From NCBI GenBank assembly GCA_016185365.1, contig JACPNP010000018.1:1-64000 (forward strand): a DNA stretch of 64,000 nucleotides, written 5' to 3'. The translations under genes and the position numbers were made by a program. The stretch comes from Terriglobales bacterium. Lineage in GTDB: Bacteria > Acidobacteriota > Terriglobia > Terriglobales > Acidobacteriaceae. Numbering within the stretch: position 1 is the first letter of the stretch; each line of letters begins with the position of its first letter. Positions 1 through 64,000 of this stretch are shown here, one piece after another. Below the pieces are notes generated by a model. It had not been told where the DNA came from. It saw only the letters and a program-made list of their open reading frames with translations, and ran no database searches.

Positions 1-22
1 AGAGGGGGCTGGGTTTCGGGCC

Positions 23-207
23 GTCCCTTGCGGGACTCGCGTTTGAATGGGCCGCGTACCCAGCGCTGAAGCGCTGGGTACACGTGTGGATCAAGATCTG
101 CCAATCTGGAAGCGGAAAGACCTCGCCCCGCAAGGGGCGATATCCCATTAGCCCAGCGCTTCAGCGCTGGGTAAACGGTGGTGCGTGATCCAGTCCCGTA
201 GGGACGA
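23..207. repeat. Composite REP-like hairpin array, copy 1
   Basis: Successive perfect hairpins: GTCCC-TTGC-GGGAC (23-36), TACCCAGCGCTGAAGCGCTGGGTA (57-80), TCGCCCCGCAAGGGGCGA (123-140), GCCCAGCGCTTCAGCGCTGGGT (~151-172), GTCCCGTAGGGAC (~193-205). Confidence 0.85.
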
Positions 208-299
208 TTGATGGCCTGCTCAAAGAATCGGGACAAAAGCAAAACGCCCAGCCATCCGGCTGGGCGAATCACTGAAAGCCGGCAGCCGGCAGCTGCTTC

Positions 300-632
300 T
301 TACAGGTGTTTGGTGATCAGTCCGCTGAGTTTGTCGCGGGTGGCGTCGCCGCCCACGTACTGCTCTTTCACCTGGCCGTCTTTGAAGACGAGCAGGGTGG
401 GGATGCCGCGCACGTTGTAGCGCATGGGCGTGGACGGATTGTTGTCCACGTTCATCTTCACCACCTTGGCTTTGCCCTCGAAGGCCGTGGCCACTTCGTC
501 CACCACCGGGGCGATGGCCCGGCAGGGGCCGCACCACGGCGCCCAGAAGTCCACCAGGACGGGTTGCGACGACTTAAGCACGTCCTGCTCAAAGTTCGAA
601 TCATTCACTTCCACTACCGCGTTACTTGCCAT
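300..632 (-). CDS. trxA: Thioredoxin
   Basis: WAPWCGPCRAIAPVVDEVA active site and GIPTLLVFKDG; start taken at MASNAVVEV. Confidence 0.95.
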   Translation of the reverse strand: MASNAVVEVNDSNFEQDVLKSSQPVLVDFWAPWCGPCRAIAPVVDEVATAFEGKAKVVKMNVDNNPSTPMRYNVRGIPTLLVFKDGQVKEQYVGGDATRDKLSGLITKHL

Positions 633-828
633 TCTGTTGCTCCGATCTCGGGGTAATAATGCAGTGCTCATTATCCTACCACCTGAGTTCTAGATGACCA
701 GAGGGTGGAAAAAGGTGCAGAGGGCAGGCCGGGCCACCTGCGGCGGGACTGACCAAAGTTTTGAACCCATCGAATTCCGGGGCTAAATGTGGTGTCTCAA
801 CAGGTTGTTCCCCGGAGGCGCGATGTAC

Positions 829-846
829 GCACGGCTGAAGCCGTGC
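829..846 (+). terminator. Hairpin GCACGGCTGAAGCCGTGC followed by TCTTTTTC; terminator or REP-like
   Basis: Perfect inverted repeat with a following T-rich tract. Confidence 0.4.
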
Positions 847-1129
847 TCTTTTTCGGCAGGCCGACCGGTTGTGCCAAAACCATCGTGTGACGGAGTTGAT
901 GAAGTCCTAAGCGGAGACTTGGCTCAGAGCTAAGAGTCAGGCGCTAAATGCAGCGGGCTCCCGTTCGCACCCCGCCAAGCTTCGCTCGGCGGGGGCCCAC
1001 TTCGCTCACGCCCGCTAGCACCCCCAAAAGGAAATCGCCCCCACCAGTTTCGGTCAAGGGGCGACTCCCGGCAGCCCTCCCCCAGGTCTGCCTACGCCCG
1101 CCATTGTGGGGGCAAAGGGCAGGGCAGGC

Positions 1130-1166
1130 AATATCACCCAAGTAATCGCAAAGTAACCAGGGGTAA
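1130..1166. promoter_or_regulatory. Motif shared with the region upstream of the PEP-CTERM gene (22619-22655)
   Basis: AATATCACCCAAGTAATCGCAAAGTAACCAGGGGTAA, 32/37 identical to the second copy. Confidence 0.45.
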
Positions 1167-1253
1167 CCGTGGCAGGACCCTGGGGTTCATGACAGTCAAC
1201 TTGAAGGAATATCAGGGACTTAGAACTGAATTGAGCAAGCAGGCGCCGAAAGG

Positions 1254-2300
1254 CTACTTACCGAGCTGTACCAGTTCTTCCGCGGCCGGCTTCTCCGCCT
1301 TCATCGGGGGATGATTGCCGGTGAGCGGCCGCTGCGGGGCGCGCCAGTGGTCGATGTAGCTGATCTGGTGCACGCAGCTGATGGTGCAGTGCGGAGCGCA
1401 GCTCTTGGGCGTGAGATATTCACGCTTGATGTCTTCCAGCTGATATTCGCTCAACGGCACGCCGGGATAGCCGCGCTGCTGCGAACAATAGTGCACCAGG
1501 CCGAATTCGCAGATATAGAGATAGCGCGAGCCCGCGCGGCAGCGCCAGTCATTGGCTTTGCCGTAGGCGATGTTGCGCTGGAAGTGATTGAACTGCGAAT
1601 AGTTGGCCTTCTCGAACTTCATGATCTCTTCATAGACCTGGATCTCGCGCTCGCCCAGGGGACGAAGCTGGCCCTCGTGGTCGTGGATGATGCCCACGGT
1701 CGAGGTGAAGCCGAGCTCGATGGCGCGCTTGCTCACGGTGAGCGCGTCATCCGGGTTGTGGATGCCGCCGCCGACCACGGAGTTGATGTTCACGTGGAAT
1801 TCGGCGTGTTCGGAAAGCATCTGCAGCTTCTTGTCGAGCACTTTAAGGCTCTTCATGCTGACATCGTCCGGCGTGACGTTGTCGATGGAGATCTGCATGT
1901 GGTCGAGACCGGCGTGGTTGAGGCGCTGGATGCGCTCCGGCACCAGCAGGTAGCCGTTGGTGATCATGCCGGCCAGGGCGCCGGTGCGGCGGATGCGGGC
2001 GATGATCTCATCCAGGTCCGGATGCAGCAGCGGCTCGCCGCCGGAGATGGTGATGATGGAAGTGCCCAGCGCGCCCAGCTTGTCGATACGCTCGAACATC
2101 ACTTCCGTGGGCACGGGTTTTGAGACATCGTCATACTCGTTGCAATAGGCGCAACTGAGGTTGCAGCGGCGCATGGGGATGATGTGGGCCATCACCGGAT
2201 GTTCGGTGGAGGCCAAGGCCTTGCCGATCATCGCCAGTTCGCGCGCGCGCCGCTTGGCGATGATCCATTTGTGCCGGAGTGTGGGTCGAAGTTGGGACAT
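1254..2300 (-). CDS. Radical SAM protein
   Basis: CNLSCAYC cluster motif, [12 protein letters not shown]-terminal cysteine cluster (CAPHCTISC). Confidence 0.9.
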
Positions 2301-2452
2301 GCCGCACCACTATTACAGCACATCGAAGGGCGGTGATTTCAGGGCCTCGGGCGAGTGGCGGGAATCCGAATGTGAACAGGGAAGGCAGTGGGCTGAACGG
2401 GACGGGATTGAGTGGTGACAACCGCCGATGGTTCAGTACAATCTGAGGCGCC

Positions 2453-2719
2453 ATGACCAACAACAGCGGCGACGCGGCGGCGGGCCTCTTCATCATCCTG
2501 TTATTTCTGGTGCTTGCCCTGGTCGGGTTCTGCCTGTACATCACACCGACCATCGTCGCGTTCACGCGCAAGCACAGGCAGCGCGTGCCCATCCTGGTGA
2601 TCAACTTCTTTTTGGGGTGGAGCGTGGTGGCGTGGGTGCTGACGCTGGCCTGGTCGCTGAGCAACGATGTGGAGACGCCCCAGCCGGTTCCGCCGCCGGT
2701 CCCGCCGGGCTTTCACTGA
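2453..2719 (+). CDS. Superinfection immunity family-like small membrane protein
   Basis: Two TM segments; YITPTIVAFTRKHRQRVPILVINFFLGWSVVAWVLTLAWSL resembles the Imm_superinfect family. Confidence 0.75.
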   Translation: MTNNSGDAAAGLFIILLFLVLALVGFCLYITPTIVAFTRKHRQRVPILVINFFLGWSVVAWVLTLAWSLSNDVETPQPVPPPVPPGFH

Positions 2720-2721
2720 AT

Positions 2722-3258
2722 TCAGGTGAGCTTTTTCACCATGTGGAGTTCGGCGCCGTTGCGCAGGTAGTGCACATCGTCCATCAGTTGCTGCATGAGC
2801 AGCACACCGCGGCCGTGATCGAGGCCCAGACCCTCGTCGCCCAGCGGGTTTGGCGGATGAACGAAATCGAACCCCGGGCCGGAATCGCGCACCACCATGA
2901 GGATGTCCTCCGGGCCCAGCGCGACCCAGCACTGCACGTGCTTCTGCTTGTCCTCTTTGCTGCCATGGACCACGGCGTTGACGATGGCCTCCTGCAGGCA
3001 AAGGGCGATGGCCTGAGGCGCCTCCGACTCCGGTGGCGAGCTCTTGGTGGCGAGGTCCACCACCTCCTCCACGATGTGGGGGATCTGCTCCAGGTCGGCA
3101 GGGATGTCGTAGGAGAGCCGCACCTCGCGCGCGCCGCACCCCTGGGGACACTCCGGCATGTGACCGTTCGCCACAGAACCCTCCGGTTGGTGGCGAGTAT
3201 AAGCGAGCGCGGTGGATTGCGGGAGTGCTTTTTCGGCTCCCGGAATCCAGTTGACCAC
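2722..3258 (-). CDS. Anti-sigma regulatory factor / Ser-Thr kinase-like ATPase (HATPase_c_2)
   Basis: LQEAIVNAVVHGSKED (N-box), VRDSGPGFDF (G1 box), GRGVLLMQQLMDDV. Confidence 0.85.
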   Translation of the reverse strand: MVNWIPGAEKALPQSTALAYTRHQPEGSVANGHMPECPQGCGAREVRLSYDIPADLEQIPHIVEEVVDLATKSSPPESEAPQAIALCLQEAIVNAVVHGSKEDKQKHVQCWVALGPEDILMVVRDSGPGFDFVHPPNPLGDEGLGLDHGRGVLLMQQLMDDVHYLRNGAELHMVKKLT

Positions 3259-3285
3259 TGCATTTCATTGTCCTAGCATCAAGCC

Positions 3286-3486
3286 ATGAAGTTCACCATC
3301 ACGCTTGCGCAAGAACAAGACGGCCGGTGGATCGCGGAGATCGAATCCCTGCCCGGCGTGCTGACCTATGGCGCAACGAAAGGTGAGGCCGTCGCCAAAG
3401 TCGAAGCCCTTGCGTTACGGGTATTGGCGGACCGGATCGAAAACCAGCAGGCTTCGCACGAATCCATTGAGTTTGCCTATTCATGA
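3286..3486 (+). CDS. hicB: HicB-like antitoxin
   Basis: DGRWIAEIESLPGVLTYGATKGEAVAKVEALALRVLADRIE. Confidence 0.75.
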   Translation: MKFTITLAQEQDGRWIAEIESLPGVLTYGATKGEAVAKVEALALRVLADRIENQQASHESIEFAYS

Positions 3487-3697
3487 GCCGCTGGCCTCCG
3501 CGAAAGCCAGCCGTGTATTTCGTGCACTGCTTCGGATTGGTTGGGTCCCCAAGGAGAAAAAAGGCGGTTCCCACCTCCAGCTCGTGCGGCCGGAATGGCC
3601 GGAATACACATGGGCGTTTCACGATTCGGATGAGATCGGACCTGTCATGATGTCGAAGATCGCGAAGCATACCGGGCTTCGTCCGGAAGACCTTTGA
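3473..3697 (+). CDS. hicA: HicA-like toxin (TTG start overlapping hicB)
   Basis: ASRVFRALLRIGWVPKEKKGGSHLQLVRPEW resembles the HicA GSH motif; overlapping reading frames typical of a TA pair. Confidence 0.7.
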   Translation: MPIHEPLASAKASRVFRALLRIGWVPKEKKGGSHLQLVRPEWPEYTWAFHDSDEIGPVMMSKIAKHTGLRPEDL

Positions 3698-3790
3698 TCC
3701 AGTGCATCAAGCTTTGCCCACCTCCTTCCACACTGATAAACTAAGTAGTTTGCTGTTCTTGATTCCGCCCTCATAAGGACCCCGTCACCC

Positions 3791-4993
3791 ATGCTGAAAC
3801 CCTCGGACATCGCCATCGTCAGCGGCGCGCGCACGCCCTTCGGTGAATACTGCGAAACACTGCGCGATTTCACCCCCATGGAGCTCGGTGCTCTGGCCGG
3901 CAAGGAGGCCCTGAAACGCGGCGGCGTGGCGCCGGCCGAGGTGGACCACGTGGTCTACGGCCATGCCCAGCAGACCTCGGCGGATTCGCACTATGGCGCG
4001 CGACACGTTGGCCTGCTGGCCGGGCTGCCGATCGAGACCCCGGCGCTGACCGTGAATCGCCTGTGCGGCTCGGGGATCCAGAGTCTGATCAGCGGCGCGC
4101 ACATGATCCAACTGGGCGAAGCCAAGACCGTTCTGGCCGGCGGCATGGAATCGATGAGCATGGCGCCGTTCGTGATCCGCGGCGCGCGCTGGGGCATCAA
4201 GCTGGGCCAGGGCAAGCTGGAAGACATGCTCATGCAGGGGCTCTATGACACCAACTGCGGCCTCTACATGGCCCAGACCGCGCAGGAGTACGCCGGCGAG
4301 CAGGGCATCACCCGCGAGCAGATGGATGAGTTCGCGCTGCGCTCCCAGCAGTGCGCCGACGCGGCCTACAAAGCAGGCCGCATCCAGGAAGAGCTGTTCC
4401 CGGTGGAATTGAAAGACCGCAAGGGCCAACCCAGCGGCAAGTTTTTCACGGAGGACGATCATCGGCGCGGAGACACCACGCTCGAGACCTTGGCCAAGCT
4501 GTCGCCGGCTTTCGGCAAGGGAGGTACGGTGACCGCGGGCAACGCCAGCGGCATCGTGGATGGCGGCGCCGCCGTGGTACTCATGTCTATGGCGGACGCG
4601 GAAAAACGCAGCGTGAAACCGCTGGGACGGATCGTGGATTGGGGCATTGCCGGCGTGCCGCCGCGCATCATGGGCCAAGGCCCGGTACCGGCTACTCGTG
4701 CCGCGTTGAAACGCAGCGGATTGAAGCTGGAAGACATTGACCTGATCGAGGTCAATGAAGCCTTCAGCGGACAGTATCTGGCGGTGGAGAAGGAACTCGG
4801 CCTCGATCGCAATAAGTGCAACGTGAACGGCGGGGCCATCGCGCTGGGACATCCTCTGGGCGCGACCGGCACGCGGCTGGTCATCACGTTGCTTTACGAA
4901 CTGCGCCGACGGAAGAAGAAATACGGACTGGCTACGGCGTGCATCGGCGGCGGGCAGGGCATCGCGATGATTGTGGAAAGCTTGCAATCATGA
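3791..4993 (+). CDS. Acetyl-CoA C-acetyltransferase (thiolase)
   Basis: NRLCGSGIQSLISGA, GGMESMSMAP, NVNGGAIALGHPLGATGTR, CIGGGQGIAM. Confidence 0.95.
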   Translation: MLKPSDIAIVSGARTPFGEYCETLRDFTPMELGALAGKEALKRGGVAPAEVDHVVYGHAQQTSADSHYGARHVGLLAGLPIETPALTVNRLCGSGIQSLISGAHMIQLGEAKTVLAGGMESMSMAPFVIRGARWGIKLGQGKLEDMLMQGLYDTNCGLYMAQTAQEYAGEQGITREQMDEFALRSQQCADAAYKAGRIQEELFPVELKDRKGQPSGKFFTEDDHRRGDTTLETLAKLSPAFGKGGTVTAGNASGIVDGGAAVVLMSMADAEKRSVKPLGRIVDWGIAGVPPRIMGQGPVPATRAALKRSGLKLEDIDLIEVNEAFSGQYLAVEKELGLDRNKCNVNGGAIALGHPLGATGTRLVITLLYELRRRKKKYGLATACIGGGQGIAMIVESLQS

Positions 4994-5247
4994 AGCCGAT
5001 GCTCAGATTCCTGTGGATAGTAGCAGGCGCCATTTCCCTTAGCTCAGTGGTTTTCTTGATTACCGAACGATTTGAAACACTATTCTGGCTCGGATACCCC
5101 GGCTGGGTAGCGGCATTCATGCTAGTTGGCGTTCATGGAAGTCAGCAACCATTCGTAATGACGGTAATTCTTGTGAACGCCTTTGCGTATGGACTGGTTG
5201 CATTTGCATTGTTGCAAGTCAAGAGACTGATTCAACGAAAAACTTAA
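4990..5247 (+). CDS. Small hypothetical membrane protein
   Basis: MKPMLRFLWIVAGAISLSSVV...; ATGA overlap with the thiolase stop; hydrophobic segments. Confidence 0.6.
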   Translation: MKPMLRFLWIVAGAISLSSVVFLITERFETLFWLGYPGWVAAFMLVGVHGSQQPFVMTVILVNAFAYGLVAFALLQVKRLIQRKT

Positions 5248-5260
5248 AGAGGGAAGCACG

Positions 5261-5320
5261 GCGATCAAAAAGGTAGGCGTTCTAGGCTGTGGATTGATGG
5301 GCTCGGTATCGCGCAGGTTG
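5261..5320 (+). pseudogene. Truncated 5' fragment of a second 3-hydroxyacyl-CoA dehydrogenase gene
   Basis: IKKVGVLGCGLMGS..., alignable to the start of the downstream gene; breaks off after ~58 bp with an indel. Confidence 0.7.
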
Positions 5321-5346
5321 AGCGAGCGAAGCGAGTCGAAGGATCT
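5319..5346. repeat. Dispersed palindromic element TTGAGCGAGCGAAGCGAGTCGAAGGATC(T)
   Basis: Same core pattern (GAGCGA...CGAAGC...GAGTCGA.GGA) as the element inside priA at 56885. Confidence 0.6.
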
Positions 5347-5365
5347 CTAGAAGGTGAGGACTAAT

Positions 5366-6259
5366 ATGGCGATACATAAAGTTGGCGTACTTGGCTGTGG
5401 GCTCATGGGGTCTGGGATCGCACAGGTCTCGGCAATGAGTGGCTTTCAGGTCGTCGTGCTCGAAGCCGAGCAGAAATACCTGGACAAGGGTTTCGCCGGC
5501 GTCGAGAAGTCGCTTGCGAAGTTCGCCGAGCGGCCAGTGGAGAAGGGTGGCATCACCGCCGAGCAGAAGGCAGCGGCGCTTGGCCGATTGAAGGGCACCC
5601 TCAAGCTAAAGGACCTGGCCGATTGTGACCTCATCATCGAAGCCATCATCGAACACGTGGAGACGAAAAAGAAGATGTATGCCGAGCTCGACGCGGTCGT
5701 GAAGCGCGAGTGCATCTTCGCCACCAACACTTCCTCCATCTCGGTGACCGAGTTGGCGGCGGCCACCCGACGCCCGGAGCGCTTCATCGGACTGCATTTC
5801 TTCAATCCCGTGCCCCTGATGAAGCTGGTGGAGGTGGTGAAGACCATCGCCACCGACGCCGCGGTGTTCGAGGAAGCAGTGGAGTTCGGCAAGAAGGTGG
5901 GCAAGGTGCCGGTGCGCACTTCGGACAAGACCGGGTTCATCGTGAACCGGCTGCTGGTGCCGTATCTGCTGGACGCGATCCGCGCCTATGAAGAGGGTGT
6001 GGGCTCTATCAGCGATATCGACAACGCCATGAAACTGGGTTGCGGCTACCCCATGGGGCCGTTCACGCTGCTGGATTTCGTTGGCCTGGACACCACCTAT
6101 TACATCACCCACGTGATGTTCGACGAGTTCAAGGAGCGCCGCTTCACCGCGCCCGCGTTGCTGCGCCGCATGGTGCTGGCCGGATGGTACGGGCAGAAGA
6201 CGGGCAAGGGCTTCTATGATTGGAGCGACCCGAAGAATCCGAAGGAGACCCGTTTCTAG
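5366..6259 (+). CDS. 3-hydroxybutyryl-CoA dehydrogenase
   Basis: GVLGCGLMGSGIAQV Rossmann motif, FNPVPLMKLVEVV, GFIVNRLLVPYL. Confidence 0.95.
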   Translation: MAIHKVGVLGCGLMGSGIAQVSAMSGFQVVVLEAEQKYLDKGFAGVEKSLAKFAERPVEKGGITAEQKAAALGRLKGTLKLKDLADCDLIIEAIIEHVETKKKMYAELDAVVKRECIFATNTSSISVTELAAATRRPERFIGLHFFNPVPLMKLVEVVKTIATDAAVFEEAVEFGKKVGKVPVRTSDKTGFIVNRLLVPYLLDAIRAYEEGVGSISDIDNAMKLGCGYPMGPFTLLDFVGLDTTYYITHVMFDEFKERRFTAPALLRRMVLAGWYGQKTGKGFYDWSDPKNPKETRF

Positions 6260-6267
6260 ATCGTTGC

Positions 6268-6717
6268 ATGAAGCGTCCTCCACTCATCACCGCGTTGGCC
6301 GGGTTGGCGTTCGTTCTGGCCGCGGTGATGATGTACGGGGCGGGATACCTGGTATGGCTGGCGCACAGCCCGGAGATATTGCGGGACAAAGATGTTGCCA
6401 ACGCGCAGTACGGCTTGCACTTGGCCGCGGCCGTTGCGTCCGGTTACGCGCTCGCGTTTCTGGCCGGCAGTTGGGCGATGTGGCGCGGGAAGCGCTGGGG
6501 ACGCTGGGTGATAGTCGCGGGCAATGCGCTGGTGGTGATTCCGACCGTGCTCGACCTGGTCGGCGAGAATCACATTGATTGGGACGAGGCCGCGGTGCCG
6601 GTATTCTTCGGGCTGATGGCGATCTTGTACGCGCTGCCGGTGGTGGGAAGAAGCACGATTCGTGTTAGCCGCAGATCAACGCAGAGGAACGCAGATCAGG
6701 AACAAGGAATCTCATGA
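6268..6717 (+). CDS. Hypothetical membrane protein
   Basis: Multiple TM segments; ATGA overlap with the next gene; C-terminus encoded by dispersed-repeat-like sequence. Confidence 0.6.
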   Translation: MKRPPLITALAGLAFVLAAVMMYGAGYLVWLAHSPEILRDKDVANAQYGLHLAAAVASGYALAFLAGSWAMWRGKRWGRWVIVAGNALVVIPTVLDLVGENHIDWDEAAVPVFFGLMAILYALPVVGRSTIRVSRRSTQRNADQEQGIS

Positions 6718-7496
6718 CATTTCAGAACATCAAGTTCGAAAAGCACGGCAGGATCGCGACTGTCACCATCAACCGGCCGGACAAGCTGAACGCGCTCAAC
6801 ATGGCCACCATGGAAGAGCTGCGCTCTGCATTCAGCGCCATCAAAGAGGACGCGGAGGTCCGTGTCGCCCTTTTGACCGGCGAAGGCCAGAAAGCGTTCG
6901 TGGCCGGGGCGGACATCGGCGAGCTGAGCAAGCACAACACCATCAGCGCCAAGGAGTACACCCACAAGGGCCAGAGCGTGCTCGACCTGATCGAGGACAT
7001 GGGCAAGCCGGTGATCGCCTGCATCAACGGGTTCGCGCTGGGCGGCGGATGCGAGCTGGCCATGGCCTGCACCATGCGCATCGCCGGCGAGAATGCCAAG
7101 CTCGGCCAGCCGGAGGTAAAGCTCGGCATCATGGCCGGGTACGGCGGCACGCAGCGCCTGCCGCGCCTGGTGGGCAAGGGCCTGGCCATGCAGATGCTGC
7201 TGACCGCGGACATGATCACCGCGCAGGAGGCGCACCGCATCGGATTGGTGAACGAAGTGGTGCCGCAAGACCAATTGATGAAGCGTGCCGAGGAGATCGC
7301 CGCGAAGATCATCGCCAATGCGCCGCTGGCCGTGCAATACACCATGGAGGCGGTGAATCACGGTATGGAAATGACCTTGCAGGAAGGCCTCTACCTTGAA
7401 GCCACGTTATTCGGCATCTGCTGCTCCACGGATGACAAGAACGAAGGCACCAAGGCGTTCCTGGAAAAACGCGCCGCCAACTTCACGGGAAAGTAA
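6714..7496 (+). CDS. Enoyl-CoA hydratase
   Basis: NRPDKLNALN, AFVAGADIGEL, NGFALGGGCELAMACTMRIA. Confidence 0.95.
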   Translation: MTFQNIKFEKHGRIATVTINRPDKLNALNMATMEELRSAFSAIKEDAEVRVALLTGEGQKAFVAGADIGELSKHNTISAKEYTHKGQSVLDLIEDMGKPVIACINGFALGGGCELAMACTMRIAGENAKLGQPEVKLGIMAGYGGTQRLPRLVGKGLAMQMLLTADMITAQEAHRIGLVNEVVPQDQLMKRAEEIAAKIIANAPLAVQYTMEAVNHGMEMTLQEGLYLEATLFGICCSTDDKNEGTKAFLEKRAANFTGK

Positions 7497-7613
7497 AAGC
7501 CTGAACATAGAGTCCGCAGAGAGCACAGAGAATTCATTGATTTGGCATCAAGGCGACGACTGTGAGACTCTGTGACCTCAGTGATCTCCGTGTTCACGTG
7601 TTCCAACGTCCTA

Positions 7614-8477
7614 ATGATCAAATCACTCACCATCGTGCGGCAGTCCGCGAGCGCCAAGCAGCACAAGGCGCTGGCGAAACTGCTCGACCAACTCGGATTT
7701 GGGAAAGGCAGGGATTGGAGTACTGAGACGAGCGCGGGAGCGTCATTCCTGGCGCCGGTGGGGAATCTTGAGCTTTGCCTGGGTAATGAGATCCAGCCGG
7801 ACCTGTGGGTCGAGGTCACGGACATTGAGTCCGTCCACACACTGGCGAAGAAGTCCGGCGCCGGGGAAGTCGATGCGGTCACAGCAACATCGTGGAAGTC
7901 GCGCTTATTCCATCTGCGAAGCGGTAATTTGCACATCGCGTTCTGGCAGTATGATCAACCGCCCAAACTGCCATTCCAGACGGTCGAAGGCGAGTTGTGG
8001 GTCACAGGCGCTCGCATAGGCATCGTGGTGAGCCGGTTCAACAGTTTCATCACGGAACGCCTGCTGCAGGGCGCGCTGGATGCGCTGCGTCGCACGGGCA
8101 CGAAAGAAAAAGACATCGTAGTGGTGCGCGTGCCCGGCGCGTTCGAGGTGCCGATCGGCGCACGGTCGCTCGCGCTCTCTAAGAAGGACAAAGTCGACGC
8201 GGTCATTTGCCTGGGCGTGCTGATGCGGGGCGAGACCTCGAATTACGAGCACATCTCAGACGAGGTGGCGCGGGGCATCGGCCAGGCCGCGCAGGCAAGC
8301 GGCAAGCCCTGCACCTACGGCGTGCTTACCTGCGACACGCTGGAACAAGCCATCGACCGCGCCGGCCTGAAGATGGGCAACAAAGGATTCGAGGCGGCCC
8401 TGGCCGCGGTGGAGATGGTGAGCGCGCAAGGGAAGCTGAAGTCCAGCCGACGTGGGCAGAAACGGAAAGTCCGCTAG
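7614..8477 (+). CDS. ribH: 6,7-dimethyl-8-ribityllumazine synthase with an N-terminal VOC/glyoxalase-like domain
   Basis: C-terminal half: RIGIVVSRFNSFITERLL, VPGAFEVP, GNKGFEAALAAVEM; N-terminal ~120 aa not part of canonical RibH. Confidence 0.85.
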   Translation: MIKSLTIVRQSASAKQHKALAKLLDQLGFGKGRDWSTETSAGASFLAPVGNLELCLGNEIQPDLWVEVTDIESVHTLAKKSGAGEVDAVTATSWKSRLFHLRSGNLHIAFWQYDQPPKLPFQTVEGELWVTGARIGIVVSRFNSFITERLLQGALDALRRTGTKEKDIVVVRVPGAFEVPIGARSLALSKKDKVDAVICLGVLMRGETSNYEHISDEVARGIGQAAQASGKPCTYGVLTCDTLEQAIDRAGLKMGNKGFEAALAAVEMVSAQGKLKSSRRGQKRKVR

Positions 8478-8524
8478 GGTCTCAATTTTGCAATTCCGCA
8501 GTTCCACAATCTTCGATCTCAATC

Positions 8525-8929
8525 ATGGGCACGCGACGCAAATCCCGGGAACTGGCGATGCAGATGCTCTTCCAGATGGACCTTGGCAAGCAGCCGGCGG
8601 AACACGTGCGCAAGACCTTCTGGCATGAGCGCCAGGATGTGGACGCCGAGGTCCGCGATTTTGCCGACGCGTTGTTCGGGCTGGCCACCGGGCAGAATGA
8701 GAAGATCGACCAGCTGATCGAGAAGCACACACGCAACTGGCGCATGGAGCGCATGGCCAGCGTGGACCGCAACCTTCTGCGCGCCGCCGTGGCGGAGATG
8801 ATCGGATATCCGGAGACGCCGCGCCCGGTAGTGATCAATGAGGCGATCGAGATCGCGAAGCGGTACTCGTCTCCCGAGTCCATCCAGTTCGTCAACGGTG
8901 TGCTGGACAGCGTGGCCAAAGAGATCTGA
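8525..8929 (+). CDS. nusB: Transcription antitermination protein NusB
   Basis: RRKSRELAMQMLFQMD, INEAIEIAKRYSSPESIQFVNGVLD. Confidence 0.95.
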   Translation: MGTRRKSRELAMQMLFQMDLGKQPAEHVRKTFWHERQDVDAEVRDFADALFGLATGQNEKIDQLIEKHTRNWRMERMASVDRNLLRAAVAEMIGYPETPRPVVINEAIEIAKRYSSPESIQFVNGVLDSVAKEI

Positions 8930-8950
8930 GCCTCTCTGTGAAAACTCAAA

Positions 8951-8976
8951 AGCCCTCGCCGAAGCGAGGGCTTTTT
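8951..8976 (+). terminator. Intrinsic terminator after nusB
   Basis: AGCCCTCGCCGAAGCGAGGGCTTTTT. Confidence 0.85.
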
Positions 8977-8991
8977 GATTGCCGGAAACAG

Positions 8992-11064
8992 CTATCTCGG
9001 GCGCACAGCGACAAACTCCGGTGAGACTGCAACGTTCGCCGAAGTACGCAGATTCACATTGAGCTGCTGGACGACCAGTCCGGTGGCAGGATTGATGCGT
9101 TGCACATCGTTCGTGCCCGCGACCCCGACGTAGTAATTGGCCGTGTCATTGGTCACCCCGCCGGTGGTCGAAGCCGTTGCCCCCGCGCCAAGCAAGGGCA
9201 CGGAAATGAACGTCTTAGTGGCGGTGTTGTACATCTGCACGTTGGCCTGGTTCCCGGTGATGAACAAGCGGGTCCCGTCCATGGAGAGGGCGATCTGCCG
9301 GGGCGTGAACCCTGCCACGCTGATCGCCTGTGTCGACGGGAAGCGGGTCAGGTCCGGGGGACAGGATGAGAAGGTCCAACCGATCGCGATATCGTAAACG
9401 TTGTTCGCATCCACGGCATAGAGACGGGATGAGTCGAACGATGAGGTGATCAGCCTAGGCTGGCCCGCCGTGGGGATCGTGTCGATGTCGCTGTTATTGC
9501 AGCTGGCGAAGACCTCGATGCCTGGATTCGCGCCTCCGGCGACATAGACCCCCGAACCCTGGGGGATCAGCGTGACGCCGTTGGCGGCTGCGGCCAAGGG
9601 GATGATCTGCGTCGGCAAGCCGCCAAACTCAGACAGCACATAGAGACTGGCGCCGCTGACAACGAACACCTTCAGCCCGTCTGGTGAAAATACCGCCGCA
9701 GAAGCGTTCGGCACATCGAAGGTGGCGGTCCCACTGGCCGCTTCGTTGAGCAGATAGACTCGGCCCAGAGAGGGATCGCTGACGGCGAGCCGGGTTCCGG
9801 CTGGGTTGAAGGCAAGCACGGTCCCCTTGATTGCCGTGTAGAGCGTAGGGAATGTGTTGTTCCCGGTATCGAAAAACAAGACCCCAAGATTGGATCCGAA
9901 CGCAATCCGTCCGCCATCCGGGGATACCGCGAACGAATTGATGGTGGGAAGCGTTGCCGTTCCATTCACACTGATGGTCGGGACATTGGTGGCGGTCCCG
10001 ACCACATTATTCGTGGTATCAATTGGCACCACCGTAGTGGCGTTCGGGCCGGTGACGAACACGCGCGAGCTCAGTGTTCCCGTGACGGTAACGTTCACGG
10101 TGTTGCTGTAAATCGGCTCGTTCACGCCGTTGTTGCAGGAGGGCGGCGTGCAACTGGCCACAATCGCCGCGCGCCCGGGAGAGACCGCGGTGACCAATCC
10201 GGTAGCGGAAACGGTGGCCACGGATGGCTGGGAGCTCTGATACGTGATCGCAGACGCGGGAATGGTCACGCCATTGGTGTCTTGCGACGACAACGTCAAC
10301 TGGTTGGTGGCTGCGGCGGCCAAGGTGATCGTTGATGAGCCTGCGGCAGGCGTGTTGGACACGATCCGGATATACGCAGGCGGACAGGTGGTGACGGCAC
10401 GGGGGAGGCTATTCACTCCACCCACGGTGGCGAAAATATTGGCCCGTCCCGGCCGAACGCCCGTCACCAACCCGGTCGTAGCGATAGACGCCACCGTCGT
10501 ATTCGTGCTTGCCCAAACGAAGCTGCCCACCGAGGCGGTAATGTCAGTCGCGTTCGAGTCAAATGCTTGAGCGGTGAACTGGTGGGTGGCGGCACGCGAG
10601 ATGCACGCCCCGGGCGCTGCCGACAGGATCACATTCGCGATCCTGGAATGGACGTTCACCGTAAGTGCCGTACTGGTCACTGATCCCGCGGTGACCGTCA
10701 CGTCCGCCGTTCCGGCCCCGCCCGCGGGAGTACAAAGTGTGGGGTTGGTCGCCGCATTCCAGGTGCCTGCACATACCGCCACATTCAGCGTATCAACATT
10801 GGCCAACGAGAGCGTGTTTGCCGGGTTTTGCGAAGCGATCTGCCAATGGACCGTTGCATTGAAAAGCCGGTTATTATTCGCGTCAAACACAGCCGCAGTA
10901 AGGGTCGTGAACTGGCCTGCCTCCAAGGAAAGCGTCGCAGGCTGGATCTCCACGCGCGCCGGAGGCCCAAGTCCGCCCGAAGAACTGCGGCCGCCGCCAC
11001 CGCAGGCAGCCAGGAATAAGACAAAGGGAAGCAGGACAGAGGTTCGTAGGAAGGCTGTGCGCAT
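8992..11064 (-). CDS. Lipoprotein with Ig-like (BID_2-type) repeats and a beta-propeller-like C-terminus
   Basis: Lipobox LFLAACGGGG; repeated VASIATTGLVTGVRPGRANI / VATVSATGLVTAVSPGRAAI modules; FSPDGLKVFVVSG-type repeats. Confidence 0.8.
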   Translation of the reverse strand: MRTAFLRTSVLLPFVLFLAACGGGGRSSSGGLGPPARVEIQPATLSLEAGQFTTLTAAVFDANNNRLFNATVHWQIASQNPANTLSLANVDTLNVAVCAGTWNAATNPTLCTPAGGAGTADVTVTAGSVTSTALTVNVHSRIANVILSAAPGACISRAATHQFTAQAFDSNATDITASVGSFVWASTNTTVASIATTGLVTGVRPGRANIFATVGGVNSLPRAVTTCPPAYIRIVSNTPAAGSSTITLAAAATNQLTLSSQDTNGVTIPASAITYQSSQPSVATVSATGLVTAVSPGRAAIVASCTPPSCNNGVNEPIYSNTVNVTVTGTLSSRVFVTGPNATTVVPIDTTNNVVGTATNVPTISVNGTATLPTINSFAVSPDGGRIAFGSNLGVLFFDTGNNTFPTLYTAIKGTVLAFNPAGTRLAVSDPSLGRVYLLNEAASGTATFDVPNASAAVFSPDGLKVFVVSGASLYVLSEFGGLPTQIIPLAAAANGVTLIPQGSGVYVAGGANPGIEVFASCNNSDIDTIPTAGQPRLITSSFDSSRLYAVDANNVYDIAIGWTFSSCPPDLTRFPSTQAISVAGFTPRQIALSMDGTRLFITGNQANVQMYNTATKTFISVPLLGAGATASTTGGVTNDTANYYVGVAGTNDVQRINPATGLVVQQLNVNLRTSANVAVSPEFVAVRPR

Positions 11065-11164
11065 GTAAACGGGGATTCTCCGTGGGTTCGTGACTGAACA
11101 ACCAGTGTAGTGCCCGGGAAGCAGGTTCCGCAAGGTTGGATGCCGACATCCGGCGGGTGGTTGG

Positions 11165-11238
11165 GGCGGCTAGTGGGATTTGAACCCACGACATCCGGAG
11201 CCACAGTCCGGCGTTCTGACCACTGAACTATAGCCGCC
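11165..11238 (-). tRNA. tRNA-His(GTG)
   Basis: Minus strand GGCGGCTATAGTTCAGTGG...CTGTGGC...GGGTTCAAATCCC; cloverleaf with an 8-bp acceptor including G-1. Confidence 0.93.
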
Positions 11239-11273
11239 ACATCGGGTGGGAGAAGTCCTTATTTTAGCAGACC

Positions 11274-11507
11274 TTAGTGGCTGGAGCATGACCCCGGGCC
11301 GCGCGGATCGCCGCAACTGCCGCAGCCGTCGGATGCGGACGACTTGTTGAATCGCCCTCTGCCTTTGGTCACGCCCACCGCGAATGACGAGAACATCTGC
11401 TCCAGCTTGGTGCTTTCGCACTTTGGGCAAGCGGCCGCGCGGTCGCCCGAGACCAGCGCCTCGAACTGATGTTCGCACTTCCGGCAGACATATTCATACA
11501 GCGGCAT
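11274..11507 (-). CDS. FmdB-family zinc ribbon protein
   Basis: MPLYEYVCRKCEHQFEALV...CPKCESTKLEQMFSSF. Confidence 0.85.
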   Translation of the reverse strand: MPLYEYVCRKCEHQFEALVSGDRAAACPKCESTKLEQMFSSFAVGVTKGRGRFNKSSASDGCGSCGDPRGPGSCSSH

Positions 11508-11565
11508 GGCGGCTCCCGATTGCGGTTCCATTTATGATGATACTACGCGCGTTCGCGCGTACTTT

Positions 11566-12561
11566 ATGGGAGCGCAGCTCGAGATCGGCGAATTCATCCC
11601 CCGCAGTGGCTTGGCCGGCGGGCACAGGCAGACATTGGCCGGGAACTTCCTGCGCCGGAAGAGCCTGCTTCCTCCCGCCGAAGCACGATTGTTCCAGGTC
11701 GAGCCGGACGTAAAAATCCTTTGCCATTGCCATTGGCAACCGGAGGACCGTCGCAGGGACGCGATGACGGTCGTGGTCGTGCACGGCCTGGAAGGCTCGA
11801 GTGAATCACAGTATGCGCACGGCGTGGGCAGCAAGGCGTGGGCGGAAGGCTGGAATGTGGTGCGCATGAACATGCGCAACTGCGGCGGCACGGAGCATCT
11901 GGCGCCGACGCTCTACCACTCCGGGTTGTCGCAAGACGTGGGCGCCGTGGTCAGGGAACTGACCGAGAAAGACGGATTAAAGCGCATCGGCCTGGTCGGG
12001 TATTCGATGGGTGGCAACCTGGTGCTGAAACTGGCCGGCGAGTGGGCCCAAACGCCGCCGCGAGAGATCGCGGGAGTTTGCGGTGTTTCGCCTGCCATGG
12101 ATCTGGCTCCGTCCGCGGACGCGCTGCACGATCCAGCGAACCGCATCTACGAGTGGAAATTCCTGTTCGGATTGCGCGGCCGCTACCGCCGCAAGGCGGA
12201 GCTTTTCCCAGAGCGCTACGACCTTGGCAAGCTGGCGTGGGAGAATTTCACCAGCATCCGCGTGTTCGATGACCGTATCACCGCGTTCTACAGCGGATTC
12301 ACCGGCGCCGATGACTATTATTACCGGGCCAGCTCGGCGCGGGTCGCGGAACACATCCGCGTGCCGGCCCTGGTCCTGCACGCCGAGGATGACCCGTTCA
12401 TCCGCATGACCGCGCCGACCAAAGAGATGTTGAGTAGCAATCCTCACGTCCGGCTGATCGAGTCGGCACACGGCGGACATTGCGCCTTTCTGGCGTCCGC
12501 CAATGGGTATGACGGCCGCTGGGCGGAGCGCACCTGCGTCACGTTCCTCGGCCGTCTCTGA
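11566..12561 (+). CDS. Alpha/beta hydrolase, YheT-like
   Basis: GGHRQTLAGNFLRR, VVVHGLEGSSES, RNCGGTEHLAPTLYHSG, GYSMGGNLVLK. Confidence 0.85.
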   Translation: MGAQLEIGEFIPRSGLAGGHRQTLAGNFLRRKSLLPPAEARLFQVEPDVKILCHCHWQPEDRRRDAMTVVVVHGLEGSSESQYAHGVGSKAWAEGWNVVRMNMRNCGGTEHLAPTLYHSGLSQDVGAVVRELTEKDGLKRIGLVGYSMGGNLVLKLAGEWAQTPPREIAGVCGVSPAMDLAPSADALHDPANRIYEWKFLFGLRGRYRRKAELFPERYDLGKLAWENFTSIRVFDDRITAFYSGFTGADDYYYRASSARVAEHIRVPALVLHAEDDPFIRMTAPTKEMLSSNPHVRLIESAHGGHCAFLASANGYDGRWAERTCVTFLGRL

Positions 12562-12609
12562 CCGTTTTTTTTGCTGGCATCGCCGGGCCACAGCGGTCAA
12601 ACTATCGCT

Positions 12610-13200
12610 ATGCACGTGGATTTCTCAGTGGAAGTCGGCCCGGAGGCGCCAGCCCTCGAGGTGCCATGGTCGGCCAAGGACGGAAGCACGCGGTACTTCG
12701 ACTTGCGCGCCCGCCCCGAACTGCTGCTGGAGATCCCGGAGGCCAATCAAAATCAGGAGCTGGCCCGATTTCTCAGCCTGCTGAATGCGGAGCACTCCCT
12801 GGTGCAGACCGCAAAGTGCGACGCCTGGCTCACGGATGAGATCCGCGAAGAAGAGTCGATCTTCGGCGCCCAATGGAAGTTCGCTTCCTACGTCGACCTG
12901 TTTCTCACGGCTGAACAAAAGCAGGGCGATCTGGACACTCACGAAATCGTCGCGAGAGGACTTTGCCGGCTGCTGGCCAAGGCGCCGGACATGTCCGTGG
13001 CGGCGGAGTTCATCATCCGCCGCTGTTATTTCCACCGTTCGGCGGACATGGAAAAGAGCGACGACGGGTTCTGCATCACGTTCTATCTGGCCGGATATGG
13101 CGACGATGAAGATCAGGCGCGCCTGCGCTGGATCATTGGACTGAACCTGGTGCAGCACGCGCTGATGCAGTTTTCCGCCCAGCGTGAACTGCTAAGATGA
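12610..13200 (+). CDS. Conserved hypothetical protein
   Basis: Long coding-like ORF from MHVDFSVEVGPEAP, between YheT and tRNA-Arg. Confidence 0.65.
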   Translation: MHVDFSVEVGPEAPALEVPWSAKDGSTRYFDLRARPELLLEIPEANQNQELARFLSLLNAEHSLVQTAKCDAWLTDEIREEESIFGAQWKFASYVDLFLTAEQKQGDLDTHEIVARGLCRLLAKAPDMSVAAEFIIRRCYFHRSADMEKSDDGFCITFYLAGYGDDEDQARLRWIIGLNLVQHALMQFSAQRELLR

Positions 13201-13211
13201 AACCATCCCGC

Positions 13212-13288
13212 GGGCCCGTAGCTCAATCGGATAGAGCACCAGCCTTCTAAGCTGGGGGTTGCAGGTTCGATTCCTGCCGGGCCTACCA
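13212..13288 (+). tRNA. tRNA-Arg(TCT)
   Basis: GGGCCCGTAGCTCAATCGGATAGAGC...CTTCTAA...GGTTCGATTCC...CCA encoded. Confidence 0.93.
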
Positions 13289-13371
13289 TCCCAACCTAAT
13301 TGTTCTCCGATGACTGTAGCCGCAACTCGTTGTTTCCCTGGAAAAAAACAGGATAAAGGGCCCGGGGTGGG

Positions 13372-16026
13372 CTACTTCTGCAAGAGCGTCGGCCAGTTAC
13401 TGATCAGGGTCAATGGCGCCGTGCTTTCGTCCGGAGCGCTGCTGATCAAGAACTTGCCATCACGGGTGACGTCATAGATGCTGACATTGAAATTCCGCGG
13501 AGGGGCCTTGAACAGCGCCGTGGGCACGCCGAACCTGGGTTCGGCGCCGGCGCTCGACACGCTCACGGCCATGATGGTGTTGTCCGGTGCGAAGTAATAA
13601 AGTTCGGTGCCGTTCTTGCTCCACAGCGGCTGGCTCCCGCCGGCGTTTGAGACTTGCCACTTGCGGCCGCCGCCCGGGAATGGCGCCTGGTAGACCTCGT
13701 AGCGTCCGGATTCGTCCGAGCTGTAGGCGACCCACTTTCCGTCGGGTGAAAAGCGTGCGGCGCGTTCGTTGAACGGAGTCCGCATGAAGGGCGTGAGCTT
13801 ATGGTCGCCCTCCATGGACATGGTCAGGATGTCCTGCTTGGAATCTTCGAACGGCGTACTGTTCGTGAACGCGATGAAGCGGCCGTCATGCGACCAACTG
13901 GTCGGGATGAGCCCTTCCTTCAGGTCGGCGATCTGTTCCGGCGGACTATCACCGTTCACGGCCTTGCGGAAGATCCGCAGTGCTTTGTTCTGATTGCTCG
14001 ACCCGTACACCAGGAAGTTTCCATCCGGCGACCAGATGGGATAGCGGTTCGCGCCGACGGTGGTCAGGCGCGTATGAACACCGCGGGCCAATTCATAGAT
14101 CCAAAGGTCGATGTTCGATCGTTTGAACTCGACCGCCGCGACCTTGCTGTCATCTGCGGAGATCGCGATCTCGATGAACAGGCCTCCCTCGCCCAGGAAA
14201 CCCAGCTCCTTGCCTTTGCGGTCATACCAGGTCAACTGGGCCAGGCCCGAGACCGAACCCGGCGCAAACACCAACATTCCGCTCGAAGAGATGGAAAACA
14301 GAGCATGGCTGTACAGCGAATCGACCTGTATCCCATTCGCGATCGGGACCGCTTCACCACTGATCGTACCGGTCTTGAAGTCGAACGGTTGCGCGTTGAG
14401 GGTCCCATCCCGCACGAAGAAGAGGTTGCCGGCGGAGAACTCCACGTTAAATGGGGAGTCCAGGATGATCTTCTGCGTCTTGTCCTTGACTGAGCCGAGC
14501 ATCACGCGGCTGTCCGTCGAGGCGGAACCGGTCGGCGTACTGAGGAACAAGAAGTGGTCGCCGTCTGGCAAGAAATGCGGCCAGCGATGGCTTAGGGAGG
14601 TGCCGAGCTCGGTCACCGGCGTCGGCGTGCCTCCGTTGGCGGGAACGCTGTAGATCGGGCTGAAGCGGCTGGGTGCGAACAGAATGACGTCCTTTGTGCC
14701 CCAGGTCCCTCCCCGGACATCATCGGCGTCGCAGATCACCTCAGGCGCGCCGCCGTTGACGGCGATCCGCTTGAGCTTGCCCTGGGTGAAGTAAGCGAGA
14801 TAACGTCCGTCGGGCGACCAGAAGGGAGCATAGCCTTCGTCGGTGCCGGCCACGGGCTTGGCTTCTGTGGAATCCAAGGGCCGCAACCAGATGGCGCGCT
14901 GCCCCTCGTACACGGCGACAAATGCGACCCGGGTCCCATCGGGCGAGATGACCGGAGCTCCGTTGCGCCCCATCAATGTGAACTGCGATTTTTCCGGCAG
15001 CAGGAGCGCGGTGCGGACTACTTGCTTCGGTTTGCCGGCGATGCCCCAATATGCTGCGCCCGCGCCGATCGCCAACAGCAGACAAAGACCAGCCAGGATC
15101 CACGCGGTCCATTCACGATGCTTGCGGTGCGCGGCCACCGGTGCGGCGACGCCCGCCTGGGAACCGCCTTCCGCGATCCACTTCAACTGCAGCTTTACAT
15201 CATGGGCAGTCTGCCAGCGCTCTTCGGGATCCTTCGCAACGCAGACCTTGACCACTCGTTCAAACGCCGGGGGTGTGAGCGGCTGGATGCTGCTGATCGG
15301 CGGCGGCTCGGTCGCGAAGATCGCGGCGACAACACTGGCCTGCGTCTTCCCCTCGAAGGGGCGCTTGCCGGCTGCCATTTCGTAGAGTACGCAGCCCAGG
15401 GCGAAGAGGTCGGACCGCGGGTCCGCGTCGTGTCCCTCCAACTGCTCCGGCGCCATGTATTGAAAAGTCCCGACGATCGTGCCTTGCGCGGTCAGAGTTT
15501 GATTGCGGGTGACCGTCATCGACATCGAGCTCGGGGCGGCCGATGCGCCCGCCATTGGCTTGGCGAGCCCAAAGTCCAGCAACTTGACGCCGTCCTTAGT
15601 GAGCATGATGTTGCCCGGCTTCAAGTCCCGGTGCACCACCCCTTGCCGGTGGGCGCGCTCCAGGGCCTCCGCGATCTGGATCCCATACCTCAGGACCTGC
15701 GCGATCGGAAGTGATCCGCGCTCCAGACGTTGAGAGAGTGATTCACCTTCCAAGTATTCGAGGACAAGGTAATGAACGCCATCCTGATTGCCGACGTCAT
15801 GAAGCACACAGATATGCGGATGGTGCAGTGAGGAGATCGCTCTCGCTTCACGTTCAAAGCGTTCCCGGAAGGTGTTGTCGGATGCCAGGTGGGGAGGCAG
15901 GACTTTGATCGCGACGTCACGGTCCAGCCGCGTGTCACGGGCCTTGTACACTTCTCCCATGCCGCCCACGCCGATGGCAGAGACGATCTCATAGGGACCC
16001 ATTCGTACGCCGGCAGTGAGTGGCAT
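13372..16026 (-). CDS. Serine/threonine protein kinase with C-terminal TolB/PD40 beta-propeller
   Basis: IGVGGMGEVYKARD, VHRDLKPGNIML, LDFGLAKP, repeated SPDG(R/K) motifs. Confidence 0.92.
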   Translation of the reverse strand: MPLTAGVRMGPYEIVSAIGVGGMGEVYKARDTRLDRDVAIKVLPPHLASDNTFRERFEREARAISSLHHPHICVLHDVGNQDGVHYLVLEYLEGESLSQRLERGSLPIAQVLRYGIQIAEALERAHRQGVVHRDLKPGNIMLTKDGVKLLDFGLAKPMAGASAAPSSMSMTVTRNQTLTAQGTIVGTFQYMAPEQLEGHDADPRSDLFALGCVLYEMAAGKRPFEGKTQASVVAAIFATEPPPISSIQPLTPPAFERVVKVCVAKDPEERWQTAHDVKLQLKWIAEGGSQAGVAAPVAAHRKHREWTAWILAGLCLLLAIGAGAAYWGIAGKPKQVVRTALLLPEKSQFTLMGRNGAPVISPDGTRVAFVAVYEGQRAIWLRPLDSTEAKPVAGTDEGYAPFWSPDGRYLAYFTQGKLKRIAVNGGAPEVICDADDVRGGTWGTKDVILFAPSRFSPIYSVPANGGTPTPVTELGTSLSHRWPHFLPDGDHFLFLSTPTGSASTDSRVMLGSVKDKTQKIILDSPFNVEFSAGNLFFVRDGTLNAQPFDFKTGTISGEAVPIANGIQVDSLYSHALFSISSSGMLVFAPGSVSGLAQLTWYDRKGKELGFLGEGGLFIEIAISADDSKVAAVEFKRSNIDLWIYELARGVHTRLTTVGANRYPIWSPDGNFLVYGSSNQNKALRIFRKAVNGDSPPEQIADLKEGLIPTSWSHDGRFIAFTNSTPFEDSKQDILTMSMEGDHKLTPFMRTPFNERAARFSPDGKWVAYSSDESGRYEVYQAPFPGGGRKWQVSNAGGSQPLWSKNGTELYYFAPDNTIMAVSVSSAGAEPRFGVPTALFKAPPRNFNVSIYDVTRDGKFLISSAPDESTAPLTLISNWPTLLQK

Positions 16027-16386
16027 TGAGTGTGCGCCATTATAACCCCCAACTAATCAGCGACGGCCCATTTCTTCAGACGTACAAGCGCTAGGGTGGC
16101 GACAGACACGATCGACGGAAGCCAGTTGCTTCGTGCAGCTTCTTGGCGCGACTTTTGGCTCTCGCGGTCCGGATAAGCGATTGGACGAACATGATCTGCT
16201 CGATCGCAAACAGCAGCTCGCATCCGGGCCGGGCCCCGATCGTGCGCGACAAGCGGGTGGCCTCCTGCGCCGCCACCCGCAGCTGCTTCCCGATTTGGGA
16301 TTGCGCGGAGAAATGATGCAGACCCTGAAGTAGTACGATTCACGCCGGCCGGGGACTATGATTACAATCGCATTCACCGGCAAAGG

Positions 16387-17412
16387 TTGAGTACCCTCAT
16401 GTCTGCAAGTGCACATTCCAAACCGGGGTCCAAGCCGGAGCTCTGGACGCAGATCCGACAGATCGATTCCACGCGCCTCATGAGGGCGAATGCCGAACTC
16501 TGGCTGGTCCTGTCCCTGTTCATCCTGGCGCTGGTCCTGAATCAATTGATCGCCTCGCACCGCATGGTGCTGGGCTTGTATTCGTTGCCGACATTGTTAT
16601 CGGCCTACGTGTACGGCCGCCGTCACGCCGTGCTGACGGCCTTCGCAAGCATCTTCATGGTCGGGCTGGTAGTGTATTTCTCGCCCAGCATCATGACCGC
16701 CACGCCGGGCGTGCTCCAGCTCGAAGAAAAATGGTTCGATATCACGGTCTGGGGCGGAATCCTGGTGGTGACCGCGTATTTCATGGGCACACTGCACGAG
16801 CGGCAAAAAGCCCACATGCGGGAATTGGAAGACACCTACCACGGCGTATTGATGATCCTGCAGCAGTTCATCACGAAAGATAAGTACACGCAGAACCATT
16901 CCTATCGTGTCTCGATCTACGCGGCCAAGATCGCGGCGTATTACGGATTGCCGCAAAGCCGGATCGAGGACATTCGCGCGGCCGCGCTGCTGCATGATAT
17001 CGGCAAGCTGGAGATCAGCCGCGAGGTCCTATACAAGGCGGCCAAACTGACCAAAGAGGAGTTTGACGAGGTGAAGACCCACGTCACCCGGGGCGTGGAC
17101 CTGCTGCAACCCGTGGGCGGGACACTGCGCCGGGTGCTGCCCATCATCCTGGCGCACCATGACCGGCATGACGGCAACGGCTATCGTCCGCTCAAGGGCG
17201 AGGAGATCCCGATCGAATCGCGCATCCTCGCCGTCGCCGATTCTTACGACGCCATCACCAGCGACCGGCCCTATCGCAAAGCCAGCACGACCTATGAGGC
17301 CAAACAGATCATTCAGGGACTTTCCGGAAAAGACTTCGACCCGCAGGTGGTCGAAGCCTTCGTGCTGGCCTTCGACCGGCGGGAGCTTGAGATCCCGGAA
17401 GTCGTGATCTGA
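16387..17412 (+). CDS. Membrane-anchored HD-GYP domain protein
   Basis: N-terminal TM segments; LLHDIGKLEIS, AHHDRHDGNGYRPLKGEEIP, ADSYDAITSDRPYR. Confidence 0.88.
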   Translation: MSTLMSASAHSKPGSKPELWTQIRQIDSTRLMRANAELWLVLSLFILALVLNQLIASHRMVLGLYSLPTLLSAYVYGRRHAVLTAFASIFMVGLVVYFSPSIMTATPGVLQLEEKWFDITVWGGILVVTAYFMGTLHERQKAHMRELEDTYHGVLMILQQFITKDKYTQNHSYRVSIYAAKIAAYYGLPQSRIEDIRAAALLHDIGKLEISREVLYKAAKLTKEEFDEVKTHVTRGVDLLQPVGGTLRRVLPIILAHHDRHDGNGYRPLKGEEIPIESRILAVADSYDAITSDRPYRKASTTYEAKQIIQGLSGKDFDPQVVEAFVLAFDRRELEIPEVVI

Positions 17413-17433
17413 ACCGATTCGCGCCGCCCGCGT

Positions 17434-18942
17434 TCAACTCATGCCGCTACCGGCGGTCTTCAACAGCATCGCGGATTCCTGGATCGTTTGGCGGCAGCGC
17501 ACGACGCTTGCACGCAGGGCGTTCCCTTTTTCCGTCAGTCCCCGCTGCTTCGCGACCTCCAGAAGGTTTTCCGCCCGGGCAAAGGCCGTTTCAGCGAATT
17601 GAAAGAGGCAGGTCAACGCGTCCGCATGCGGCTTCCACAGGTATTCCGACTTGGCCTTGAGCTTGTACTCCACGGACTCGACCGTGATCCGCGCCACGAC
17701 GCCTCCCAGATAGCAGAGGATCTCCGCATAGTCGGCGCGAAAGCTTTTTTCCGCGCTGTAATCCGCCTTGAAAGCCTCGATCTCCGAGGGCGACAGGTTG
17801 ATCACGCCGCGGGTCAACGGGACGGTGGGCGTGGAGCGTTCGGAGACCCGCACAAAGTCGCGGATAGCCTCGATCTGCGAGCGGAGGCGGCCCTCTTCGA
17901 TGCCGGATTGCGCGTTCCGGGTCAAGAACGCGTGCGAGGACTGTACCCCGCTTGGCGATGACGATTCATCCCCGGCCATCGAGGCAGGGACCTGTGTCGC
18001 CCGCGCCGGGACGGCCGATTCCGCGGGAGCCGGCGCGGGTGTGGGTCGGCGGCCGCCGCCCTTCTTGTCCACGGCCTTCTTGAACGTGGAGATCTGCTTG
18101 AAATGTTCCTGGGCCTGGCCGTACTCGGTCGACATCACTTTGTGCTCCTGCACGTCCGCCAGATGTTTGACCGTGATGTCCCCCTCCACCCTGGACATGA
18201 TGCTGGCGCCTTCGGTCTGCATCCGCTCGGCAAATCCTTTGATCTGATCGGTCGTGGCCTTGAACAACTGGTCGAATTTGCGGCCGAAGGTGACGTTATA
18301 GACCGCGACCGCCGCCAGGACCTTCGGGTGATAGAACGAACCGCTGAACGACTGCTTGATGTCGCGCACCCGCTTGATGATGCCGGAGTCGATCAGTTGA
18401 TCGAAGGTCCGGAAGTCCGCCGCTTCCTGATGGAGGAACTCAAATTCACCAAGCAGCTGCTGGTGCTCCGCGGGGAGCGAGGGCGAGACCGGCAGGCCAA
18501 GCACATCGACGATCCGCTGCTCGCATTCCTGCATCTGCCGGTAGATACGCTGCCAGTGATCGTGGCTTTCCCCCGGCAGATCCACGCTCTCCATCTGCCG
18601 GAACAACGAGGTCGCGGCAAAATCAGCCTTGTCTCGGTCGACGTCCTCACGCGACTGTTTGCGCATGTAATACCGCAGCAAGGCGCACAACGTCTCTTCC
18701 GGGCAGGATTGTTTCAGGACGTCCCGGATCGCCGCCGGGGAGACGGCCAGATCCAGCAGGTCAAGCCAATGTTGAAATCGGATCAACCCCTCGGCCGTGG
18801 CGGCGGCATCAGGACGCGCAACTTCCAGCGGGACCGGGAGGGGATGGCCGAGGCGCTGCTGCAGGAGGGAAAAATAGAAATCGTGGACCGCTTGCAGATC
18901 GTTGTTCGCGCTGATGACGTGGTCTTCCGCCATAGGAAGCAA
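17434..18942 (-). CDS. Conserved hypothetical protein (502 aa)
   Basis: Long single ORF, charged helical composition with a Pro/Ala linker; no family recognised. Confidence 0.75.
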   Translation of the reverse strand: MLPMAEDHVISANNDLQAVHDFYFSLLQQRLGHPLPVPLEVARPDAAATAEGLIRFQHWLDLLDLAVSPAAIRDVLKQSCPEETLCALLRYYMRKQSREDVDRDKADFAATSLFRQMESVDLPGESHDHWQRIYRQMQECEQRIVDVLGLPVSPSLPAEHQQLLGEFEFLHQEAADFRTFDQLIDSGIIKRVRDIKQSFSGSFYHPKVLAAVAVYNVTFGRKFDQLFKATTDQIKGFAERMQTEGASIMSRVEGDITVKHLADVQEHKVMSTEYGQAQEHFKQISTFKKAVDKKGGGRRPTPAPAPAESAVPARATQVPASMAGDESSSPSGVQSSHAFLTRNAQSGIEEGRLRSQIEAIRDFVRVSERSTPTVPLTRGVINLSPSEIEAFKADYSAEKSFRADYAEILCYLGGVVARITVESVEYKLKAKSEYLWKPHADALTCLFQFAETAFARAENLLEVAKQRGLTEKGNALRASVVRCRQTIQESAMLLKTAGSGMS

Positions 18943-19002
18943 GGATGAAGCGTAGATACGAAGCCAGTCTAACCAGCGTCAGCGCCTGGAGCAAGCCCGG
19001 AA

Positions 19003-19290
19003 TCAGTTGGACGGTTCCCCGGTCACGAACTCGACACCAAGGACCGGGCCGGCCACGTGGCGGACGATCACATCGATGGTGTTCGAGGTCTGGGCCTTTG
19101 GCTCCATGATGGTGACACGGATCTGGTCTCCCACTTTGACCGATGCCGCGACCGCGGCAGATCCGCCTGTGATCTGCATCCCCCCGCCTCCGGCGAGTAC
19201 GACCTTTCCCAGTTCCCGGCCGTTTGCATCCACGGCGATCGCGTCTTCGGAAAGTTGCAGGCGCGGGAATTGACGGCGCTCGAGCGACAT
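19003..19290 (-). CDS. PilZ-like domain protein
   Basis: ERRQFPRLQLSEDAIAVDANGRELGKVV...LGVEFV. Confidence 0.6.
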   Translation of the reverse strand: MSLERRQFPRLQLSEDAIAVDANGRELGKVVLAGGGGMQITGGSAAVAASVKVGDQIRVTIMEPKAQTSNTIDVIVRHVAGPVLGVEFVTGEPSN

Positions 19291-20471
19291 TACTTGCCTC
19301 CCAGCACCAGCTTGGCGATGGTATTCAATTGCATGTTCGAGGTGCCTTCGTAGATCTTGCCGATCTTGGCGTCGCGGAAATATTTCTCCACCGGATAGTC
19401 CTTCACGAAGCCGTAGCCGCCGTAGACTTCCACCGCCAGTGAGCAGACGCGCTCGGCCACCTGCGAGGTGAACAGCTTGGTCATGGCCGCTTCCTTGACG
19501 AAGTTCATGCCGGCGTCCTTCATGCGCGCGGCGTTGTAGACCATCATGCGCGCGGCTTCCAATTCGGTCGCCGCCTGTGCCAGCTGGAACTGCACGCCCT
19601 GAAAGTCAGCCACTGCCTTTCCGAACTGCTTGCGCTCCTGCGCATATCTGGCGGCGTGTTCCCAAGCGCCGCGGGCCATGCCCACCATCTGCGCGCCGAT
19701 GCCGATGCGGCCCTCATTCAGCGTCTCGATGGCGATCTTGTAGCCCTTGCCGGGTTCGCCCAGCACGTTCTCCGCCGGGACTTTGCAATCCTCCAGGATC
19801 AGTTCGCACGTGGAACTGGCGCGGATGCCGAGCTTGTCTTCTTTCTTGCCGACGGCGAAGCCGGGGAAGTCCTTTTCCACCAGGAACGCCGTGATGCCTT
19901 TATATCCAGCGGAAGCATCCAGCGTTGCGAACAGGATGAACAAGCCGGCTTCTTTCCCGTTCGTGATCCAGAGCTTGCGGCCATTCAAGACGTAATGATC
20001 GCCCTTGTTCTCCGCTTTCGTTGCCAGAGCGAACGCATCGGAACCCGAGCCCGCCTCGCTCAGCGCGTACGCGCCCACTGTGTCCGTCGCCATCTTGGGC
20101 AAATACTTCTTCTTTTGCGCTTCACTGGCCCAGCGAACCAGAGCGTTGATACAGAGGGTGTTTTGTACGTCCACGATCACGCCCGCGGAGGCGTCCACGC
20201 GGCTGATCTCCTCCACGGCGAGGATAGCTTCGAAGAACGTTCCACCACCGCCGCCGTATTGCTCCGGGATCTCAATGCTCATGAGTCCGAGCTGGAAGAA
20301 CTGCTCGATCAATCCATGGTCGAAGACCTGGCTCTCGTCCATCTCGCGTACCAGCGGGCGGATCTTCTCATCGGCGAACTGGCGGATGTTGTCCCGGAAC
20401 AGATGCTCGTCCTCGGAAATAGCGGTCAGGGGCATGACAGGCGGGGTCTTCGTGAGGGTAACGTCAGGCAT
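19290..20471 (-). CDS. Acyl-CoA dehydrogenase
   Basis: YALSEAGSGSDAFAL, LNGRKLWITNG, VYGGYGFVKDYPVEKYFRDAKIGKIYEGTSNMQ. Confidence 0.95.
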   Translation of the reverse strand: MPDVTLTKTPPVMPLTAISEDEHLFRDNIRQFADEKIRPLVREMDESQVFDHGLIEQFFQLGLMSIEIPEQYGGGGGTFFEAILAVEEISRVDASAGVIVDVQNTLCINALVRWASEAQKKKYLPKMATDTVGAYALSEAGSGSDAFALATKAENKGDHYVLNGRKLWITNGKEAGLFILFATLDASAGYKGITAFLVEKDFPGFAVGKKEDKLGIRASSTCELILEDCKVPAENVLGEPGKGYKIAIETLNEGRIGIGAQMVGMARGAWEHAARYAQERKQFGKAVADFQGVQFQLAQAATELEAARMMVYNAARMKDAGMNFVKEAAMTKLFTSQVAERVCSLAVEVYGGYGFVKDYPVEKYFRDAKIGKIYEGTSNMQLNTIAKLVLGGK

Positions 20472-20549
20472 GGATGAAAAACCTCTGCGAACGCGGGATT
20501 CAGGGGGTGAACCAATGATTTTAGCATCCGGCGCGTGGCCGGGAGGCGG

Positions 20550-21434
20550 CTAAACGCCGCGGGCGACGATCTTGAGACCGTCTTCACTCAGGATCTTCTT
20601 GATCTGTTGTTTGGCATGGTTGAACCAGGGGCCATTCTGGTCCAGCTTGATGTAGGCCTGCCAATGGCTGAGGGCTTTGCGCGGCAGCTTGAGCTTTTCG
20701 AAGGCCAGGGCGACGTTGTAATGCGCGTCCGCATAGGTGGGCGTAAGCATGATGGCGGTCTGGTAGGCGCGGATCGCTTCCGGCAGCCGGCCGGTCTCAT
20801 CCAGCACATTGCCCAGATCGAAATAGGCCAGGGCATAGCGCGGCTCGGCTTCGATGGCCTTGCGATAATGCGCCTCCGCCCGGCCGAATTCCTGGCGGTT
20901 GTAATAGATCGTGCCCAAGTTGATGAACGCCGCCGCGTGTTGTGGTTCCAGTTCAAGGACCTTCTCGTAGGCGGCGATGGCTTCCGTCTGCGTGGCGATA
21001 TCGTCCTCAAGGGCCACGCCCCGGGCGAAGAGTTCGACCACGGTATCGGGATCCGGTTGGCGCATCGGCGAATCCACCACCAGAAGCCGGTTGCCCCGGG
21101 CGACGAAATCGAAGACATACTGTCCCGAGACCGGTTCCACCGCCTTGCCGTGATGGCGGAAGGCCACGCGCCGTCCGGCCGGGACCACGCTGGCTTCCAG
21201 CAGAGGGTTGGTCATCCCGGAGGCCAGCTTCATCTCTTCGAGCGATTTCAGGATCACGGCGGAACGCACCCGCTTGGCGCGCAGGTCGCGCAGGGCTTTC
21301 AAGGAGAGGAGGTCGAAAAAGGAAAAGGATGCTTGCATGGGAAACAGGCCAGCCCGTTCCCAACCTTGCATCTGGCGGTTTGTGATGCGCAAAATGCGCA
21401 GGACGTCGGTTCTATCGTATTGGGTCACAGCCAT
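20550..21434 (-). CDS. MerR-type HTH protein with C-terminal TPR repeats
   Basis: N-term DVLRILRITNRQMQGWERAGLF; C-term AAAFINLGTIYYNRQEFGRAEAHYRKAIEAEPRYALAYFDLGNVL. Confidence 0.8.
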   Translation of the reverse strand: MAVTQYDRTDVLRILRITNRQMQGWERAGLFPMQASFSFFDLLSLKALRDLRAKRVRSAVILKSLEEMKLASGMTNPLLEASVVPAGRRVAFRHHGKAVEPVSGQYVFDFVARGNRLLVVDSPMRQPDPDTVVELFARGVALEDDIATQTEAIAAYEKVLELEPQHAAAFINLGTIYYNRQEFGRAEAHYRKAIEAEPRYALAYFDLGNVLDETGRLPEAIRAYQTAIMLTPTYADAHYNVALAFEKLKLPRKALSHWQAYIKLDQNGPWFNHAKQQIKKILSEDGLKIVARGV

Positions 21435-21571
21435 AGTTAACTGCTTGCAACGAAAGAACGTTCGAGCTATTCACCACCAAAACCATTATGGGGAACCACG
21501 GAAGGGAATAGCAAGCGAAAAAACAGTGCGCTTGTGGAAAACATGACTACCTTGATACCTCCCGATCGCTT

Positions 21572-21608
21572 CCAATCGCGCGCGCAGAGCGCAGCGCGCG
21601 GCGATTGG
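21572..21608. repeat. Long GC-rich inverted repeat just upstream of tRNA-Thr
   Basis: CCAATCGCGCGCGC ... GCGCGCGGCGATTGG, ~14-bp stem with one bulge. Confidence 0.6.
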
Positions 21609-21643
21609 TCGATGATTTTAGCGTGATAAAATCGAAGGAGTGG

Positions 21644-21719
<76 letters not shown>

Positions 21720-21803
21720 GATCGTCCCTCCAAAGTCATTTTCCTCGCCTAGATCACACATTACTTATCAGCACAGACTGATCCAATATTTCCTATAGTG
21801 TGC

Positions 21804-21830
21804 AAAAAAAGCCGCCCTTGCGGGCGGCTT
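21804..21830 (-). terminator. Intrinsic terminator of the PEP-CTERM gene
   Basis: Minus strand AAGCCGCCCGCAAGGGCGGCTTTTTTT. Confidence 0.85.
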
Positions 21831-21863
21831 GCACAGGAGCGTGCGATGGAGACTAGAAAATGC

Positions 21864-22535
21864 CTATTTCTTGATACGGCGGCGGACGAAGCGGCCGGCG
21901 CCGATCAGGCCCGTGCCGAGCAGGGCCATGCTGGCCGGCTCCGGGACCGGGGGACGATCCTTCACCAGGTCCGAAGAGATGCCGAACATGTTGTTGAACT
22001 CGCAGGTGGTAGTCGACGCCGCCTTCTTGGTCGCCTTGGTGGTGGTGCACACGTTGTCACCGAAGCGCGCTTGCAGGTGTGGCGGATCGAGGAGCACGCC
22101 GCCCGGTTGCAAGGTGATCAGGAAGGTGAAGCTGAAGGTCCCGCCATTGGCGCCCACACCAAGGCCGTTATTCGGGACTGCGGTTGCTTCGACGCAGCCG
22201 AAGCCGTTGTCCTGGCCGCCGCAACCATTTGCGCTGGCATTGCCTAACTGGAAGTTCCAGGGATCGCCGCCAGAGGGGCCGGTGCCGGTGATGCCGTCGA
22301 TCTTGTCCGACGTCTTGATGGCAATGGCCCAAAGATAATTCCCGGGACCGGTGTACGTGGCGGTATTCACTGTCAGTGTGTATTCGTACTGATTCGGGGT
22401 GGCGGTCGGGCCGACCAGGGTCAGGGTGAATTGGGCGTTGTTGGTCAGCGTCCCGCTCAGGCTCCAGGAATCCCCGTAGCCCGCGGTCAGCGAGGCCAAC
22501 AGGATAAGGGTAAGGATTGCTAATTTCTTGCTCAC
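21864..22535 (-). CDS. PEP-CTERM sorting domain protein
   Basis: Signal peptide; C-term VPEPASMALLGTGLIGAGRFVRRRIKK. Confidence 0.9.
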   Translation of the reverse strand: MSKKLAILTLILLASLTAGYGDSWSLSGTLTNNAQFTLTLVGPTATPNQYEYTLTVNTATYTGPGNYLWAIAIKTSDKIDGITGTGPSGGDPWNFQLGNASANGCGGQDNGFGCVEATAVPNNGLGVGANGGTFSFTFLITLQPGGVLLDPPHLQARFGDNVCTTTKATKKAASTTTCEFNNMFGISSDLVKDRPPVPEPASMALLGTGLIGAGRFVRRRIKK

Positions 22536-22618
22536 GCTCGTCTCCGATCGAGCTCCGATCGATGTGGCCTCGGTGTCTCGTAACTGATTGGAGTGTAGGG
22601 TGGTTACGGGAATGCCAC

Positions 22619-22655
22619 AATGTCACGCAAGTAATCGCATAGTAACTTGGGGTAA
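22619..22655. promoter_or_regulatory. Motif upstream of the PEP-CTERM gene, shared with 1130-1166
   Basis: AATGTCACGCAAGTAATCGCATAGTAACTTGGGGTAA, 84-120 bp upstream of the start codon. Confidence 0.5.
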
Positions 22656-22736
22656 TGCGGTGAAGAAACTCGGGGCAGGAAAAATGGGTGGTATGGAAGT
22701 GGGACGAGGCCGCGCTCACGGCCCCTTCCGGTGCTT

Positions 22737-23042
22737 TTATCCGCACTTGTCGCAGCGGTGACGGGACGCCAGGAACCATCCGGCAGCCAATCCGAGCGCC
22801 GCGCCAACGAACCCGGCGGCCGCAGTCGCCGTCAAGGGATGTTGCTTGATCTCATGTCGCGTGTCCTCAATGGCATCTTCCGTCACCTGGCGCACCCCTC
22901 GCGCGCCCCGAGCGGTCGCATCCAACGCCGCTTCCGTGTTCCGGGCCACGTCTTCCTTCATCCGGGCCGCACGATCCAGCAACTCCACACCTGTCACTTT
23001 CACATCGTCGGCCATATTGCGTGTCATGTTTGCGAGATTCAT
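22737..23042 (-). CDS. Small DUF883/YqjD-like protein with C-terminal TM
   Basis: Amphipathic helix, then TATAAAGFVGAALGLAAGWFLASR. Confidence 0.6.
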   Translation of the reverse strand: MNLANMTRNMADDVKVTGVELLDRAARMKEDVARNTEAALDATARGARGVRQVTEDAIEDTRHEIKQHPLTATAAAGFVGAALGLAAGWFLASRHRCDKCG

Positions 23043-23202
23043 AAAGACCTCCTCCAAGCACTATCAGTCGAACACCGGGCCTGCATGCCGGGTATGACTC
23101 CGGTCACAATGGAGTGTGACGCCAGGTCTCAGTCCACGCACCCCCATCCGTCAGGAGTCGTTTTCATTTATCCTTCTCCCGCCGGTCCCATAGGGAAAAA
23201 TT

Positions 23203-26200
23203 ATGAATGCTCGCCGGGCCTTCATTCTCGCCTTCGTCCTGATCAGCTTGTCCGCCTTCGCTCAGCAATTCGATCCCCGCTTATATGAAGACATGCGCTG
23301 GCGGATGATCGGACCGTTCCGCGCCGGGCGCACGGTCGCGGCGGCCGGCATCCCATCGCAGCCCAATGTGTTTTACGTGGGTGTGGTCAATGGCGGGGTA
23401 TGGAAAACAACGGACGCAGGGCGCACCTGGAACCCGATTTTTGACAACCAGCCCACCCAGTCGATCGGCGCGCTAGCGATTGTGCCGTCGAACCCGGACA
23501 TCATGTACGTCGGCTCCGGAGAGGGATTGCAACGCCCCGACCTGGCCACCGGCGACGGGATCTACAAATCCATGGATGGAGGCCGGACTTGGACGCACCT
23601 GGGCCTGCGCGACGGCTGGCAGATCGGGCAGATCCTCATCGATCCCAAGGACCCGAACCGACTGTTCGTCTCCGTGCTTGGACATCCCTATGGCCCGAAC
23701 AATGAACGCGGCGTCTACCGCTCAGTGGACGGCGGGCAGAGTTTTGAGCCGATCCTCTTCAAGGATGAGAACACCGGCGTCAGTGACATCGCCTTCGAGC
23801 CGGGCAATCCGCAGGTTATCTACGCCATGTTGTGGGCGGGGCGGCGTCCGCCGTGGTCGGTCGGAAGCGGGTTCAACGGTCCCGGCAGCGGACTGTTCAA
23901 GACCTCCGACGGCGGCGCGACCTGGAAGCAACTCAGCAAGGGATTGCCCACCTGGGACGACGGCCTGGGCCGCATCGGCATCGCCATTGCACCGACCGAC
24001 CCAAAGCGAATCTATGCGCTGGTGGACGCCGGGAAAAAGACCGGGCTTTACCGCTCTGATGATGCCGGCGAAAGCTGGACGCTGATGAACTCCGAGGAGC
24101 GGATCGCAGGCCGGGGTTCGGATTTCGCTGTGCTCCGCGTCCATCCGCAGAACAAGGACATTTTTTACATCTGCAACACCGCGGCGTACATCTCCCGCGA
24201 CGGCGGCAAGACTTACATCGCGTTCAAGGGCGCGCCCGGCGGTGATGATTACCATAATCTCTGGATCAATCCTGACAATCCGGACATCATGCTTTTCGCG
24301 ACCGATCAGGGCGCGACCGTCAGTGTGAACGGCGGCCAGACCTGGAGCAGCTGGTACAACCAGCCGACCGCGCAGTTCTACCACGTGATCACGGACAACG
24401 AGTGGCCCTACTGGGTCTATGGCGGGCAGCAAGAGAGCGGCAGCGTTGGCACCAGCAGCCGCGGCGATTCCGGCGCCATCACCTTTCGCGATTGGTATCC
24501 CGTGGGCGTGGAGGAGTACGGATATGTCGCGCCGGACCCGCTGAATCCCAACTTGATCTACGGCGGCAAAGGCACGGTGTTCGACCGCCGTACCATGCAG
24601 ACCCGAGACGTCTCGCCGCATGTGCTGCGCACCGGCAAGTACCGCTACAACCGCACGGCGCCGATCCTTTTCCACCCGGCGGACCCGCACACCCTGTTGC
24701 TCGGTTCCAGCGTACTCTTCAAGACCGTGAATGGGGGCGAGGATTGGGACATCATCAGCCCGGAGCTGGGGCGCGAGGACCCGGGAATCCCGGCAAATCT
24801 GGGGATCTTCGCCGCGCTTGACCCGCTGAAAGGGAAGCGCCGCGGTGTGATCTACTCGCTGGCGCCGTCGCCGCTCGATGTGGACCTGATCTGGGCCGGC
24901 ACCGATGACGGCTATGTGCAGGTGACGCGCGACGGCGGGAAGACCTGGCGGAATGTCACTCCGCCGGAACTGACGCCATGGAGCAAGATCGCGCAGATGG
25001 ATGCCGGGCACTTCGACAAAGACACCGCATATATCGCCGTGAATCGCTTCCGCTTGGACGACCTGAGCGCCTACATCTACCGCACGCATGACGGCGGCAA
25101 GACCTGGCAGAAGGTGACGGCGGGTATCCCGGACAACGCCGCCGTGAATGCCGTGCGCGAGGACCCGGTGCGCAAGGGCCTGCTTTTTGCCGGCACGGAG
25201 CGCGCCATCTGGGTCTCGCTTGACGATGGAGATCACTGGCAGTCACTTCAGTTAAATCTGCCTCCCACCTCCATGCGCGATCTGGTGGTGCATAACGACG
25301 ACATCGTGGTGGGCACGCACGGACGCTCGTTCTGGATTCTGGATGACATCACACCGTTGCGGCAGATCACGGATGAAGTCGCAAATGCGGATGCCTTCCT
25401 CTACAAGCCGCAGGCCACCGTGCGCGCCCGGCGCAGTCTCAATACCGACACTCCGCTGCCGCCGGAAGAACCTGCGGGCAAGAATCCGCCCGATGGCGCC
25501 ATCCTGGATTACTGGCTCAAAGCCGATACACCCGGCCCGATGACGCTCGAGATCTGGGACAGCAAAGGCGGCCTGGTGCGTCGCTTCGCCAGCACCGACC
25601 CTCCCGAGCTGATGTTGGAGGGTGTGCCGGTGCCGGCATTCTGGGTGCGTCCGCCACAGATACTTTCCACCGCCGCCGGCATGCACCGTTTTGTGTGGGA
25701 CCTGCATTATCCGCCGCCGGCCGTGTTGGAGTTCGAGTATCCCATCTCCGCCGTGCCCCACGACACACCCCGCTGGCCGCAGGGACCAAGTGCGGTCCCA
25801 GGCGAATACACCGTGAAGCTGACTGTGGGCGGACGTTCTTTCACCCAGCCGCTGACGATCAAAATGGATCCGCGGGTGAAGACACCGCCCGAGGGACTGG
25901 CCGCCCAGTTCGAATTGCTGCGCAAGATCAATGCCGCCTTGCGCGTGGACCACGAGTCTTTGATGGACGTGCGCGCTGTCCGCATCCTGTTGAAGTCAGC
26001 ACGGGAGAAGACCAAGGCCTCGAATGTAGAACTCGTGAAGGCCATCGACACCCTGGATGCTGCGCTCTCATCCCTCGAGTCCGGGCGAACCGGGGCCGGC
26101 TATGCCGCGGAGGGACTGGAGAAGCTGAATGGACGTCTGCGCAGCCTGATCGAGGTGGTGGATTCATCCGACGTGGCGCCGACCAAGCAGGCCGTCGCCG

Positions 26201-26334
26201 TCTATGACGAGGTGCAACAGGCCGTGGACTCGCTGGTCAGCCGCTGGTCTGACTTGAAAGCAAAGGACATTCCCGCGCTGAATGCCCAACTGAAGAAGGC
26301 GCATCTGTCGGCAGTGACGCCACCGGGTCAGTAG
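23203..26334 (+). CDS. Secreted BNR/sortilin-like beta-propeller glycosyl hydrolase-type protein
   Basis: Repeated SxDGGRTW / TTDAGRTW / THDGGKTW motifs, signal peptide. Confidence 0.9.
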   Translation: MNARRAFILAFVLISLSAFAQQFDPRLYEDMRWRMIGPFRAGRTVAAAGIPSQPNVFYVGVVNGGVWKTTDAGRTWNPIFDNQPTQSIGALAIVPSNPDIMYVGSGEGLQRPDLATGDGIYKSMDGGRTWTHLGLRDGWQIGQILIDPKDPNRLFVSVLGHPYGPNNERGVYRSVDGGQSFEPILFKDENTGVSDIAFEPGNPQVIYAMLWAGRRPPWSVGSGFNGPGSGLFKTSDGGATWKQLSKGLPTWDDGLGRIGIAIAPTDPKRIYALVDAGKKTGLYRSDDAGESWTLMNSEERIAGRGSDFAVLRVHPQNKDIFYICNTAAYISRDGGKTYIAFKGAPGGDDYHNLWINPDNPDIMLFATDQGATVSVNGGQTWSSWYNQPTAQFYHVITDNEWPYWVYGGQQESGSVGTSSRGDSGAITFRDWYPVGVEEYGYVAPDPLNPNLIYGGKGTVFDRRTMQTRDVSPHVLRTGKYRYNRTAPILFHPADPHTLLLGSSVLFKTVNGGEDWDIISPELGREDPGIPANLGIFAALDPLKGKRRGVIYSLAPSPLDVDLIWAGTDDGYVQVTRDGGKTWRNVTPPELTPWSKIAQMDAGHFDKDTAYIAVNRFRLDDLSAYIYRTHDGGKTWQKVTAGIPDNAAVNAVREDPVRKGLLFAGTERAIWVSLDDGDHWQSLQLNLPPTSMRDLVVHNDDIVVGTHGRSFWILDDITPLRQITDEVANADAFLYKPQATVRARRSLNTDTPLPPEEPAGKNPPDGAILDYWLKADTPGPMTLEIWDSKGGLVRRFASTDPPELMLEGVPVPAFWVRPPQILSTAAGMHRFVWDLHYPPPAVLEFEYPISAVPHDTPRWPQGPSAVPGEYTVKLTVGGRSFTQPLTIKMDPRVKTPPEGLAAQFELLRKINAALRVDHESLMDVRAVRILLKSAREKTKASNVELVKAIDTLDAALSSLESGRTGAGYAAEGLEKLNGRLRSLIEVVDSSDVAPTKQAVAVYDEVQQAVDSLVSRWSDLKAKDIPALNAQLKKAHLSAVTPPGQ

Positions 26335-26478
26335 AAACGAGGGGCTGAGCGATTCGCTCGGCCCGAATCCCGTCCCCGCGGACGTGTCATTCGCAACCGG
26401 GGCGTTGGGAACTTGCTTACGTTTTGGCGGAGAACGGGTCGAATCACTGAATGGGTCAAACCACTCCTGTGAGGTCCC

Positions 26479-26940
26479 ATGCCTACCTTTACCCTTACCG
26501 TCAATCGTGAGCCGCGCAAGGTGGATGTCGAGCCGGATACGCCCTTGCTCTGGGTGCTGCGCGACGCCCTGCAACTGACCGGCACCAAGTATGGCTGCGG
26601 CGTCGGCGTCTGCGGCGCTTGCACTGTCCATGAAGGCAAGGAAGCGGTCCACGCATGCAGCATCTCGGTCCGGGAAGCGGCGGGCAAGAGCTTCACCACC
26701 ATCGAAGGACTTTCCGCCGCCGGCGATCATCCCTGCCAGAAGGCGTGGGTCGCGGAAGATGTGGCCCAGTGCGGCTACTGCCAGCCGGGCATGATCATGA
26801 CCGCGGCCGCGTTGCTGGCGCGCAAGCCCGATCCGACCGAGGCGGAGATCAACCAGGCCATGTCCGGCTCGGTGTGCCGTTGCGGCACCTACAACCGCAT
26901 GCGCAAGGCGATCCAGCGGGCCGCGCGCGCAGGGAGGTAG
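26479..26940 (+). CDS. (2Fe-2S)-binding protein, isoquinoline 1-oxidoreductase alpha-like
   Basis: [39 protein letters not shown]. Confidence 0.92.
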
Positions 26941-26942
26941 GC

Positions 26943-29147
26943 ATGAGAGCCACTCGCCGCCAATTCCTCCAGGCCACAGCCGGCGCCGGCACCGGGCTGG
27001 TGCTCGCGTTCCATCTTCCTGATCTGCTCTCCTCCGACAAGCCCTTCGTTTTCGATGCCAACGCGTACATCCGCATCGCCTCCGACAACACCATCACACT
27101 TTTCGCCACGCGCTCAGAGATGGGACAAGGTGTACGCACGAATCTACCCGCTGCCTTGGCGGAGGAGCTTGAGATCAATCTGTCCCAGGTGAAGGTCGAG
27201 CAAGCAGTTCCCGGGCCGCGATTCAAGGGCATCCGTATGCGGACCAGCGGCAGCGGATCCAGCTCCGGCTCATTCACAGCGTTGCGACGCGCGGGCGCCA
27301 GCGCGCGGGAGATGCTGATCGCCGCCGCGGCGAAACGCTGGTCGGTGGATGCGGCCAGTTGTCGAGCGGAGAACGGCGCGGTGTTTCACGCCGCATCCGG
27401 ACGGCTGGCAACATACGGCGAGTTGGCCGAGGACGCGTCGCGCATGCCGGTCCCGGGCGAGCCGAAGCTCAAGGAGCCAAAGGATTTCCGCCTGCTGGGC
27501 AAGCCGCTGCTCCGGCTCGATGGGCCGGCGATCGTCCAGGGCAAGGCGACATACGGATTGGACGCGCGCGTTCCAGGCATGATGTATGCGGTGATGGCGC
27601 GCAGTCCATTCCTAGGCGGCAAGGTGAAGCATTTCGATGGCAGCAAGGCGCTGACGATGTCCGGCGTACGCCATGTTGTGCCCATCAAGAGCGGGATCGC
27701 GACCGGAGTGGCCGTGGTCGCCGATTCGACCTGGCAGGCGATGCGTGCGCGCGACGCGGTCGAGATCGAATGGGAGCCGGGCCCGAACAAAGACTTCGAC
27801 TCGGAGCAGTACATCCGCAAGCTCCAGGCGGCGCACGCGAACGGACGCGCCTATCCGCTGCGCAGCGCCGGCGATGTGAAGCAGGCGCTGGCCAAGGCCG
27901 CCAAGACCCTCGAGGCGGAGTACGAATATCCGCATCAGGTGCATGCGCCGCTCGAGCCCATGAACTGCACGGCGGACGTCCGCGGCGGCAGTTGCGAGAT
28001 CTGGGTGTCGACCCAGACGCCCGAGACCGCGGCCAGCGAGGTCGCGACGATGCTCGGGCTGCCCGCGGAGAAGGTACTGGTACACACGACATTGCTGGGA
28101 GGCGGTTTCGGACGCAGACTGCAATCCGACTTTGTCCATGAAGCCGCGGAGCTTTCGAAGGCCATCGGCAAGCCGGTGCAACTGGTATGGACGCGCACCG
28201 ACGACACGCGCCACGGCTATTTTCAGCCCGCTTCGATCGAGCGCGTGCGCGGCGGGCTGGACGCAAACGGCAAAGTGGTCGCCTGGTGGCACCGCTCCGC
28301 CGATGGCGGGCTTACCGTGCTCGGCCAGCCGTCCGCGGAAGAAAAGAACGACCCGAAGTACTACGCCAACGACGAAGCCCCCTGGGGCAACTTCGACAAT
28401 TTCTATCAATTTCCGAACCACCTGGGAGAGTACATCCCGGTGGAGAATCCGGTGCCCACAGGGCCATGGCGCGCGGTGATGTATCCGGCGACGGTATTCG
28501 CCCGCGAGTCGTTCCTCGACGAGCTGGCCCACGCCGCCGGCCGCGACCCGCTGGAACTGCGGTTGGAACTGGTCCGGGCAAACAAGCCGATCGACATCGG
28601 CAGCTATCACATCGATCTGAACCGTATGGTGCGGGTCCTGGAGGTCGTGCGCGAGAAAGCCGCGTGGGACAAGCCGCTGCCCGCGGAAAAAGGCCGCACC
28701 TGGGGCCGGGGGATCGCGCTCAACATCTACCACGGCAGCAGTTACATCGCCGAGGTGGCGGAGGTGAGCGTGGCCCGTGACCTGAGCGACCTGCGTGTGC
28801 ACCGCATCGTGTGCGTGATCGACTGCGGCTTCGCCATCAATCCGGCCGGGATCGAAGGCCAGGTGGAGAGCGGCATCACCTGGGGACTTTCCGCCACCCT
28901 GCACGGCAAGATCGATTTCCGCAACGGCGGCGCGGTGCAGCGCAACTATCAGGACTGCCGGGTGATGCGCATGGACGAGATGCCGGTGGTCGAGACCCAC
29001 ATCCTGCCCTCAAGTGAGCGTCCGGCGGGCTTTGGGGAGCATCCGGTGCCGCATGTCGCCCCGGCCGTCGCCAATGCCGTGTTCGCGGCGACCGGAAAGC
29101 GCATCCGGCGGTTGCCGATCACACCGGAAGAGATGCGTCGATCGTAA
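26943..29147 (+). CDS. Molybdopterin-binding aldehyde/xanthine dehydrogenase-family subunit (IorB-like), Tat signal
   Basis: MRATRRQFLQATAGAGTG; LGGGFGRRLQSDFVHEA; GIEGQVESGITWGLSATL; PHVAPAVANAVFAATGKRIR. Confidence 0.92.
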   Translation: MRATRRQFLQATAGAGTGLVLAFHLPDLLSSDKPFVFDANAYIRIASDNTITLFATRSEMGQGVRTNLPAALAEELEINLSQVKVEQAVPGPRFKGIRMRTSGSGSSSGSFTALRRAGASAREMLIAAAAKRWSVDAASCRAENGAVFHAASGRLATYGELAEDASRMPVPGEPKLKEPKDFRLLGKPLLRLDGPAIVQGKATYGLDARVPGMMYAVMARSPFLGGKVKHFDGSKALTMSGVRHVVPIKSGIATGVAVVADSTWQAMRARDAVEIEWEPGPNKDFDSEQYIRKLQAAHANGRAYPLRSAGDVKQALAKAAKTLEAEYEYPHQVHAPLEPMNCTADVRGGSCEIWVSTQTPETAASEVATMLGLPAEKVLVHTTLLGGGFGRRLQSDFVHEAAELSKAIGKPVQLVWTRTDDTRHGYFQPASIERVRGGLDANGKVVAWWHRSADGGLTVLGQPSAEEKNDPKYYANDEAPWGNFDNFYQFPNHLGEYIPVENPVPTGPWRAVMYPATVFARESFLDELAHAAGRDPLELRLELVRANKPIDIGSYHIDLNRMVRVLEVVREKAAWDKPLPAEKGRTWGRGIALNIYHGSSYIAEVAEVSVARDLSDLRVHRIVCVIDCGFAINPAGIEGQVESGITWGLSATLHGKIDFRNGGAVQRNYQDCRVMRMDEMPVVETHILPSSERPAGFGEHPVPHVAPAVANAVFAATGKRIRRLPITPEEMRRS

Positions 29148-29303
29148 GAAACGCCGCAGGCCTTCGGCCACAGGCCAAAGTCAATAGCGCAAGTCAAAAC
29201 CAGAATCGAACCACGGATCAGGCCGGATCAAATTCATTTCATCGCAAAGGCACAATGAAGCGCCAAGGAAACTACGCGGCCAAAAATGGCCGTGCTCCCG
29301 ACC

Positions 29304-29948
29304 TCACAACTCCCTGGGCTGGGGCAGGCCGATGTTGAACTGCATGGCCAGGATGCGCAGCACCGAGGTCACGGCGGCGCCGGTGAGGGAGGCCGGGAAC
29401 TCGTCCAGGCCCAGGCGCAGGGCGATCAGATAGGTCCAGCAGCCGGCGAAGGCGCAGGTCGCATAGAGGCTGGTGTGGCTGAAGACCACAGGGATCTGAT
29501 TGCAGATGATGTCTCGCAGGATGCCGCCGAAGATGCCGGTGATCACCCCGAACATGGAGGAGATGAACAGGGTCATGCCCTGTTCGCGCGCGTAGTAGGC
29601 GCCAGTGACGCAGAACAGGCCCAGGCCGAGCGCGTCCGGGATGGCGATGAACCGCTCCGAAGGCAGCCGCACTCTTCCTCCGATCGCATTCGGCGCATAG
29701 AGAAAGATCACGCACATACCCAGGATGAGCGGCGCATAGAGCGGATGGCTGACCCAGAAGAGCGGACGGCGATCCAGCAACACGTCACGCACGGTGCCGC
29801 CGCCGAAGGCGGTGATGAGCGCCACCGCGTAGACCCCGACCAGATCCATGTTCTTGCGCCGCGCCTCCAGCATCCCGGAGAGCGCGAAGGAGATCACGCC
29901 GGAGATCTCAATGAGGTTCAGCAGCGGCTTCACGCCCACGCCGGTCAT
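29304..29948 (-). CDS. TRIC/UPF0126 family membrane protein
   Basis: SGVISFALSGMLEARRKNMDLVGVYAVALITAFGGGTVRDVLLDRRP and an internal second repeat FGVITGIFGGILRDIICNQIPVVF. Confidence 0.9.
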   Translation of the reverse strand: MTGVGVKPLLNLIEISGVISFALSGMLEARRKNMDLVGVYAVALITAFGGGTVRDVLLDRRPLFWVSHPLYAPLILGMCVIFLYAPNAIGGRVRLPSERFIAIPDALGLGLFCVTGAYYAREQGMTLFISSMFGVITGIFGGILRDIICNQIPVVFSHTSLYATCAFAGCWTYLIALRLGLDEFPASLTGAAVTSVLRILAMQFNIGLPQPREL

Positions 29949-30021
29949 GACTCACAGAATGGCACGAAGGCGGAAGAGTGTCGAGCATGCGCAACCGATC
30001 GCACGCGATCACGCAGAAATG

Positions 30022-30104
30022 AAAAAGCCGCCCGAGTGACTCGAGCGGCTTTCTCTTCAAGGGAGAATCGTTCCACGGATGGTCAGACCATCGAGAACTT
30101 TTCT
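30022..30104 (-). ncRNA. Candidate small structured RNA or 5' leader with attenuator upstream of the TRIC gene
   Basis: Minus strand: GTTC..GATGGT-CTG-ACCATC..GAAC hairpin, TTCTC..GAGAA hairpin, then AAAGCCGCTCGAG-TCA-CTCGGGCGGCTTTTTC intrinsic terminator; preceded by a -35/-10-like pair. Confidence 0.5.
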
Positions 30105-30110
30105 GGTCAA

Positions 30111-30140
30111 ATCTTATGGGCCTTGGCAAGGGGGTGTCAA
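30111..30140 (-). promoter_or_regulatory. Sigma70-like promoter: TTGACA-N18-TAAGAT
   Basis: Minus strand TTGACACCCCCTTGCCAAGGCCCATAAGAT. Confidence 0.5.
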
Positions 30141-30283
30141 GGGATTTTTGAGAAATAAATGCTTTTATTTTCAACAACTTACAAAATCAGCCCATAGACA
30201 TGAAACAGTGACACTTTTTGTCATTTTAGCCATGGAAGGGGCATAAACCCTTAGAATTCCGTGACTTGGGCTGTGGAGAAAGT

Positions 30284-31372
30284 CTAGCGGTCAATGTCCA
30301 GGCTGATGAAGTCGCCGCCCTCAGCCGGATCGTGGAAGCGGTTGGGAAAAAGCTTGCGCAATAGCGCTCGGAATCCGCCGAAAACGAATCCGACGACCAC
30401 TGCGAAGAGGAAGATGATGATAGCGAGAAGTGTGGCGTTGTAGACGATACCGCCGATGTTGTTCTTGGGTTCGAGGCCGGTGGGCTCGGTCCAGGAGATG
30501 GTGGCGTCATAGTTGATCCGCTCAAGCAACTCGCGGGCTTCCACGTCACTGATGTTGCCGGTCACCAGCGCGACCAGCGGCCCGGTGCGCTTGCTGTTGG
30601 CGGTGTCGAGACGCTCGGGGTCGGGATGGGTCTCACGCGTTTTACTCCAGGCATCGATCTTGGCTTGCTCCTGCGTGGCGATGGCGGGCGTGGGAAAGCG
30701 CAGCAGCGTGGCGGTGGCCAGGCCGGCGTCCGAGCGGAAGCGGGCCACGACGACTTCCGAAGTCCGGCTGAAATCAACCACCGCGGAGGGCATGGCCGGA
30801 TCGGATGCGTCGTATCCGGCGCGACCGAGTGAGAATCGGCCTTGGCGGCGGACGCTCTCCGGCAGATACAGCGGCAGCAGTGGTGGCTGGGCGGCCGGGC
30901 CGGTGAGTGTGGGGATGGTCGCGGCCAGCGCGCGCAACTCGGCCGAGGTCATGGCGGTGATCTTGTCATAGGTGGCATCGACGAAGACGTTCTTGCAGAA
31001 GAAGATCACGCGCGGCTGCTCGGAAGCGGCGGCGTCACAGAAGTTTTCCTTAGCCATGGCCGGCTGGCGATAGTGAGTGAAGGCGGCGTAGGCGCCGGTA
31101 GCGTCGGCGAAGCGGAGTCCCTTGACCTGGATGGTGCGGCCGTCGCGTGTGTAGGCAGCGGATTCAAAGTCGGCGAATCCGGATTCGGCCAGAAACGTGG
31201 CGTTCGCGGCGTCGGCGGCTTGGGCGGATGTGCCGTGAGCCGGGTCCTTCGCCTTCTGCCATCCGTTGAAGGAATCAGGCAGGAGCGGCGGAGGAGTCGG
31301 CGCGGTCTTTATCTGCGCGGCCAAAAGCGAGCCGGCAACCAGCAGGAACGCGGCGATGCGTGGCATGAGCAT
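30284..31372 (-). CDS. Hypothetical secreted/membrane protein (DUF6599-like)
   Basis: Signal peptide MLMPRIAAFLLVAGSLLAAQ and C-terminal TM; one long coding-like ORF. Confidence 0.7.
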   Translation of the reverse strand: MLMPRIAAFLLVAGSLLAAQIKTAPTPPPLLPDSFNGWQKAKDPAHGTSAQAADAANATFLAESGFADFESAAYTRDGRTIQVKGLRFADATGAYAAFTHYRQPAMAKENFCDAAASEQPRVIFFCKNVFVDATYDKITAMTSAELRALAATIPTLTGPAAQPPLLPLYLPESVRRQGRFSLGRAGYDASDPAMPSAVVDFSRTSEVVVARFRSDAGLATATLLRFPTPAIATQEQAKIDAWSKTRETHPDPERLDTANSKRTGPLVALVTGNISDVEARELLERINYDATISWTEPTGLEPKNNIGGIVYNATLLAIIIFLFAVVVGFVFGGFRALLRKLFPNRFHDPAEGGDFISLDIDR

Positions 31373-31436
31373 GGGGGCCAACCGCAAGTATGACAGAACC
31401 TGCAAGGATTAGACTCGGTGGCCGGGGGAAAGGTTC

Positions 31437-33557
31437 CTAGGGCGCCGTGGAGGCGGTGGTGTTCTCGGCCAGCCTGCCGGCGGCCTTCACGCCGCTGAGC
31501 CCGTTGGCGTAGCGGGAGATGCCTTTGAACAGGGAATCGGCGATGCGCTGACGGTGGTCTGCGGTCTTGAGCTTCTTCTCATCCGAAGGATTGGAGACGA
31601 AAGAGACCTCGGCCAGGATGCTTGGCATATTGGCGCCGATCAGCACCACGAACGGTGCTTTTTTCACGCCGCGATTTTTCATGCCGGGGTTCTTGTTCGC
31701 CAATCCGGCGAAGAGGGCATGCTGCACGTCCGAGGCGAATTCGGCGGATTCGTCGATCTTCTCTTTCAGCGCGATCTTCTTCACCAGGTCCTGCAGCTCG
31801 AAGACGGATTTCTGCGAGACCGCGTTCTCGCGGGCGGCCACCTCCAGGGCTTCGGCGTTGGAGGTGAAATTGAGGTAGTAGGTCTCGACGCCGCGGGCCT
31901 TGGGATCGTCGCTCGAGTTGGCGTGGATGGAGATGAACAGGTCCGCCTGCTGCTTATTGGCGATGGCGGTGCGCGACTCGAGCGGGATGAAAGTGTCATC
32001 GTCGCGGGTGTAGACCACCTCGGCGCCAAGCTTGCCTTCCAGCAGCTTGCCCAGACGCAGGGCCACGTCCAGCACCAGGTCTTTCTCCATCAAACCATTG
32101 GGGCCGATGGTGCCGGTGTCGTGCCCACCGTGCCCGGCGTCGACCACGATGCGGCCGATCTTGAGGCCCAGGGCGCGGATGAGCGAGCGGTCCCCGTTGG
32201 TGAGCGGCTTGGCCTCTTTGCCCACGCCGGCGTTCTCCGCAGGCGCGGGCTTGCCTTTCTTGGAGGGCTTGGCGGTGCGCGGGGTCACGACCTCGGAGGT
32301 CGGCAGCGAGGTGGGCGCTTCTTTGGACTTACGCTCGAGTTCCTTGTTCAGCGGCGAATCAGCTTCGACCAGTTCTTTGGTCGGGTCGGGCCCGGCCTTG
32401 GCCGTCGTGACCGGCTTGCTCTCCTCTGGCTTTGCCGGCATTGACTTGGTTGGCGCGGTCTCGGCCGGCTTACCGGATTTTTCGTCCGCGACCTGCGTCT
32501 GGCTGGCGGGCTTGCCGCGCACGTCGATGATCAGGCGGTAGGGATTCGGCAGGATGAAGGCCGAGTACTCGGCCAAATTATCCACCTCCAGCACCACGCG
32601 CGCCGAGGTCAGCGTGTACTGGGCCACGCGGATCTTGCGCAGGAAGCCGTCGCCCACGTCAAAGCTCTTGCCTACGAGCTCGGTGGCCAGCTTGGTGTCA
32701 TGCAGGTCGAAGAAGATGCGGTCAGGATCGCCCACGCGGCCGACCTCATACTTCACCTCATCCTCGAGATCGATGGCCACGCGGGTGTAATCCGGCGTGG
32801 ACCAGTGGCGGACGCTGGTCAGCAGCGGCAGCCGCGTGCGAACGGGTGTATCACCCTTGACTGGAGCCGCGATCTCCTTTACCACCTGCGGTGGAGCAGG
32901 CGCTGGCTCCTCGTCGGAATCCGATTCTTCCGGCTCAGGCTTCTTCGGCTCAGGCGCGGATTTCTTTGCGACTTCTTTCTTCTTCGCAGTCTTCTTTCCG
33001 CTCTTGGCGGCTTTTTCCTCGTCGGCGATCTCCTGCAGCGTCTCCTTCGCCTGCTCCGCCAACTCGTGCGACGGATAGCGTTTGATCACCTCCTGAAAGA
33101 CGTCCCTGGCTTTGGCATTGTCATTCAGGTCGTCGTGATAGATCTGGCCGATGGTGAACAGGGCCTCCATGCGATAGCGGCTGCCGGGATACTCGCGGCG
33201 CAGGAACTGATACTGGGCGATGGCGTCGTTGAATGATTTCTGATCATCGAAGCGGCGGCCGTATTCGACCATGAGATCGGCGACGGTGAGCGCGCTGATG
33301 TCGGCGCGGTTGGAGGTGGGCGCGGTGTAATAGACCTTGCGGTAGGCGTCAATGACGCGGGTGTATTCGGCCCTGGTGCGGGCGCGTTCCGGCTTGCCTT
33401 TGAGCGCCTCGCGCAGGCGCTCCGCCTGGTCGAAGTGGCTGCGCGCGATCTGCTTCTTCTGTGCCACCGAGCGCTTCTTCACCGCGAAGGCCGGCGAAGT
33501 CCACAACAGCGCCGGCAGCAGGGCCGTGGCAAGAAGTTTGAGGCGCAGTCTGGTCAT
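31437..33557 (-). CDS. N-acetylmuramoyl-L-alanine amidase with TPR and AMIN-like regions
   Basis: IVVDAGHGGHDTGTIGPNGLMEKDLVLDVALRLGKLL; SIHANSS; PSILAEVSFVSNPSDEKKL. Confidence 0.93.
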   Translation of the reverse strand: MTRLRLKLLATALLPALLWTSPAFAVKKRSVAQKKQIARSHFDQAERLREALKGKPERARTRAEYTRVIDAYRKVYYTAPTSNRADISALTVADLMVEYGRRFDDQKSFNDAIAQYQFLRREYPGSRYRMEALFTIGQIYHDDLNDNAKARDVFQEVIKRYPSHELAEQAKETLQEIADEEKAAKSGKKTAKKKEVAKKSAPEPKKPEPEESDSDEEPAPAPPQVVKEIAAPVKGDTPVRTRLPLLTSVRHWSTPDYTRVAIDLEDEVKYEVGRVGDPDRIFFDLHDTKLATELVGKSFDVGDGFLRKIRVAQYTLTSARVVLEVDNLAEYSAFILPNPYRLIIDVRGKPASQTQVADEKSGKPAETAPTKSMPAKPEESKPVTTAKAGPDPTKELVEADSPLNKELERKSKEAPTSLPTSEVVTPRTAKPSKKGKPAPAENAGVGKEAKPLTNGDRSLIRALGLKIGRIVVDAGHGGHDTGTIGPNGLMEKDLVLDVALRLGKLLEGKLGAEVVYTRDDDTFIPLESRTAIANKQQADLFISIHANSSDDPKARGVETYYLNFTSNAEALEVAARENAVSQKSVFELQDLVKKIALKEKIDESAEFASDVQHALFAGLANKNPGMKNRGVKKAPFVVLIGANMPSILAEVSFVSNPSDEKKLKTADHRQRIADSLFKGISRYANGLSGVKAAGRLAENTTASTAP

Positions 33558-33576
33558 CCCGAATACACGGTGGCGC

Positions 33577-34431
33577 TCAATCGTTGGTAAAGACCCGATT
33601 GCCGTCAGCGTCGAAGGTCATGCGGATCGGGTTCGCTCCCGGGACTTTCACCGTCCCGCTGCCGCCGTACAGTTCATTCACCCGTTTGACGTAATTCCGG
33701 GTCTCGCGATAGTTGGGCACGCCGCCGTGGCGCTCCACCGCGCCCTGTCCGGCGTTATAGGCAGCCACTGTAAGGCTCACATCGCCGCCGAAGTTCTCCA
33801 GCAGGTTCTTCAGATGGCGGACGCCGCCGTCCACGTTCTGGGCCGGGTCAAAGGGATTGCGAACTTTGAGATCGCGCGCCGTGGCGGGCATGAGTTGCAT
33901 CAGTCCCAGCGCGCCCTTGCGCGAGACCGCGCGCGGATCGAAGTTGGACTCCACCTTGATGATGGCACGCACCAGGTTCGGGTCAACATTGTGGCGGGTG
34001 GCGGCGTCCAGGATGGCGGCATCCAGTTCCTGCGGCGAAAGGCTGCGAAGGTCGTTGGATGCCTGCGTATCTCTTGCGATCCGGCTGCGGCCCACGGAGT
34101 GCGCGCTCGCATCGGTCTGCGCGGAACGTGCGGCCAGCGCGTTGACCTCGGCTGCGGCGGTGCAGGCGCTGGTCATCGCGCGCCGCGTCGGTGTGGGCAC
34201 GCGCTTCCAGCGCTTCTCCACATTGCTCCAGTACATCAACTGGCGGCGCGGAGTGGAGGCGCACTCGCTTGCTGTCTGAGACTTGGTTGCCGTAGTGTTC
34301 GGCGCGGGAGCGGCTTCATTGTTCACAAAGACCGTGCGTCCCCACTTGTCACGCGTGGCCACGATGTTGTCGCCCGCGAACAGGGGCGCCGCCATCAGCG
34401 CCAGCACTCCGAATTGGATCACGCGACGCAT
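33577..34431 (-). CDS. Lytic transglycosylase (SLT domain)
   Basis: VRAIIKVESNFDPRAVSRKGALGLMQLMPATARDL, VAAYNAGQGAVERHGGVPNYRETRNYV. Confidence 0.93.
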   Translation of the reverse strand: MRRVIQFGVLALMAAPLFAGDNIVATRDKWGRTVFVNNEAAPAPNTTATKSQTASECASTPRRQLMYWSNVEKRWKRVPTPTRRAMTSACTAAAEVNALAARSAQTDASAHSVGRSRIARDTQASNDLRSLSPQELDAAILDAATRHNVDPNLVRAIIKVESNFDPRAVSRKGALGLMQLMPATARDLKVRNPFDPAQNVDGGVRHLKNLLENFGGDVSLTVAAYNAGQGAVERHGGVPNYRETRNYVKRVNELYGGSGTVKVPGANPIRMTFDADGNRVFTND

Positions 34432-34729
34432 GTGGGAAACACACTCTGGCCTAAACGCCACCCTCCCCTTGGTTAGAAGGAACTTAGGCGCCCGGAGTAA
34501 CGCGATTATATGCCAGATTCCAGTCGGGGAGGGCAGGGAATCAGCGGAGGTATCCCCGTTGGGACCGGAAGAAACAGGCATAAAACCCGAGGTTTGCGGC
34601 GGGAAGGGAGGTGGGCGCACCAAGGGGCATGTCCGCGCCTGATCGAGTCTCAGTTTCATTGCTCGATCAGTCGCCTTGTTGCCCGACGATTCCTTGGCGA
34701 TTCCTCGAATGGGCTTTTATGATGAATCC

Positions 34730-35854
34730 ATGGGTTCCGCGACACTCGACCTTCCGGCCTTGTTCTCCGGGCTTTTACCCGCCGCGATATTGCGCGTCTG
34801 GAGCAATCTGCCGGAATGGCTCTCGCCGATGTTGATCTTTGGCGTCTGCGTGGGCGTGGGACTGTTGCTGGACAGCGTGGGGCTGGCAGTGTTGCGCCGC
34901 CTGGCCAAGCGCACCACGTGGCCGGGGGATGACGTGATCGTGGACTCGCTGCGCCGCTTCCCCCTGGTCTGGATGACTCTGCTCGGAGGCCGCCTGGCGC
35001 TGGAGCGCTCTGACCTTCCACCGCAATTCGAAAAGATCTCGACCGTGTGGCTTCCGGTGCTGGGCATTTTTGCCGTGACCATCTTTGTCGCCCGCGCCGC
35101 CGGGGGATTGGTCGGACTTTATTCCGGCAAGGCCGAGGGATTGCTGCCGGCCACCAGCATCTTCCGCAACCTGGCCCGGATCGTGATCTACCTGCTGGGT
35201 TTCACCATGATGCTGCAGGCGATGGGCATCGCAGTGACACCACTGCTCACGGCGTTCGGCGTCGGTGGTCTGGCTGTGGCACTGGCGTTGCAGGACACGT
35301 TCGGCAACCTGTTCGCAGGACTGCACATCCTGGCCAGCCGCCAAGTGCAGCCCGGCGATTACATCAAGCTCTCCAGCGGCGAAGAGGGGTATGTGGAGGA
35401 CATCCGCTGGCGCAACACCACCATCCGCGCGCTGCAGAACAACATGTTCATCATCCCCAATTCAAAGTTGGCCGGGAGCATCATCACTAATTTCGACCAG
35501 CCAGACCCGCAGCTGCTGTTCGGCGTCGAGCTGGGCGTGGCGTATGACAGCGACCTGGAAAAAGTGGAGCGCGTGACTGTGGAAGTGGCGCGCGCAGTGT
35601 TGCAGTCTGTGCCCGGCGGAGTGAAAGACTTTGAGCCCAACGTCCGATACCACACCTTCGGGCCTTCCAGCATCAACTTCACCGTCACGCTGCGGGCCCA
35701 TCTTTTTGCGGACCAGTTCCGCCTCAAGCATGAGTTCGTGAAGCGGTTGCAGAAGCGGTATCAGGCGGAGGGCATCGAGATCCCGCTGCCCAGCCGCACG
35801 GTGATCGTGAAACCGGAGTCCACGGCGGAGATCAAGCCGGCGCGGGAAGAATAG
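34730..35854 (+). CDS. Mechanosensitive ion channel, MscS family
   Basis: AFGVGGLAVALALQDTFGNLFAGLHILASRQVQPGDYIKL. Confidence 0.93.
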   Translation: MGSATLDLPALFSGLLPAAILRVWSNLPEWLSPMLIFGVCVGVGLLLDSVGLAVLRRLAKRTTWPGDDVIVDSLRRFPLVWMTLLGGRLALERSDLPPQFEKISTVWLPVLGIFAVTIFVARAAGGLVGLYSGKAEGLLPATSIFRNLARIVIYLLGFTMMLQAMGIAVTPLLTAFGVGGLAVALALQDTFGNLFAGLHILASRQVQPGDYIKLSSGEEGYVEDIRWRNTTIRALQNNMFIIPNSKLAGSIITNFDQPDPQLLFGVELGVAYDSDLEKVERVTVEVARAVLQSVPGGVKDFEPNVRYHTFGPSSINFTVTLRAHLFADQFRLKHEFVKRLQKRYQAEGIEIPLPSRTVIVKPESTAEIKPAREE

Positions 35855-35860
35855 TCAGTC

Positions 35861-36114
35861 GTCCCTACGGGACTTGATCGCTTCGTCCAGCCTTCCCAGC
35901 GCTGGGCTAATGGGACATCGCCCCTGGCGGGGCGAATCTCCTCGATAGATCCTTACGTTCTCGGAAGAATTGATATCGCCCCGCCTCTAGGTCCCCGTTC
36001 CGGAAGACAGTCCTCTCATCGGCCACATCCGCCGTCCCGCAGGGACGGCATTTCATTAGCCCAGCGCTTCAGCGCTGGGTACGCGGCCCATCACATCCCA
36101 GTCCCGCAAGGGAC
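35861..36114. repeat. Composite REP-like hairpin array, copy 2 (inverted relative to copy 1)
   Basis: GTCCCTACGGGAC (35861-35873), CCCAGCGCTGGG (35895-35906), TCGCCCCTGGCGGGGCGA, CCGTCCCGCAGGGACGG (36032-36048), GCCCAGCGCTTCAGCGCTGGGTACGCGGCCCAT, GTCCCGCAAGGGAC. Confidence 0.85.
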
Positions 36115-36125
36115 GAATGAATCCT

Positions 36126-38849
36126 TCAACCCTGCATGAGCGAATGTACCGCTTCCGGTACCTCCCGCAGCGCGCGGTCCAAGGAGGACACGTCTTTGCC
36201 GCCGGCTTCGGCCAGGTCAGGACGTCCGCCGCCCTTGCCGCCTACTTTTCCCGCGATCAATCCGACGAGTTTCCCCGCGGAGACGCGCGCGGTCAGGTCC
36301 TTGGTGACGCCGCAGATGAGCGCTACTTTTTTCTCGTCCTCGTCCTGCACCACTGAGCCGAGGACCACCACGCCGGAGCCGAGCTTGGTGCGCAAGTTGT
36401 CCACCAGCGTGCGCATCTGGTCGCGGGCGGTGTTATCCGGCACGCGCTGGGCCAGCACTTTGATTCCGTCCACTTCCTGCACGTGCTCCGCCGCGGCCGA
36501 GACCGAGGCCGACGCGCTCTTCATGCGCATCTGCTCCAGCTCGCGCTGCAGGCGCTTGATCTGTTCTTCCTTGGCCTCGAACTCGCGGCGCAAAGCGTCA
36601 GCCGCGGGTTCCTCGTGCGAACCGGTGACGATGCCCAGATTGCGGGCCGCGCTCTCCAGCGCGTGGTCCATGCGGAAGTGACGGAGCGACCCCTCGCCGC
36701 TGAGCGCCTCCACGCGGCGCACGCCGCTGGAGACGCTGGACTCATGCAGCAGCTTCACCAGCCCGATCTCGCCGGTGGCGGCGGTATGCGTGCCGCCGCA
36801 GAGCTCGGTGGAGAAGTCTCCGATCTTGATCACGCGCACCCGGTCGCCGTATTTTTCGCCGAACAGCGCCATGGCCTTGTACTCGTTCACGGCCACGTCG
36901 ATGGGGACGTCGTTGATGACCTCCACGTCCTCGTTCTTCAACACCTGCTTGTTCACCAGGTCCTCGATGTCCTGCAGCTCTTCGTCGGCGACCCCGGTGA
37001 AGTGGCTGAAGTCGAAACGCAGATGGCGGGGGTCCACCAGCGAGCCGGCCTGCTTCACGTGCTTGCCCAGCACCTCGCGCAGCGCGGCGTGCAGCAGATG
37101 GGTGGCGGTGTGGTTGCGCATGATGGCGGCGCGGACCTCGCCGTCCACCGCCGCCTCGATCTTCATGCCGATGGCCAGCGGCTGCCGCGCCTGCACCTTG
37201 TGGGCGCGCACGCCCTGTACCGGCATCACGCAGCCGGTGACTTTGGCGATCACGTTCTGCGAACTGTCATAGAACCAGCCCACGTCGCCGACCTGGCCGC
37301 CGGAGTCGGCGTAGAAGGGGGTGAAGTCGAGCACGACCTCGCCGGATTCCCCGGCGCGCAGCTCGCGCACGGTCAGTCCGTCCTTGACGATGGCCAGCAC
37401 CGCGCAGCCGCGCGAGCGCAGCTGGTTGTAGCCCTCGAACAATGTCTTTGAGATCTCGCGATAGACCGGACTGGCCGCGGCCTTGGCCGCGCCCTTCCAG
37501 GAGGCGCGGGCCTTCTCCCGCTGCTGCTCCATGGCGTGGTCGAAGCCGGACTGGTCGAACTCGATGCCGGCGTCGCGCGCGGCGTCGGTCATGAAGTCCA
37601 GTGGCAGGCCGAAGGTGTCGTAGAGCTTGAAACACTCGGTGCCGGGAAGTTTACCGCCGCTCTTTTGAGTGTCCGAGATCAACTCATCCAGCTTGGCAAG
37701 GCCGAGACTGAGTGTATTCGCAAAACGCGCCTCTTCGGTCTCTACAACTCTCGCGACACGATCTGCGGTTTCGATCAACTCCGGGTACGCATCCTTGAAC
37801 AGGTCACGCACAGCGAAGACCATCTGATGCATGAACGGCTTTTCCTGGCCGAGCAGGCGGCCGTGGCGGATGCCGCGGCGCAGGATCTTGCGCAGAACAT
37901 AACCGCGGCCCTCGTTCGAGGGCAGCACGCCATCGGAGATGAGGAAGGTGACCGCGCGAGCGTGATCGGCGATCACACGCAGCGAGGCCGCGCCGCGCGC
38001 GCCGCTCTCCGCCTTCATCTCTTTCGCGTAATCCACTCCGGTCAGCTCGGCGGCGCGCTTCATCAGCGGTGTGAACAGATCGGTCTCGTAGTTTGAGATC
38101 TTGCCTTGCAACACCGCTGCCAGGCGCTCGAGTCCCATGCCTGTGTCCACGCAGGGCGCGGGCAGGGGCGTGAGCTGGCCGCTGGAATCGCGGTCGAATT
38201 GCATGAAAACCAGGTTCCAGATCTCAACGTAGCGGCCGCAGTCGCAGGGGAATTTGCAATCGGCGTGGCCTTCGCCGGAAGCGGCGGCTCCCATGTCGTA
38301 ATGCAGCTCGCTGCACGGGCCGCAGGGGCCGGTGTCACCCATGGCCCAGAAGTTGTCCTTCATCCCCATGGCGAAGACACGTTCTTCGGGCACGCCCACT
38401 TCGAGCCAGTATTTCTCCGCCTCTTCGTCGCGAGGGACCGCGCCCTCGCCCTGGAATATCGTGGCGTAAAGCTTGCTCTTATCGATACCGAACCATTCCT
38501 TCGATGTGATCAGTTCCCAGGCGAAGCGGATGGCGTCCTGCTTGAAGTAATCGCCGAAGCTGAAGTTGCCCAGCATCTCGAAAAAGGTGTGATGGCGGTG
38601 GGTGAAGCCCACGTTCTCCAGGTCATTATGCTTGCCGCCGGCGCGGACACACTTCTGCGAGGTGGTGGCGCGGTCGTACTCGCGCTTCTCCACACCGAGG
38701 AAGACGTCCTTGAACTGGTTCATACCCGCGTTGGTGAAGAGCAACGTGGGGTCGTTGACCGGGACCAGCGAGGAGGAGTGCACGCGGCGGTGTCCCTGCT
38801 GCTCGAAATAGGCAAGGAACTTCTCGCGGATCTCAGGACCGGTCAGCAT
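36126..38849 (-). CDS. alaS: Alanyl-tRNA synthetase
   Basis: [58 protein letters not shown]. Confidence 0.97.
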
Positions 38850-39026
38850 AGGCGTGGAAAGGATTGATTTTAGCAGGTGAGGGTTTATTCACCGCGGAGA
38901 CGCGGAGGCACGGAGAAAAACCAAAGCTAAGTGATAACCGCGGATCAGATCGGATAAGGACGGATCATTCTTTTTCAAAAAATCTGTGAGTATCCGTGAA
39001 ATCCGTGGCTGATGCTTGGCCTTACC

Positions 39027-39617
39027 TCAGTCCGCATCTTCACGCTTCGCTGGTTCGATAGCCTCTTCTTCCAGCACACTCAACACCTCTTCCTCCACGT
39101 CCCACTTCTTCAGGATATTGAATATCGTTCCGGTACGGAAGCCGGCGCGGGCCAGCATGCGGAAGATGCGCGCGGTGTCTTTCTGGGACTGCTTGCGGCC
39201 GGCGGCATCGTCGCGGCGAGCCTTGGCGGGCGGCTTCACCCGCTTGCGCTTTAGGTATTCGCGGGCAAGTTTTTCCTCGTCGGTATCGGCGTAGGCCGCG
39301 CCCACGGACTTTTCGATCACATCGCCGTGCACGCCTTTGACCTTGAGATCGGTGACCACGCGCTGGCGGCCCAGCTTCTGACCTTCTTTGCGGAAGGTGG
39401 CGTACATCTCGGCGAAGCGCGAATCATTCAGGTATTTATGGTCTTTCAGCCGCTGGACGACGCTCTCGATGGCGGCATCACGGTCCCCGGCGACGTTCTT
39501 TTGCCGCAGCAGGCGCTTCATCTCCGCGACCGAGCGCATCCTTCGGCCCAGCGCCTCGACGGCGTACTCGTACAACGACTCCGGGTCATACGTCTTTTTG
39601 GAACGGGGGAACGCCAT
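39027..39617 (-). CDS. recX: Regulatory protein RecX
   Basis: YAVEALGRRMRSVAEMKRLLRQKN...VVQRLKDHKYLNDSRFAEMYATFR. Confidence 0.9.
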   Translation of the reverse strand: MAFPRSKKTYDPESLYEYAVEALGRRMRSVAEMKRLLRQKNVAGDRDAAIESVVQRLKDHKYLNDSRFAEMYATFRKEGQKLGRQRVVTDLKVKGVHGDVIEKSVGAAYADTDEEKLAREYLKRKRVKPPAKARRDDAAGRKQSQKDTARIFRMLARAGFRTGTIFNILKKWDVEEEVLSVLEEEAIEPAKREDAD

Positions 39618-39745
39618 GGCTGTTTCAAGATACCGTGTTTCCGCAATTTGCGGGCAGGGTGGGCGATGCCACCGCACCCGAATATTCCCTGCACAAAACC
39701 CGCGTTATTGATGCCCGTTACAAGAGTCAGGATGAGGCAACATCA

Positions 39746-40422
39746 GCCCGAAGGGCGTTTGAAAATAGCCCGGCACAAAGTGCCGGGGAAAGGAGGCTTG
39801 ATCATCTGAGTCCCGCAGGGACGGCTGAATCAATCTTTCTGTATTTCCATTCCGTGACGTTTCAGGAACAGTTCCCATTCCGCGGAAAAATCGCGCCGCT
39901 GGTGGTGGGCCTGCTGATTTTGGATATACCGGATCGTAGCCGGTAGTTGCGCTATCCCGATGGAGAACGCGCCGTAAGTCTCCTGCCAGGCAAAGAGCCT
40001 TCGTTCACTTTGGTCATTCATCCACTTGGACGACCCGGCCTTGATCAGTTGAACTGCCTTCGCCAAGGGCATCGTGGCCGGCAATGAAAGAAGTGTATGG
40101 GCGTGATCGGCCACGCCACCGACCGCCAACGCCTTGAAGCCGTTCTTGCGGGCAATCCCTCCCATGAAGGCCCAAAGGCGCGGTTCCATATGTGACGGGA
40201 TCAAAGGCAGACGCCCTTTGGTCGAAAATACGACGTGCACCAGCAGGCAAACGTATGACATACCGGCGAGCCTAGATCAATCTGCAGGTTGATCCGCAAG
40301 AAAGTGATTCTTGTTCCGGAATCAGAACAGGGCTGGTTCAGTCGTCCCGACGGGACTCCATGATCGTGATCGGTCCGGACCCGGCACTTCCGTGCCGGGC
40401 TATTGTCAGTCGCCCTGCGGGC
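39746..40422. mobile_element. IS200/RAYT-like unit flanked by inverted triple-hairpin arrays
   Basis: Left: GCCCGAAGGGC, CCCGGCACAAAGTGCCGGG, GTCCCGCAGGGAC. Right: GTCCCGACGGGAC, CCCGGCACTTCCGTGCCGGG, GCCCTGCGGGC, i.e. the reverse order. Confidence 0.75.
39830..40261 (-). CDS. IS200-like / REP-associated Y1 transposase
   Basis: HVVFSTKGRLPLI, GGVADHAHTLLSLP (HUH-type motif), FAWQETYGAFSI, YIQNQQAHHQRRDFSAEWELFLKRHGM. Confidence 0.88.
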   Translation of the reverse strand: MSYVCLLVHVVFSTKGRLPLIPSHMEPRLWAFMGGIARKNGFKALAVGGVADHAHTLLSLPATMPLAKAVQLIKAGSSKWMNDQSERRLFAWQETYGAFSIGIAQLPATIRYIQNQQAHHQRRDFSAEWELFLKRHGMEIQKD

Positions 40423-40483
40423 TCATCGAACCGAAACAACTTGCGTCTTGGGAATTTTGCTGATTCCGAATGGATGAGAGGAA

Positions 40484-40990
40484 TCAAGGCTGCTGCGCTT
40501 CCTCGGTATCGATGTTGGGGAATGACTTCATGACCAATTCGCGTTCACGCGACGACGATTTACCTTTTGCATTCACGCGGTGCTCGGTCAGCGTGCCGCG
40601 GATAAGGATGAACCCTTCGTCGCCTGATTTCACTTTCTCGTCGCGCTCGACCTTGCCTTTGAATTCATACCAAATGCCGTGGATGGTCTTGGTGTCGAAC
40701 TTTAACTTGTTACCTTCCAGCGTGCCGGACTTGATGAAGTGATCGAGCACCTTGCCCTGGTCGCTCTCATCGCTGCCCAGACGGCTGACGAATCCGCTCA
40801 CCGTGAATGGCTTTGACCAGTCGGTATCGGGCCCGGGCGCGGGGTCGAGTGTGAGCTGGACGAACTCGCCTTCTTGCGTGAATGAATACATACCGGAGAT
40901 ATCGCCGGAGATTGCAGCCATGTTCTGCGCCGCTAATGCCGTGACCGCGAGAATGATGGGGATAAAGCGCACGAAGAAAGAAGGACGCAT
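40484..40990 (-). CDS. Hypothetical secreted protein
   Basis: Signal peptide-like N-terminus; coding-like ORF, no family recognised. Confidence 0.65.
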   Translation of the reverse strand: MRPSFFVRFIPIILAVTALAAQNMAAISGDISGMYSFTQEGEFVQLTLDPAPGPDTDWSKPFTVSGFVSRLGSDESDQGKVLDHFIKSGTLEGNKLKFDTKTIHGIWYEFKGKVERDEKVKSGDEGFILIRGTLTEHRVNAKGKSSSRERELVMKSFPNIDTEEAQQP

Positions 40991-41052
40991 AAGGTGGCCC
41001 GCCGACTTCAGAGTACATCGAAGATATAATCAGGGAAAGCGCGTCCTGCCTC

Positions 41053-42801
41053 ATGTCTCAGGCCCCCCTCCAGATCGAGCCTGATCCGGCCCCACCCAAG
41101 CCAAGACCCATGCTTGTGATAGATGCTCCGCCGGACTTTGAAGTCCACTGGACACCGTTCTGGCAGCAATTCCTGCGCAACCTGGCGGACCAGTTTTTCC
41201 TGCAAGAGCCAAAGGCGCCGAAGCTCTCGTCGTCGCCGGGGCGGTTCTGGGATGACGTCTTCGTCTTCCGGCCGTTCCCGTGGAAGAACATGGTGCAATC
41301 GGCCGTCTTCCACATCGCGGTCATCTCGTTCTTCGTGAACACCTGGCAGTTCTGGGACCGGAAAAGCGCGGTCACGCTGGACTCGCCGTTCTACCGCTCG
41401 TCGATCACGTATTACAAAGTGGACAGCTTCCTGCCGGAGGTAAAAACTTCGGCGCCCCCGGCGCGACGTGCGCGCCGGAGCAAAGGCGATCCGGAGCTGG
41501 CGCCGCAGCGCATACAGTCACTGCCTCCGGTGGCGGACAACAGCGTGCAGACCATCGTGAATCCGCTGCATCCGGAGGTGCTGCGCCATGATGTGCCCCT
41601 GCCGAACCTGATCGTGAGCGCGCCGCAGGTGGACGTACGCCTTGCGGTTCCCCTGGACCTTCCGCGCGAGTTAAAGCGATTGGAGCCGCGGATCCAGAAA
41701 CAGATGCCGCTCGCGCGAGTGGATCTGCCGCAGACGGAGGTGGTCGCGCCGCCGCCGAAGGAGCGTCCGCGGCTACTGGCGCGGATGGAAGTCCCGATCC
41801 CGCAGCTGGAGCCGGTGGATGCACCCAAGCTGCCCACGCCGCGCGAAGCGCTTCCCGGCAAGCTCGACCTGCCGGAGCCGCAGGTGATCCCGCCACCGCC
41901 GGCCACGCCTTCCTCGATGGGTGGGACCGGACAACGCGTTGCCGGAGAGTTGCTTGCGCTCAATGTGCGCCCTGCCGCGCCGGAGCCGGAGATCAAGGTC
42001 CCGGACGGATCACGCAGCGGAGTGTTTGAAGCCTCGCCGGAAGGCCGCAAGGGCGCGGCGGGAACACCGGAAGTAAAAGCGGAGGGAGTATCGGGCGCGG
42101 GCATCGCCGCCGCGGGTGGTGGCGCCGGGCAAAATTCTCCGGGTGCAGGCGCCGGAGGCAGCGGCGCGGGAAGCAGCCGGTTGGCAGCGAGCACGCCGCC
42201 AGGAATCACGGTGACCGGAGGTCCCGCGACGCAACCGAGCGGCGCGGTCGTTGTCGGCCAGGCAAGGCCGCAGACGGGGCGGAGAAGCGAAACGCTGCGG
42301 CAAACTGCCGCATTGAATCGTCCACCGCCGTCGCCGTTCGACATCGCGCGCAGTGAATCGCGCCGCCTGCCTCCTCCCATCGAGGCGCCCAAACCCGCGG
42401 ATGCGGTGTTCGGCGACAAGCGCGTCTATCAGATGGCCATCAACCTTCCGAACCTGACTTCGGCCGGGGGAAGCTGGATCATCCGTTTCGCGGAGAAGGA
42501 CCCGGTGCAGCGCGCGGGAGAACTTTCCACGCCGGTGGCTTTGAGCAAGGTGGATCCGGGATATCCGCCGGACCTGGTCGAAGGCCGCATGGAGGGTGTG
42601 GTGGTGCTTTATGCGGTGATCCGTGCCGATGGCACGGTGACGGACATTCGCGTGATCCACGGCTCGCATCCCAAGCTGGATGAGAGCGCGATGCGCGCCT
42701 TCGCGCGCTGGCGGTTCCGTCCGGCGACCAAGAGCGGCCAACCGGTCGACCTCGAGGCGGTGGTGCAGATCCCGTTCCGCGCCCGGAAGTCAGGGTTCTA
42801 G
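41053..42801 (+). CDS. TonB-family C-terminal domain protein
   Basis: Pro-rich middle; C-term PGYPPDLVEGRMEGVVVLYAVIRADGTVTDIRVIHGSHPKLDESAMRAFARWRFRPA. Confidence 0.88.
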   Translation: MSQAPLQIEPDPAPPKPRPMLVIDAPPDFEVHWTPFWQQFLRNLADQFFLQEPKAPKLSSSPGRFWDDVFVFRPFPWKNMVQSAVFHIAVISFFVNTWQFWDRKSAVTLDSPFYRSSITYYKVDSFLPEVKTSAPPARRARRSKGDPELAPQRIQSLPPVADNSVQTIVNPLHPEVLRHDVPLPNLIVSAPQVDVRLAVPLDLPRELKRLEPRIQKQMPLARVDLPQTEVVAPPPKERPRLLARMEVPIPQLEPVDAPKLPTPREALPGKLDLPEPQVIPPPPATPSSMGGTGQRVAGELLALNVRPAAPEPEIKVPDGSRSGVFEASPEGRKGAAGTPEVKAEGVSGAGIAAAGGGAGQNSPGAGAGGSGAGSSRLAASTPPGITVTGGPATQPSGAVVVGQARPQTGRRSETLRQTAALNRPPPSPFDIARSESRRLPPPIEAPKPADAVFGDKRVYQMAINLPNLTSAGGSWIIRFAEKDPVQRAGELSTPVALSKVDPGYPPDLVEGRMEGVVVLYAVIRADGTVTDIRVIHGSHPKLDESAMRAFARWRFRPATKSGQPVDLEAVVQIPFRARKSGF

Positions 42802-42802
42802 C

Positions 42803-45058
42803 TCACTTGTCGAATGCGCCCGTCATCTTCTCGTAGACCTTTTCGTTCACCACGACCTCGTAATATTTTTTCTCCGTCCAGCGCTGGAAGGTGAAATCGC
42901 GCGGATTGATGTGGGGGATGAGTCCTTCGCGCACGATGATGCGATGGAAGATGCCCTGGCCCACCGGCACCAGGCCGCTGTAAAGCTTGACTTTTTCCTG
43001 TCCGTAGAGCATCTGCATCTGGTACAGGTGCTCCTTGAGTGAGATCTCTTTCTTGAGTTTCTCGAAGGCCAGGACGTTCATGTGGATGCCGCCGATGTTG
43101 TAGCGCACCAGGAATTCCTCCGGCATGCCGCCGGTGTCGGCGTCTTCCACGGTCTCAAAACTGAAGACGCTGAACGGGGTCTCCACCTTCACGTATTTGC
43201 GCGCGCCTTTGCTGCATCCGGAGAGGCGGTCGCTCTCATTCAGCGCCTTGGAGATCATGATGCGCTGGGTGCCGTCCATCAGATACATGGGCGCGGAGTC
43301 CTGATGGCAGATGCCCAGCCCCAGCTCGAGGTTCGGCAGGCCCGCCTTCTGTGACTGCTCGTTGTAGGCGCGCACGATCTGGATCATCTCCCGCGCCATA
43401 GCGCAGGTGCGGCCCACGCCGAAGCCCTGCTCGCCGGCGCGCTCGAACAGCGCCAGGATCACGGCGTCGCCCTCGATGAACACCTTGCCGGCGTCGTATT
43501 TGGGCAGGAGCTTGTTGACCGGTTCGAAGAAATTCAGGCTGAAATAGCTGGCCGGGTTCAGGCCGCGCTCGTAGAGCGTGCGCGTGAGCGTGGTGCTGTC
43601 GCGGATGTCCGCCTTCAAGATGATGTGGCTGACGACGTTGGCTTCCGTCTGCTTCTGCTCTTCCGGCAAAAGGAATTCATACAGTGTGTTGTTGATGGCG
43701 GAGAGCTCGCGCAATTTCTCCGTGACGATCAGGTTCACGCCGTCCATCGCGTTGAGCACGGCCTCGAAGCGGCGGAAATCGCGGTGGTAGCGGACAAAAT
43801 CCAGAAAGAACCGCCCGGCAAATTTGGCGCGGTCCGAGGCGCCGGCTTTTTCGACCTTCTTCACGGCCTGATGGAATGCTTCCGGCGAGATGCGGCTGTG
43901 TTCCGAGAGGAGTGATTCCACCCGCTTGCGCTCCACCTTCGTCGCCAGGGCGTTCTTGAGTTGTTGGGCGTTGATGGGCGGAGAGTACTGATTGAGGATG
44001 GGGCCCACTTCATACGCCGCCACCACGCGGTCCATCACTTCTTCTTTTTCCAGCGCGTCCAGCCAGCCGCTCAGCAGCGCCTTTTGCGCTTTGCCTTTGG
44101 GCGTGGATTCATCGGCCGCGCCTCCGGCCACCAATTCCTGAGCGTTTTCCGGGACATTGAGCACGGTGTCCAGGGCCTTGTCATCGTCGCCGTGCATGCC
44201 CGGGAGATTGAGCGACTTGAGATAGGCGATGGCGATGTCCTGAATGTGCTGGAAGCGGTCCGGGTCGCGTTCGTAGCTGCCGAGCATCACGTACTGCTCG
44301 GCGTTCAGGTAATCGTCATTGCCGTCCGCGGTGAAGAGCAGGCGATTGAGGAACAAGTCATAGGCCGCGCCGGCCTGGTCGCCCAGCAGGGAGCGGCGGA
44401 GCTTGGAAAGGGTCTCTTTTTCGATCTCGCGCAGGACCTCGAAGACGTCCTGCCCCGTCTTGCGCATCACGATCTTCTTGGTGACCTGCAGCCGGGCAAA
44501 TCCTTCCCGCATCTCCACGGCTTTTCCGCCCATGTGGCCGCGCGCGCCGTCGAAACTCTTGAGCCGGATACGGCAGCGCTCCGTCAACTGCGCGAACTGT
44601 TGGCCGATCTCGACACGCAGAAACTTGAGGACCGAGAGCCGCGCCAGCAGATCCAGGTTGACGTTCTCATCATTCTTGGCGCGGTTCAAAGCGACGACAT
44701 GCAGGTCCGTGAGCGCCTTCTTGAAGTCCGCCGGTTCCACCGGCTTCGCGGGCGCCACCGGCTGGCCCTTGGCGGCCGGCGAACCGGCGTAACCGCCGGG
44801 GCGCGGCTGTGCCGCAGGATTCGGGCGGGAGAATGGGTCCTCTTTCACGAAGTCTTCCACGCCGCCGTACTTGACCAGGAGTTTCAGCAGGTGCTGGCGG
44901 GCGACGTCGACAAACCGGGGGCTGAGAAAGACATCCACGCGGATGTTGTCCACGCCGGTGGCCAGGCCTTGCACGCTGATCTCAGGAGAATAAAACGACA
45001 ATTGCATCTGGCGCGCGTGCTCAGAGAGGTTTCCGCGTTGGAGGAACGAGAAGGGCAC
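42803..45058 (-). CDS. Large uncharacterised protein with a divergent class III nucleotidyl cyclase-like domain
   Basis: HIILKADIRDSTTLTRTL...KVFIEGDAVILALFER...LELGLGICHQDSAP...ISKALNESDRLSG spaced like a class III cyclase core. Confidence 0.65.
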   Translation of the reverse strand: MPFSFLQRGNLSEHARQMQLSFYSPEISVQGLATGVDNIRVDVFLSPRFVDVARQHLLKLLVKYGGVEDFVKEDPFSRPNPAAQPRPGGYAGSPAAKGQPVAPAKPVEPADFKKALTDLHVVALNRAKNDENVNLDLLARLSVLKFLRVEIGQQFAQLTERCRIRLKSFDGARGHMGGKAVEMREGFARLQVTKKIVMRKTGQDVFEVLREIEKETLSKLRRSLLGDQAGAAYDLFLNRLLFTADGNDDYLNAEQYVMLGSYERDPDRFQHIQDIAIAYLKSLNLPGMHGDDDKALDTVLNVPENAQELVAGGAADESTPKGKAQKALLSGWLDALEKEEVMDRVVAAYEVGPILNQYSPPINAQQLKNALATKVERKRVESLLSEHSRISPEAFHQAVKKVEKAGASDRAKFAGRFFLDFVRYHRDFRRFEAVLNAMDGVNLIVTEKLRELSAINNTLYEFLLPEEQKQTEANVVSHIILKADIRDSTTLTRTLYERGLNPASYFSLNFFEPVNKLLPKYDAGKVFIEGDAVILALFERAGEQGFGVGRTCAMAREMIQIVRAYNEQSQKAGLPNLELGLGICHQDSAPMYLMDGTQRIMISKALNESDRLSGCSKGARKYVKVETPFSVFSFETVEDADTGGMPEEFLVRYNIGGIHMNVLAFEKLKKEISLKEHLYQMQMLYGQEKVKLYSGLVPVGQGIFHRIIVREGLIPHINPRDFTFQRWTEKKYYEVVVNEKVYEKMTGAFDK

Positions 45059-45225
45059 AGGGTTGCGACCGCACGCGACGGCTGAAGCTGTGCGCGCAGC
45101 GTATCACCTACTTGCGCCGCGCTCAAGATGCCCGGAGTGCGGTTTTGGGAACCAACGAGACCGGTACGCCGGGTTTCAGGGACGAAAAAAGCGCGGGCCG
45201 GCCGGCCCGCGCCCGGGGTTCGAGG

Positions 45226-46875
45226 CTATTTCCGGCTGGCCTTGCGGGCGGCTTCGAACTCGTCACCCGGATGCCACTCGATCAGCCGGGGCGCGTCCGC
45301 GGCCTGCCAGGCCAGCGCGATCCCGAAGCGCGCCAACTTGGCGTTGCCGTCGAAGATCATGTCCGGCGAATATTCGTCACTGGGCTGGTGATAGCGGTGC
45401 TCGTTGTAATCCTTCGACTGGGCCTGGCCCCACTCGAGCGGGTGTCCCTGCCACTTCTCCCCGGGATTCACCGAGAATGACGGGATGCCCACGCGGGAAA
45501 AGCTGAAATGGTCGGAACGATAGTAGTGTCCGGCCTCGGGATGAGGGTCTCCTTTAATGGTCAGTCCGAAGGCCTTGGCCGTGGACTGTACGACCGGGAA
45601 AAATGTATTGCGCTCGGCTCCAACGAGTACCGTCTCCTCCGGGATGCCGATGGGCGCGATGCCATCGAAGTTCAGCCCCAGTGTGATCTTGCCCGCCGGG
45701 AATGGCGGGTTCCTTCCCAAGAACTCTGAACCGCGCAAGCCCTGCTCCTCGGCGGTGACGGTGGCGAAGATCAAGGTGCGTTTGGGGCGTTTCGGCTGCG
45801 ACGCGATGGCGCGGGCCATTTCCAGCACCATGGCGGTGCCGGTCGCGTTGTCGGCGGCGCCGTTGAAGATGTTGTCACCGGTCATGTCCGCGCGGATGCC
45901 GAGGTGGTCATGATGCGCGCTGAAGATGACGGCTTCGTCTTTGAGCTTGGGATCGGAGCCAGGCAGGATGCCGATGACGTTGCTGGACTGCACGTCGCGC
46001 ACTTTGCTGAGGATCGCGGCCTGAAGCTTCGCGCCCAGCGCGCGCGGATGGAAGTCGCGGGATTGCGCGTCCTTGAAGGCCTGATCGACATCGATGCCGC
46101 TGTCCGCAAGCAGCTTGCGCGCGACCTCCAATTGGATCCAGCCGGCGGACTTCACGTGCGGATTCTTGTCACGGAGGAACGAGCGCTCGGCGGAGTTTGA
46201 ATTGCGTACCACCTCCCATCCGTAGCTGGCCAGGTCGGTACGGTGGATGAGGATGCAGGCCACGGCGCCCATGCGCGCCGCCTGCTCGTACTTGTAGGTC
46301 CAGCGGCCGTAATAGGTGAGCGCGCGGCCCTTGAAGAACTTCTCGTCATTCGAGACCGGCTCATTGACAAACATCAGCACGGCCTTGCCGCGCACGTCCA
46401 CGCCTTTGTAGTCGTCCCAGCCATATTCCGGCGCCTGGATGCCGTAGCCGACAAAGACGATGTCCGTATCGATGTCCGCGCGGTCGGTCAGGGTCTCGTT
46501 ATTGGCGACGTAATCATCCTTGAATTTGAGCGTGAGCGGCTCGCCCTTTGCGGTGACCAGGGTGAATTTCGTTTCCGGCAGGGTTGTGAGCCCGACGAGC
46601 GGGACTTTTTGCAGGTAGGTGCCGTTATCGCCGCCGGGCTTGAGGCCATAGATGGCGAACTGCGTGGCGATATACTCGGCGGCCAGGTCCCCGCCGCGCT
46701 GTCCCGTGCCGCGCCCTTCAAAGAGATCGCTGGAGATGAACTTGTCCTGTTGCCGGATGTTCTCCACATTCACGGCTTTCATCGCCGCATCGTATGGTTT
46801 GCCGGTGGTGGGTCTGGCTTGCGAGAAAAGAAGAGAAGTACAAAGAAAGAAGCAGAGCAGGAACAGCTTTCGCAT
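45226..46875 (-). CDS. M28-family peptidase
   Basis: AVIFSAHHDHLG, GAADNATGTAMVLEMARA, ATVTAEEQGLRGSEFL, HYYRSDHFSFSRVGIP. Confidence 0.9.
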   Translation of the reverse strand: MRKLFLLCFFLCTSLLFSQARPTTGKPYDAAMKAVNVENIRQQDKFISSDLFEGRGTGQRGGDLAAEYIATQFAIYGLKPGGDNGTYLQKVPLVGLTTLPETKFTLVTAKGEPLTLKFKDDYVANNETLTDRADIDTDIVFVGYGIQAPEYGWDDYKGVDVRGKAVLMFVNEPVSNDEKFFKGRALTYYGRWTYKYEQAARMGAVACILIHRTDLASYGWEVVRNSNSAERSFLRDKNPHVKSAGWIQLEVARKLLADSGIDVDQAFKDAQSRDFHPRALGAKLQAAILSKVRDVQSSNVIGILPGSDPKLKDEAVIFSAHHDHLGIRADMTGDNIFNGAADNATGTAMVLEMARAIASQPKRPKRTLIFATVTAEEQGLRGSEFLGRNPPFPAGKITLGLNFDGIAPIGIPEETVLVGAERNTFFPVVQSTAKAFGLTIKGDPHPEAGHYYRSDHFSFSRVGIPSFSVNPGEKWQGHPLEWGQAQSKDYNEHRYHQPSDEYSPDMIFDGNAKLARFGIALAWQAADAPRLIEWHPGDEFEAARKASRK

Positions 46876-46950
46876 CGGTCGAGGCTCCCTGGATTCGGTC
46901 ACGAACACTCAATTGTAAGGGATGCGAGTCTCGCGCGCAGCCGTCTGTAC

Positions 46951-48528
46951 CTACTGTTTTCTAGCCTCCCGTTCTTTCTTGGTCGCTTCCTCCTTGGCTT
47001 TGTCCTCGCGCGCTTTGTCGATCTTCTGCTGTGCCAGTGTTGGATGACGCAGCGGCACACCGGGGCGCGCGCCGGTGACTTTGCCTTCCAGGACCACCCA
47101 GACGCCGTTCACCATCACGTCAGGAATTCCCACTGGTGGCGCCAGCGGCTCGGCGATGGTCGAGCGATCGGCCACGGTCTTTGGATCGAAGAGCACCAGG
47201 TCCGCCTTGTAGCCCGCGGCGATACGTCCGCGGTCTTTCAGCTTGAGCTGCATCGCCGCCAATAGTGTGGCCTTGCGGATGGCCTGCGCCAACGGAAGCG
47301 CGTTCTCGTCCCGCACGTACTTGCCGAGGATCCGGGGAAACGCGCCCGCACCGCGCGGATGCTTCCCCTGCAGCGCGCCGTCCGTGCTGAACAAAGTGCG
47401 CGGATAGGCGATGAACCAGCGCACGTCGTCCTCAGACATGGATTCGCCCAGGACGTCGGCGTCCTCCCCGGCTTCCTGGCCCTGCTTCACGATGCGCATG
47501 AAGGCCTCGGACGCATCGGTGTTCCACAGGGCAGCGATCTCCGCGAGCGATCTGTCCTCGATGGTGGGATCGGGCTTGAATCGGGTGATGCGGATATGAC
47601 TCGCGCCGCCATTCTCCTCGATGTTCTTCTCCACATTGGCTTTGTCGAAGTAATTGCGGTCGGGCACCACCACCCGCAGGTTCGAACTCCAGTAGGTGTA
47701 TGGGTAGACGTCCCCTCGCAGATCCACGCCCGCGCGCGCGGCCGCGGTGAACATCTCGGGGATCCGGCGGCCCGTAAGATGCCAGACCGGTTTTGTTCCC
47801 AGCTTGATGTGCGTGATCTCGACGGGGATCTTGGCCTGGCGACCGATCTCGACCGCCTCCTGGAACGCTTCCAGGACTTTGTTGCCCTCATCGCGGACGT
47901 GGGAGATATAGAAGCCGCTGTTGGCGGAAGCGATCTTGGCCAGATGCACCAACTCGTCTGTAGTCGAGAATTTTCCGGCATCATATTCGAGACCACTGGA
48001 GAGGCCCTTGGCGCCGTTCTCCATCTCGTCATGCAGCAGCGCGGACATCTTAGCGACCTCGTCCGGCGTGGCGGCACGCAACAGGTCTTTCCCCATCACC
48101 TGCGCGCGCAGAGTGGCATGACCTGACAAGCTGGCCACGTTCATCGCGGGCGGCTCCGTCTCGAGGCGAGAGAAAAAATCCTTGAGCGGATAGACGCTCT
48201 CGCCATCCTGCCCGACCAGCACGGTGGTGATGCCCTGGCGGATGACGGCATCATGCGGAAGCTCGAAGATGCCGGTGTCGGCATGGCTGTGCATGTCGAT
48301 GAAGCCTGGGGACAGTGCCAGGCCATTGCCGTCCTGCACGATCTCATCCTTTTTCGGACTGAGCTTCGCCGCCACGCCGGTGATGGTATTGCCCTCCACG
48401 CGCACTTCGCCGGAATAAGCCGGCGCGCCCGTTCCGTCATAGATCATGACATTGGTGATGCGCAGAGATTGGGCGTAGAGATCTGGCGCAAGGAGCAGAA
48501 CGCAGGCGGCGAAGATAAGTCGTCTCAT
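46951..48528 (-). CDS. N-acyl-D-amino-acid deacylase-type amidohydrolase
   Basis: GFIDMHSHADTGIF, ITHIKLG, RGAGAFPRILGKYVRDE, GRIAAGYKADLVLFDP. Confidence 0.9.
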   Translation of the reverse strand: MRRLIFAACVLLLAPDLYAQSLRITNVMIYDGTGAPAYSGEVRVEGNTITGVAAKLSPKKDEIVQDGNGLALSPGFIDMHSHADTGIFELPHDAVIRQGITTVLVGQDGESVYPLKDFFSRLETEPPAMNVASLSGHATLRAQVMGKDLLRAATPDEVAKMSALLHDEMENGAKGLSSGLEYDAGKFSTTDELVHLAKIASANSGFYISHVRDEGNKVLEAFQEAVEIGRQAKIPVEITHIKLGTKPVWHLTGRRIPEMFTAAARAGVDLRGDVYPYTYWSSNLRVVVPDRNYFDKANVEKNIEENGGASHIRITRFKPDPTIEDRSLAEIAALWNTDASEAFMRIVKQGQEAGEDADVLGESMSEDDVRWFIAYPRTLFSTDGALQGKHPRGAGAFPRILGKYVRDENALPLAQAIRKATLLAAMQLKLKDRGRIAAGYKADLVLFDPKTVADRSTIAEPLAPPVGIPDVMVNGVWVVLEGKVTGARPGVPLRHPTLAQQKIDKAREDKAKEEATKKEREARKQ

Positions 48529-48649
48529 CCGGATCGTCCTCCGAAAGAAGGCGGCGAAATGCTGAGGCAACATTGGAACACAAAACAAAAGAGGGGCAAA
48601 ATGCCCCCCTGATCCTTGATCCGCACCCGGCGGATCAGTTGAGCGCTCC

Positions 48650-49150
48650 TCAACCGGCTTTGAAGTCCAAAACTTGCTCGCCCGGGTGGAAGAGCACAGC
48701 GGGCGTGACACCCGCGGTCTTGGCCACGCGCTGGTTCAACTGCTCAAACTCCTCTTTCAGCCAGCCGATGAAGTCTTGCTGGATCTTGCCGTCCGGGGCG
48801 ACAAGAAAGACGGACGGAACGCTGACTAGGCCGTAGGCATTCGAGGCGGCATACGACTTCTTGTCATCCAGCGCGATGGGGAAGGTGACCCCGAAGGTTT
48901 TCGCGAACTCCACAGTTTCCTTTGCATCGTTCTGGGAGATGCCGATGACCTTGAGCTTGCTTGCCGGATACGCCTTGTACATGCGTTCCAGGAAGGGGAA
49001 CGTGTACTGGCAGGTGGGGCAGTCGACCTTGAAGAAAGCCGCAATGACGGGTACGGAGGACTTCAGCGTTTCCGTCGATGAAAATATCCCGCCGCCGGCC
49101 ACGGCCAGGTTGATCGCCGGCGCGGATTGCCCGGCGCTGAGGGTCGCCAT
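48650..49150 (-). CDS. Peroxiredoxin/TlpA-like redoxin
   Basis: FFKVDCPTCQYTFPFLERM, VSVPSVFLVAPDGKI. Confidence 0.85.
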   Translation of the reverse strand: MATLSAGQSAPAINLAVAGGGIFSSTETLKSSVPVIAAFFKVDCPTCQYTFPFLERMYKAYPASKLKVIGISQNDAKETVEFAKTFGVTFPIALDDKKSYAASNAYGLVSVPSVFLVAPDGKIQQDFIGWLKEEFEQLNQRVAKTAGVTPAVLFHPGEQVLDFKAG

Positions 49151-49214
49151 CTTGTACCTCCGAAAGAATGAGAACAGTCTCATGGAGCTAGATGATTCTA
49201 CTCCGCCATCCGAT

Positions 49215-50183
49215 TCACAGAAGCCCAACGCGGCGCAGGATCTTGCGTGTAAGGCCGGTGAGTGGCAGATCCACAGCGTCCGCGGCCCGCACCCACTTGC
49301 CGCGGCTTGATCTTGCCGGGCGCGCGCGAAAAACCGACACGGCAATGTCCGTGTTCGTGATCGAGTGCTTCAGACGCAGGCAGGGCTCGCCCCTCGCCAC
49401 CGTCTCGGGCAGCTCCCACATCCCGGCCATCAACGAATGGTCGTACGGCCGCTGCACAAGCCAGACCCGGTCCTTGCGCTGGGCGAGCGCATACGCGGCG
49501 ACGATTCTTCGCCGGCTCTCTTTTCGCTGGGCACGATGCTCTCCGCGTGTCGCGCACCAACGGAACAGCGGACATTCCTTACACGCGGGTGATTTCGGAG
49601 TGCACACCAGTGCTCCCAGTTCCATCATGGACTGGTTGAAATCGCCCGGCCGCCTGGGGGCAAGCAGGTCATTGGCCGCCTTCCATAATCCTTCGGGACG
49701 AAAACGCTTGCCCGTCAGCCGATGCAGGACACGCTCCACATTGCCATCCACAACAGCCGTCCGGGCATGGAGACAGATACTGGCAATGGCCGCCGCGGTG
49801 TAGCGCCCGATGCCGGGCAATGCTCGCCATTGTCCTTCGTTTTGCGGGAGCCGTCCGCCGTGGTCATTTACGATCGTACTTGCGGCTGCGTGCAACATGC
49901 GCGCGCGGCGGTAGTAACCCAGACCGCTCCACACGGCCAGCACATCGGCTTCGGAGGCGCGCGCCAGCGCGCGGACGCTGGAAAACTTCTTCAAGAAGCG
50001 ACGGTAATGATCCAGCGCGGCCGCCACTCGCGTCTGTTGCAGCATGATCTCGCTGATCCACACGTGGTAGGCGTTGGCGGGCGTCCTACGCCAGGGCAAC
50101 GGACGTTGGTGTGCGTCATACCAGCGCAGCAGCGCGCGCCGGATGGCGGGTGCTTGCTCCCGGACTGGCGATCGTGCGCTCAT
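49215..50183 (-). CDS. mutY: A/G-specific adenine glycosylase
   Basis: WISEIMLQQTRVAAALDHYRRF, LPGIGRYTAAAIASI, VDGNVERVLHRL, CTPKSPACKECPLFRWC. Confidence 0.95.
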   Translation of the reverse strand: MSARSPVREQAPAIRRALLRWYDAHQRPLPWRRTPANAYHVWISEIMLQQTRVAAALDHYRRFLKKFSSVRALARASEADVLAVWSGLGYYRRARMLHAAASTIVNDHGGRLPQNEGQWRALPGIGRYTAAAIASICLHARTAVVDGNVERVLHRLTGKRFRPEGLWKAANDLLAPRRPGDFNQSMMELGALVCTPKSPACKECPLFRWCATRGEHRAQRKESRRRIVAAYALAQRKDRVWLVQRPYDHSLMAGMWELPETVARGEPCLRLKHSITNTDIAVSVFRARPARSSRGKWVRAADAVDLPLTGLTRKILRRVGLL

Positions 50184-50274
50184 AGTCCCGATGAAGATTA
50201 CATCATGGTCGGCGGCGGCCCGGTTTCCGTGCTGACGCGGCCCATGGCTCCGCTTACAATGGTGCAACCACGCC

Positions 50275-52107
50275 ATGCCAACCAGCCCGCTTATCCGGAT
50301 CCTGCGCTACGTGGTCCCGTACGGACTGCAGGTCGCGGCGTCCGTCATCCTGCTGGCCATGGTGGGACTGCTGGACGCGTTCCGCGTCCTGCTCATCGGG
50401 CCGATCTTCGATCGCGTGCTCAATCCCACCACGCATGCGCCCGGCATCACGCTGTTCACGCTGCCAAGCACCGGCCTCGCGTTCAATCTGCATGATTTTG
50501 TGCCCGCCCATTTTCAGAATGATTGGACCGTGGTCGCATTCGCGCTGGTCGTCTCCACGCTGCTCAAGGGCGTGTGCGATTACACGGGAACGTACCTGGT
50601 GAATTACGCCGGCTTCGGCATGATCACCGATCTGCGCAATGACCTCTACAACGCCATCCTGCGCCGTTCGGTGGCGTTCTTCCACCGGCACACCACGGGC
50701 ACGCTGCTCTCCACCATCATCAATGACGTGGAGAAAGTGCAGTTCGCCATGTCCAACGTCCTGGGTGAATTTTTGCAGCAATTATTCACTCTGCTGTTCA
50801 CGGCGGTTGTCGTTGTGTTGCTTGGCGGCAAGCTGGCGTGGGTGCTGGTGGCATTTATCCCATTCGTGGTGTTTTCCTCGCGCAAGATCGGCGGACGCGT
50901 GCGCACCACCACGCGCAAGGGCCAGGACAAGCTCGCCGACATCCAGAACATCCTGCAGGAGACCATCAGCGGCAACCGCATCGTGAAGGCGTTCGGCATG
51001 GAGGCCTGGGAGATCGCGCGCTTCCGCGAAGCGGCGCGCAAGTTGTTCCGCGCCAACCTGCGCTGGGTGCGCGCCCATGCCATCAGCTCGCCGCTGATGG
51101 ACGCCATCGGCGCCATCGCCATCGCTTTCCTGCTCCTGCTGGGACGCGACCAGATCAAGGCCGGGGCCTTCACCGCGGGCACATTCCTCACCTTCATCAT
51201 CGCGGTGTTCAAGCTTTACGACCCGGTGCGCAAATTCGCGCAATTCAACAACAGTTTCCAGCAGGCCATCGGCGCCAGCAGTGAGATCTTCCGCTTCATG
51301 GAATCGGAAGACGACGTGAAGCAGAAACCGAGCGCGGCGGCGCTCAAGGACTTCTCCAAGAACGTGCACTTTGAGAATGTCGGCTTCTCGTATTTGAACG
51401 GGAACGGGGAGGACAAGACCATCCTGCGCGACATCAACCTTGACGCGCGCGCCGGAGAGGTCATCGCGTTCGTGGGGTCCAGTGGCGCCGGCAAGACCAC
51501 GCTGGTGAACCTCATCCCGCGATTCTTTGACGTGGACAGCGGGCGGCTGCTCATCGACGGCCACGACGTCCGCGACCTGACCATCGCTTCACTGCGCTCG
51601 CAGATCGGCATCGTCACGCAGGAAACGATCCTGTTCAATGACACCGTGCGCAACAACATCGCCTACGGCCAGCCAGACGTGACCGACGACAAAGTGGTCG
51701 CGGCGGCCCAGGCCGCATTGGCGCATGACTTCATCCTGCGCATGCCCCAGGGCTATGACACGGTGATCGGCGAACGGGGCGTGTTCCTCTCCGGCGGCGA
51801 GCGCCAGCGCATCGCCATCGCCCGCGCCATCCTGAAGGACGCGCCCATCCTTATCCTCGACGAAGCCACCTCGTCACTCGATTCGGAATCGGAAGCGCTG
51901 GTGCAATCGGCGCTGGGCAATCTCATGTCCGGGCGCACGGTGTTCGTGATCGCGCACAGGCTTAATACCGTGCGCCGCGCCGACCGCATCGTGGTGCTGG
52001 AGAACGGCACCATCGCCGAGATCGGCACGCATGACGGCCTGCTCCAGGGTGAGGGCCTGTACAAACGCCTGTATGATCTTCAATTCGTGGATGCGGAGGC
52101 CCGCTGA
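50275..52107 (+). CDS. msbA: ABC transporter, ATP-binding/permease (MsbA-like)
   Basis: FVGSSGAGKTTLVNLIPRFFD, LSGGERQRIAIARAILKDAPILILDEATSSLD. Confidence 0.9.
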   Translation: MPTSPLIRILRYVVPYGLQVAASVILLAMVGLLDAFRVLLIGPIFDRVLNPTTHAPGITLFTLPSTGLAFNLHDFVPAHFQNDWTVVAFALVVSTLLKGVCDYTGTYLVNYAGFGMITDLRNDLYNAILRRSVAFFHRHTTGTLLSTIINDVEKVQFAMSNVLGEFLQQLFTLLFTAVVVVLLGGKLAWVLVAFIPFVVFSSRKIGGRVRTTTRKGQDKLADIQNILQETISGNRIVKAFGMEAWEIARFREAARKLFRANLRWVRAHAISSPLMDAIGAIAIAFLLLLGRDQIKAGAFTAGTFLTFIIAVFKLYDPVRKFAQFNNSFQQAIGASSEIFRFMESEDDVKQKPSAAALKDFSKNVHFENVGFSYLNGNGEDKTILRDINLDARAGEVIAFVGSSGAGKTTLVNLIPRFFDVDSGRLLIDGHDVRDLTIASLRSQIGIVTQETILFNDTVRNNIAYGQPDVTDDKVVAAAQAALAHDFILRMPQGYDTVIGERGVFLSGGERQRIAIARAILKDAPILILDEATSSLDSESEALVQSALGNLMSGRTVFVIAHRLNTVRRADRIVVLENGTIAEIGTHDGLLQGEGLYKRLYDLQFVDAEAR

Positions 52108-52109
52108 CC

Positions 52110-52994
52110 ATGTCCGTCCATTCCATGACCGGCTTCGCCCAGGTCCGCTGGCAGAGCGGGACGCAAGGGTTCGTGCTCGCGCTTAAGTCAGTGAACCACC
52201 GGTATCTCGATCTGCAATTCCGGCTGCCGTCTGACTGCGACGCGCTGGAGATGAAACTGCGCCGCTTGCTCAAAGAAAAGCTGATCCGCGGCCATGTGGA
52301 CGTCACCTTTTCGCTCGATCGCGGCGCTTCCACGGAGTTCCAGTTGAATCGCGAATTGGTAAAGGCTTATGTCGCCGCTTTCCGTGCGGCCGCAACCGAG
52401 ACGGGTCTCACCTCCGAGCCGGACCTGAACGCGGTGCTCAAATTGCCGGGCGCGCTCAACAGCGGCGTCGGCGCGGTGGATGAAGCGTTCGAGTCCGTGG
52501 CCATGGCCCACGCGGAGGAGTGCATCGCCAAGCTCAATGAGATGCGCGCGGAAGAAGGACGCGGCATCGAACACGAACTGCGCCGCAGCATGGCACGCCT
52601 CGCGGCCTCGACCGACGAGGTGGAACAGATGCGCGTGGCCATCTCCCGCGCCTGCCTGGACAAAGTCCACGCGCGCATGAATGAGTTGATCAGCGGCAAG
52701 GCCGACCAGGACCGCATCCTCCAGGAAGCCGCCATGCTCGCCGAACGCAGCGACATCGAAGAGGAGATCGTCCGGCTCAAGGCCCATATCAAGCATTTCA
52801 TCGGACTGCTCTCCGGGAGCGGGGAGATCGGCAAGAAGCTGGATTTCCTGTTGCAGGAGCTGAATCGCGAGGCCAACACCATGCTCTCGAAGACCAGCGG
52901 CATCGCCGGCGACGGCCTGCGCATCACCGAACTCGGCCTGGCCATGAAAGCGGAGATCGAGAAGGCCCGCGAACAGGTGCAGAACATCGAGTGA
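52110..52994 (+). CDS. YicC/YloC-family protein
   Basis: SMTGFAQV, VNHRYLDLQFRLP, LDFLLQELNREANTMLSK. Confidence 0.95.
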   Translation: MSVHSMTGFAQVRWQSGTQGFVLALKSVNHRYLDLQFRLPSDCDALEMKLRRLLKEKLIRGHVDVTFSLDRGASTEFQLNRELVKAYVAAFRAAATETGLTSEPDLNAVLKLPGALNSGVGAVDEAFESVAMAHAEECIAKLNEMRAEEGRGIEHELRRSMARLAASTDEVEQMRVAISRACLDKVHARMNELISGKADQDRILQEAAMLAERSDIEEEIVRLKAHIKHFIGLLSGSGEIGKKLDFLLQELNREANTMLSKTSGIAGDGLRITELGLAMKAEIEKAREQVQNIE

Positions 52995-53184
52995 TGGTGC
53001 ACGGGTAGGGTCATTGGGATTCCGCCCTTTCCTGGCGGTTGGAAACCGGGAAGTCGTCCTCAGACCATGCCATTGGTAACTAACTGCACCGGCCCGGAGG
53101 CACTATACTTGTTGGTGCAGACTCCCAGTCGCCGCCTTGGCGCTTGCAAACGGCTAAAGGCCGACGGCTAACGGCTGCTTTTCC

Positions 53185-53886
53185 ATGGCTGGCATCCTGT
53201 TCATCATCTCCGCGCCCTCCGGCTCCGGCAAATCCACGCTGGTGAATGAACTCTTGCGCCTGGTCAAAGGCTTGGAGTTCTCGGTGAGCTACACCACGCG
53301 CGGACTGCGGGGCAGCGAGCGGGAAGGCCGGGAGTATCACTTCGTCACGCGCGAGAGATTTGAGGCCATGATCGCCGCGGGTGAGTTTTTGGAACACGCG
53401 GAGGTGTACGGACATTACTACGGCACGGCAGCGCACACACTGGAGGACGCGGCCACGCGTGGCTGCGATCTCTTGCTCGACATCGACGTGCAGGGCGCGG
53501 TGCAGGTCAAGGAGAAGCGGCCGGGATCCGTCAGCATCTTCATCCTGCCGCCCTCGCGCCAGGTCCTGGAGAAGCGGCTGCGCAACCGCAGCATGAGCGA
53601 AGGCGCGGTGGATGACAAAGTGATCGAGCTGCGCCTGCAGGAAGCCCGCAAGGAGATTGAGAATTCGCCCGTTTACGACTATAGTCTGGTGAACGACCGG
53701 CTCGACGATTCGGTGGACCATCTGTCGTCCATCGTGCTCGCCGAACGTGCCCTGCGTTCCGGGGGAGCGCTGTCCCCGGAAGAGCAGCGCGCAGTCGCCA
53801 TCGCCAAGATCTGTTCCCAGCGCAGTGGGCCGAACCGGAAGTTACGAGCGATCCTGGACACGTTCGGCCAGGCAGTCGCGAATTAA
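53185..53886 (+). CDS. gmk: Guanylate kinase
   Basis: ISAPSGSGKSTLVNELL, SYTTRGLRGSEREGREYHFVTRE, LLLDIDVQGA. Confidence 0.96.
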   Translation: MAGILFIISAPSGSGKSTLVNELLRLVKGLEFSVSYTTRGLRGSEREGREYHFVTRERFEAMIAAGEFLEHAEVYGHYYGTAAHTLEDAATRGCDLLLDIDVQGAVQVKEKRPGSVSIFILPPSRQVLEKRLRNRSMSEGAVDDKVIELRLQEARKEIENSPVYDYSLVNDRLDDSVDHLSSIVLAERALRSGGALSPEEQRAVAIAKICSQRSGPNRKLRAILDTFGQAVAN

Positions 53887-53916
53887 GGAAAGTTCCCCAA
53901 GTAGAGGACCCGCACT

Positions 53917-54144
53917 ATGAAGATTGACGGTTTCGACAGCAAGTATCGTTACATCCACGTGGCCGCGCGCCGCGCCCGGCAGTTGCAGTCGGGAGCGCCC
54001 GCGCTGGTCAAGACCGAGTCCCGCAAGGCCAGCAAAGTGGCCCAGGATGAGATCGATGCGGGCCTGGTGAACTTCACGGCGGAAGAGAAGCCGGCAACGC
54101 CGCTCACGCCGGCAGAGACGCATTTCGACGGCGGCAGCCACTAG
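53917..54144 (+). CDS. rpoZ: RNA polymerase omega subunit
   Basis: DSKYRYIHVAARRARQLQSGA, KVAQDEIDAGLVNF; located between gmk and coaBC. Confidence 0.9.
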   Translation: MKIDGFDSKYRYIHVAARRARQLQSGAPALVKTESRKASKVAQDEIDAGLVNFTAEEKPATPLTPAETHFDGGSH

Positions 54145-54176
54145 GCTTGCCACCGGAACCCCCTCCCGGGCATCCA

Positions 54177-55403
54177 ATGGACATGAAGATCGCGCTCGGC
54201 GTCACCGGCGGCATCGCGGCTTACAAGGCCGCGGAGGTCACCCGTATGCTGCAGGATCTCGGGGTGCAGGTGCAGGTGGTGATGACCCGCTCGGCGCAGG
54301 AGTTCGTCCGCCCGCTCACCTTCGCCTCGCTCACCGGACGCAAAGTCATTACCGGCCTGTTCGCGCCGGAAGGCGCGGAGTCAACGCCCAACGTAGAGAG
54401 CGCCATCGAGCACATCGCCGTGGCCCAGGAGATCGAGGCGCTGCTGGTCGCTCCGGCCACGGCGGACGTCATCGCCAAGTTTGCCCAGGGCGTGGCCGAT
54501 GATTTCCTGACCACACTCTATCTCGCGACCAAAGCCCCTGTGGTCGTGGCGCCGGCCATGAATGTGAATATGTGGGAACATCCGGCGACCCAGGAGAACC
54601 TGCGCATCCTCCGGGAGCGCGGGGTGCGCATCGTGGAGCCGGACAGCGGCTACCTGGCTTGCGGCATGATCGGAGCCGGACGATTGGCCGCGAATGAAAG
54701 CATCGTGAACGCCGTGATGGAAACGCTGGAAGGCGCGCGCGACCTTGCCGGCGAGACCGTCTTGGTCACCGCCGGGCCCACACGCGAGCCCATCGATCCG
54801 GTGCGTTTCATCGGCAACCGCTCCAGCGGCAAGATGGGATATGCCATCGCGGAGGCGGCGCAGCGCCTGGGCGCGCGCGTCATCCTCATCAGCGGGCCCA
54901 CCGCGCTCACCCCGCCGGGCAAGGTGGAGTTTGTGGGCGTGGAGACGGCGGAGCAGATGCGCAGCGCGGTCCTGGCGCGGATGGACGAGGCCACCATCAT
55001 CATCAAGACCGCGGCGGTCGCGGATTACCGCCCGAAACAGGTGGTGGTGCAGAAGATCAAGCGTAAAGGCGAGATGAATCTGGAACTCGAAGCCACCATG
55101 GACATCCTGGCCGAGATCGCCAAGAAACGCGCGCAACAGATCATGATCGGATTTGCCGCCGAGACGGAGAACGTGGTGGAGAACGCGCGCGGCAAACTGG
55201 ACCGGAAGTCGCTGGACGCGATCGTGGTGAATGACGTGTCCCAACCCGGCATCGGCTTCGACTCGGACCGAAACAAAGTCACCGTCCTCACCCGCGACGA
55301 ACAGATCGAGCTGGCCGAGGCGCCGAAAAGCACGATCGCGCGGCAGATCCTGAAGTTTGTGGCCACGCTCAAGCACAAACGCGCTTCGGCTGTCGCCAAT
55401 TAG
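54177..55403 (+). CDS. coaBC: Phosphopantothenoylcysteine decarboxylase/synthase
   Basis: IALGVTGGIAAYKAAEVTRML, PAMNVNMWEHPA, VTAGPTREPIDPVRFIGNRSSGKMGYA. Confidence 0.96.
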   Translation: MDMKIALGVTGGIAAYKAAEVTRMLQDLGVQVQVVMTRSAQEFVRPLTFASLTGRKVITGLFAPEGAESTPNVESAIEHIAVAQEIEALLVAPATADVIAKFAQGVADDFLTTLYLATKAPVVVAPAMNVNMWEHPATQENLRILRERGVRIVEPDSGYLACGMIGAGRLAANESIVNAVMETLEGARDLAGETVLVTAGPTREPIDPVRFIGNRSSGKMGYAIAEAAQRLGARVILISGPTALTPPGKVEFVGVETAEQMRSAVLARMDEATIIIKTAAVADYRPKQVVVQKIKRKGEMNLELEATMDILAEIAKKRAQQIMIGFAAETENVVENARGKLDRKSLDAIVVNDVSQPGIGFDSDRNKVTVLTRDEQIELAEAPKSTIARQILKFVATLKHKRASAVAN

Positions 55404-55461
55404 CCGCCAGTCACATCCTGATCCCTTCGCAAAATGAGAGTCGGTTAGACTAGGTAAGCCC

Positions 55462-56199
55462 ATGCCCCTCGACTCAGAGTCCAAGCGTCGACTTGCTACG
55501 CATTTGGAGTACTACCGCGAACTTGGTATCCATGATTTCTATCGCCGCGGCGACGCGCCGCCGGCTGAGGTCATCCCCGTGTTAACGGCGGTCGCCGAGC
55601 CGCCGCAGCCCGGTGGTGACAAGCGCGAAGCCTTGGCGGCCATCCGCGCCGAGATCGGGGATTGCACCCGCTGCCGGTTGCATCAAGGGCGCAAGAACAT
55701 CGTGTTCGGCGTGGGCAACGTGGATTGCGAGATCATGTTCGTGGGCGAAGGCCCGGGCGCGGACGAGGACCAGCAGGGTGAACCCTTCGTGGGCCGCGCG
55801 GGACAGCTGCTCAACAACATGATCCAGGCCATGGGCCTGCGGCGCGAACAGGTGTACATCGCGAATGTGGTGAAGTGCCGTCCGCCGGGCAACCGCACGC
55901 CGGAACGCGACGAGTGCGACACCTGCGGCCCGTTCCTGATGCGGCAGGTGGAGACCATCCAGCCAAGGATCATCGTGGCGCTGGGCGCGACCGCCGCGAA
56001 ATACCTGCTGGGAGTGAATGATTCCATGAGCAACCTGCGCGGCCGCATCTATGATTTCCGTTCGACCAGGCTCGCCGTGACCTACCATCCCGCGTTCCTG
56101 CTTCGCGACCCGCGCCAGAAGGCCGAAGCGTGGAAAGACCTGCAGATGGTGATGAAGTTTCTGGGCATGGCGGTGCCTGGGAAGAAGAAAGAAGAGTGA
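55462..56199 (+). CDS. Uracil-DNA glycosylase, family 4-like
   Basis: [53 protein letters not shown]. Confidence 0.93.
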
Positions 56200-56250
56200 T
56201 GTCTCCCGGCCTGTTCAAACTTCTCCGCACCCTTGTGTTGAAATAAGGTT

Positions 56251-58779
56251 GTGCCCGCATTCTGCGACGTCGCCCTGCCCGTCCCCCTGGAGATAGCCTT
56301 TACCTACGCCGTGGGCGAAACCGCGCCGGTCGTGGGCGGGCGGGTGCTGGTGCCCTTCCGCGCCAAGCGATTGGTGGGCATCGTCACGCGGCTGCATGAC
56401 ACCGCGCCCAGCGTAAAAGCCAAACCCATCCTCACGGTGATGGACACCGCGCCGGTACTCGACGACGGCCTGCTCGGGCTTGGACAGTGGATCGCGGATT
56501 ACTATCTTGCGCCGCCCGGGGAGGTTTTCCGCTCGATGCTGCCCCTGGTGGCGGAGGTGAAGCGGGGGACCGCGTACTCGATCACAGAGACAGGCCTTGC
56601 GGCGCTGCATGACTCGGCCAACATCGGCTCCTCCCGCCGCTCCAAGCGGAGCGCGGAAGAACAGACGCTTGAGTATGAAGCGCTCGACTTCCTCGCCAAT
56701 CACGAGGACGGCGCGGTGCGTGGATCGAAGCTTCGCTCCGCCACCGGCATCGCGCGCGCTCTCCTCGAAGGCATGGTGCGCAAGAAATGGATCACCCGCG
56801 AGGATGTGTCCGCGGTCCGTGACGCCTCGCGCACGGTGCGCGTCGCGGTCCTGGTCGAGGCAGCGGCCGGATCATCCAAAGATTTGTCATCCCGAGCGAG
56901 GCGCGAAGCGCCGAGTCGAGGGACCCCTTTGGTGACCACGGAAGATGAAGTCAAAGGGAAGAAGTTGAATGCCAACCAGCAAACACTCCTCTCTTCTCTC
57001 GCCATCGCCGGTGGCCGCCAACGAGTCGATGAACTCAATCAGCTGGCCGTGCCGCGCAGCACCCTGCAGACGCTGGTCAAGCGCGGCCTGGTCGAGATCG
57101 TGGAGGAGCCGGCGGATTTCAAGGTCGCAAGCATCACCACGCGCTCGCCGCTCGAATTCGAACTTACTGCTGCGCAGCGTACTGCGCTGGATACGATCGA
57201 AGCGGCCATCCATGCGCGTAAATTTTCCGTCTCGCTCATCCACGGGGTGACCGGCTCGGGCAAAACGGCTGTCTATCTCAGCGCGATGCGGCAGGTGCTG
57301 GCCGAGGGCCGCTCCGCCATCATGCTGGTGCCGGAGATCGGCCTGACGCCGGCCGCGGCCGCGCACCTGCACACGGTCTTCGGCGAGGAAGTCGCGATCC
57401 TGCACTCTGGCCTTACCGACCCGGAGCGCGCCGAGCAATGGCACCGCATCCATCGTGGCGAGGCACGGATCGTGGTGGGCACGCGCTCCGCGGTCTTCGC
57501 GCCGGTGAAGGACCTGGCCTTGATCGTGGTGGATGAGGAACACGACCATTCCTACAAGCAGGAGGAGACGCCGCGCTATCACGCGCGTGACGTGGCGGTG
57601 ATGCGCGGCAAGTCAAGCGGCGCGGCTGTGGTGCTGGGTTCGGCCACGCCGTCGCTGGAGTCGTTCCACAACGCGCAAAAAGGGAAGTACGCGCTGATCG
57701 AGTTGAAAGACCGCGTGGCCGACCGTCCGCTGCCGGAGGTGGAGATCGTGGATCTGCGCCGCGAGTTCCAGGAGACCGGCGAAGACCAACTGTTTTCGCG
57801 ACGTCTGATCGAAGAGGTGCAACAGCGCGTCCAGGCGGGTGAGCAAGCCATCATCCTGATGAACCGCCGCGGATACTCCGCCGTGGTCCTCTGCCGCGCC
57901 TGCGGACAGACCGTGCAGTGCAAGAACTGCGCCATCGCGCTGACGCACCACAAAGGGTCGGCGCGGCTGGAATGCCATTACTGCGGATTCCGCGCGGCGG
58001 TGCCGAAGAAGTGCCCGCAGTGTGAGAGCGAGTATGTCTATTTCCTCGGCAGCGGCACGGAGAAAGTGGAAGAGCGGCTGCACGCGGCATTCCCCACGGC
58101 GCGCATCGGTCGCCTGGACCGCGACACCGTGCGTGGGCGTTATGACTTCGAGCGCATGCTCAATCAGCTCGACTCCGGCGAGATCGATCTATTGGTGGGC
58201 ACGCAGATGGTGGCCAAGGGGCATGATATCCACGGCGTCACCCTGGTGGGCGTGGTGGGCGCGGACTTCGCGCTCGGTTTCCCGGACTTCCGCGCCGCCG
58301 AGCGCACCTTTCAGTTGCTCACGCAGGTGGCCGGACGCGCGGGCCGCGGCAAGATCCCGGGAAAAGTGGTCTTGCAGACCTACTACCCCGACCACTACGC
58401 CATCCAGTTCGCGCAACAGCATGACTTCACCGGATTCGCGGCCAAAGAGCTGCAGTTCCGCAAGTGGATGCATTATCCGCCGTACACGGCCGTGGCCAAC
58501 GTGCTGGTGCGGAGTGACGATCTGCAACACGCGCTGCGCTATTCGGGGGAGCTCGGTCAATGGTTCAAGCACACGAGCATGGAAGGCGTGCGCGTGATGG
58601 GCCCGGCGGCCGCGCCCATCGTGCGACTCAAACGTGACTACCGCTATCACTTCGTGTTGAAGGCCGCGAGCCGGGAAAAGCTGAATGGCGTCCTGCGCGC
58701 GATGCTGCGCTTCGCGGACGAACGCAAGATCCCACGCACGAACGTCATCGTGGACATGGACGCGGTGAGCCTGATGTAG
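56251..58779 (+). CDS. priA: Primosomal protein N' (replication restart helicase)
   Basis: HGVTGSGKTAVYL, VDEEHDHSYKQEETPRYHARDVA, zinc-binding CRACGQTVQCKNC, GTQMVAKGHDIHGVTLV. Confidence 0.96.
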   Translation: MPAFCDVALPVPLEIAFTYAVGETAPVVGGRVLVPFRAKRLVGIVTRLHDTAPSVKAKPILTVMDTAPVLDDGLLGLGQWIADYYLAPPGEVFRSMLPLVAEVKRGTAYSITETGLAALHDSANIGSSRRSKRSAEEQTLEYEALDFLANHEDGAVRGSKLRSATGIARALLEGMVRKKWITREDVSAVRDASRTVRVAVLVEAAAGSSKDLSSRARREAPSRGTPLVTTEDEVKGKKLNANQQTLLSSLAIAGGRQRVDELNQLAVPRSTLQTLVKRGLVEIVEEPADFKVASITTRSPLEFELTAAQRTALDTIEAAIHARKFSVSLIHGVTGSGKTAVYLSAMRQVLAEGRSAIMLVPEIGLTPAAAAHLHTVFGEEVAILHSGLTDPERAEQWHRIHRGEARIVVGTRSAVFAPVKDLALIVVDEEHDHSYKQEETPRYHARDVAVMRGKSSGAAVVLGSATPSLESFHNAQKGKYALIELKDRVADRPLPEVEIVDLRREFQETGEDQLFSRRLIEEVQQRVQAGEQAIILMNRRGYSAVVLCRACGQTVQCKNCAIALTHHKGSARLECHYCGFRAAVPKKCPQCESEYVYFLGSGTEKVEERLHAAFPTARIGRLDRDTVRGRYDFERMLNQLDSGEIDLLVGTQMVAKGHDIHGVTLVGVVGADFALGFPDFRAAERTFQLLTQVAGRAGRGKIPGKVVLQTYYPDHYAIQFAQQHDFTGFAAKELQFRKWMHYPPYTAVANVLVRSDDLQHALRYSGELGQWFKHTSMEGVRVMGPAAAPIVRLKRDYRYHFVLKAASREKLNGVLRAMLRFADERKIPRTNVIVDMDAVSLM
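56885..56935. repeat. Palindromic element inserted in frame within priA
   Basis: TGTCATCCCGAGCGAGGCGCGAAGCGCCGAGTCGAGGGACCCCTTTGGTGA; encodes SSRARREAPSRGTPLV. Confidence 0.75.
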
Positions 58780-59252
58780 TCAGCTTCGGGCGAGGATCTC
58801 GCGGACCAGTCCGAGCAGACTGCCGCCGGCCAGCGGCATGGGCGTGAAGCTCAGTAGAAAGATGACGGCGGCCGCGACCGCCAGCCGGCGGCGATCCGCG
58901 GGCAACGGCTGCTGGTTCTCCACCGGCGGATGCCGCATCATGAAGCGCAGCGCGATCAACCACACCAGCCATCCGCTCCAGAAGAACAAAGCCAGAGGCG
59001 CCATGAGGACGATCACCAGCAGCGTGATGCGCCGGTGCGCGCGCGGATCCAGCGCATAGATCAGATGCCCGCCGTCGAGTTGTCCGCCGGGAATGAGGTT
59101 CAGTGCCGTGGCCAACATGCCGGTCCACGCCGCCACCGCCATCGGGTGCAGATAGAGTCCAACGTCGCCCGCCGCGCTCTGTCCGTAAGCGCCGAATGTC
59201 TCCAGCAAATAAAATACGATGTGAAACGCCGGTGGATATCCAACGCTGGTCA
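58780..59252 (-). pseudogene. M50 (site-2 protease) homologue, 5' truncated at the IS junction
   Basis: GMLATALNLIPGGQLDGGHLIYALDPRAHRR retained; upstream HEXXH region absent; ORF runs into the IS. Confidence 0.85.
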
Positions 59253-59738
59253 CTAGGGCGTATCGACATATGGCTTCAGCAAAATCATGGAACAAGCAAG
59301 GGCGACAAAAGCGTGAAAGCAATTCTTGTTTTTGTCGTAGCGTGTGGCCAGCCGGCGGAAGTGTTTGAGTCGGGCAAACGTGCGTTCGATGCTCACCACC
59401 TGGCCTCCGTTGCTTTCGATGTGCTGCACAATGGCATCGGAGTCATAGCCTCTGTCCGCGATCACCACCCTGGTCCGACGTTCCCCCAGCAGCGTCTGGG
59501 CTTGAGTGGCATCATGGACCTGTCCGGCGGTCAGCTGGAAATCGACTGGTTCCCCCGACTGATTGCAGAGCAGGTGAATCTTGGTCGTCAATCCTCCTCG
59601 GCTACGCCCCAGAGCCTGGTCGCCGCCCCCTTTTTGCGGCCCGTGGCCGCCTGCTGGTGGGCCTTGACAATAGTTGAATCCAGCATCAGGTACTGGTTGC
59701 GACGATCCTTCACCAGAGCCGCGAATACACGCTCCCAC
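59253..59738 (-). CDS. IS427-like transposase OrfB (-1 frame relative to OrfA)
   Basis: GRSRGGLTTKIHLLCNQSGEPVDFQLTAGQVHD...VIADRGYDSD...FARLKHFRRLATRYDK. Confidence 0.9.
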   Translation of the reverse strand: MGACIRGSGEGSSQPVPDAGFNYCQGPPAGGHGPQKGGGDQALGRSRGGLTTKIHLLCNQSGEPVDFQLTAGQVHDATQAQTLLGERRTRVVIADRGYDSDAIVQHIESNGGQVVSIERTFARLKHFRRLATRYDKNKNCFHAFVALACSMILLKPYVDTP

Positions 59739-60016
59739 ACCCCGCTACGCGCCCAGCGCACGAAGCGCTTATGCACGCTCTTGTACTTGCCATAACGCTC
59801 CGGCAGATCCTCCCAGCGTGCCCCGGAGCGCAGCATCCACAGCACGCCATTGACAAACACACGGTTATCGACCGCCGTCCGCCCCACCGTCTCTTTCCGC
59901 CCAGGCAGCAAGTCCTTGATCCGATCCCACTGTGCTTCTGTCAGTTCGTAGCGGCTCGCCATACCGCTATTTCACCCCCAGCCCGCAGATTGGCCAAGTC
60001 TATATGTCGATACGCC
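59257..60016 (-). mobile_element. IS5 superfamily (IS427-like) insertion sequence, ~760 bp
   Basis: Perfect 15-bp terminal inverted repeats GGCGTATCGACATAT, CTAG on both flanks, two overlapping transposase ORFs. Confidence 0.9.
59588..59962 (-). CDS. IS427-like transposase OrfA
   Basis: YELTEAQWDRIKDLLPGRK...VLWMLRSGARWEDLPERYGKYKSVHKRFVRW. Confidence 0.9.
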   Translation of the reverse strand: MASRYELTEAQWDRIKDLLPGRKETVGRTAVDNRVFVNGVLWMLRSGARWEDLPERYGKYKSVHKRFVRWARSGVWERVFAALVKDRRNQYLMLDSTIVKAHQQAATGRKKGAATRLWGVAEED

Positions 60017-60020
60017 CTAG

Positions 60021-60632
60021 GTGGGTGACGATGATCGAAGTAAGTCCGAGTTGCCGGTGCAGTTGCTCGATCAGGCCGAAGACGCGTTGCGCGGTCGCGG
60101 TATCGAGATCGCCTGTGGGCTCGTCCGCCAGCAGGAGCCTGGGGCCGGTGATCAGGGCGCGAGCCAGGGCCACGCGCTGCTGCTCGCCGCCGGAGAGTTC
60201 CCCGGTGCGATGGTCGGCGCGGTCGGAAAGTCCGACCTTGTCCAGCCACTCCCCGGCGGACTGCAAGGCGGCCTGCTTCGCGCCATTGCGCATCAGCAGC
60301 GGCATGGCCACGTTCTCCTGCGCGGTGAATTCAGGAAGCAAGTAGTGAAACTGCCAGACGTAACCGATCCGCCGGCTGCGAAAATCGCTGGCGGCGTCAC
60401 CGTGCAAGCCGTGAACGGCGGTGTCCTCGAAATGGATCTCACCGGCCGTGGGATGGTCCAGCGCGCCGAGCAGGTGCAGCAGCGTGCTCTTGCCACAGCC
60501 GGATTCGCCGATGATGGCCAGCATCTCTCCGGCGGGGACTTGGAATGAGAGATCGTCGAACAGCACAAGCTCCTGCCGGCCAGTGCGGAAGACCTTTTTT
60601 AGATGACTGACGCTAAGCAGAGGTGAGGTCAT
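60021..60632 (-). pseudogene. lolD: LolD-like ABC transporter ATPase, 3' truncated at the IS junction
   Basis: GESGCGKSTLLHLLGALD, LSGGEQQRVALARAL, TSIIVTH then IS sequence (LGRIDI*). Confidence 0.88.
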
Positions 60633-61180
60633 CGGCGGCCTCCACTCGCCTGCATCCACGGCGGACGCTTTTTCGCAACTCTTGCGAACACCGGGCAGGA
60701 TTCCTTGTGGGCGCCGGACAGGTAGCCGGTGCTCAAAAGGAATTCACCCGTGATCTCACCGCCGGTGAAACGAAACGTCTGTTGAAAAAGCTTGACCCAA
60801 TTCTCTTTCGGGAGCGGATGCTGCGCGTCCAGCCACTTGGCGAAAGAGCCGTTCTGATCGCGCAGATCGAGGATGCGGCGGGCGTTCTCGATGGCGGCAT
60901 CCACCTTGAGCCGGTTGCGGATGATGCCGGAGTCCGCCAGCAGACGGGCGTGGTCGCGCGCGCCGTAACCGGCCACGCGTTCCAGGGAAAAGTCATGGTA
61001 GGCGCGGCGAAAGTTCTCGCGCTTGGCCAGGATGGTGAGCCAGCTGAGCCCGGCTTGATTGATCTCCAGCACGAGGCGCTCGAATAGCTCGTCATCCCCG
61101 CGCAGCGGGAAGCCGTATTCCCGGTCGTGATAAGGGCCGTGGAGCGGGTGGCCGCGGGCGACATCGCAATAGGAACTCAT
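60629..61180 (-). CDS. tag: DNA-3-methyladenine glycosylase I
   Basis: YHDREYGFPLRGDDELFERLVLEINQAGLSWLTILAKRENFRRAY. Confidence 0.93.
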   Translation of the reverse strand: MSSYCDVARGHPLHGPYHDREYGFPLRGDDELFERLVLEINQAGLSWLTILAKRENFRRAYHDFSLERVAGYGARDHARLLADSGIIRNRLKVDAAIENARRILDLRDQNGSFAKWLDAQHPLPKENWVKLFQQTFRFTGGEITGEFLLSTGYLSGAHKESCPVFARVAKKRPPWMQASGGRR

Positions 61181-61208
61181 CTCAGGTTACATCGTATAAT
61201 GCGGCAGT

Positions 61209-61436
61209 ATGATCAGGCATCTCACAAAGCTCGGGGATGATTGGGCGTTAGTATTTGACCGGGAAATGTTGCGCCGGCTTAACGTGAGCGGAGAAACCCC
61301 TCTTGAAGTGACGGAGGAAGGCCGCTTCGTGCTGATCGCTCCGGCGGAGAGCGGCAGCGAGGGGGCGAGATTCCGCGAGGCCTTCGCGCGCGTGAAGGAA
61401 AAGTATGCTGAGGCGCTTGAGCGGCTTGCGAAGTGA
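61209..61436 (+). CDS. AbrB/MazE-like antitoxin
   Basis: TKLGDDWALVFDREMLRRLNVSGETPLEVTEEGRFVLIAPA; overlaps a doc-like gene. Confidence 0.75.
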   Translation: MIRHLTKLGDDWALVFDREMLRRLNVSGETPLEVTEEGRFVLIAPAESGSEGARFREAFARVKEKYAEALERLAK

Positions 61437-61827
61437 CGCCAGAGCCGATCTTTCTCAGTCTCAGTCAGGTGATGGAGATCCATAGTGATCTGATCGCCAC
61501 ATTCGGGGGCATGTCGGGTCTGCGAGACTCCGCGCTCCTTCTTTCCGCGCTTGCCATGCCGATGGCGACCTACGAAGGGGCCTATCTTCATTCCGATAGT
61601 CCCGAAATGGCTACGGCTATCTTTTTCATATCGTAAAGAACCACCCCTTTCTTGACGGGAACAAGAGGACGGCCGCGGCTACCGCACTTACCTTTCTACT
61701 GCTGAATGGATGGGAATCCACATTCACGAACCAACAAGTGGAAGAGGTCGTGCTCAAAGTTGCGGAAGGAAGCATATCCAAGAGTGACTTGATCTCCATC
61801 GTGCGCGCTCACCTGAGATCGATCTGA
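61433..61827 (+). pseudogene. doc: Doc/Fic-family toxin with an internal frameshift
   Basis: First frame LSLSQVMEIHSDLIATFGGMSGLRDSALLLSALAMP...; Fic motif HPFLDGNKRTAAATALTFLLLNGWE continues in another frame. Confidence 0.85.
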
Positions 61828-61828
61828 A

Positions 61829-63106
61829 TCATTCATAGCGCAAAGCCTCCGCCGGCAGGACCTTCGCGGCCGAATACGAGGGATAGATGGTTGCCAGGAA
61901 CGAGATGACCAGCGCCACGGCCGAGACCACAAGTCCATCGAGCAAGCGCGGCGCGAAGGGCACGTAGTCGATGGAGTAGACCTCGGCGGAAAGTGTGATC
62001 AATTTGTAATGTCCCCCGGCCCAGGCGCCCAGATAGCCCAGCCCGAGTCCCAGCAGGGTCCCCACCACCCCGATGAGCAGGCCCTGCGCGATGAAGATAT
62101 TCCGCACCTGCGCTTGGCGCGCGCCCATCGACATCAGTACAGCGATGTCGCGAGTCTTTTCCATCACCATCATGATGAGTGAGATCAAAATATTCAGCGC
62201 GGCCACCATCACGATCAATCCGATGGTGATGAGCGTGACCACGCGTTCCAGCCGCAGCGCGCGGAACAGCGCCTGGTTCTGGTCCATCCAGCTGGTGGAC
62301 TGGAAGCCGGGACCGGCCCTGGCCTCTAACTGGCGGCCGATCTCGCCGGCAAGGTATAGGTCATCGAGTTTGAATTCGAGCACACTGACCACGTCACCCA
62401 GGCCGAATAGCCGTTGCGCGTCGGAGAGCCGGGTGAAGGCCCAGGCGGTGTCGTAATCGTAGAAACCGCTTTGAAAGATTCCAACCACCTTGAACCGCAC
62501 ATACTTCGGCACTAGGCCGAACGGAGTCAACTCGCCTTGCGGGCTGGTGACCAGCACCACCGAGCCGACGGTGGCGCCCAACTCCTGGGCCAGGTCCTTG
62601 CCGAGTACGATCGGCGCCAGCGCCGGCGCGGGAGCATCGGATGAGGAGCCTTCGAGCGGTTGCAGCATGGTCTCCGCGGGAGCGCGCAGCGGATCAGCCG
62701 ATCCGAAACGGATGGTGTTGAGCAAACCGCTCACACGGTCTTCCATCTCCGGGAGGACGCCTTTGAGCACCACACCCCGGGCCCGCGCGCCACGCGAGAC
62801 CAAGACCTGTTCGTAGATCGCGGGCGCGGCCGCCAGCACATGGGGTCCGTGCTGCAGGGCCGCCAATCTCTCGCGCCAGTCTTTAATGCCGTTGTTCTCC
62901 ACCTTGAGCAGGCTGACGTGGGGCGTGGAGCCGAGAAGCCGCTGTTGCAGGTCCTGGCGGAACCCGTTGTTGATGGCCAGGGCGATGATCAGGGAAGCCA
63001 CGCCTGCCGCCACGCCAATGACCGAGATGCCGGTGATGACGCCGATGACGGCTTGCCGCCGTTTCGCGCGGAGATACCGTGCGGCGATGAAGAGTTCGAA
63101 GCGCAC
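61829..63106 (-). CDS. lolC: Lipoprotein-releasing system permease LolC/LolE
   Basis: RFELFIAARYLRAKRRQAVIGVITGISVIGVAAGVASLIIALAINNGFR; MVMEKTRDIAVLMSMGA. Confidence 0.93.
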   Translation of the reverse strand: MRFELFIAARYLRAKRRQAVIGVITGISVIGVAAGVASLIIALAINNGFRQDLQQRLLGSTPHVSLLKVENNGIKDWRERLAALQHGPHVLAAAPAIYEQVLVSRGARARGVVLKGVLPEMEDRVSGLLNTIRFGSADPLRAPAETMLQPLEGSSSDAPAPALAPIVLGKDLAQELGATVGSVVLVTSPQGELTPFGLVPKYVRFKVVGIFQSGFYDYDTAWAFTRLSDAQRLFGLGDVVSVLEFKLDDLYLAGEIGRQLEARAGPGFQSTSWMDQNQALFRALRLERVVTLITIGLIVMVAALNILISLIMMVMEKTRDIAVLMSMGARQAQVRNIFIAQGLLIGVVGTLLGLGLGYLGAWAGGHYKLITLSAEVYSIDYVPFAPRLLDGLVVSAVALVISFLATIYPSYSAAKVLPAEALRYE

Positions 63107-63246
63107 CGCTAGCAGGATAAATCAGAAGCGGGGAAAGATGGCCGGAACAGTATGCTGATATTCACGGTAGGCGTGCACCGCTAGCAGGATAAATCAGAAG
63201 CGGGGAAAGATGGCCGGAACAGTATGCTGATATTCACGGTAGGCGT
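63103..63246. repeat. Perfect 72-bp x2 tandem direct duplication
   Basis: GCACCGCTAGCAGGATAAATCAGAAGCGGGGAAAGATGGCCGGAACAGTATGCTGATATTCACGGTAGGCGT occurs twice with no mismatch. Confidence 0.97.
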
Positions 63247-63769
63247 CGCCGAATCTCTGGACCAACTCTTTTTCCTCAAAATGGACCATGAGTGCGCCTG
63301 TGATGATGCCAAAGGACCAGAGCGCGTAGTGGGCGAGTGTTCCGCCGGCCGCGGTCCATGCGGTCATCATCAAGAAATGTCCTGAATAAATAGGATGGCG
63401 CACCTTCTGGCGCAAGCCGGTGGTGACCAGCACCTGAGGATGCTCCTCCGGTCTGACTTCCGCCTGGCCGATGAGTTGCGCGCGCGTGAATCCGGGACGC
63501 GTCTGCCGATAGATGTAGAGACCGGGAATCGCCATCACCAAAGCTGCCAGCGACGACCAAGGCGTGGCATACACCAGCCGATCGAGCAAGGGCCACGTAG
63601 CCAGCGCCGCAAGGACCACGGAGCCCAGCCAGATCGATCCGAGCATCGGCATCACCGCGCCCTTGCGTCCCCGCCAAAAACCGGGAAACGGATGGATCAC
63701 CAGCCAGTAGACGGGAATGGTCGCGTACACCGCGACGAACAGCCATGAAACGCCCCGCAGGATGTTCAC
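63194..63769 (-). CDS. Isoprenylcysteine carboxyl methyltransferase-like membrane protein
   Basis: TTGLRQKVRHPIYSGHFLMMTAW...HFEEKELVQRFGDAYREYQHTVPAIFPRF. Confidence 0.85.
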   Translation of the reverse strand: MNILRGVSWLFVAVYATIPVYWLVIHPFPGFWRGRKGAVMPMLGSIWLGSVVLAALATWPLLDRLVYATPWSSLAALVMAIPGLYIYRQTRPGFTRAQLIGQAEVRPEEHPQVLVTTGLRQKVRHPIYSGHFLMMTAWTAAGGTLAHYALWSFGIITGALMVHFEEKELVQRFGDAYREYQHTVPAIFPRF

Positions 63770-63775
63770 GGCCCT

Positions 63776-64000
63776 CTATTTCACCACCACTTTGGCAGTG
63801 CCCACATTGTCGAAACGGTCAAGCACGCGGACCACGATGGTGTGCTCGGTACTGAGTTCCGCATCGCCACCCGTTGGCGGGGCAGGGGGCAGGGGAGCGG
63901 TGAAGTCGTAATCTTCGGCCGGATGGTCGGAGATCTGGCCGACCGGCTCGACGAATTGCCACTCGCCGGCGTCGATCGAGTATTCCGCGCGCTGGATGCT
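63776..64000 (-). CDS. C-terminal part of a hypothetical protein running off the window
   Basis: Open minus-strand frame SIQRAEYSIDAGEWQFVEPVGQISDHPAEDYDF...TEHTIVVRVLDRFDNVGTAKVVVK*. Confidence 0.65.
   Translation of the reverse strand, partial: SIQRAEYSIDAGEWQFVEPVGQISDHPAEDYDFTAPLPPAPPTGGDAELSTEHTIVVRVLDRFDNVGTAKVVVK

Follow-up and report, generated by a model that had tools for sequence, protein, structure and literature searches.

Insertion sequences of the IS200/IS605 family, such as IS608 and ISDra2, combine an HUH-Y1 transposase with a guide-plus-hairpin logic; they have one hairpin at each end, lack families of solo hairpins and occur as near-identical copies (99.4% identity; PMC6006769). 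In REPtrons, the transposase (RAYT or TnpAREP, class 2) lies between inverted hairpins that are dispersed in many copies and form enzyme-specific families. The REP of Stenotrophomonas maltophilia has a stem of 8 bp with a 3-nt loop (PMC8266576), and TnpAREP cleave REP DNA in single-stranded form at CT or CA dinucleotides, whose selection involves the GTAG motif (PMC8266576). TIRYTs, the tyrosine transposases of TIRtrons (PMC3733652), include an Acidobacterial group and have inverted flanks able to form repeat families; most have since been assigned to subclass 2.1 of class 2; these carry HTH tails and, in their flanks, the motif GGGGWSAS. TnpAY1 subclass 1.2, found mostly in Cyanobacteria and Bacteroidetes, was described as low-copy, divergent and free of REPs, the WQ motif being tied to REP-bearing subclasses (Quentin et al., 2018; PMC6006769). 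The Rfam family Acido-Lenti-1 (RF01687) is filed as an sRNA and was rated 'probably' an RNA (Weinberg et al., 2010; PMC2864571); a paper of June 2026 describes its function as little known and tentatively reads it as a regulator of proteases (PMC13298647). A literature search of main texts found no paper linking Acido-Lenti-1 to a transposase.

The locus described here lies in a 64-kb stretch of DNA, analysed as a whole (the window). We judge, with a probability of roughly three in four, that Acido-Lenti-1 is the single-stranded DNA recognition and mobility module of the previously REP-less TnpAY1 branch to which the enzyme of this locus is related, forming an independently organised three-hairpin REP system that has spread through several phyla.

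The transposase and its flanking modules

The minus strand of the window encodes a Y1 (HUH) transposase of 143 residues (Table 1), with recX (39027-39677) on one side and a hypothetical gene (40484-40990) on the other; among the open reading frames of the window, no tnpB adjoins it. The AlphaFold2 model (pLDDT 92) gave ISDra2 and IS608 TnpA as its best PDB matches, and the Escherichia coli RAYT-REP complex (4er8) matches too. The protein carries the motifs H53-A-H55, W92-Q93 and Y112-x3-Q116-x2-H119-H120. Among its relatives both histidines and the tyrosine (H53, H55, Y112) are conserved, WQ is invariant and a C-terminal F-x2-E...L is maintained; the third residue of the DH[IV]H position, alanine in the window enzyme (DHAH), varies among A, V, I, C, L and M.

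A sequence-only reading of the window had called the enzyme RAYT/IS200-like and held that a transposase devoid of the catalytic Tyr/HUH residues would speak against its proposal; the residues are in place. The affiliation with the IS200/IS605-related HUH-Y1 enzymes was borne out, but assignment to the strict RAYTs (class 2) was rejected. The NCBIfam RAYT model (REP_Tyr_transpos) gives 22.6 bits (cut-off 80) and the IS200 model 49.5 bits (cut-off 55), the active-site motif is Y-x3-Q-x2-HH and not Y-x3-NP, and the tree places the enzyme with class 1, apart from class-2 sequences (SH-aLRT 100). A TIRYT was also ruled out, most TIRYTs being class 2 with HTH tails, whereas the window protein, of 143 residues, belongs to class 1 and lacks an HTH tail. 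By its motifs (WQ, Y-x3-Q-x2-HH), the enzyme is predicted to be a TnpAY1 of the subclass 1.2 type, which it also resembles in length (∼148 residues for that subclass) and in having a small number of divergent copies in each genome.

A module of ∼91 nt brackets the gene in two inverted copies. On the strand directed at the gene, it comprises a first hairpin (h1, GCCCgaaGGGC), a short linker, TAG, the middle hairpin (h2, CCCGGCACaaaGTGCCGGG), ∼22 nt and a third hairpin (h3, GTCCCgcaGGGAC), followed by GGCTGA or GACTGA. All six hairpins that the sequence-only reading had reported in mirrored order around the transposase are present as written, as are the REP-like inverted flanks; the interval 39746-40422 is the extent from hairpin to hairpin, not that of the gene. 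On the gene-directed strand of the module, the TAG at the 5' foot of h2 is conserved; it had not featured in that reading. Longer inverted repeats connect the two sides (35 nt at 86% and 25 nt at 84% identity), and folding as single-stranded DNA gives the same three hairpins (z of -1.7 to -2.4). The arrangement resembles a REPtron, down to the -TAG foot on an h2 that matches the S. maltophilia REP in size (8-bp stem, 3-nt loop), but differs in its class-1 enzyme without Y-x3-NP, in having three hairpins per unit and in a foot whose first base is not a fixed G. Between alaS and recX (38866-39015) lies a separate, dispersed-looking stretch, 'caccgcggagacgcggag ... atccgtgaaatccgtggc'.

Table 1. 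Positions of the transposase gene, module elements and RF01687 matches in the window (R1, covariance model of the module)
Feature	Position	Strand	Evidence
TnpAY1 transposase gene	39830..40261	-	ORF; Pfam Y1_Tnp (PF01797) 76.2 bits; invariant residues; AlphaFold2 model
Left module (h1-TAG-h2-h3-GGCTGA), points at gene	39740..39830	+	R1 63.2 bits, E 2.7e-14
h1 left, GCCCgaaGGGC, 4-bp stem, 3-nt loop; outer edge is the inferred element end	39746..39756	+	Sequence, ssDNA folding; paralog sister copies
TAG foot left, candidate guide trinucleotide	39766..39768	+	Sequence
h2 left, CCCGGCACaaaGTGCCGGG, 8-bp stem, 3-nt loop	39769..39787	+	Sequence, ssDNA folding
h3 left, GTCCCgcaGGGAC, 5-bp stem, then GGCT (candidate CT cleavage dinucleotide)	39810..39822	+	Sequence
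Right module, inverted copy pointing at gene	40336..40428	-	R1 66.7 bits, E 2.8e-15
h3 right, GTCCCgacGGGAC	40344..40356	-	Sequence
h2 right, CCCGGCACttccGTGCCGGG (40380-40399), with TAG foot (CTA on + strand, 40400-40402)	40380..40402	-	Sequence
h1 right, GCCCtgcGGGC	40412..40422	-	Sequence
RF01687 match, opposite strand of h2-TAG-h1, right module	40380..40423	+	38.6 bits (gathering 37)
Orphan module, stem CCCAGCGC	36031..36122	+	R1 72.2 bits
Orphan module, h2 shortened, inverted relative to 36031-36122	35853..35935	-	R1 50.9 bits
RF01687 match, opposite strand of h1-TAG-h2, orphan module	36033..36079	-	48.8 bits
Orphan module, stem CCCAGCGC	123..213	+	R1 68.7 bits
Partial orphan module (h2 and h3), inverted relative to 123-213	20..78	-	R1 46.8 bits

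Distribution of module and enzyme

The host genome (G000) is a draft of 2.38 Mb in 70 contigs with a completeness of 89%; its nearest matches point to Acidobacteriota as its phylum. It contains 12 matches to the enzyme, nine of them at E<=1e-10; the paralogs are 42-52% identical to the window gene (42-48% for the full-length ones), and nearly all are enclosed in the same arrangement with different stem sequences, for example GGCCC / TAG CCCAGGCC / GCCCC and GCCC / TAG CCCCGCAC / GTCCGCT. A covariance search of the host genome and its relatives, as the sequence-only reading had proposed, used a model (R1) built from 33 modules, with the h1 stem left out since its length and register vary. In the host genome it detected 79 module copies (E<=1e-6), far more than the nine transposase genes, and across genomes the counts track the transposase. 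Copies are dispersed by the dozen, solo, paired or in tandem, with the general layout h1 (4-8 bp), a linker of ∼9 nt, TAG, h2 (8 bp, loop of 3-4 nt), ∼20 nt, h3 (5-6 bp) and GRCA or GRCT. The 8-bp stem of the window module, CCCGGCAC..GTGCCGGG, occurs 14 times in this genome versus none for the reversed pattern, which together with the model-based copies argues that the window hairpins are not due to chance. The module belonging to the window enzyme itself was matched at three other sites (C3:28180, C21:3862 and C69:21742, the last with TAA for TAG).

Two further arrays, at 20-213 and 35853-36122 of the window, each consist of two modules arranged the other way round (h3'-h2'-h1 h1-h2-h3), and their stem is CCCAGCGC. 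No gene found in the host genome carries this stem; it accompanies an enzyme in another genome (locus L041 of G022) that is 52-53% identical to that of the window. The suggestion in the sequence-only reading that the window transposase may mobilise these arrays finds no support here, their stem being a different one.

Searches of genome contigs found at least 581 relatives of the enzyme, of which 80 loci were kept for analysis, from Acidobacteriota, Planctomycetota, Verrucomicrobiota, Desulfobacterota, Calditrichota and others, a host range distinct from that published for subclass 1.2. A module lies nearby at 71 of the 80 loci, in contrast to the reported lack of REPs in that subclass, and takes the expected orientation upstream at 61, downstream at 58 and on both sides, inverted, at 50. 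The three-hairpin module, previously supposed to be uncommon, is therefore real and conserved but widespread. A count made independently of the covariance model found, in 46.6 kb of flanking sequence, 97 cases of TAG with a perfect 8-bp stem pointing towards the gene and 17 pointing away, versus none in dinucleotide shuffles. T occupies the first foot position in 130 of 146 sites at which only AG was required, and the base preceding TAG may be A, T, G or C, giving an NTAG foot where the hairpins of RAYTs have GT[AG]G.

Stem sequences differ from one divergent enzyme to the next but are common to the left and right modules of each: the h2 arms of the two sides are identical at 45 of 57 loci, versus 2.4 by shuffling. 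The apical pair of h2 also predicts the second base of h3 (AC-GT in nine of nine cases; 26 of 30 others are not GT; p=3e-6), although these positions are not paired with each other, and this suggests that one protein may read both h2 and h3. In 132 modules from other genomes, a set fitted to the model, 397 cells were changed on both sides of a stem, a value reached by none of 500 shuffles. Pairing of h2 in the training alignment was pre-selected, the alignment having been picked by h2 complementarity; h3, for which no selection was made, pairs in 99% of cells.

Some members depart from this layout. The full module was not seen at L048 (h1 and h3 missing) or at L215 and L255 (module or parts missing). 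TAG-footed hairpins also occur at one member from Bacteroidota (L254), and two plasmid members were examined; viral contigs yielded no homologues of the enzyme, and phages gave one weak match. A sub-type in which CAG (or AAG/GAG) replaces TAG, with h2 loops mostly of 3 nt (aac, gaa, gta), is seen at L207, L211, L216, L217, L233 (Granulicella mallensis) and L236. An unusually long array of more than 20 tandem modules or RF01687 matches surrounds one transposase in Desulfococcaceae bacterium HSG8 (L166, 870-3389).

Arrays equally abundant in genomes without the transposase would have spoken against the earlier proposal. Among 41 related genomes, modules were found in 13 of 14 with the enzyme versus 5 of 27 without it (Fisher p=5.7e-6; the genomes being related, co-occurrence p values overstate independence). 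One of these five (G008) retains a decayed fragment of the transposase gene. Another (G004, 99% complete) lacks any intact enzyme of this group yet has 51 modules; it was ruled out as a hidden carrier, its Y1 proteins being of other kinds, and its modules may be likened to REPs outliving a lost RAYT. Adjacent +/- module pairs without a gene (G004 C45:58444-58662, C17:56228-56414 and C19:110898-111089; G008 C22:53444-53649) would, by analogy, correspond to REPINs or MITEs derived from a gene-bearing element. A genome without the module (G016, C1:279423-279785) encodes a different, long Y1 protein, whose frame of 387 residues contains a high-scoring Y1_Tnp domain (153.8 bits).

Acido-Lenti-1 as part of the module

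A scan of the window with Rfam matched RF01687 at two sites, both above the gathering score (Table 1). Reverse-complementing h1-TAG-h2 gives the consensus of the family, which consists of an 8-bp hairpin with a 4-nt loop, CUA, a linker and a 5-bp hairpin looped by UUC; the Rfam model lacks h3, and the entry states no link to a transposase. Among the RF01687 matches listed for the host genome, 21 of 21 fall in modules, on the opposite strand, and other phyla likewise show RF01687 beside the enzyme. Across 119 evenly drawn genomes of the phylum, 21 had both, six had the enzyme with no RF01687 match at E<=1e-5, seven had RF01687 alone and 85 had neither (odds ratio 42, Fisher p=2e-12); outside the family to which the window belongs, the corresponding counts were 16, 6, 3 and 81 (p=1.6e-11). 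This evidence from sequence comparison points to Acido-Lenti-1 as mobile DNA whose primary role is not that of a small RNA.

IS200-type mRNAs are regulated by hairpins, and the conserved helices of the module are strong. Along with the Rfam entry and the rating of 2010, these points favour the alternative in which the modules act as true small RNAs or as RNA-based regulators, and the transposase only travels with them or is regulated by them. We consider this unlikely, since modules beside the gene occur in either orientation, leaving no single strand as the RNA, the copies are dispersed as solo, paired and tandem units, and the stem sequence is specific to each transposase. Wobble pairs are also rare (28 of 1697 cells, versus the 397 changed on both sides), as expected for a DNA palindrome able to fold on either strand.

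Element ends, proposed mobility and significance

Homology among the sister copies of one paralog in the host genome (contigs C33, C32 and C9) extends to ...CGCCCTTCGGGCT(C) and breaks off there, which places the end of the element at the outer edge of h1. Solo modules from different loci have in common the sequence from h1 to just past h3 and GRCW, so that the module itself seems to be a unit of spread. Three draft contigs stop inside this same paralog (the start of C32 and the ends of C33 and C9), the assembly having probably broken at a recently copied element. A clean, base-level empty site was not found among the relatives, which keep the hypothetical gene-tonB pair without the transposase and with recX not adjacent; in most relatives from the same family, the hypothetical gene and tonB (40484-42801) stay together, with neither recX nor the transposase beside them.

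The near-identical sister copies on C32 and C33 suggest recent copying of a whole unit, and this, the class-1 grouping in the tree and the IS transposases as best fold matches would all suit a conventional IS200/IS605 insertion sequence of ∼0.7 kb whose ends bear extra hairpins by chance. This alternative is nevertheless quite unlikely. The C32/C33 pair is the exception to the rule that no near-identical multicopy element, often with tnpB in insertion sequences, was found; the other copies in the genome have diverged far below the identity published for IS copies, no tnpB is adjacent, modules greatly outnumber genes and the gene is bounded by an inverted pair of three-hairpin modules, where an insertion sequence has a single hairpin at each end. 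The locus is, in our estimation, likely to be a REPtron-like element whose enzyme is a class-1 TnpAY1 of the subclass 1.2 type.

The closest relatives of the window enzyme in the tree belong to other organisms and phyla, a planctomycete included, and not to its own paralogs, a pattern in favour of horizontal transfer. A domesticated enzyme that has lost mobility and serves a host task on hairpins (at replication forks, in supercoiling or at transcript ends) would agree with the mostly single-copy, divergent genes, as in class-2 RAYTs, and with the retention of modules without the enzyme in G004, but is highly improbable given the patchy presence of the enzyme (27 of the 119 phylum genomes), these distant affinities, the copy boundaries at h1 and the decayed fragment in G008.

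For the REPtron-like element, a mechanism can be proposed in which the enzyme would bind h2 and read h1 and h3 as folded single-stranded DNA. The AG of TAG may serve as guide for a cut at a C|T or C|A dinucleotide. GRCA or GRCT frequently comes after h1 and h3, providing CA or CT there, and these dinucleotides, or the outer edge of h1, are candidate cut sites. The enzyme would form a 5'-phosphotyrosine bond and the strand would be re-joined elsewhere on single-stranded DNA, with gene-bearing elements presumably spreading rarely and solo modules more often.

If this reading is correct, RF01687, an orphan since 2010, would gain a function and a testable mechanism, and its matches should not be read as sRNA genes. 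The 'no REP' gap of TnpAY1 subclass 1.2 would be filled, and REP-like dispersal would not be confined to class-2 RAYTs. The enzyme-specific stems, together with the covariation between h2 and h3, would offer a natural dataset on how Y1 enzymes read hairpins.
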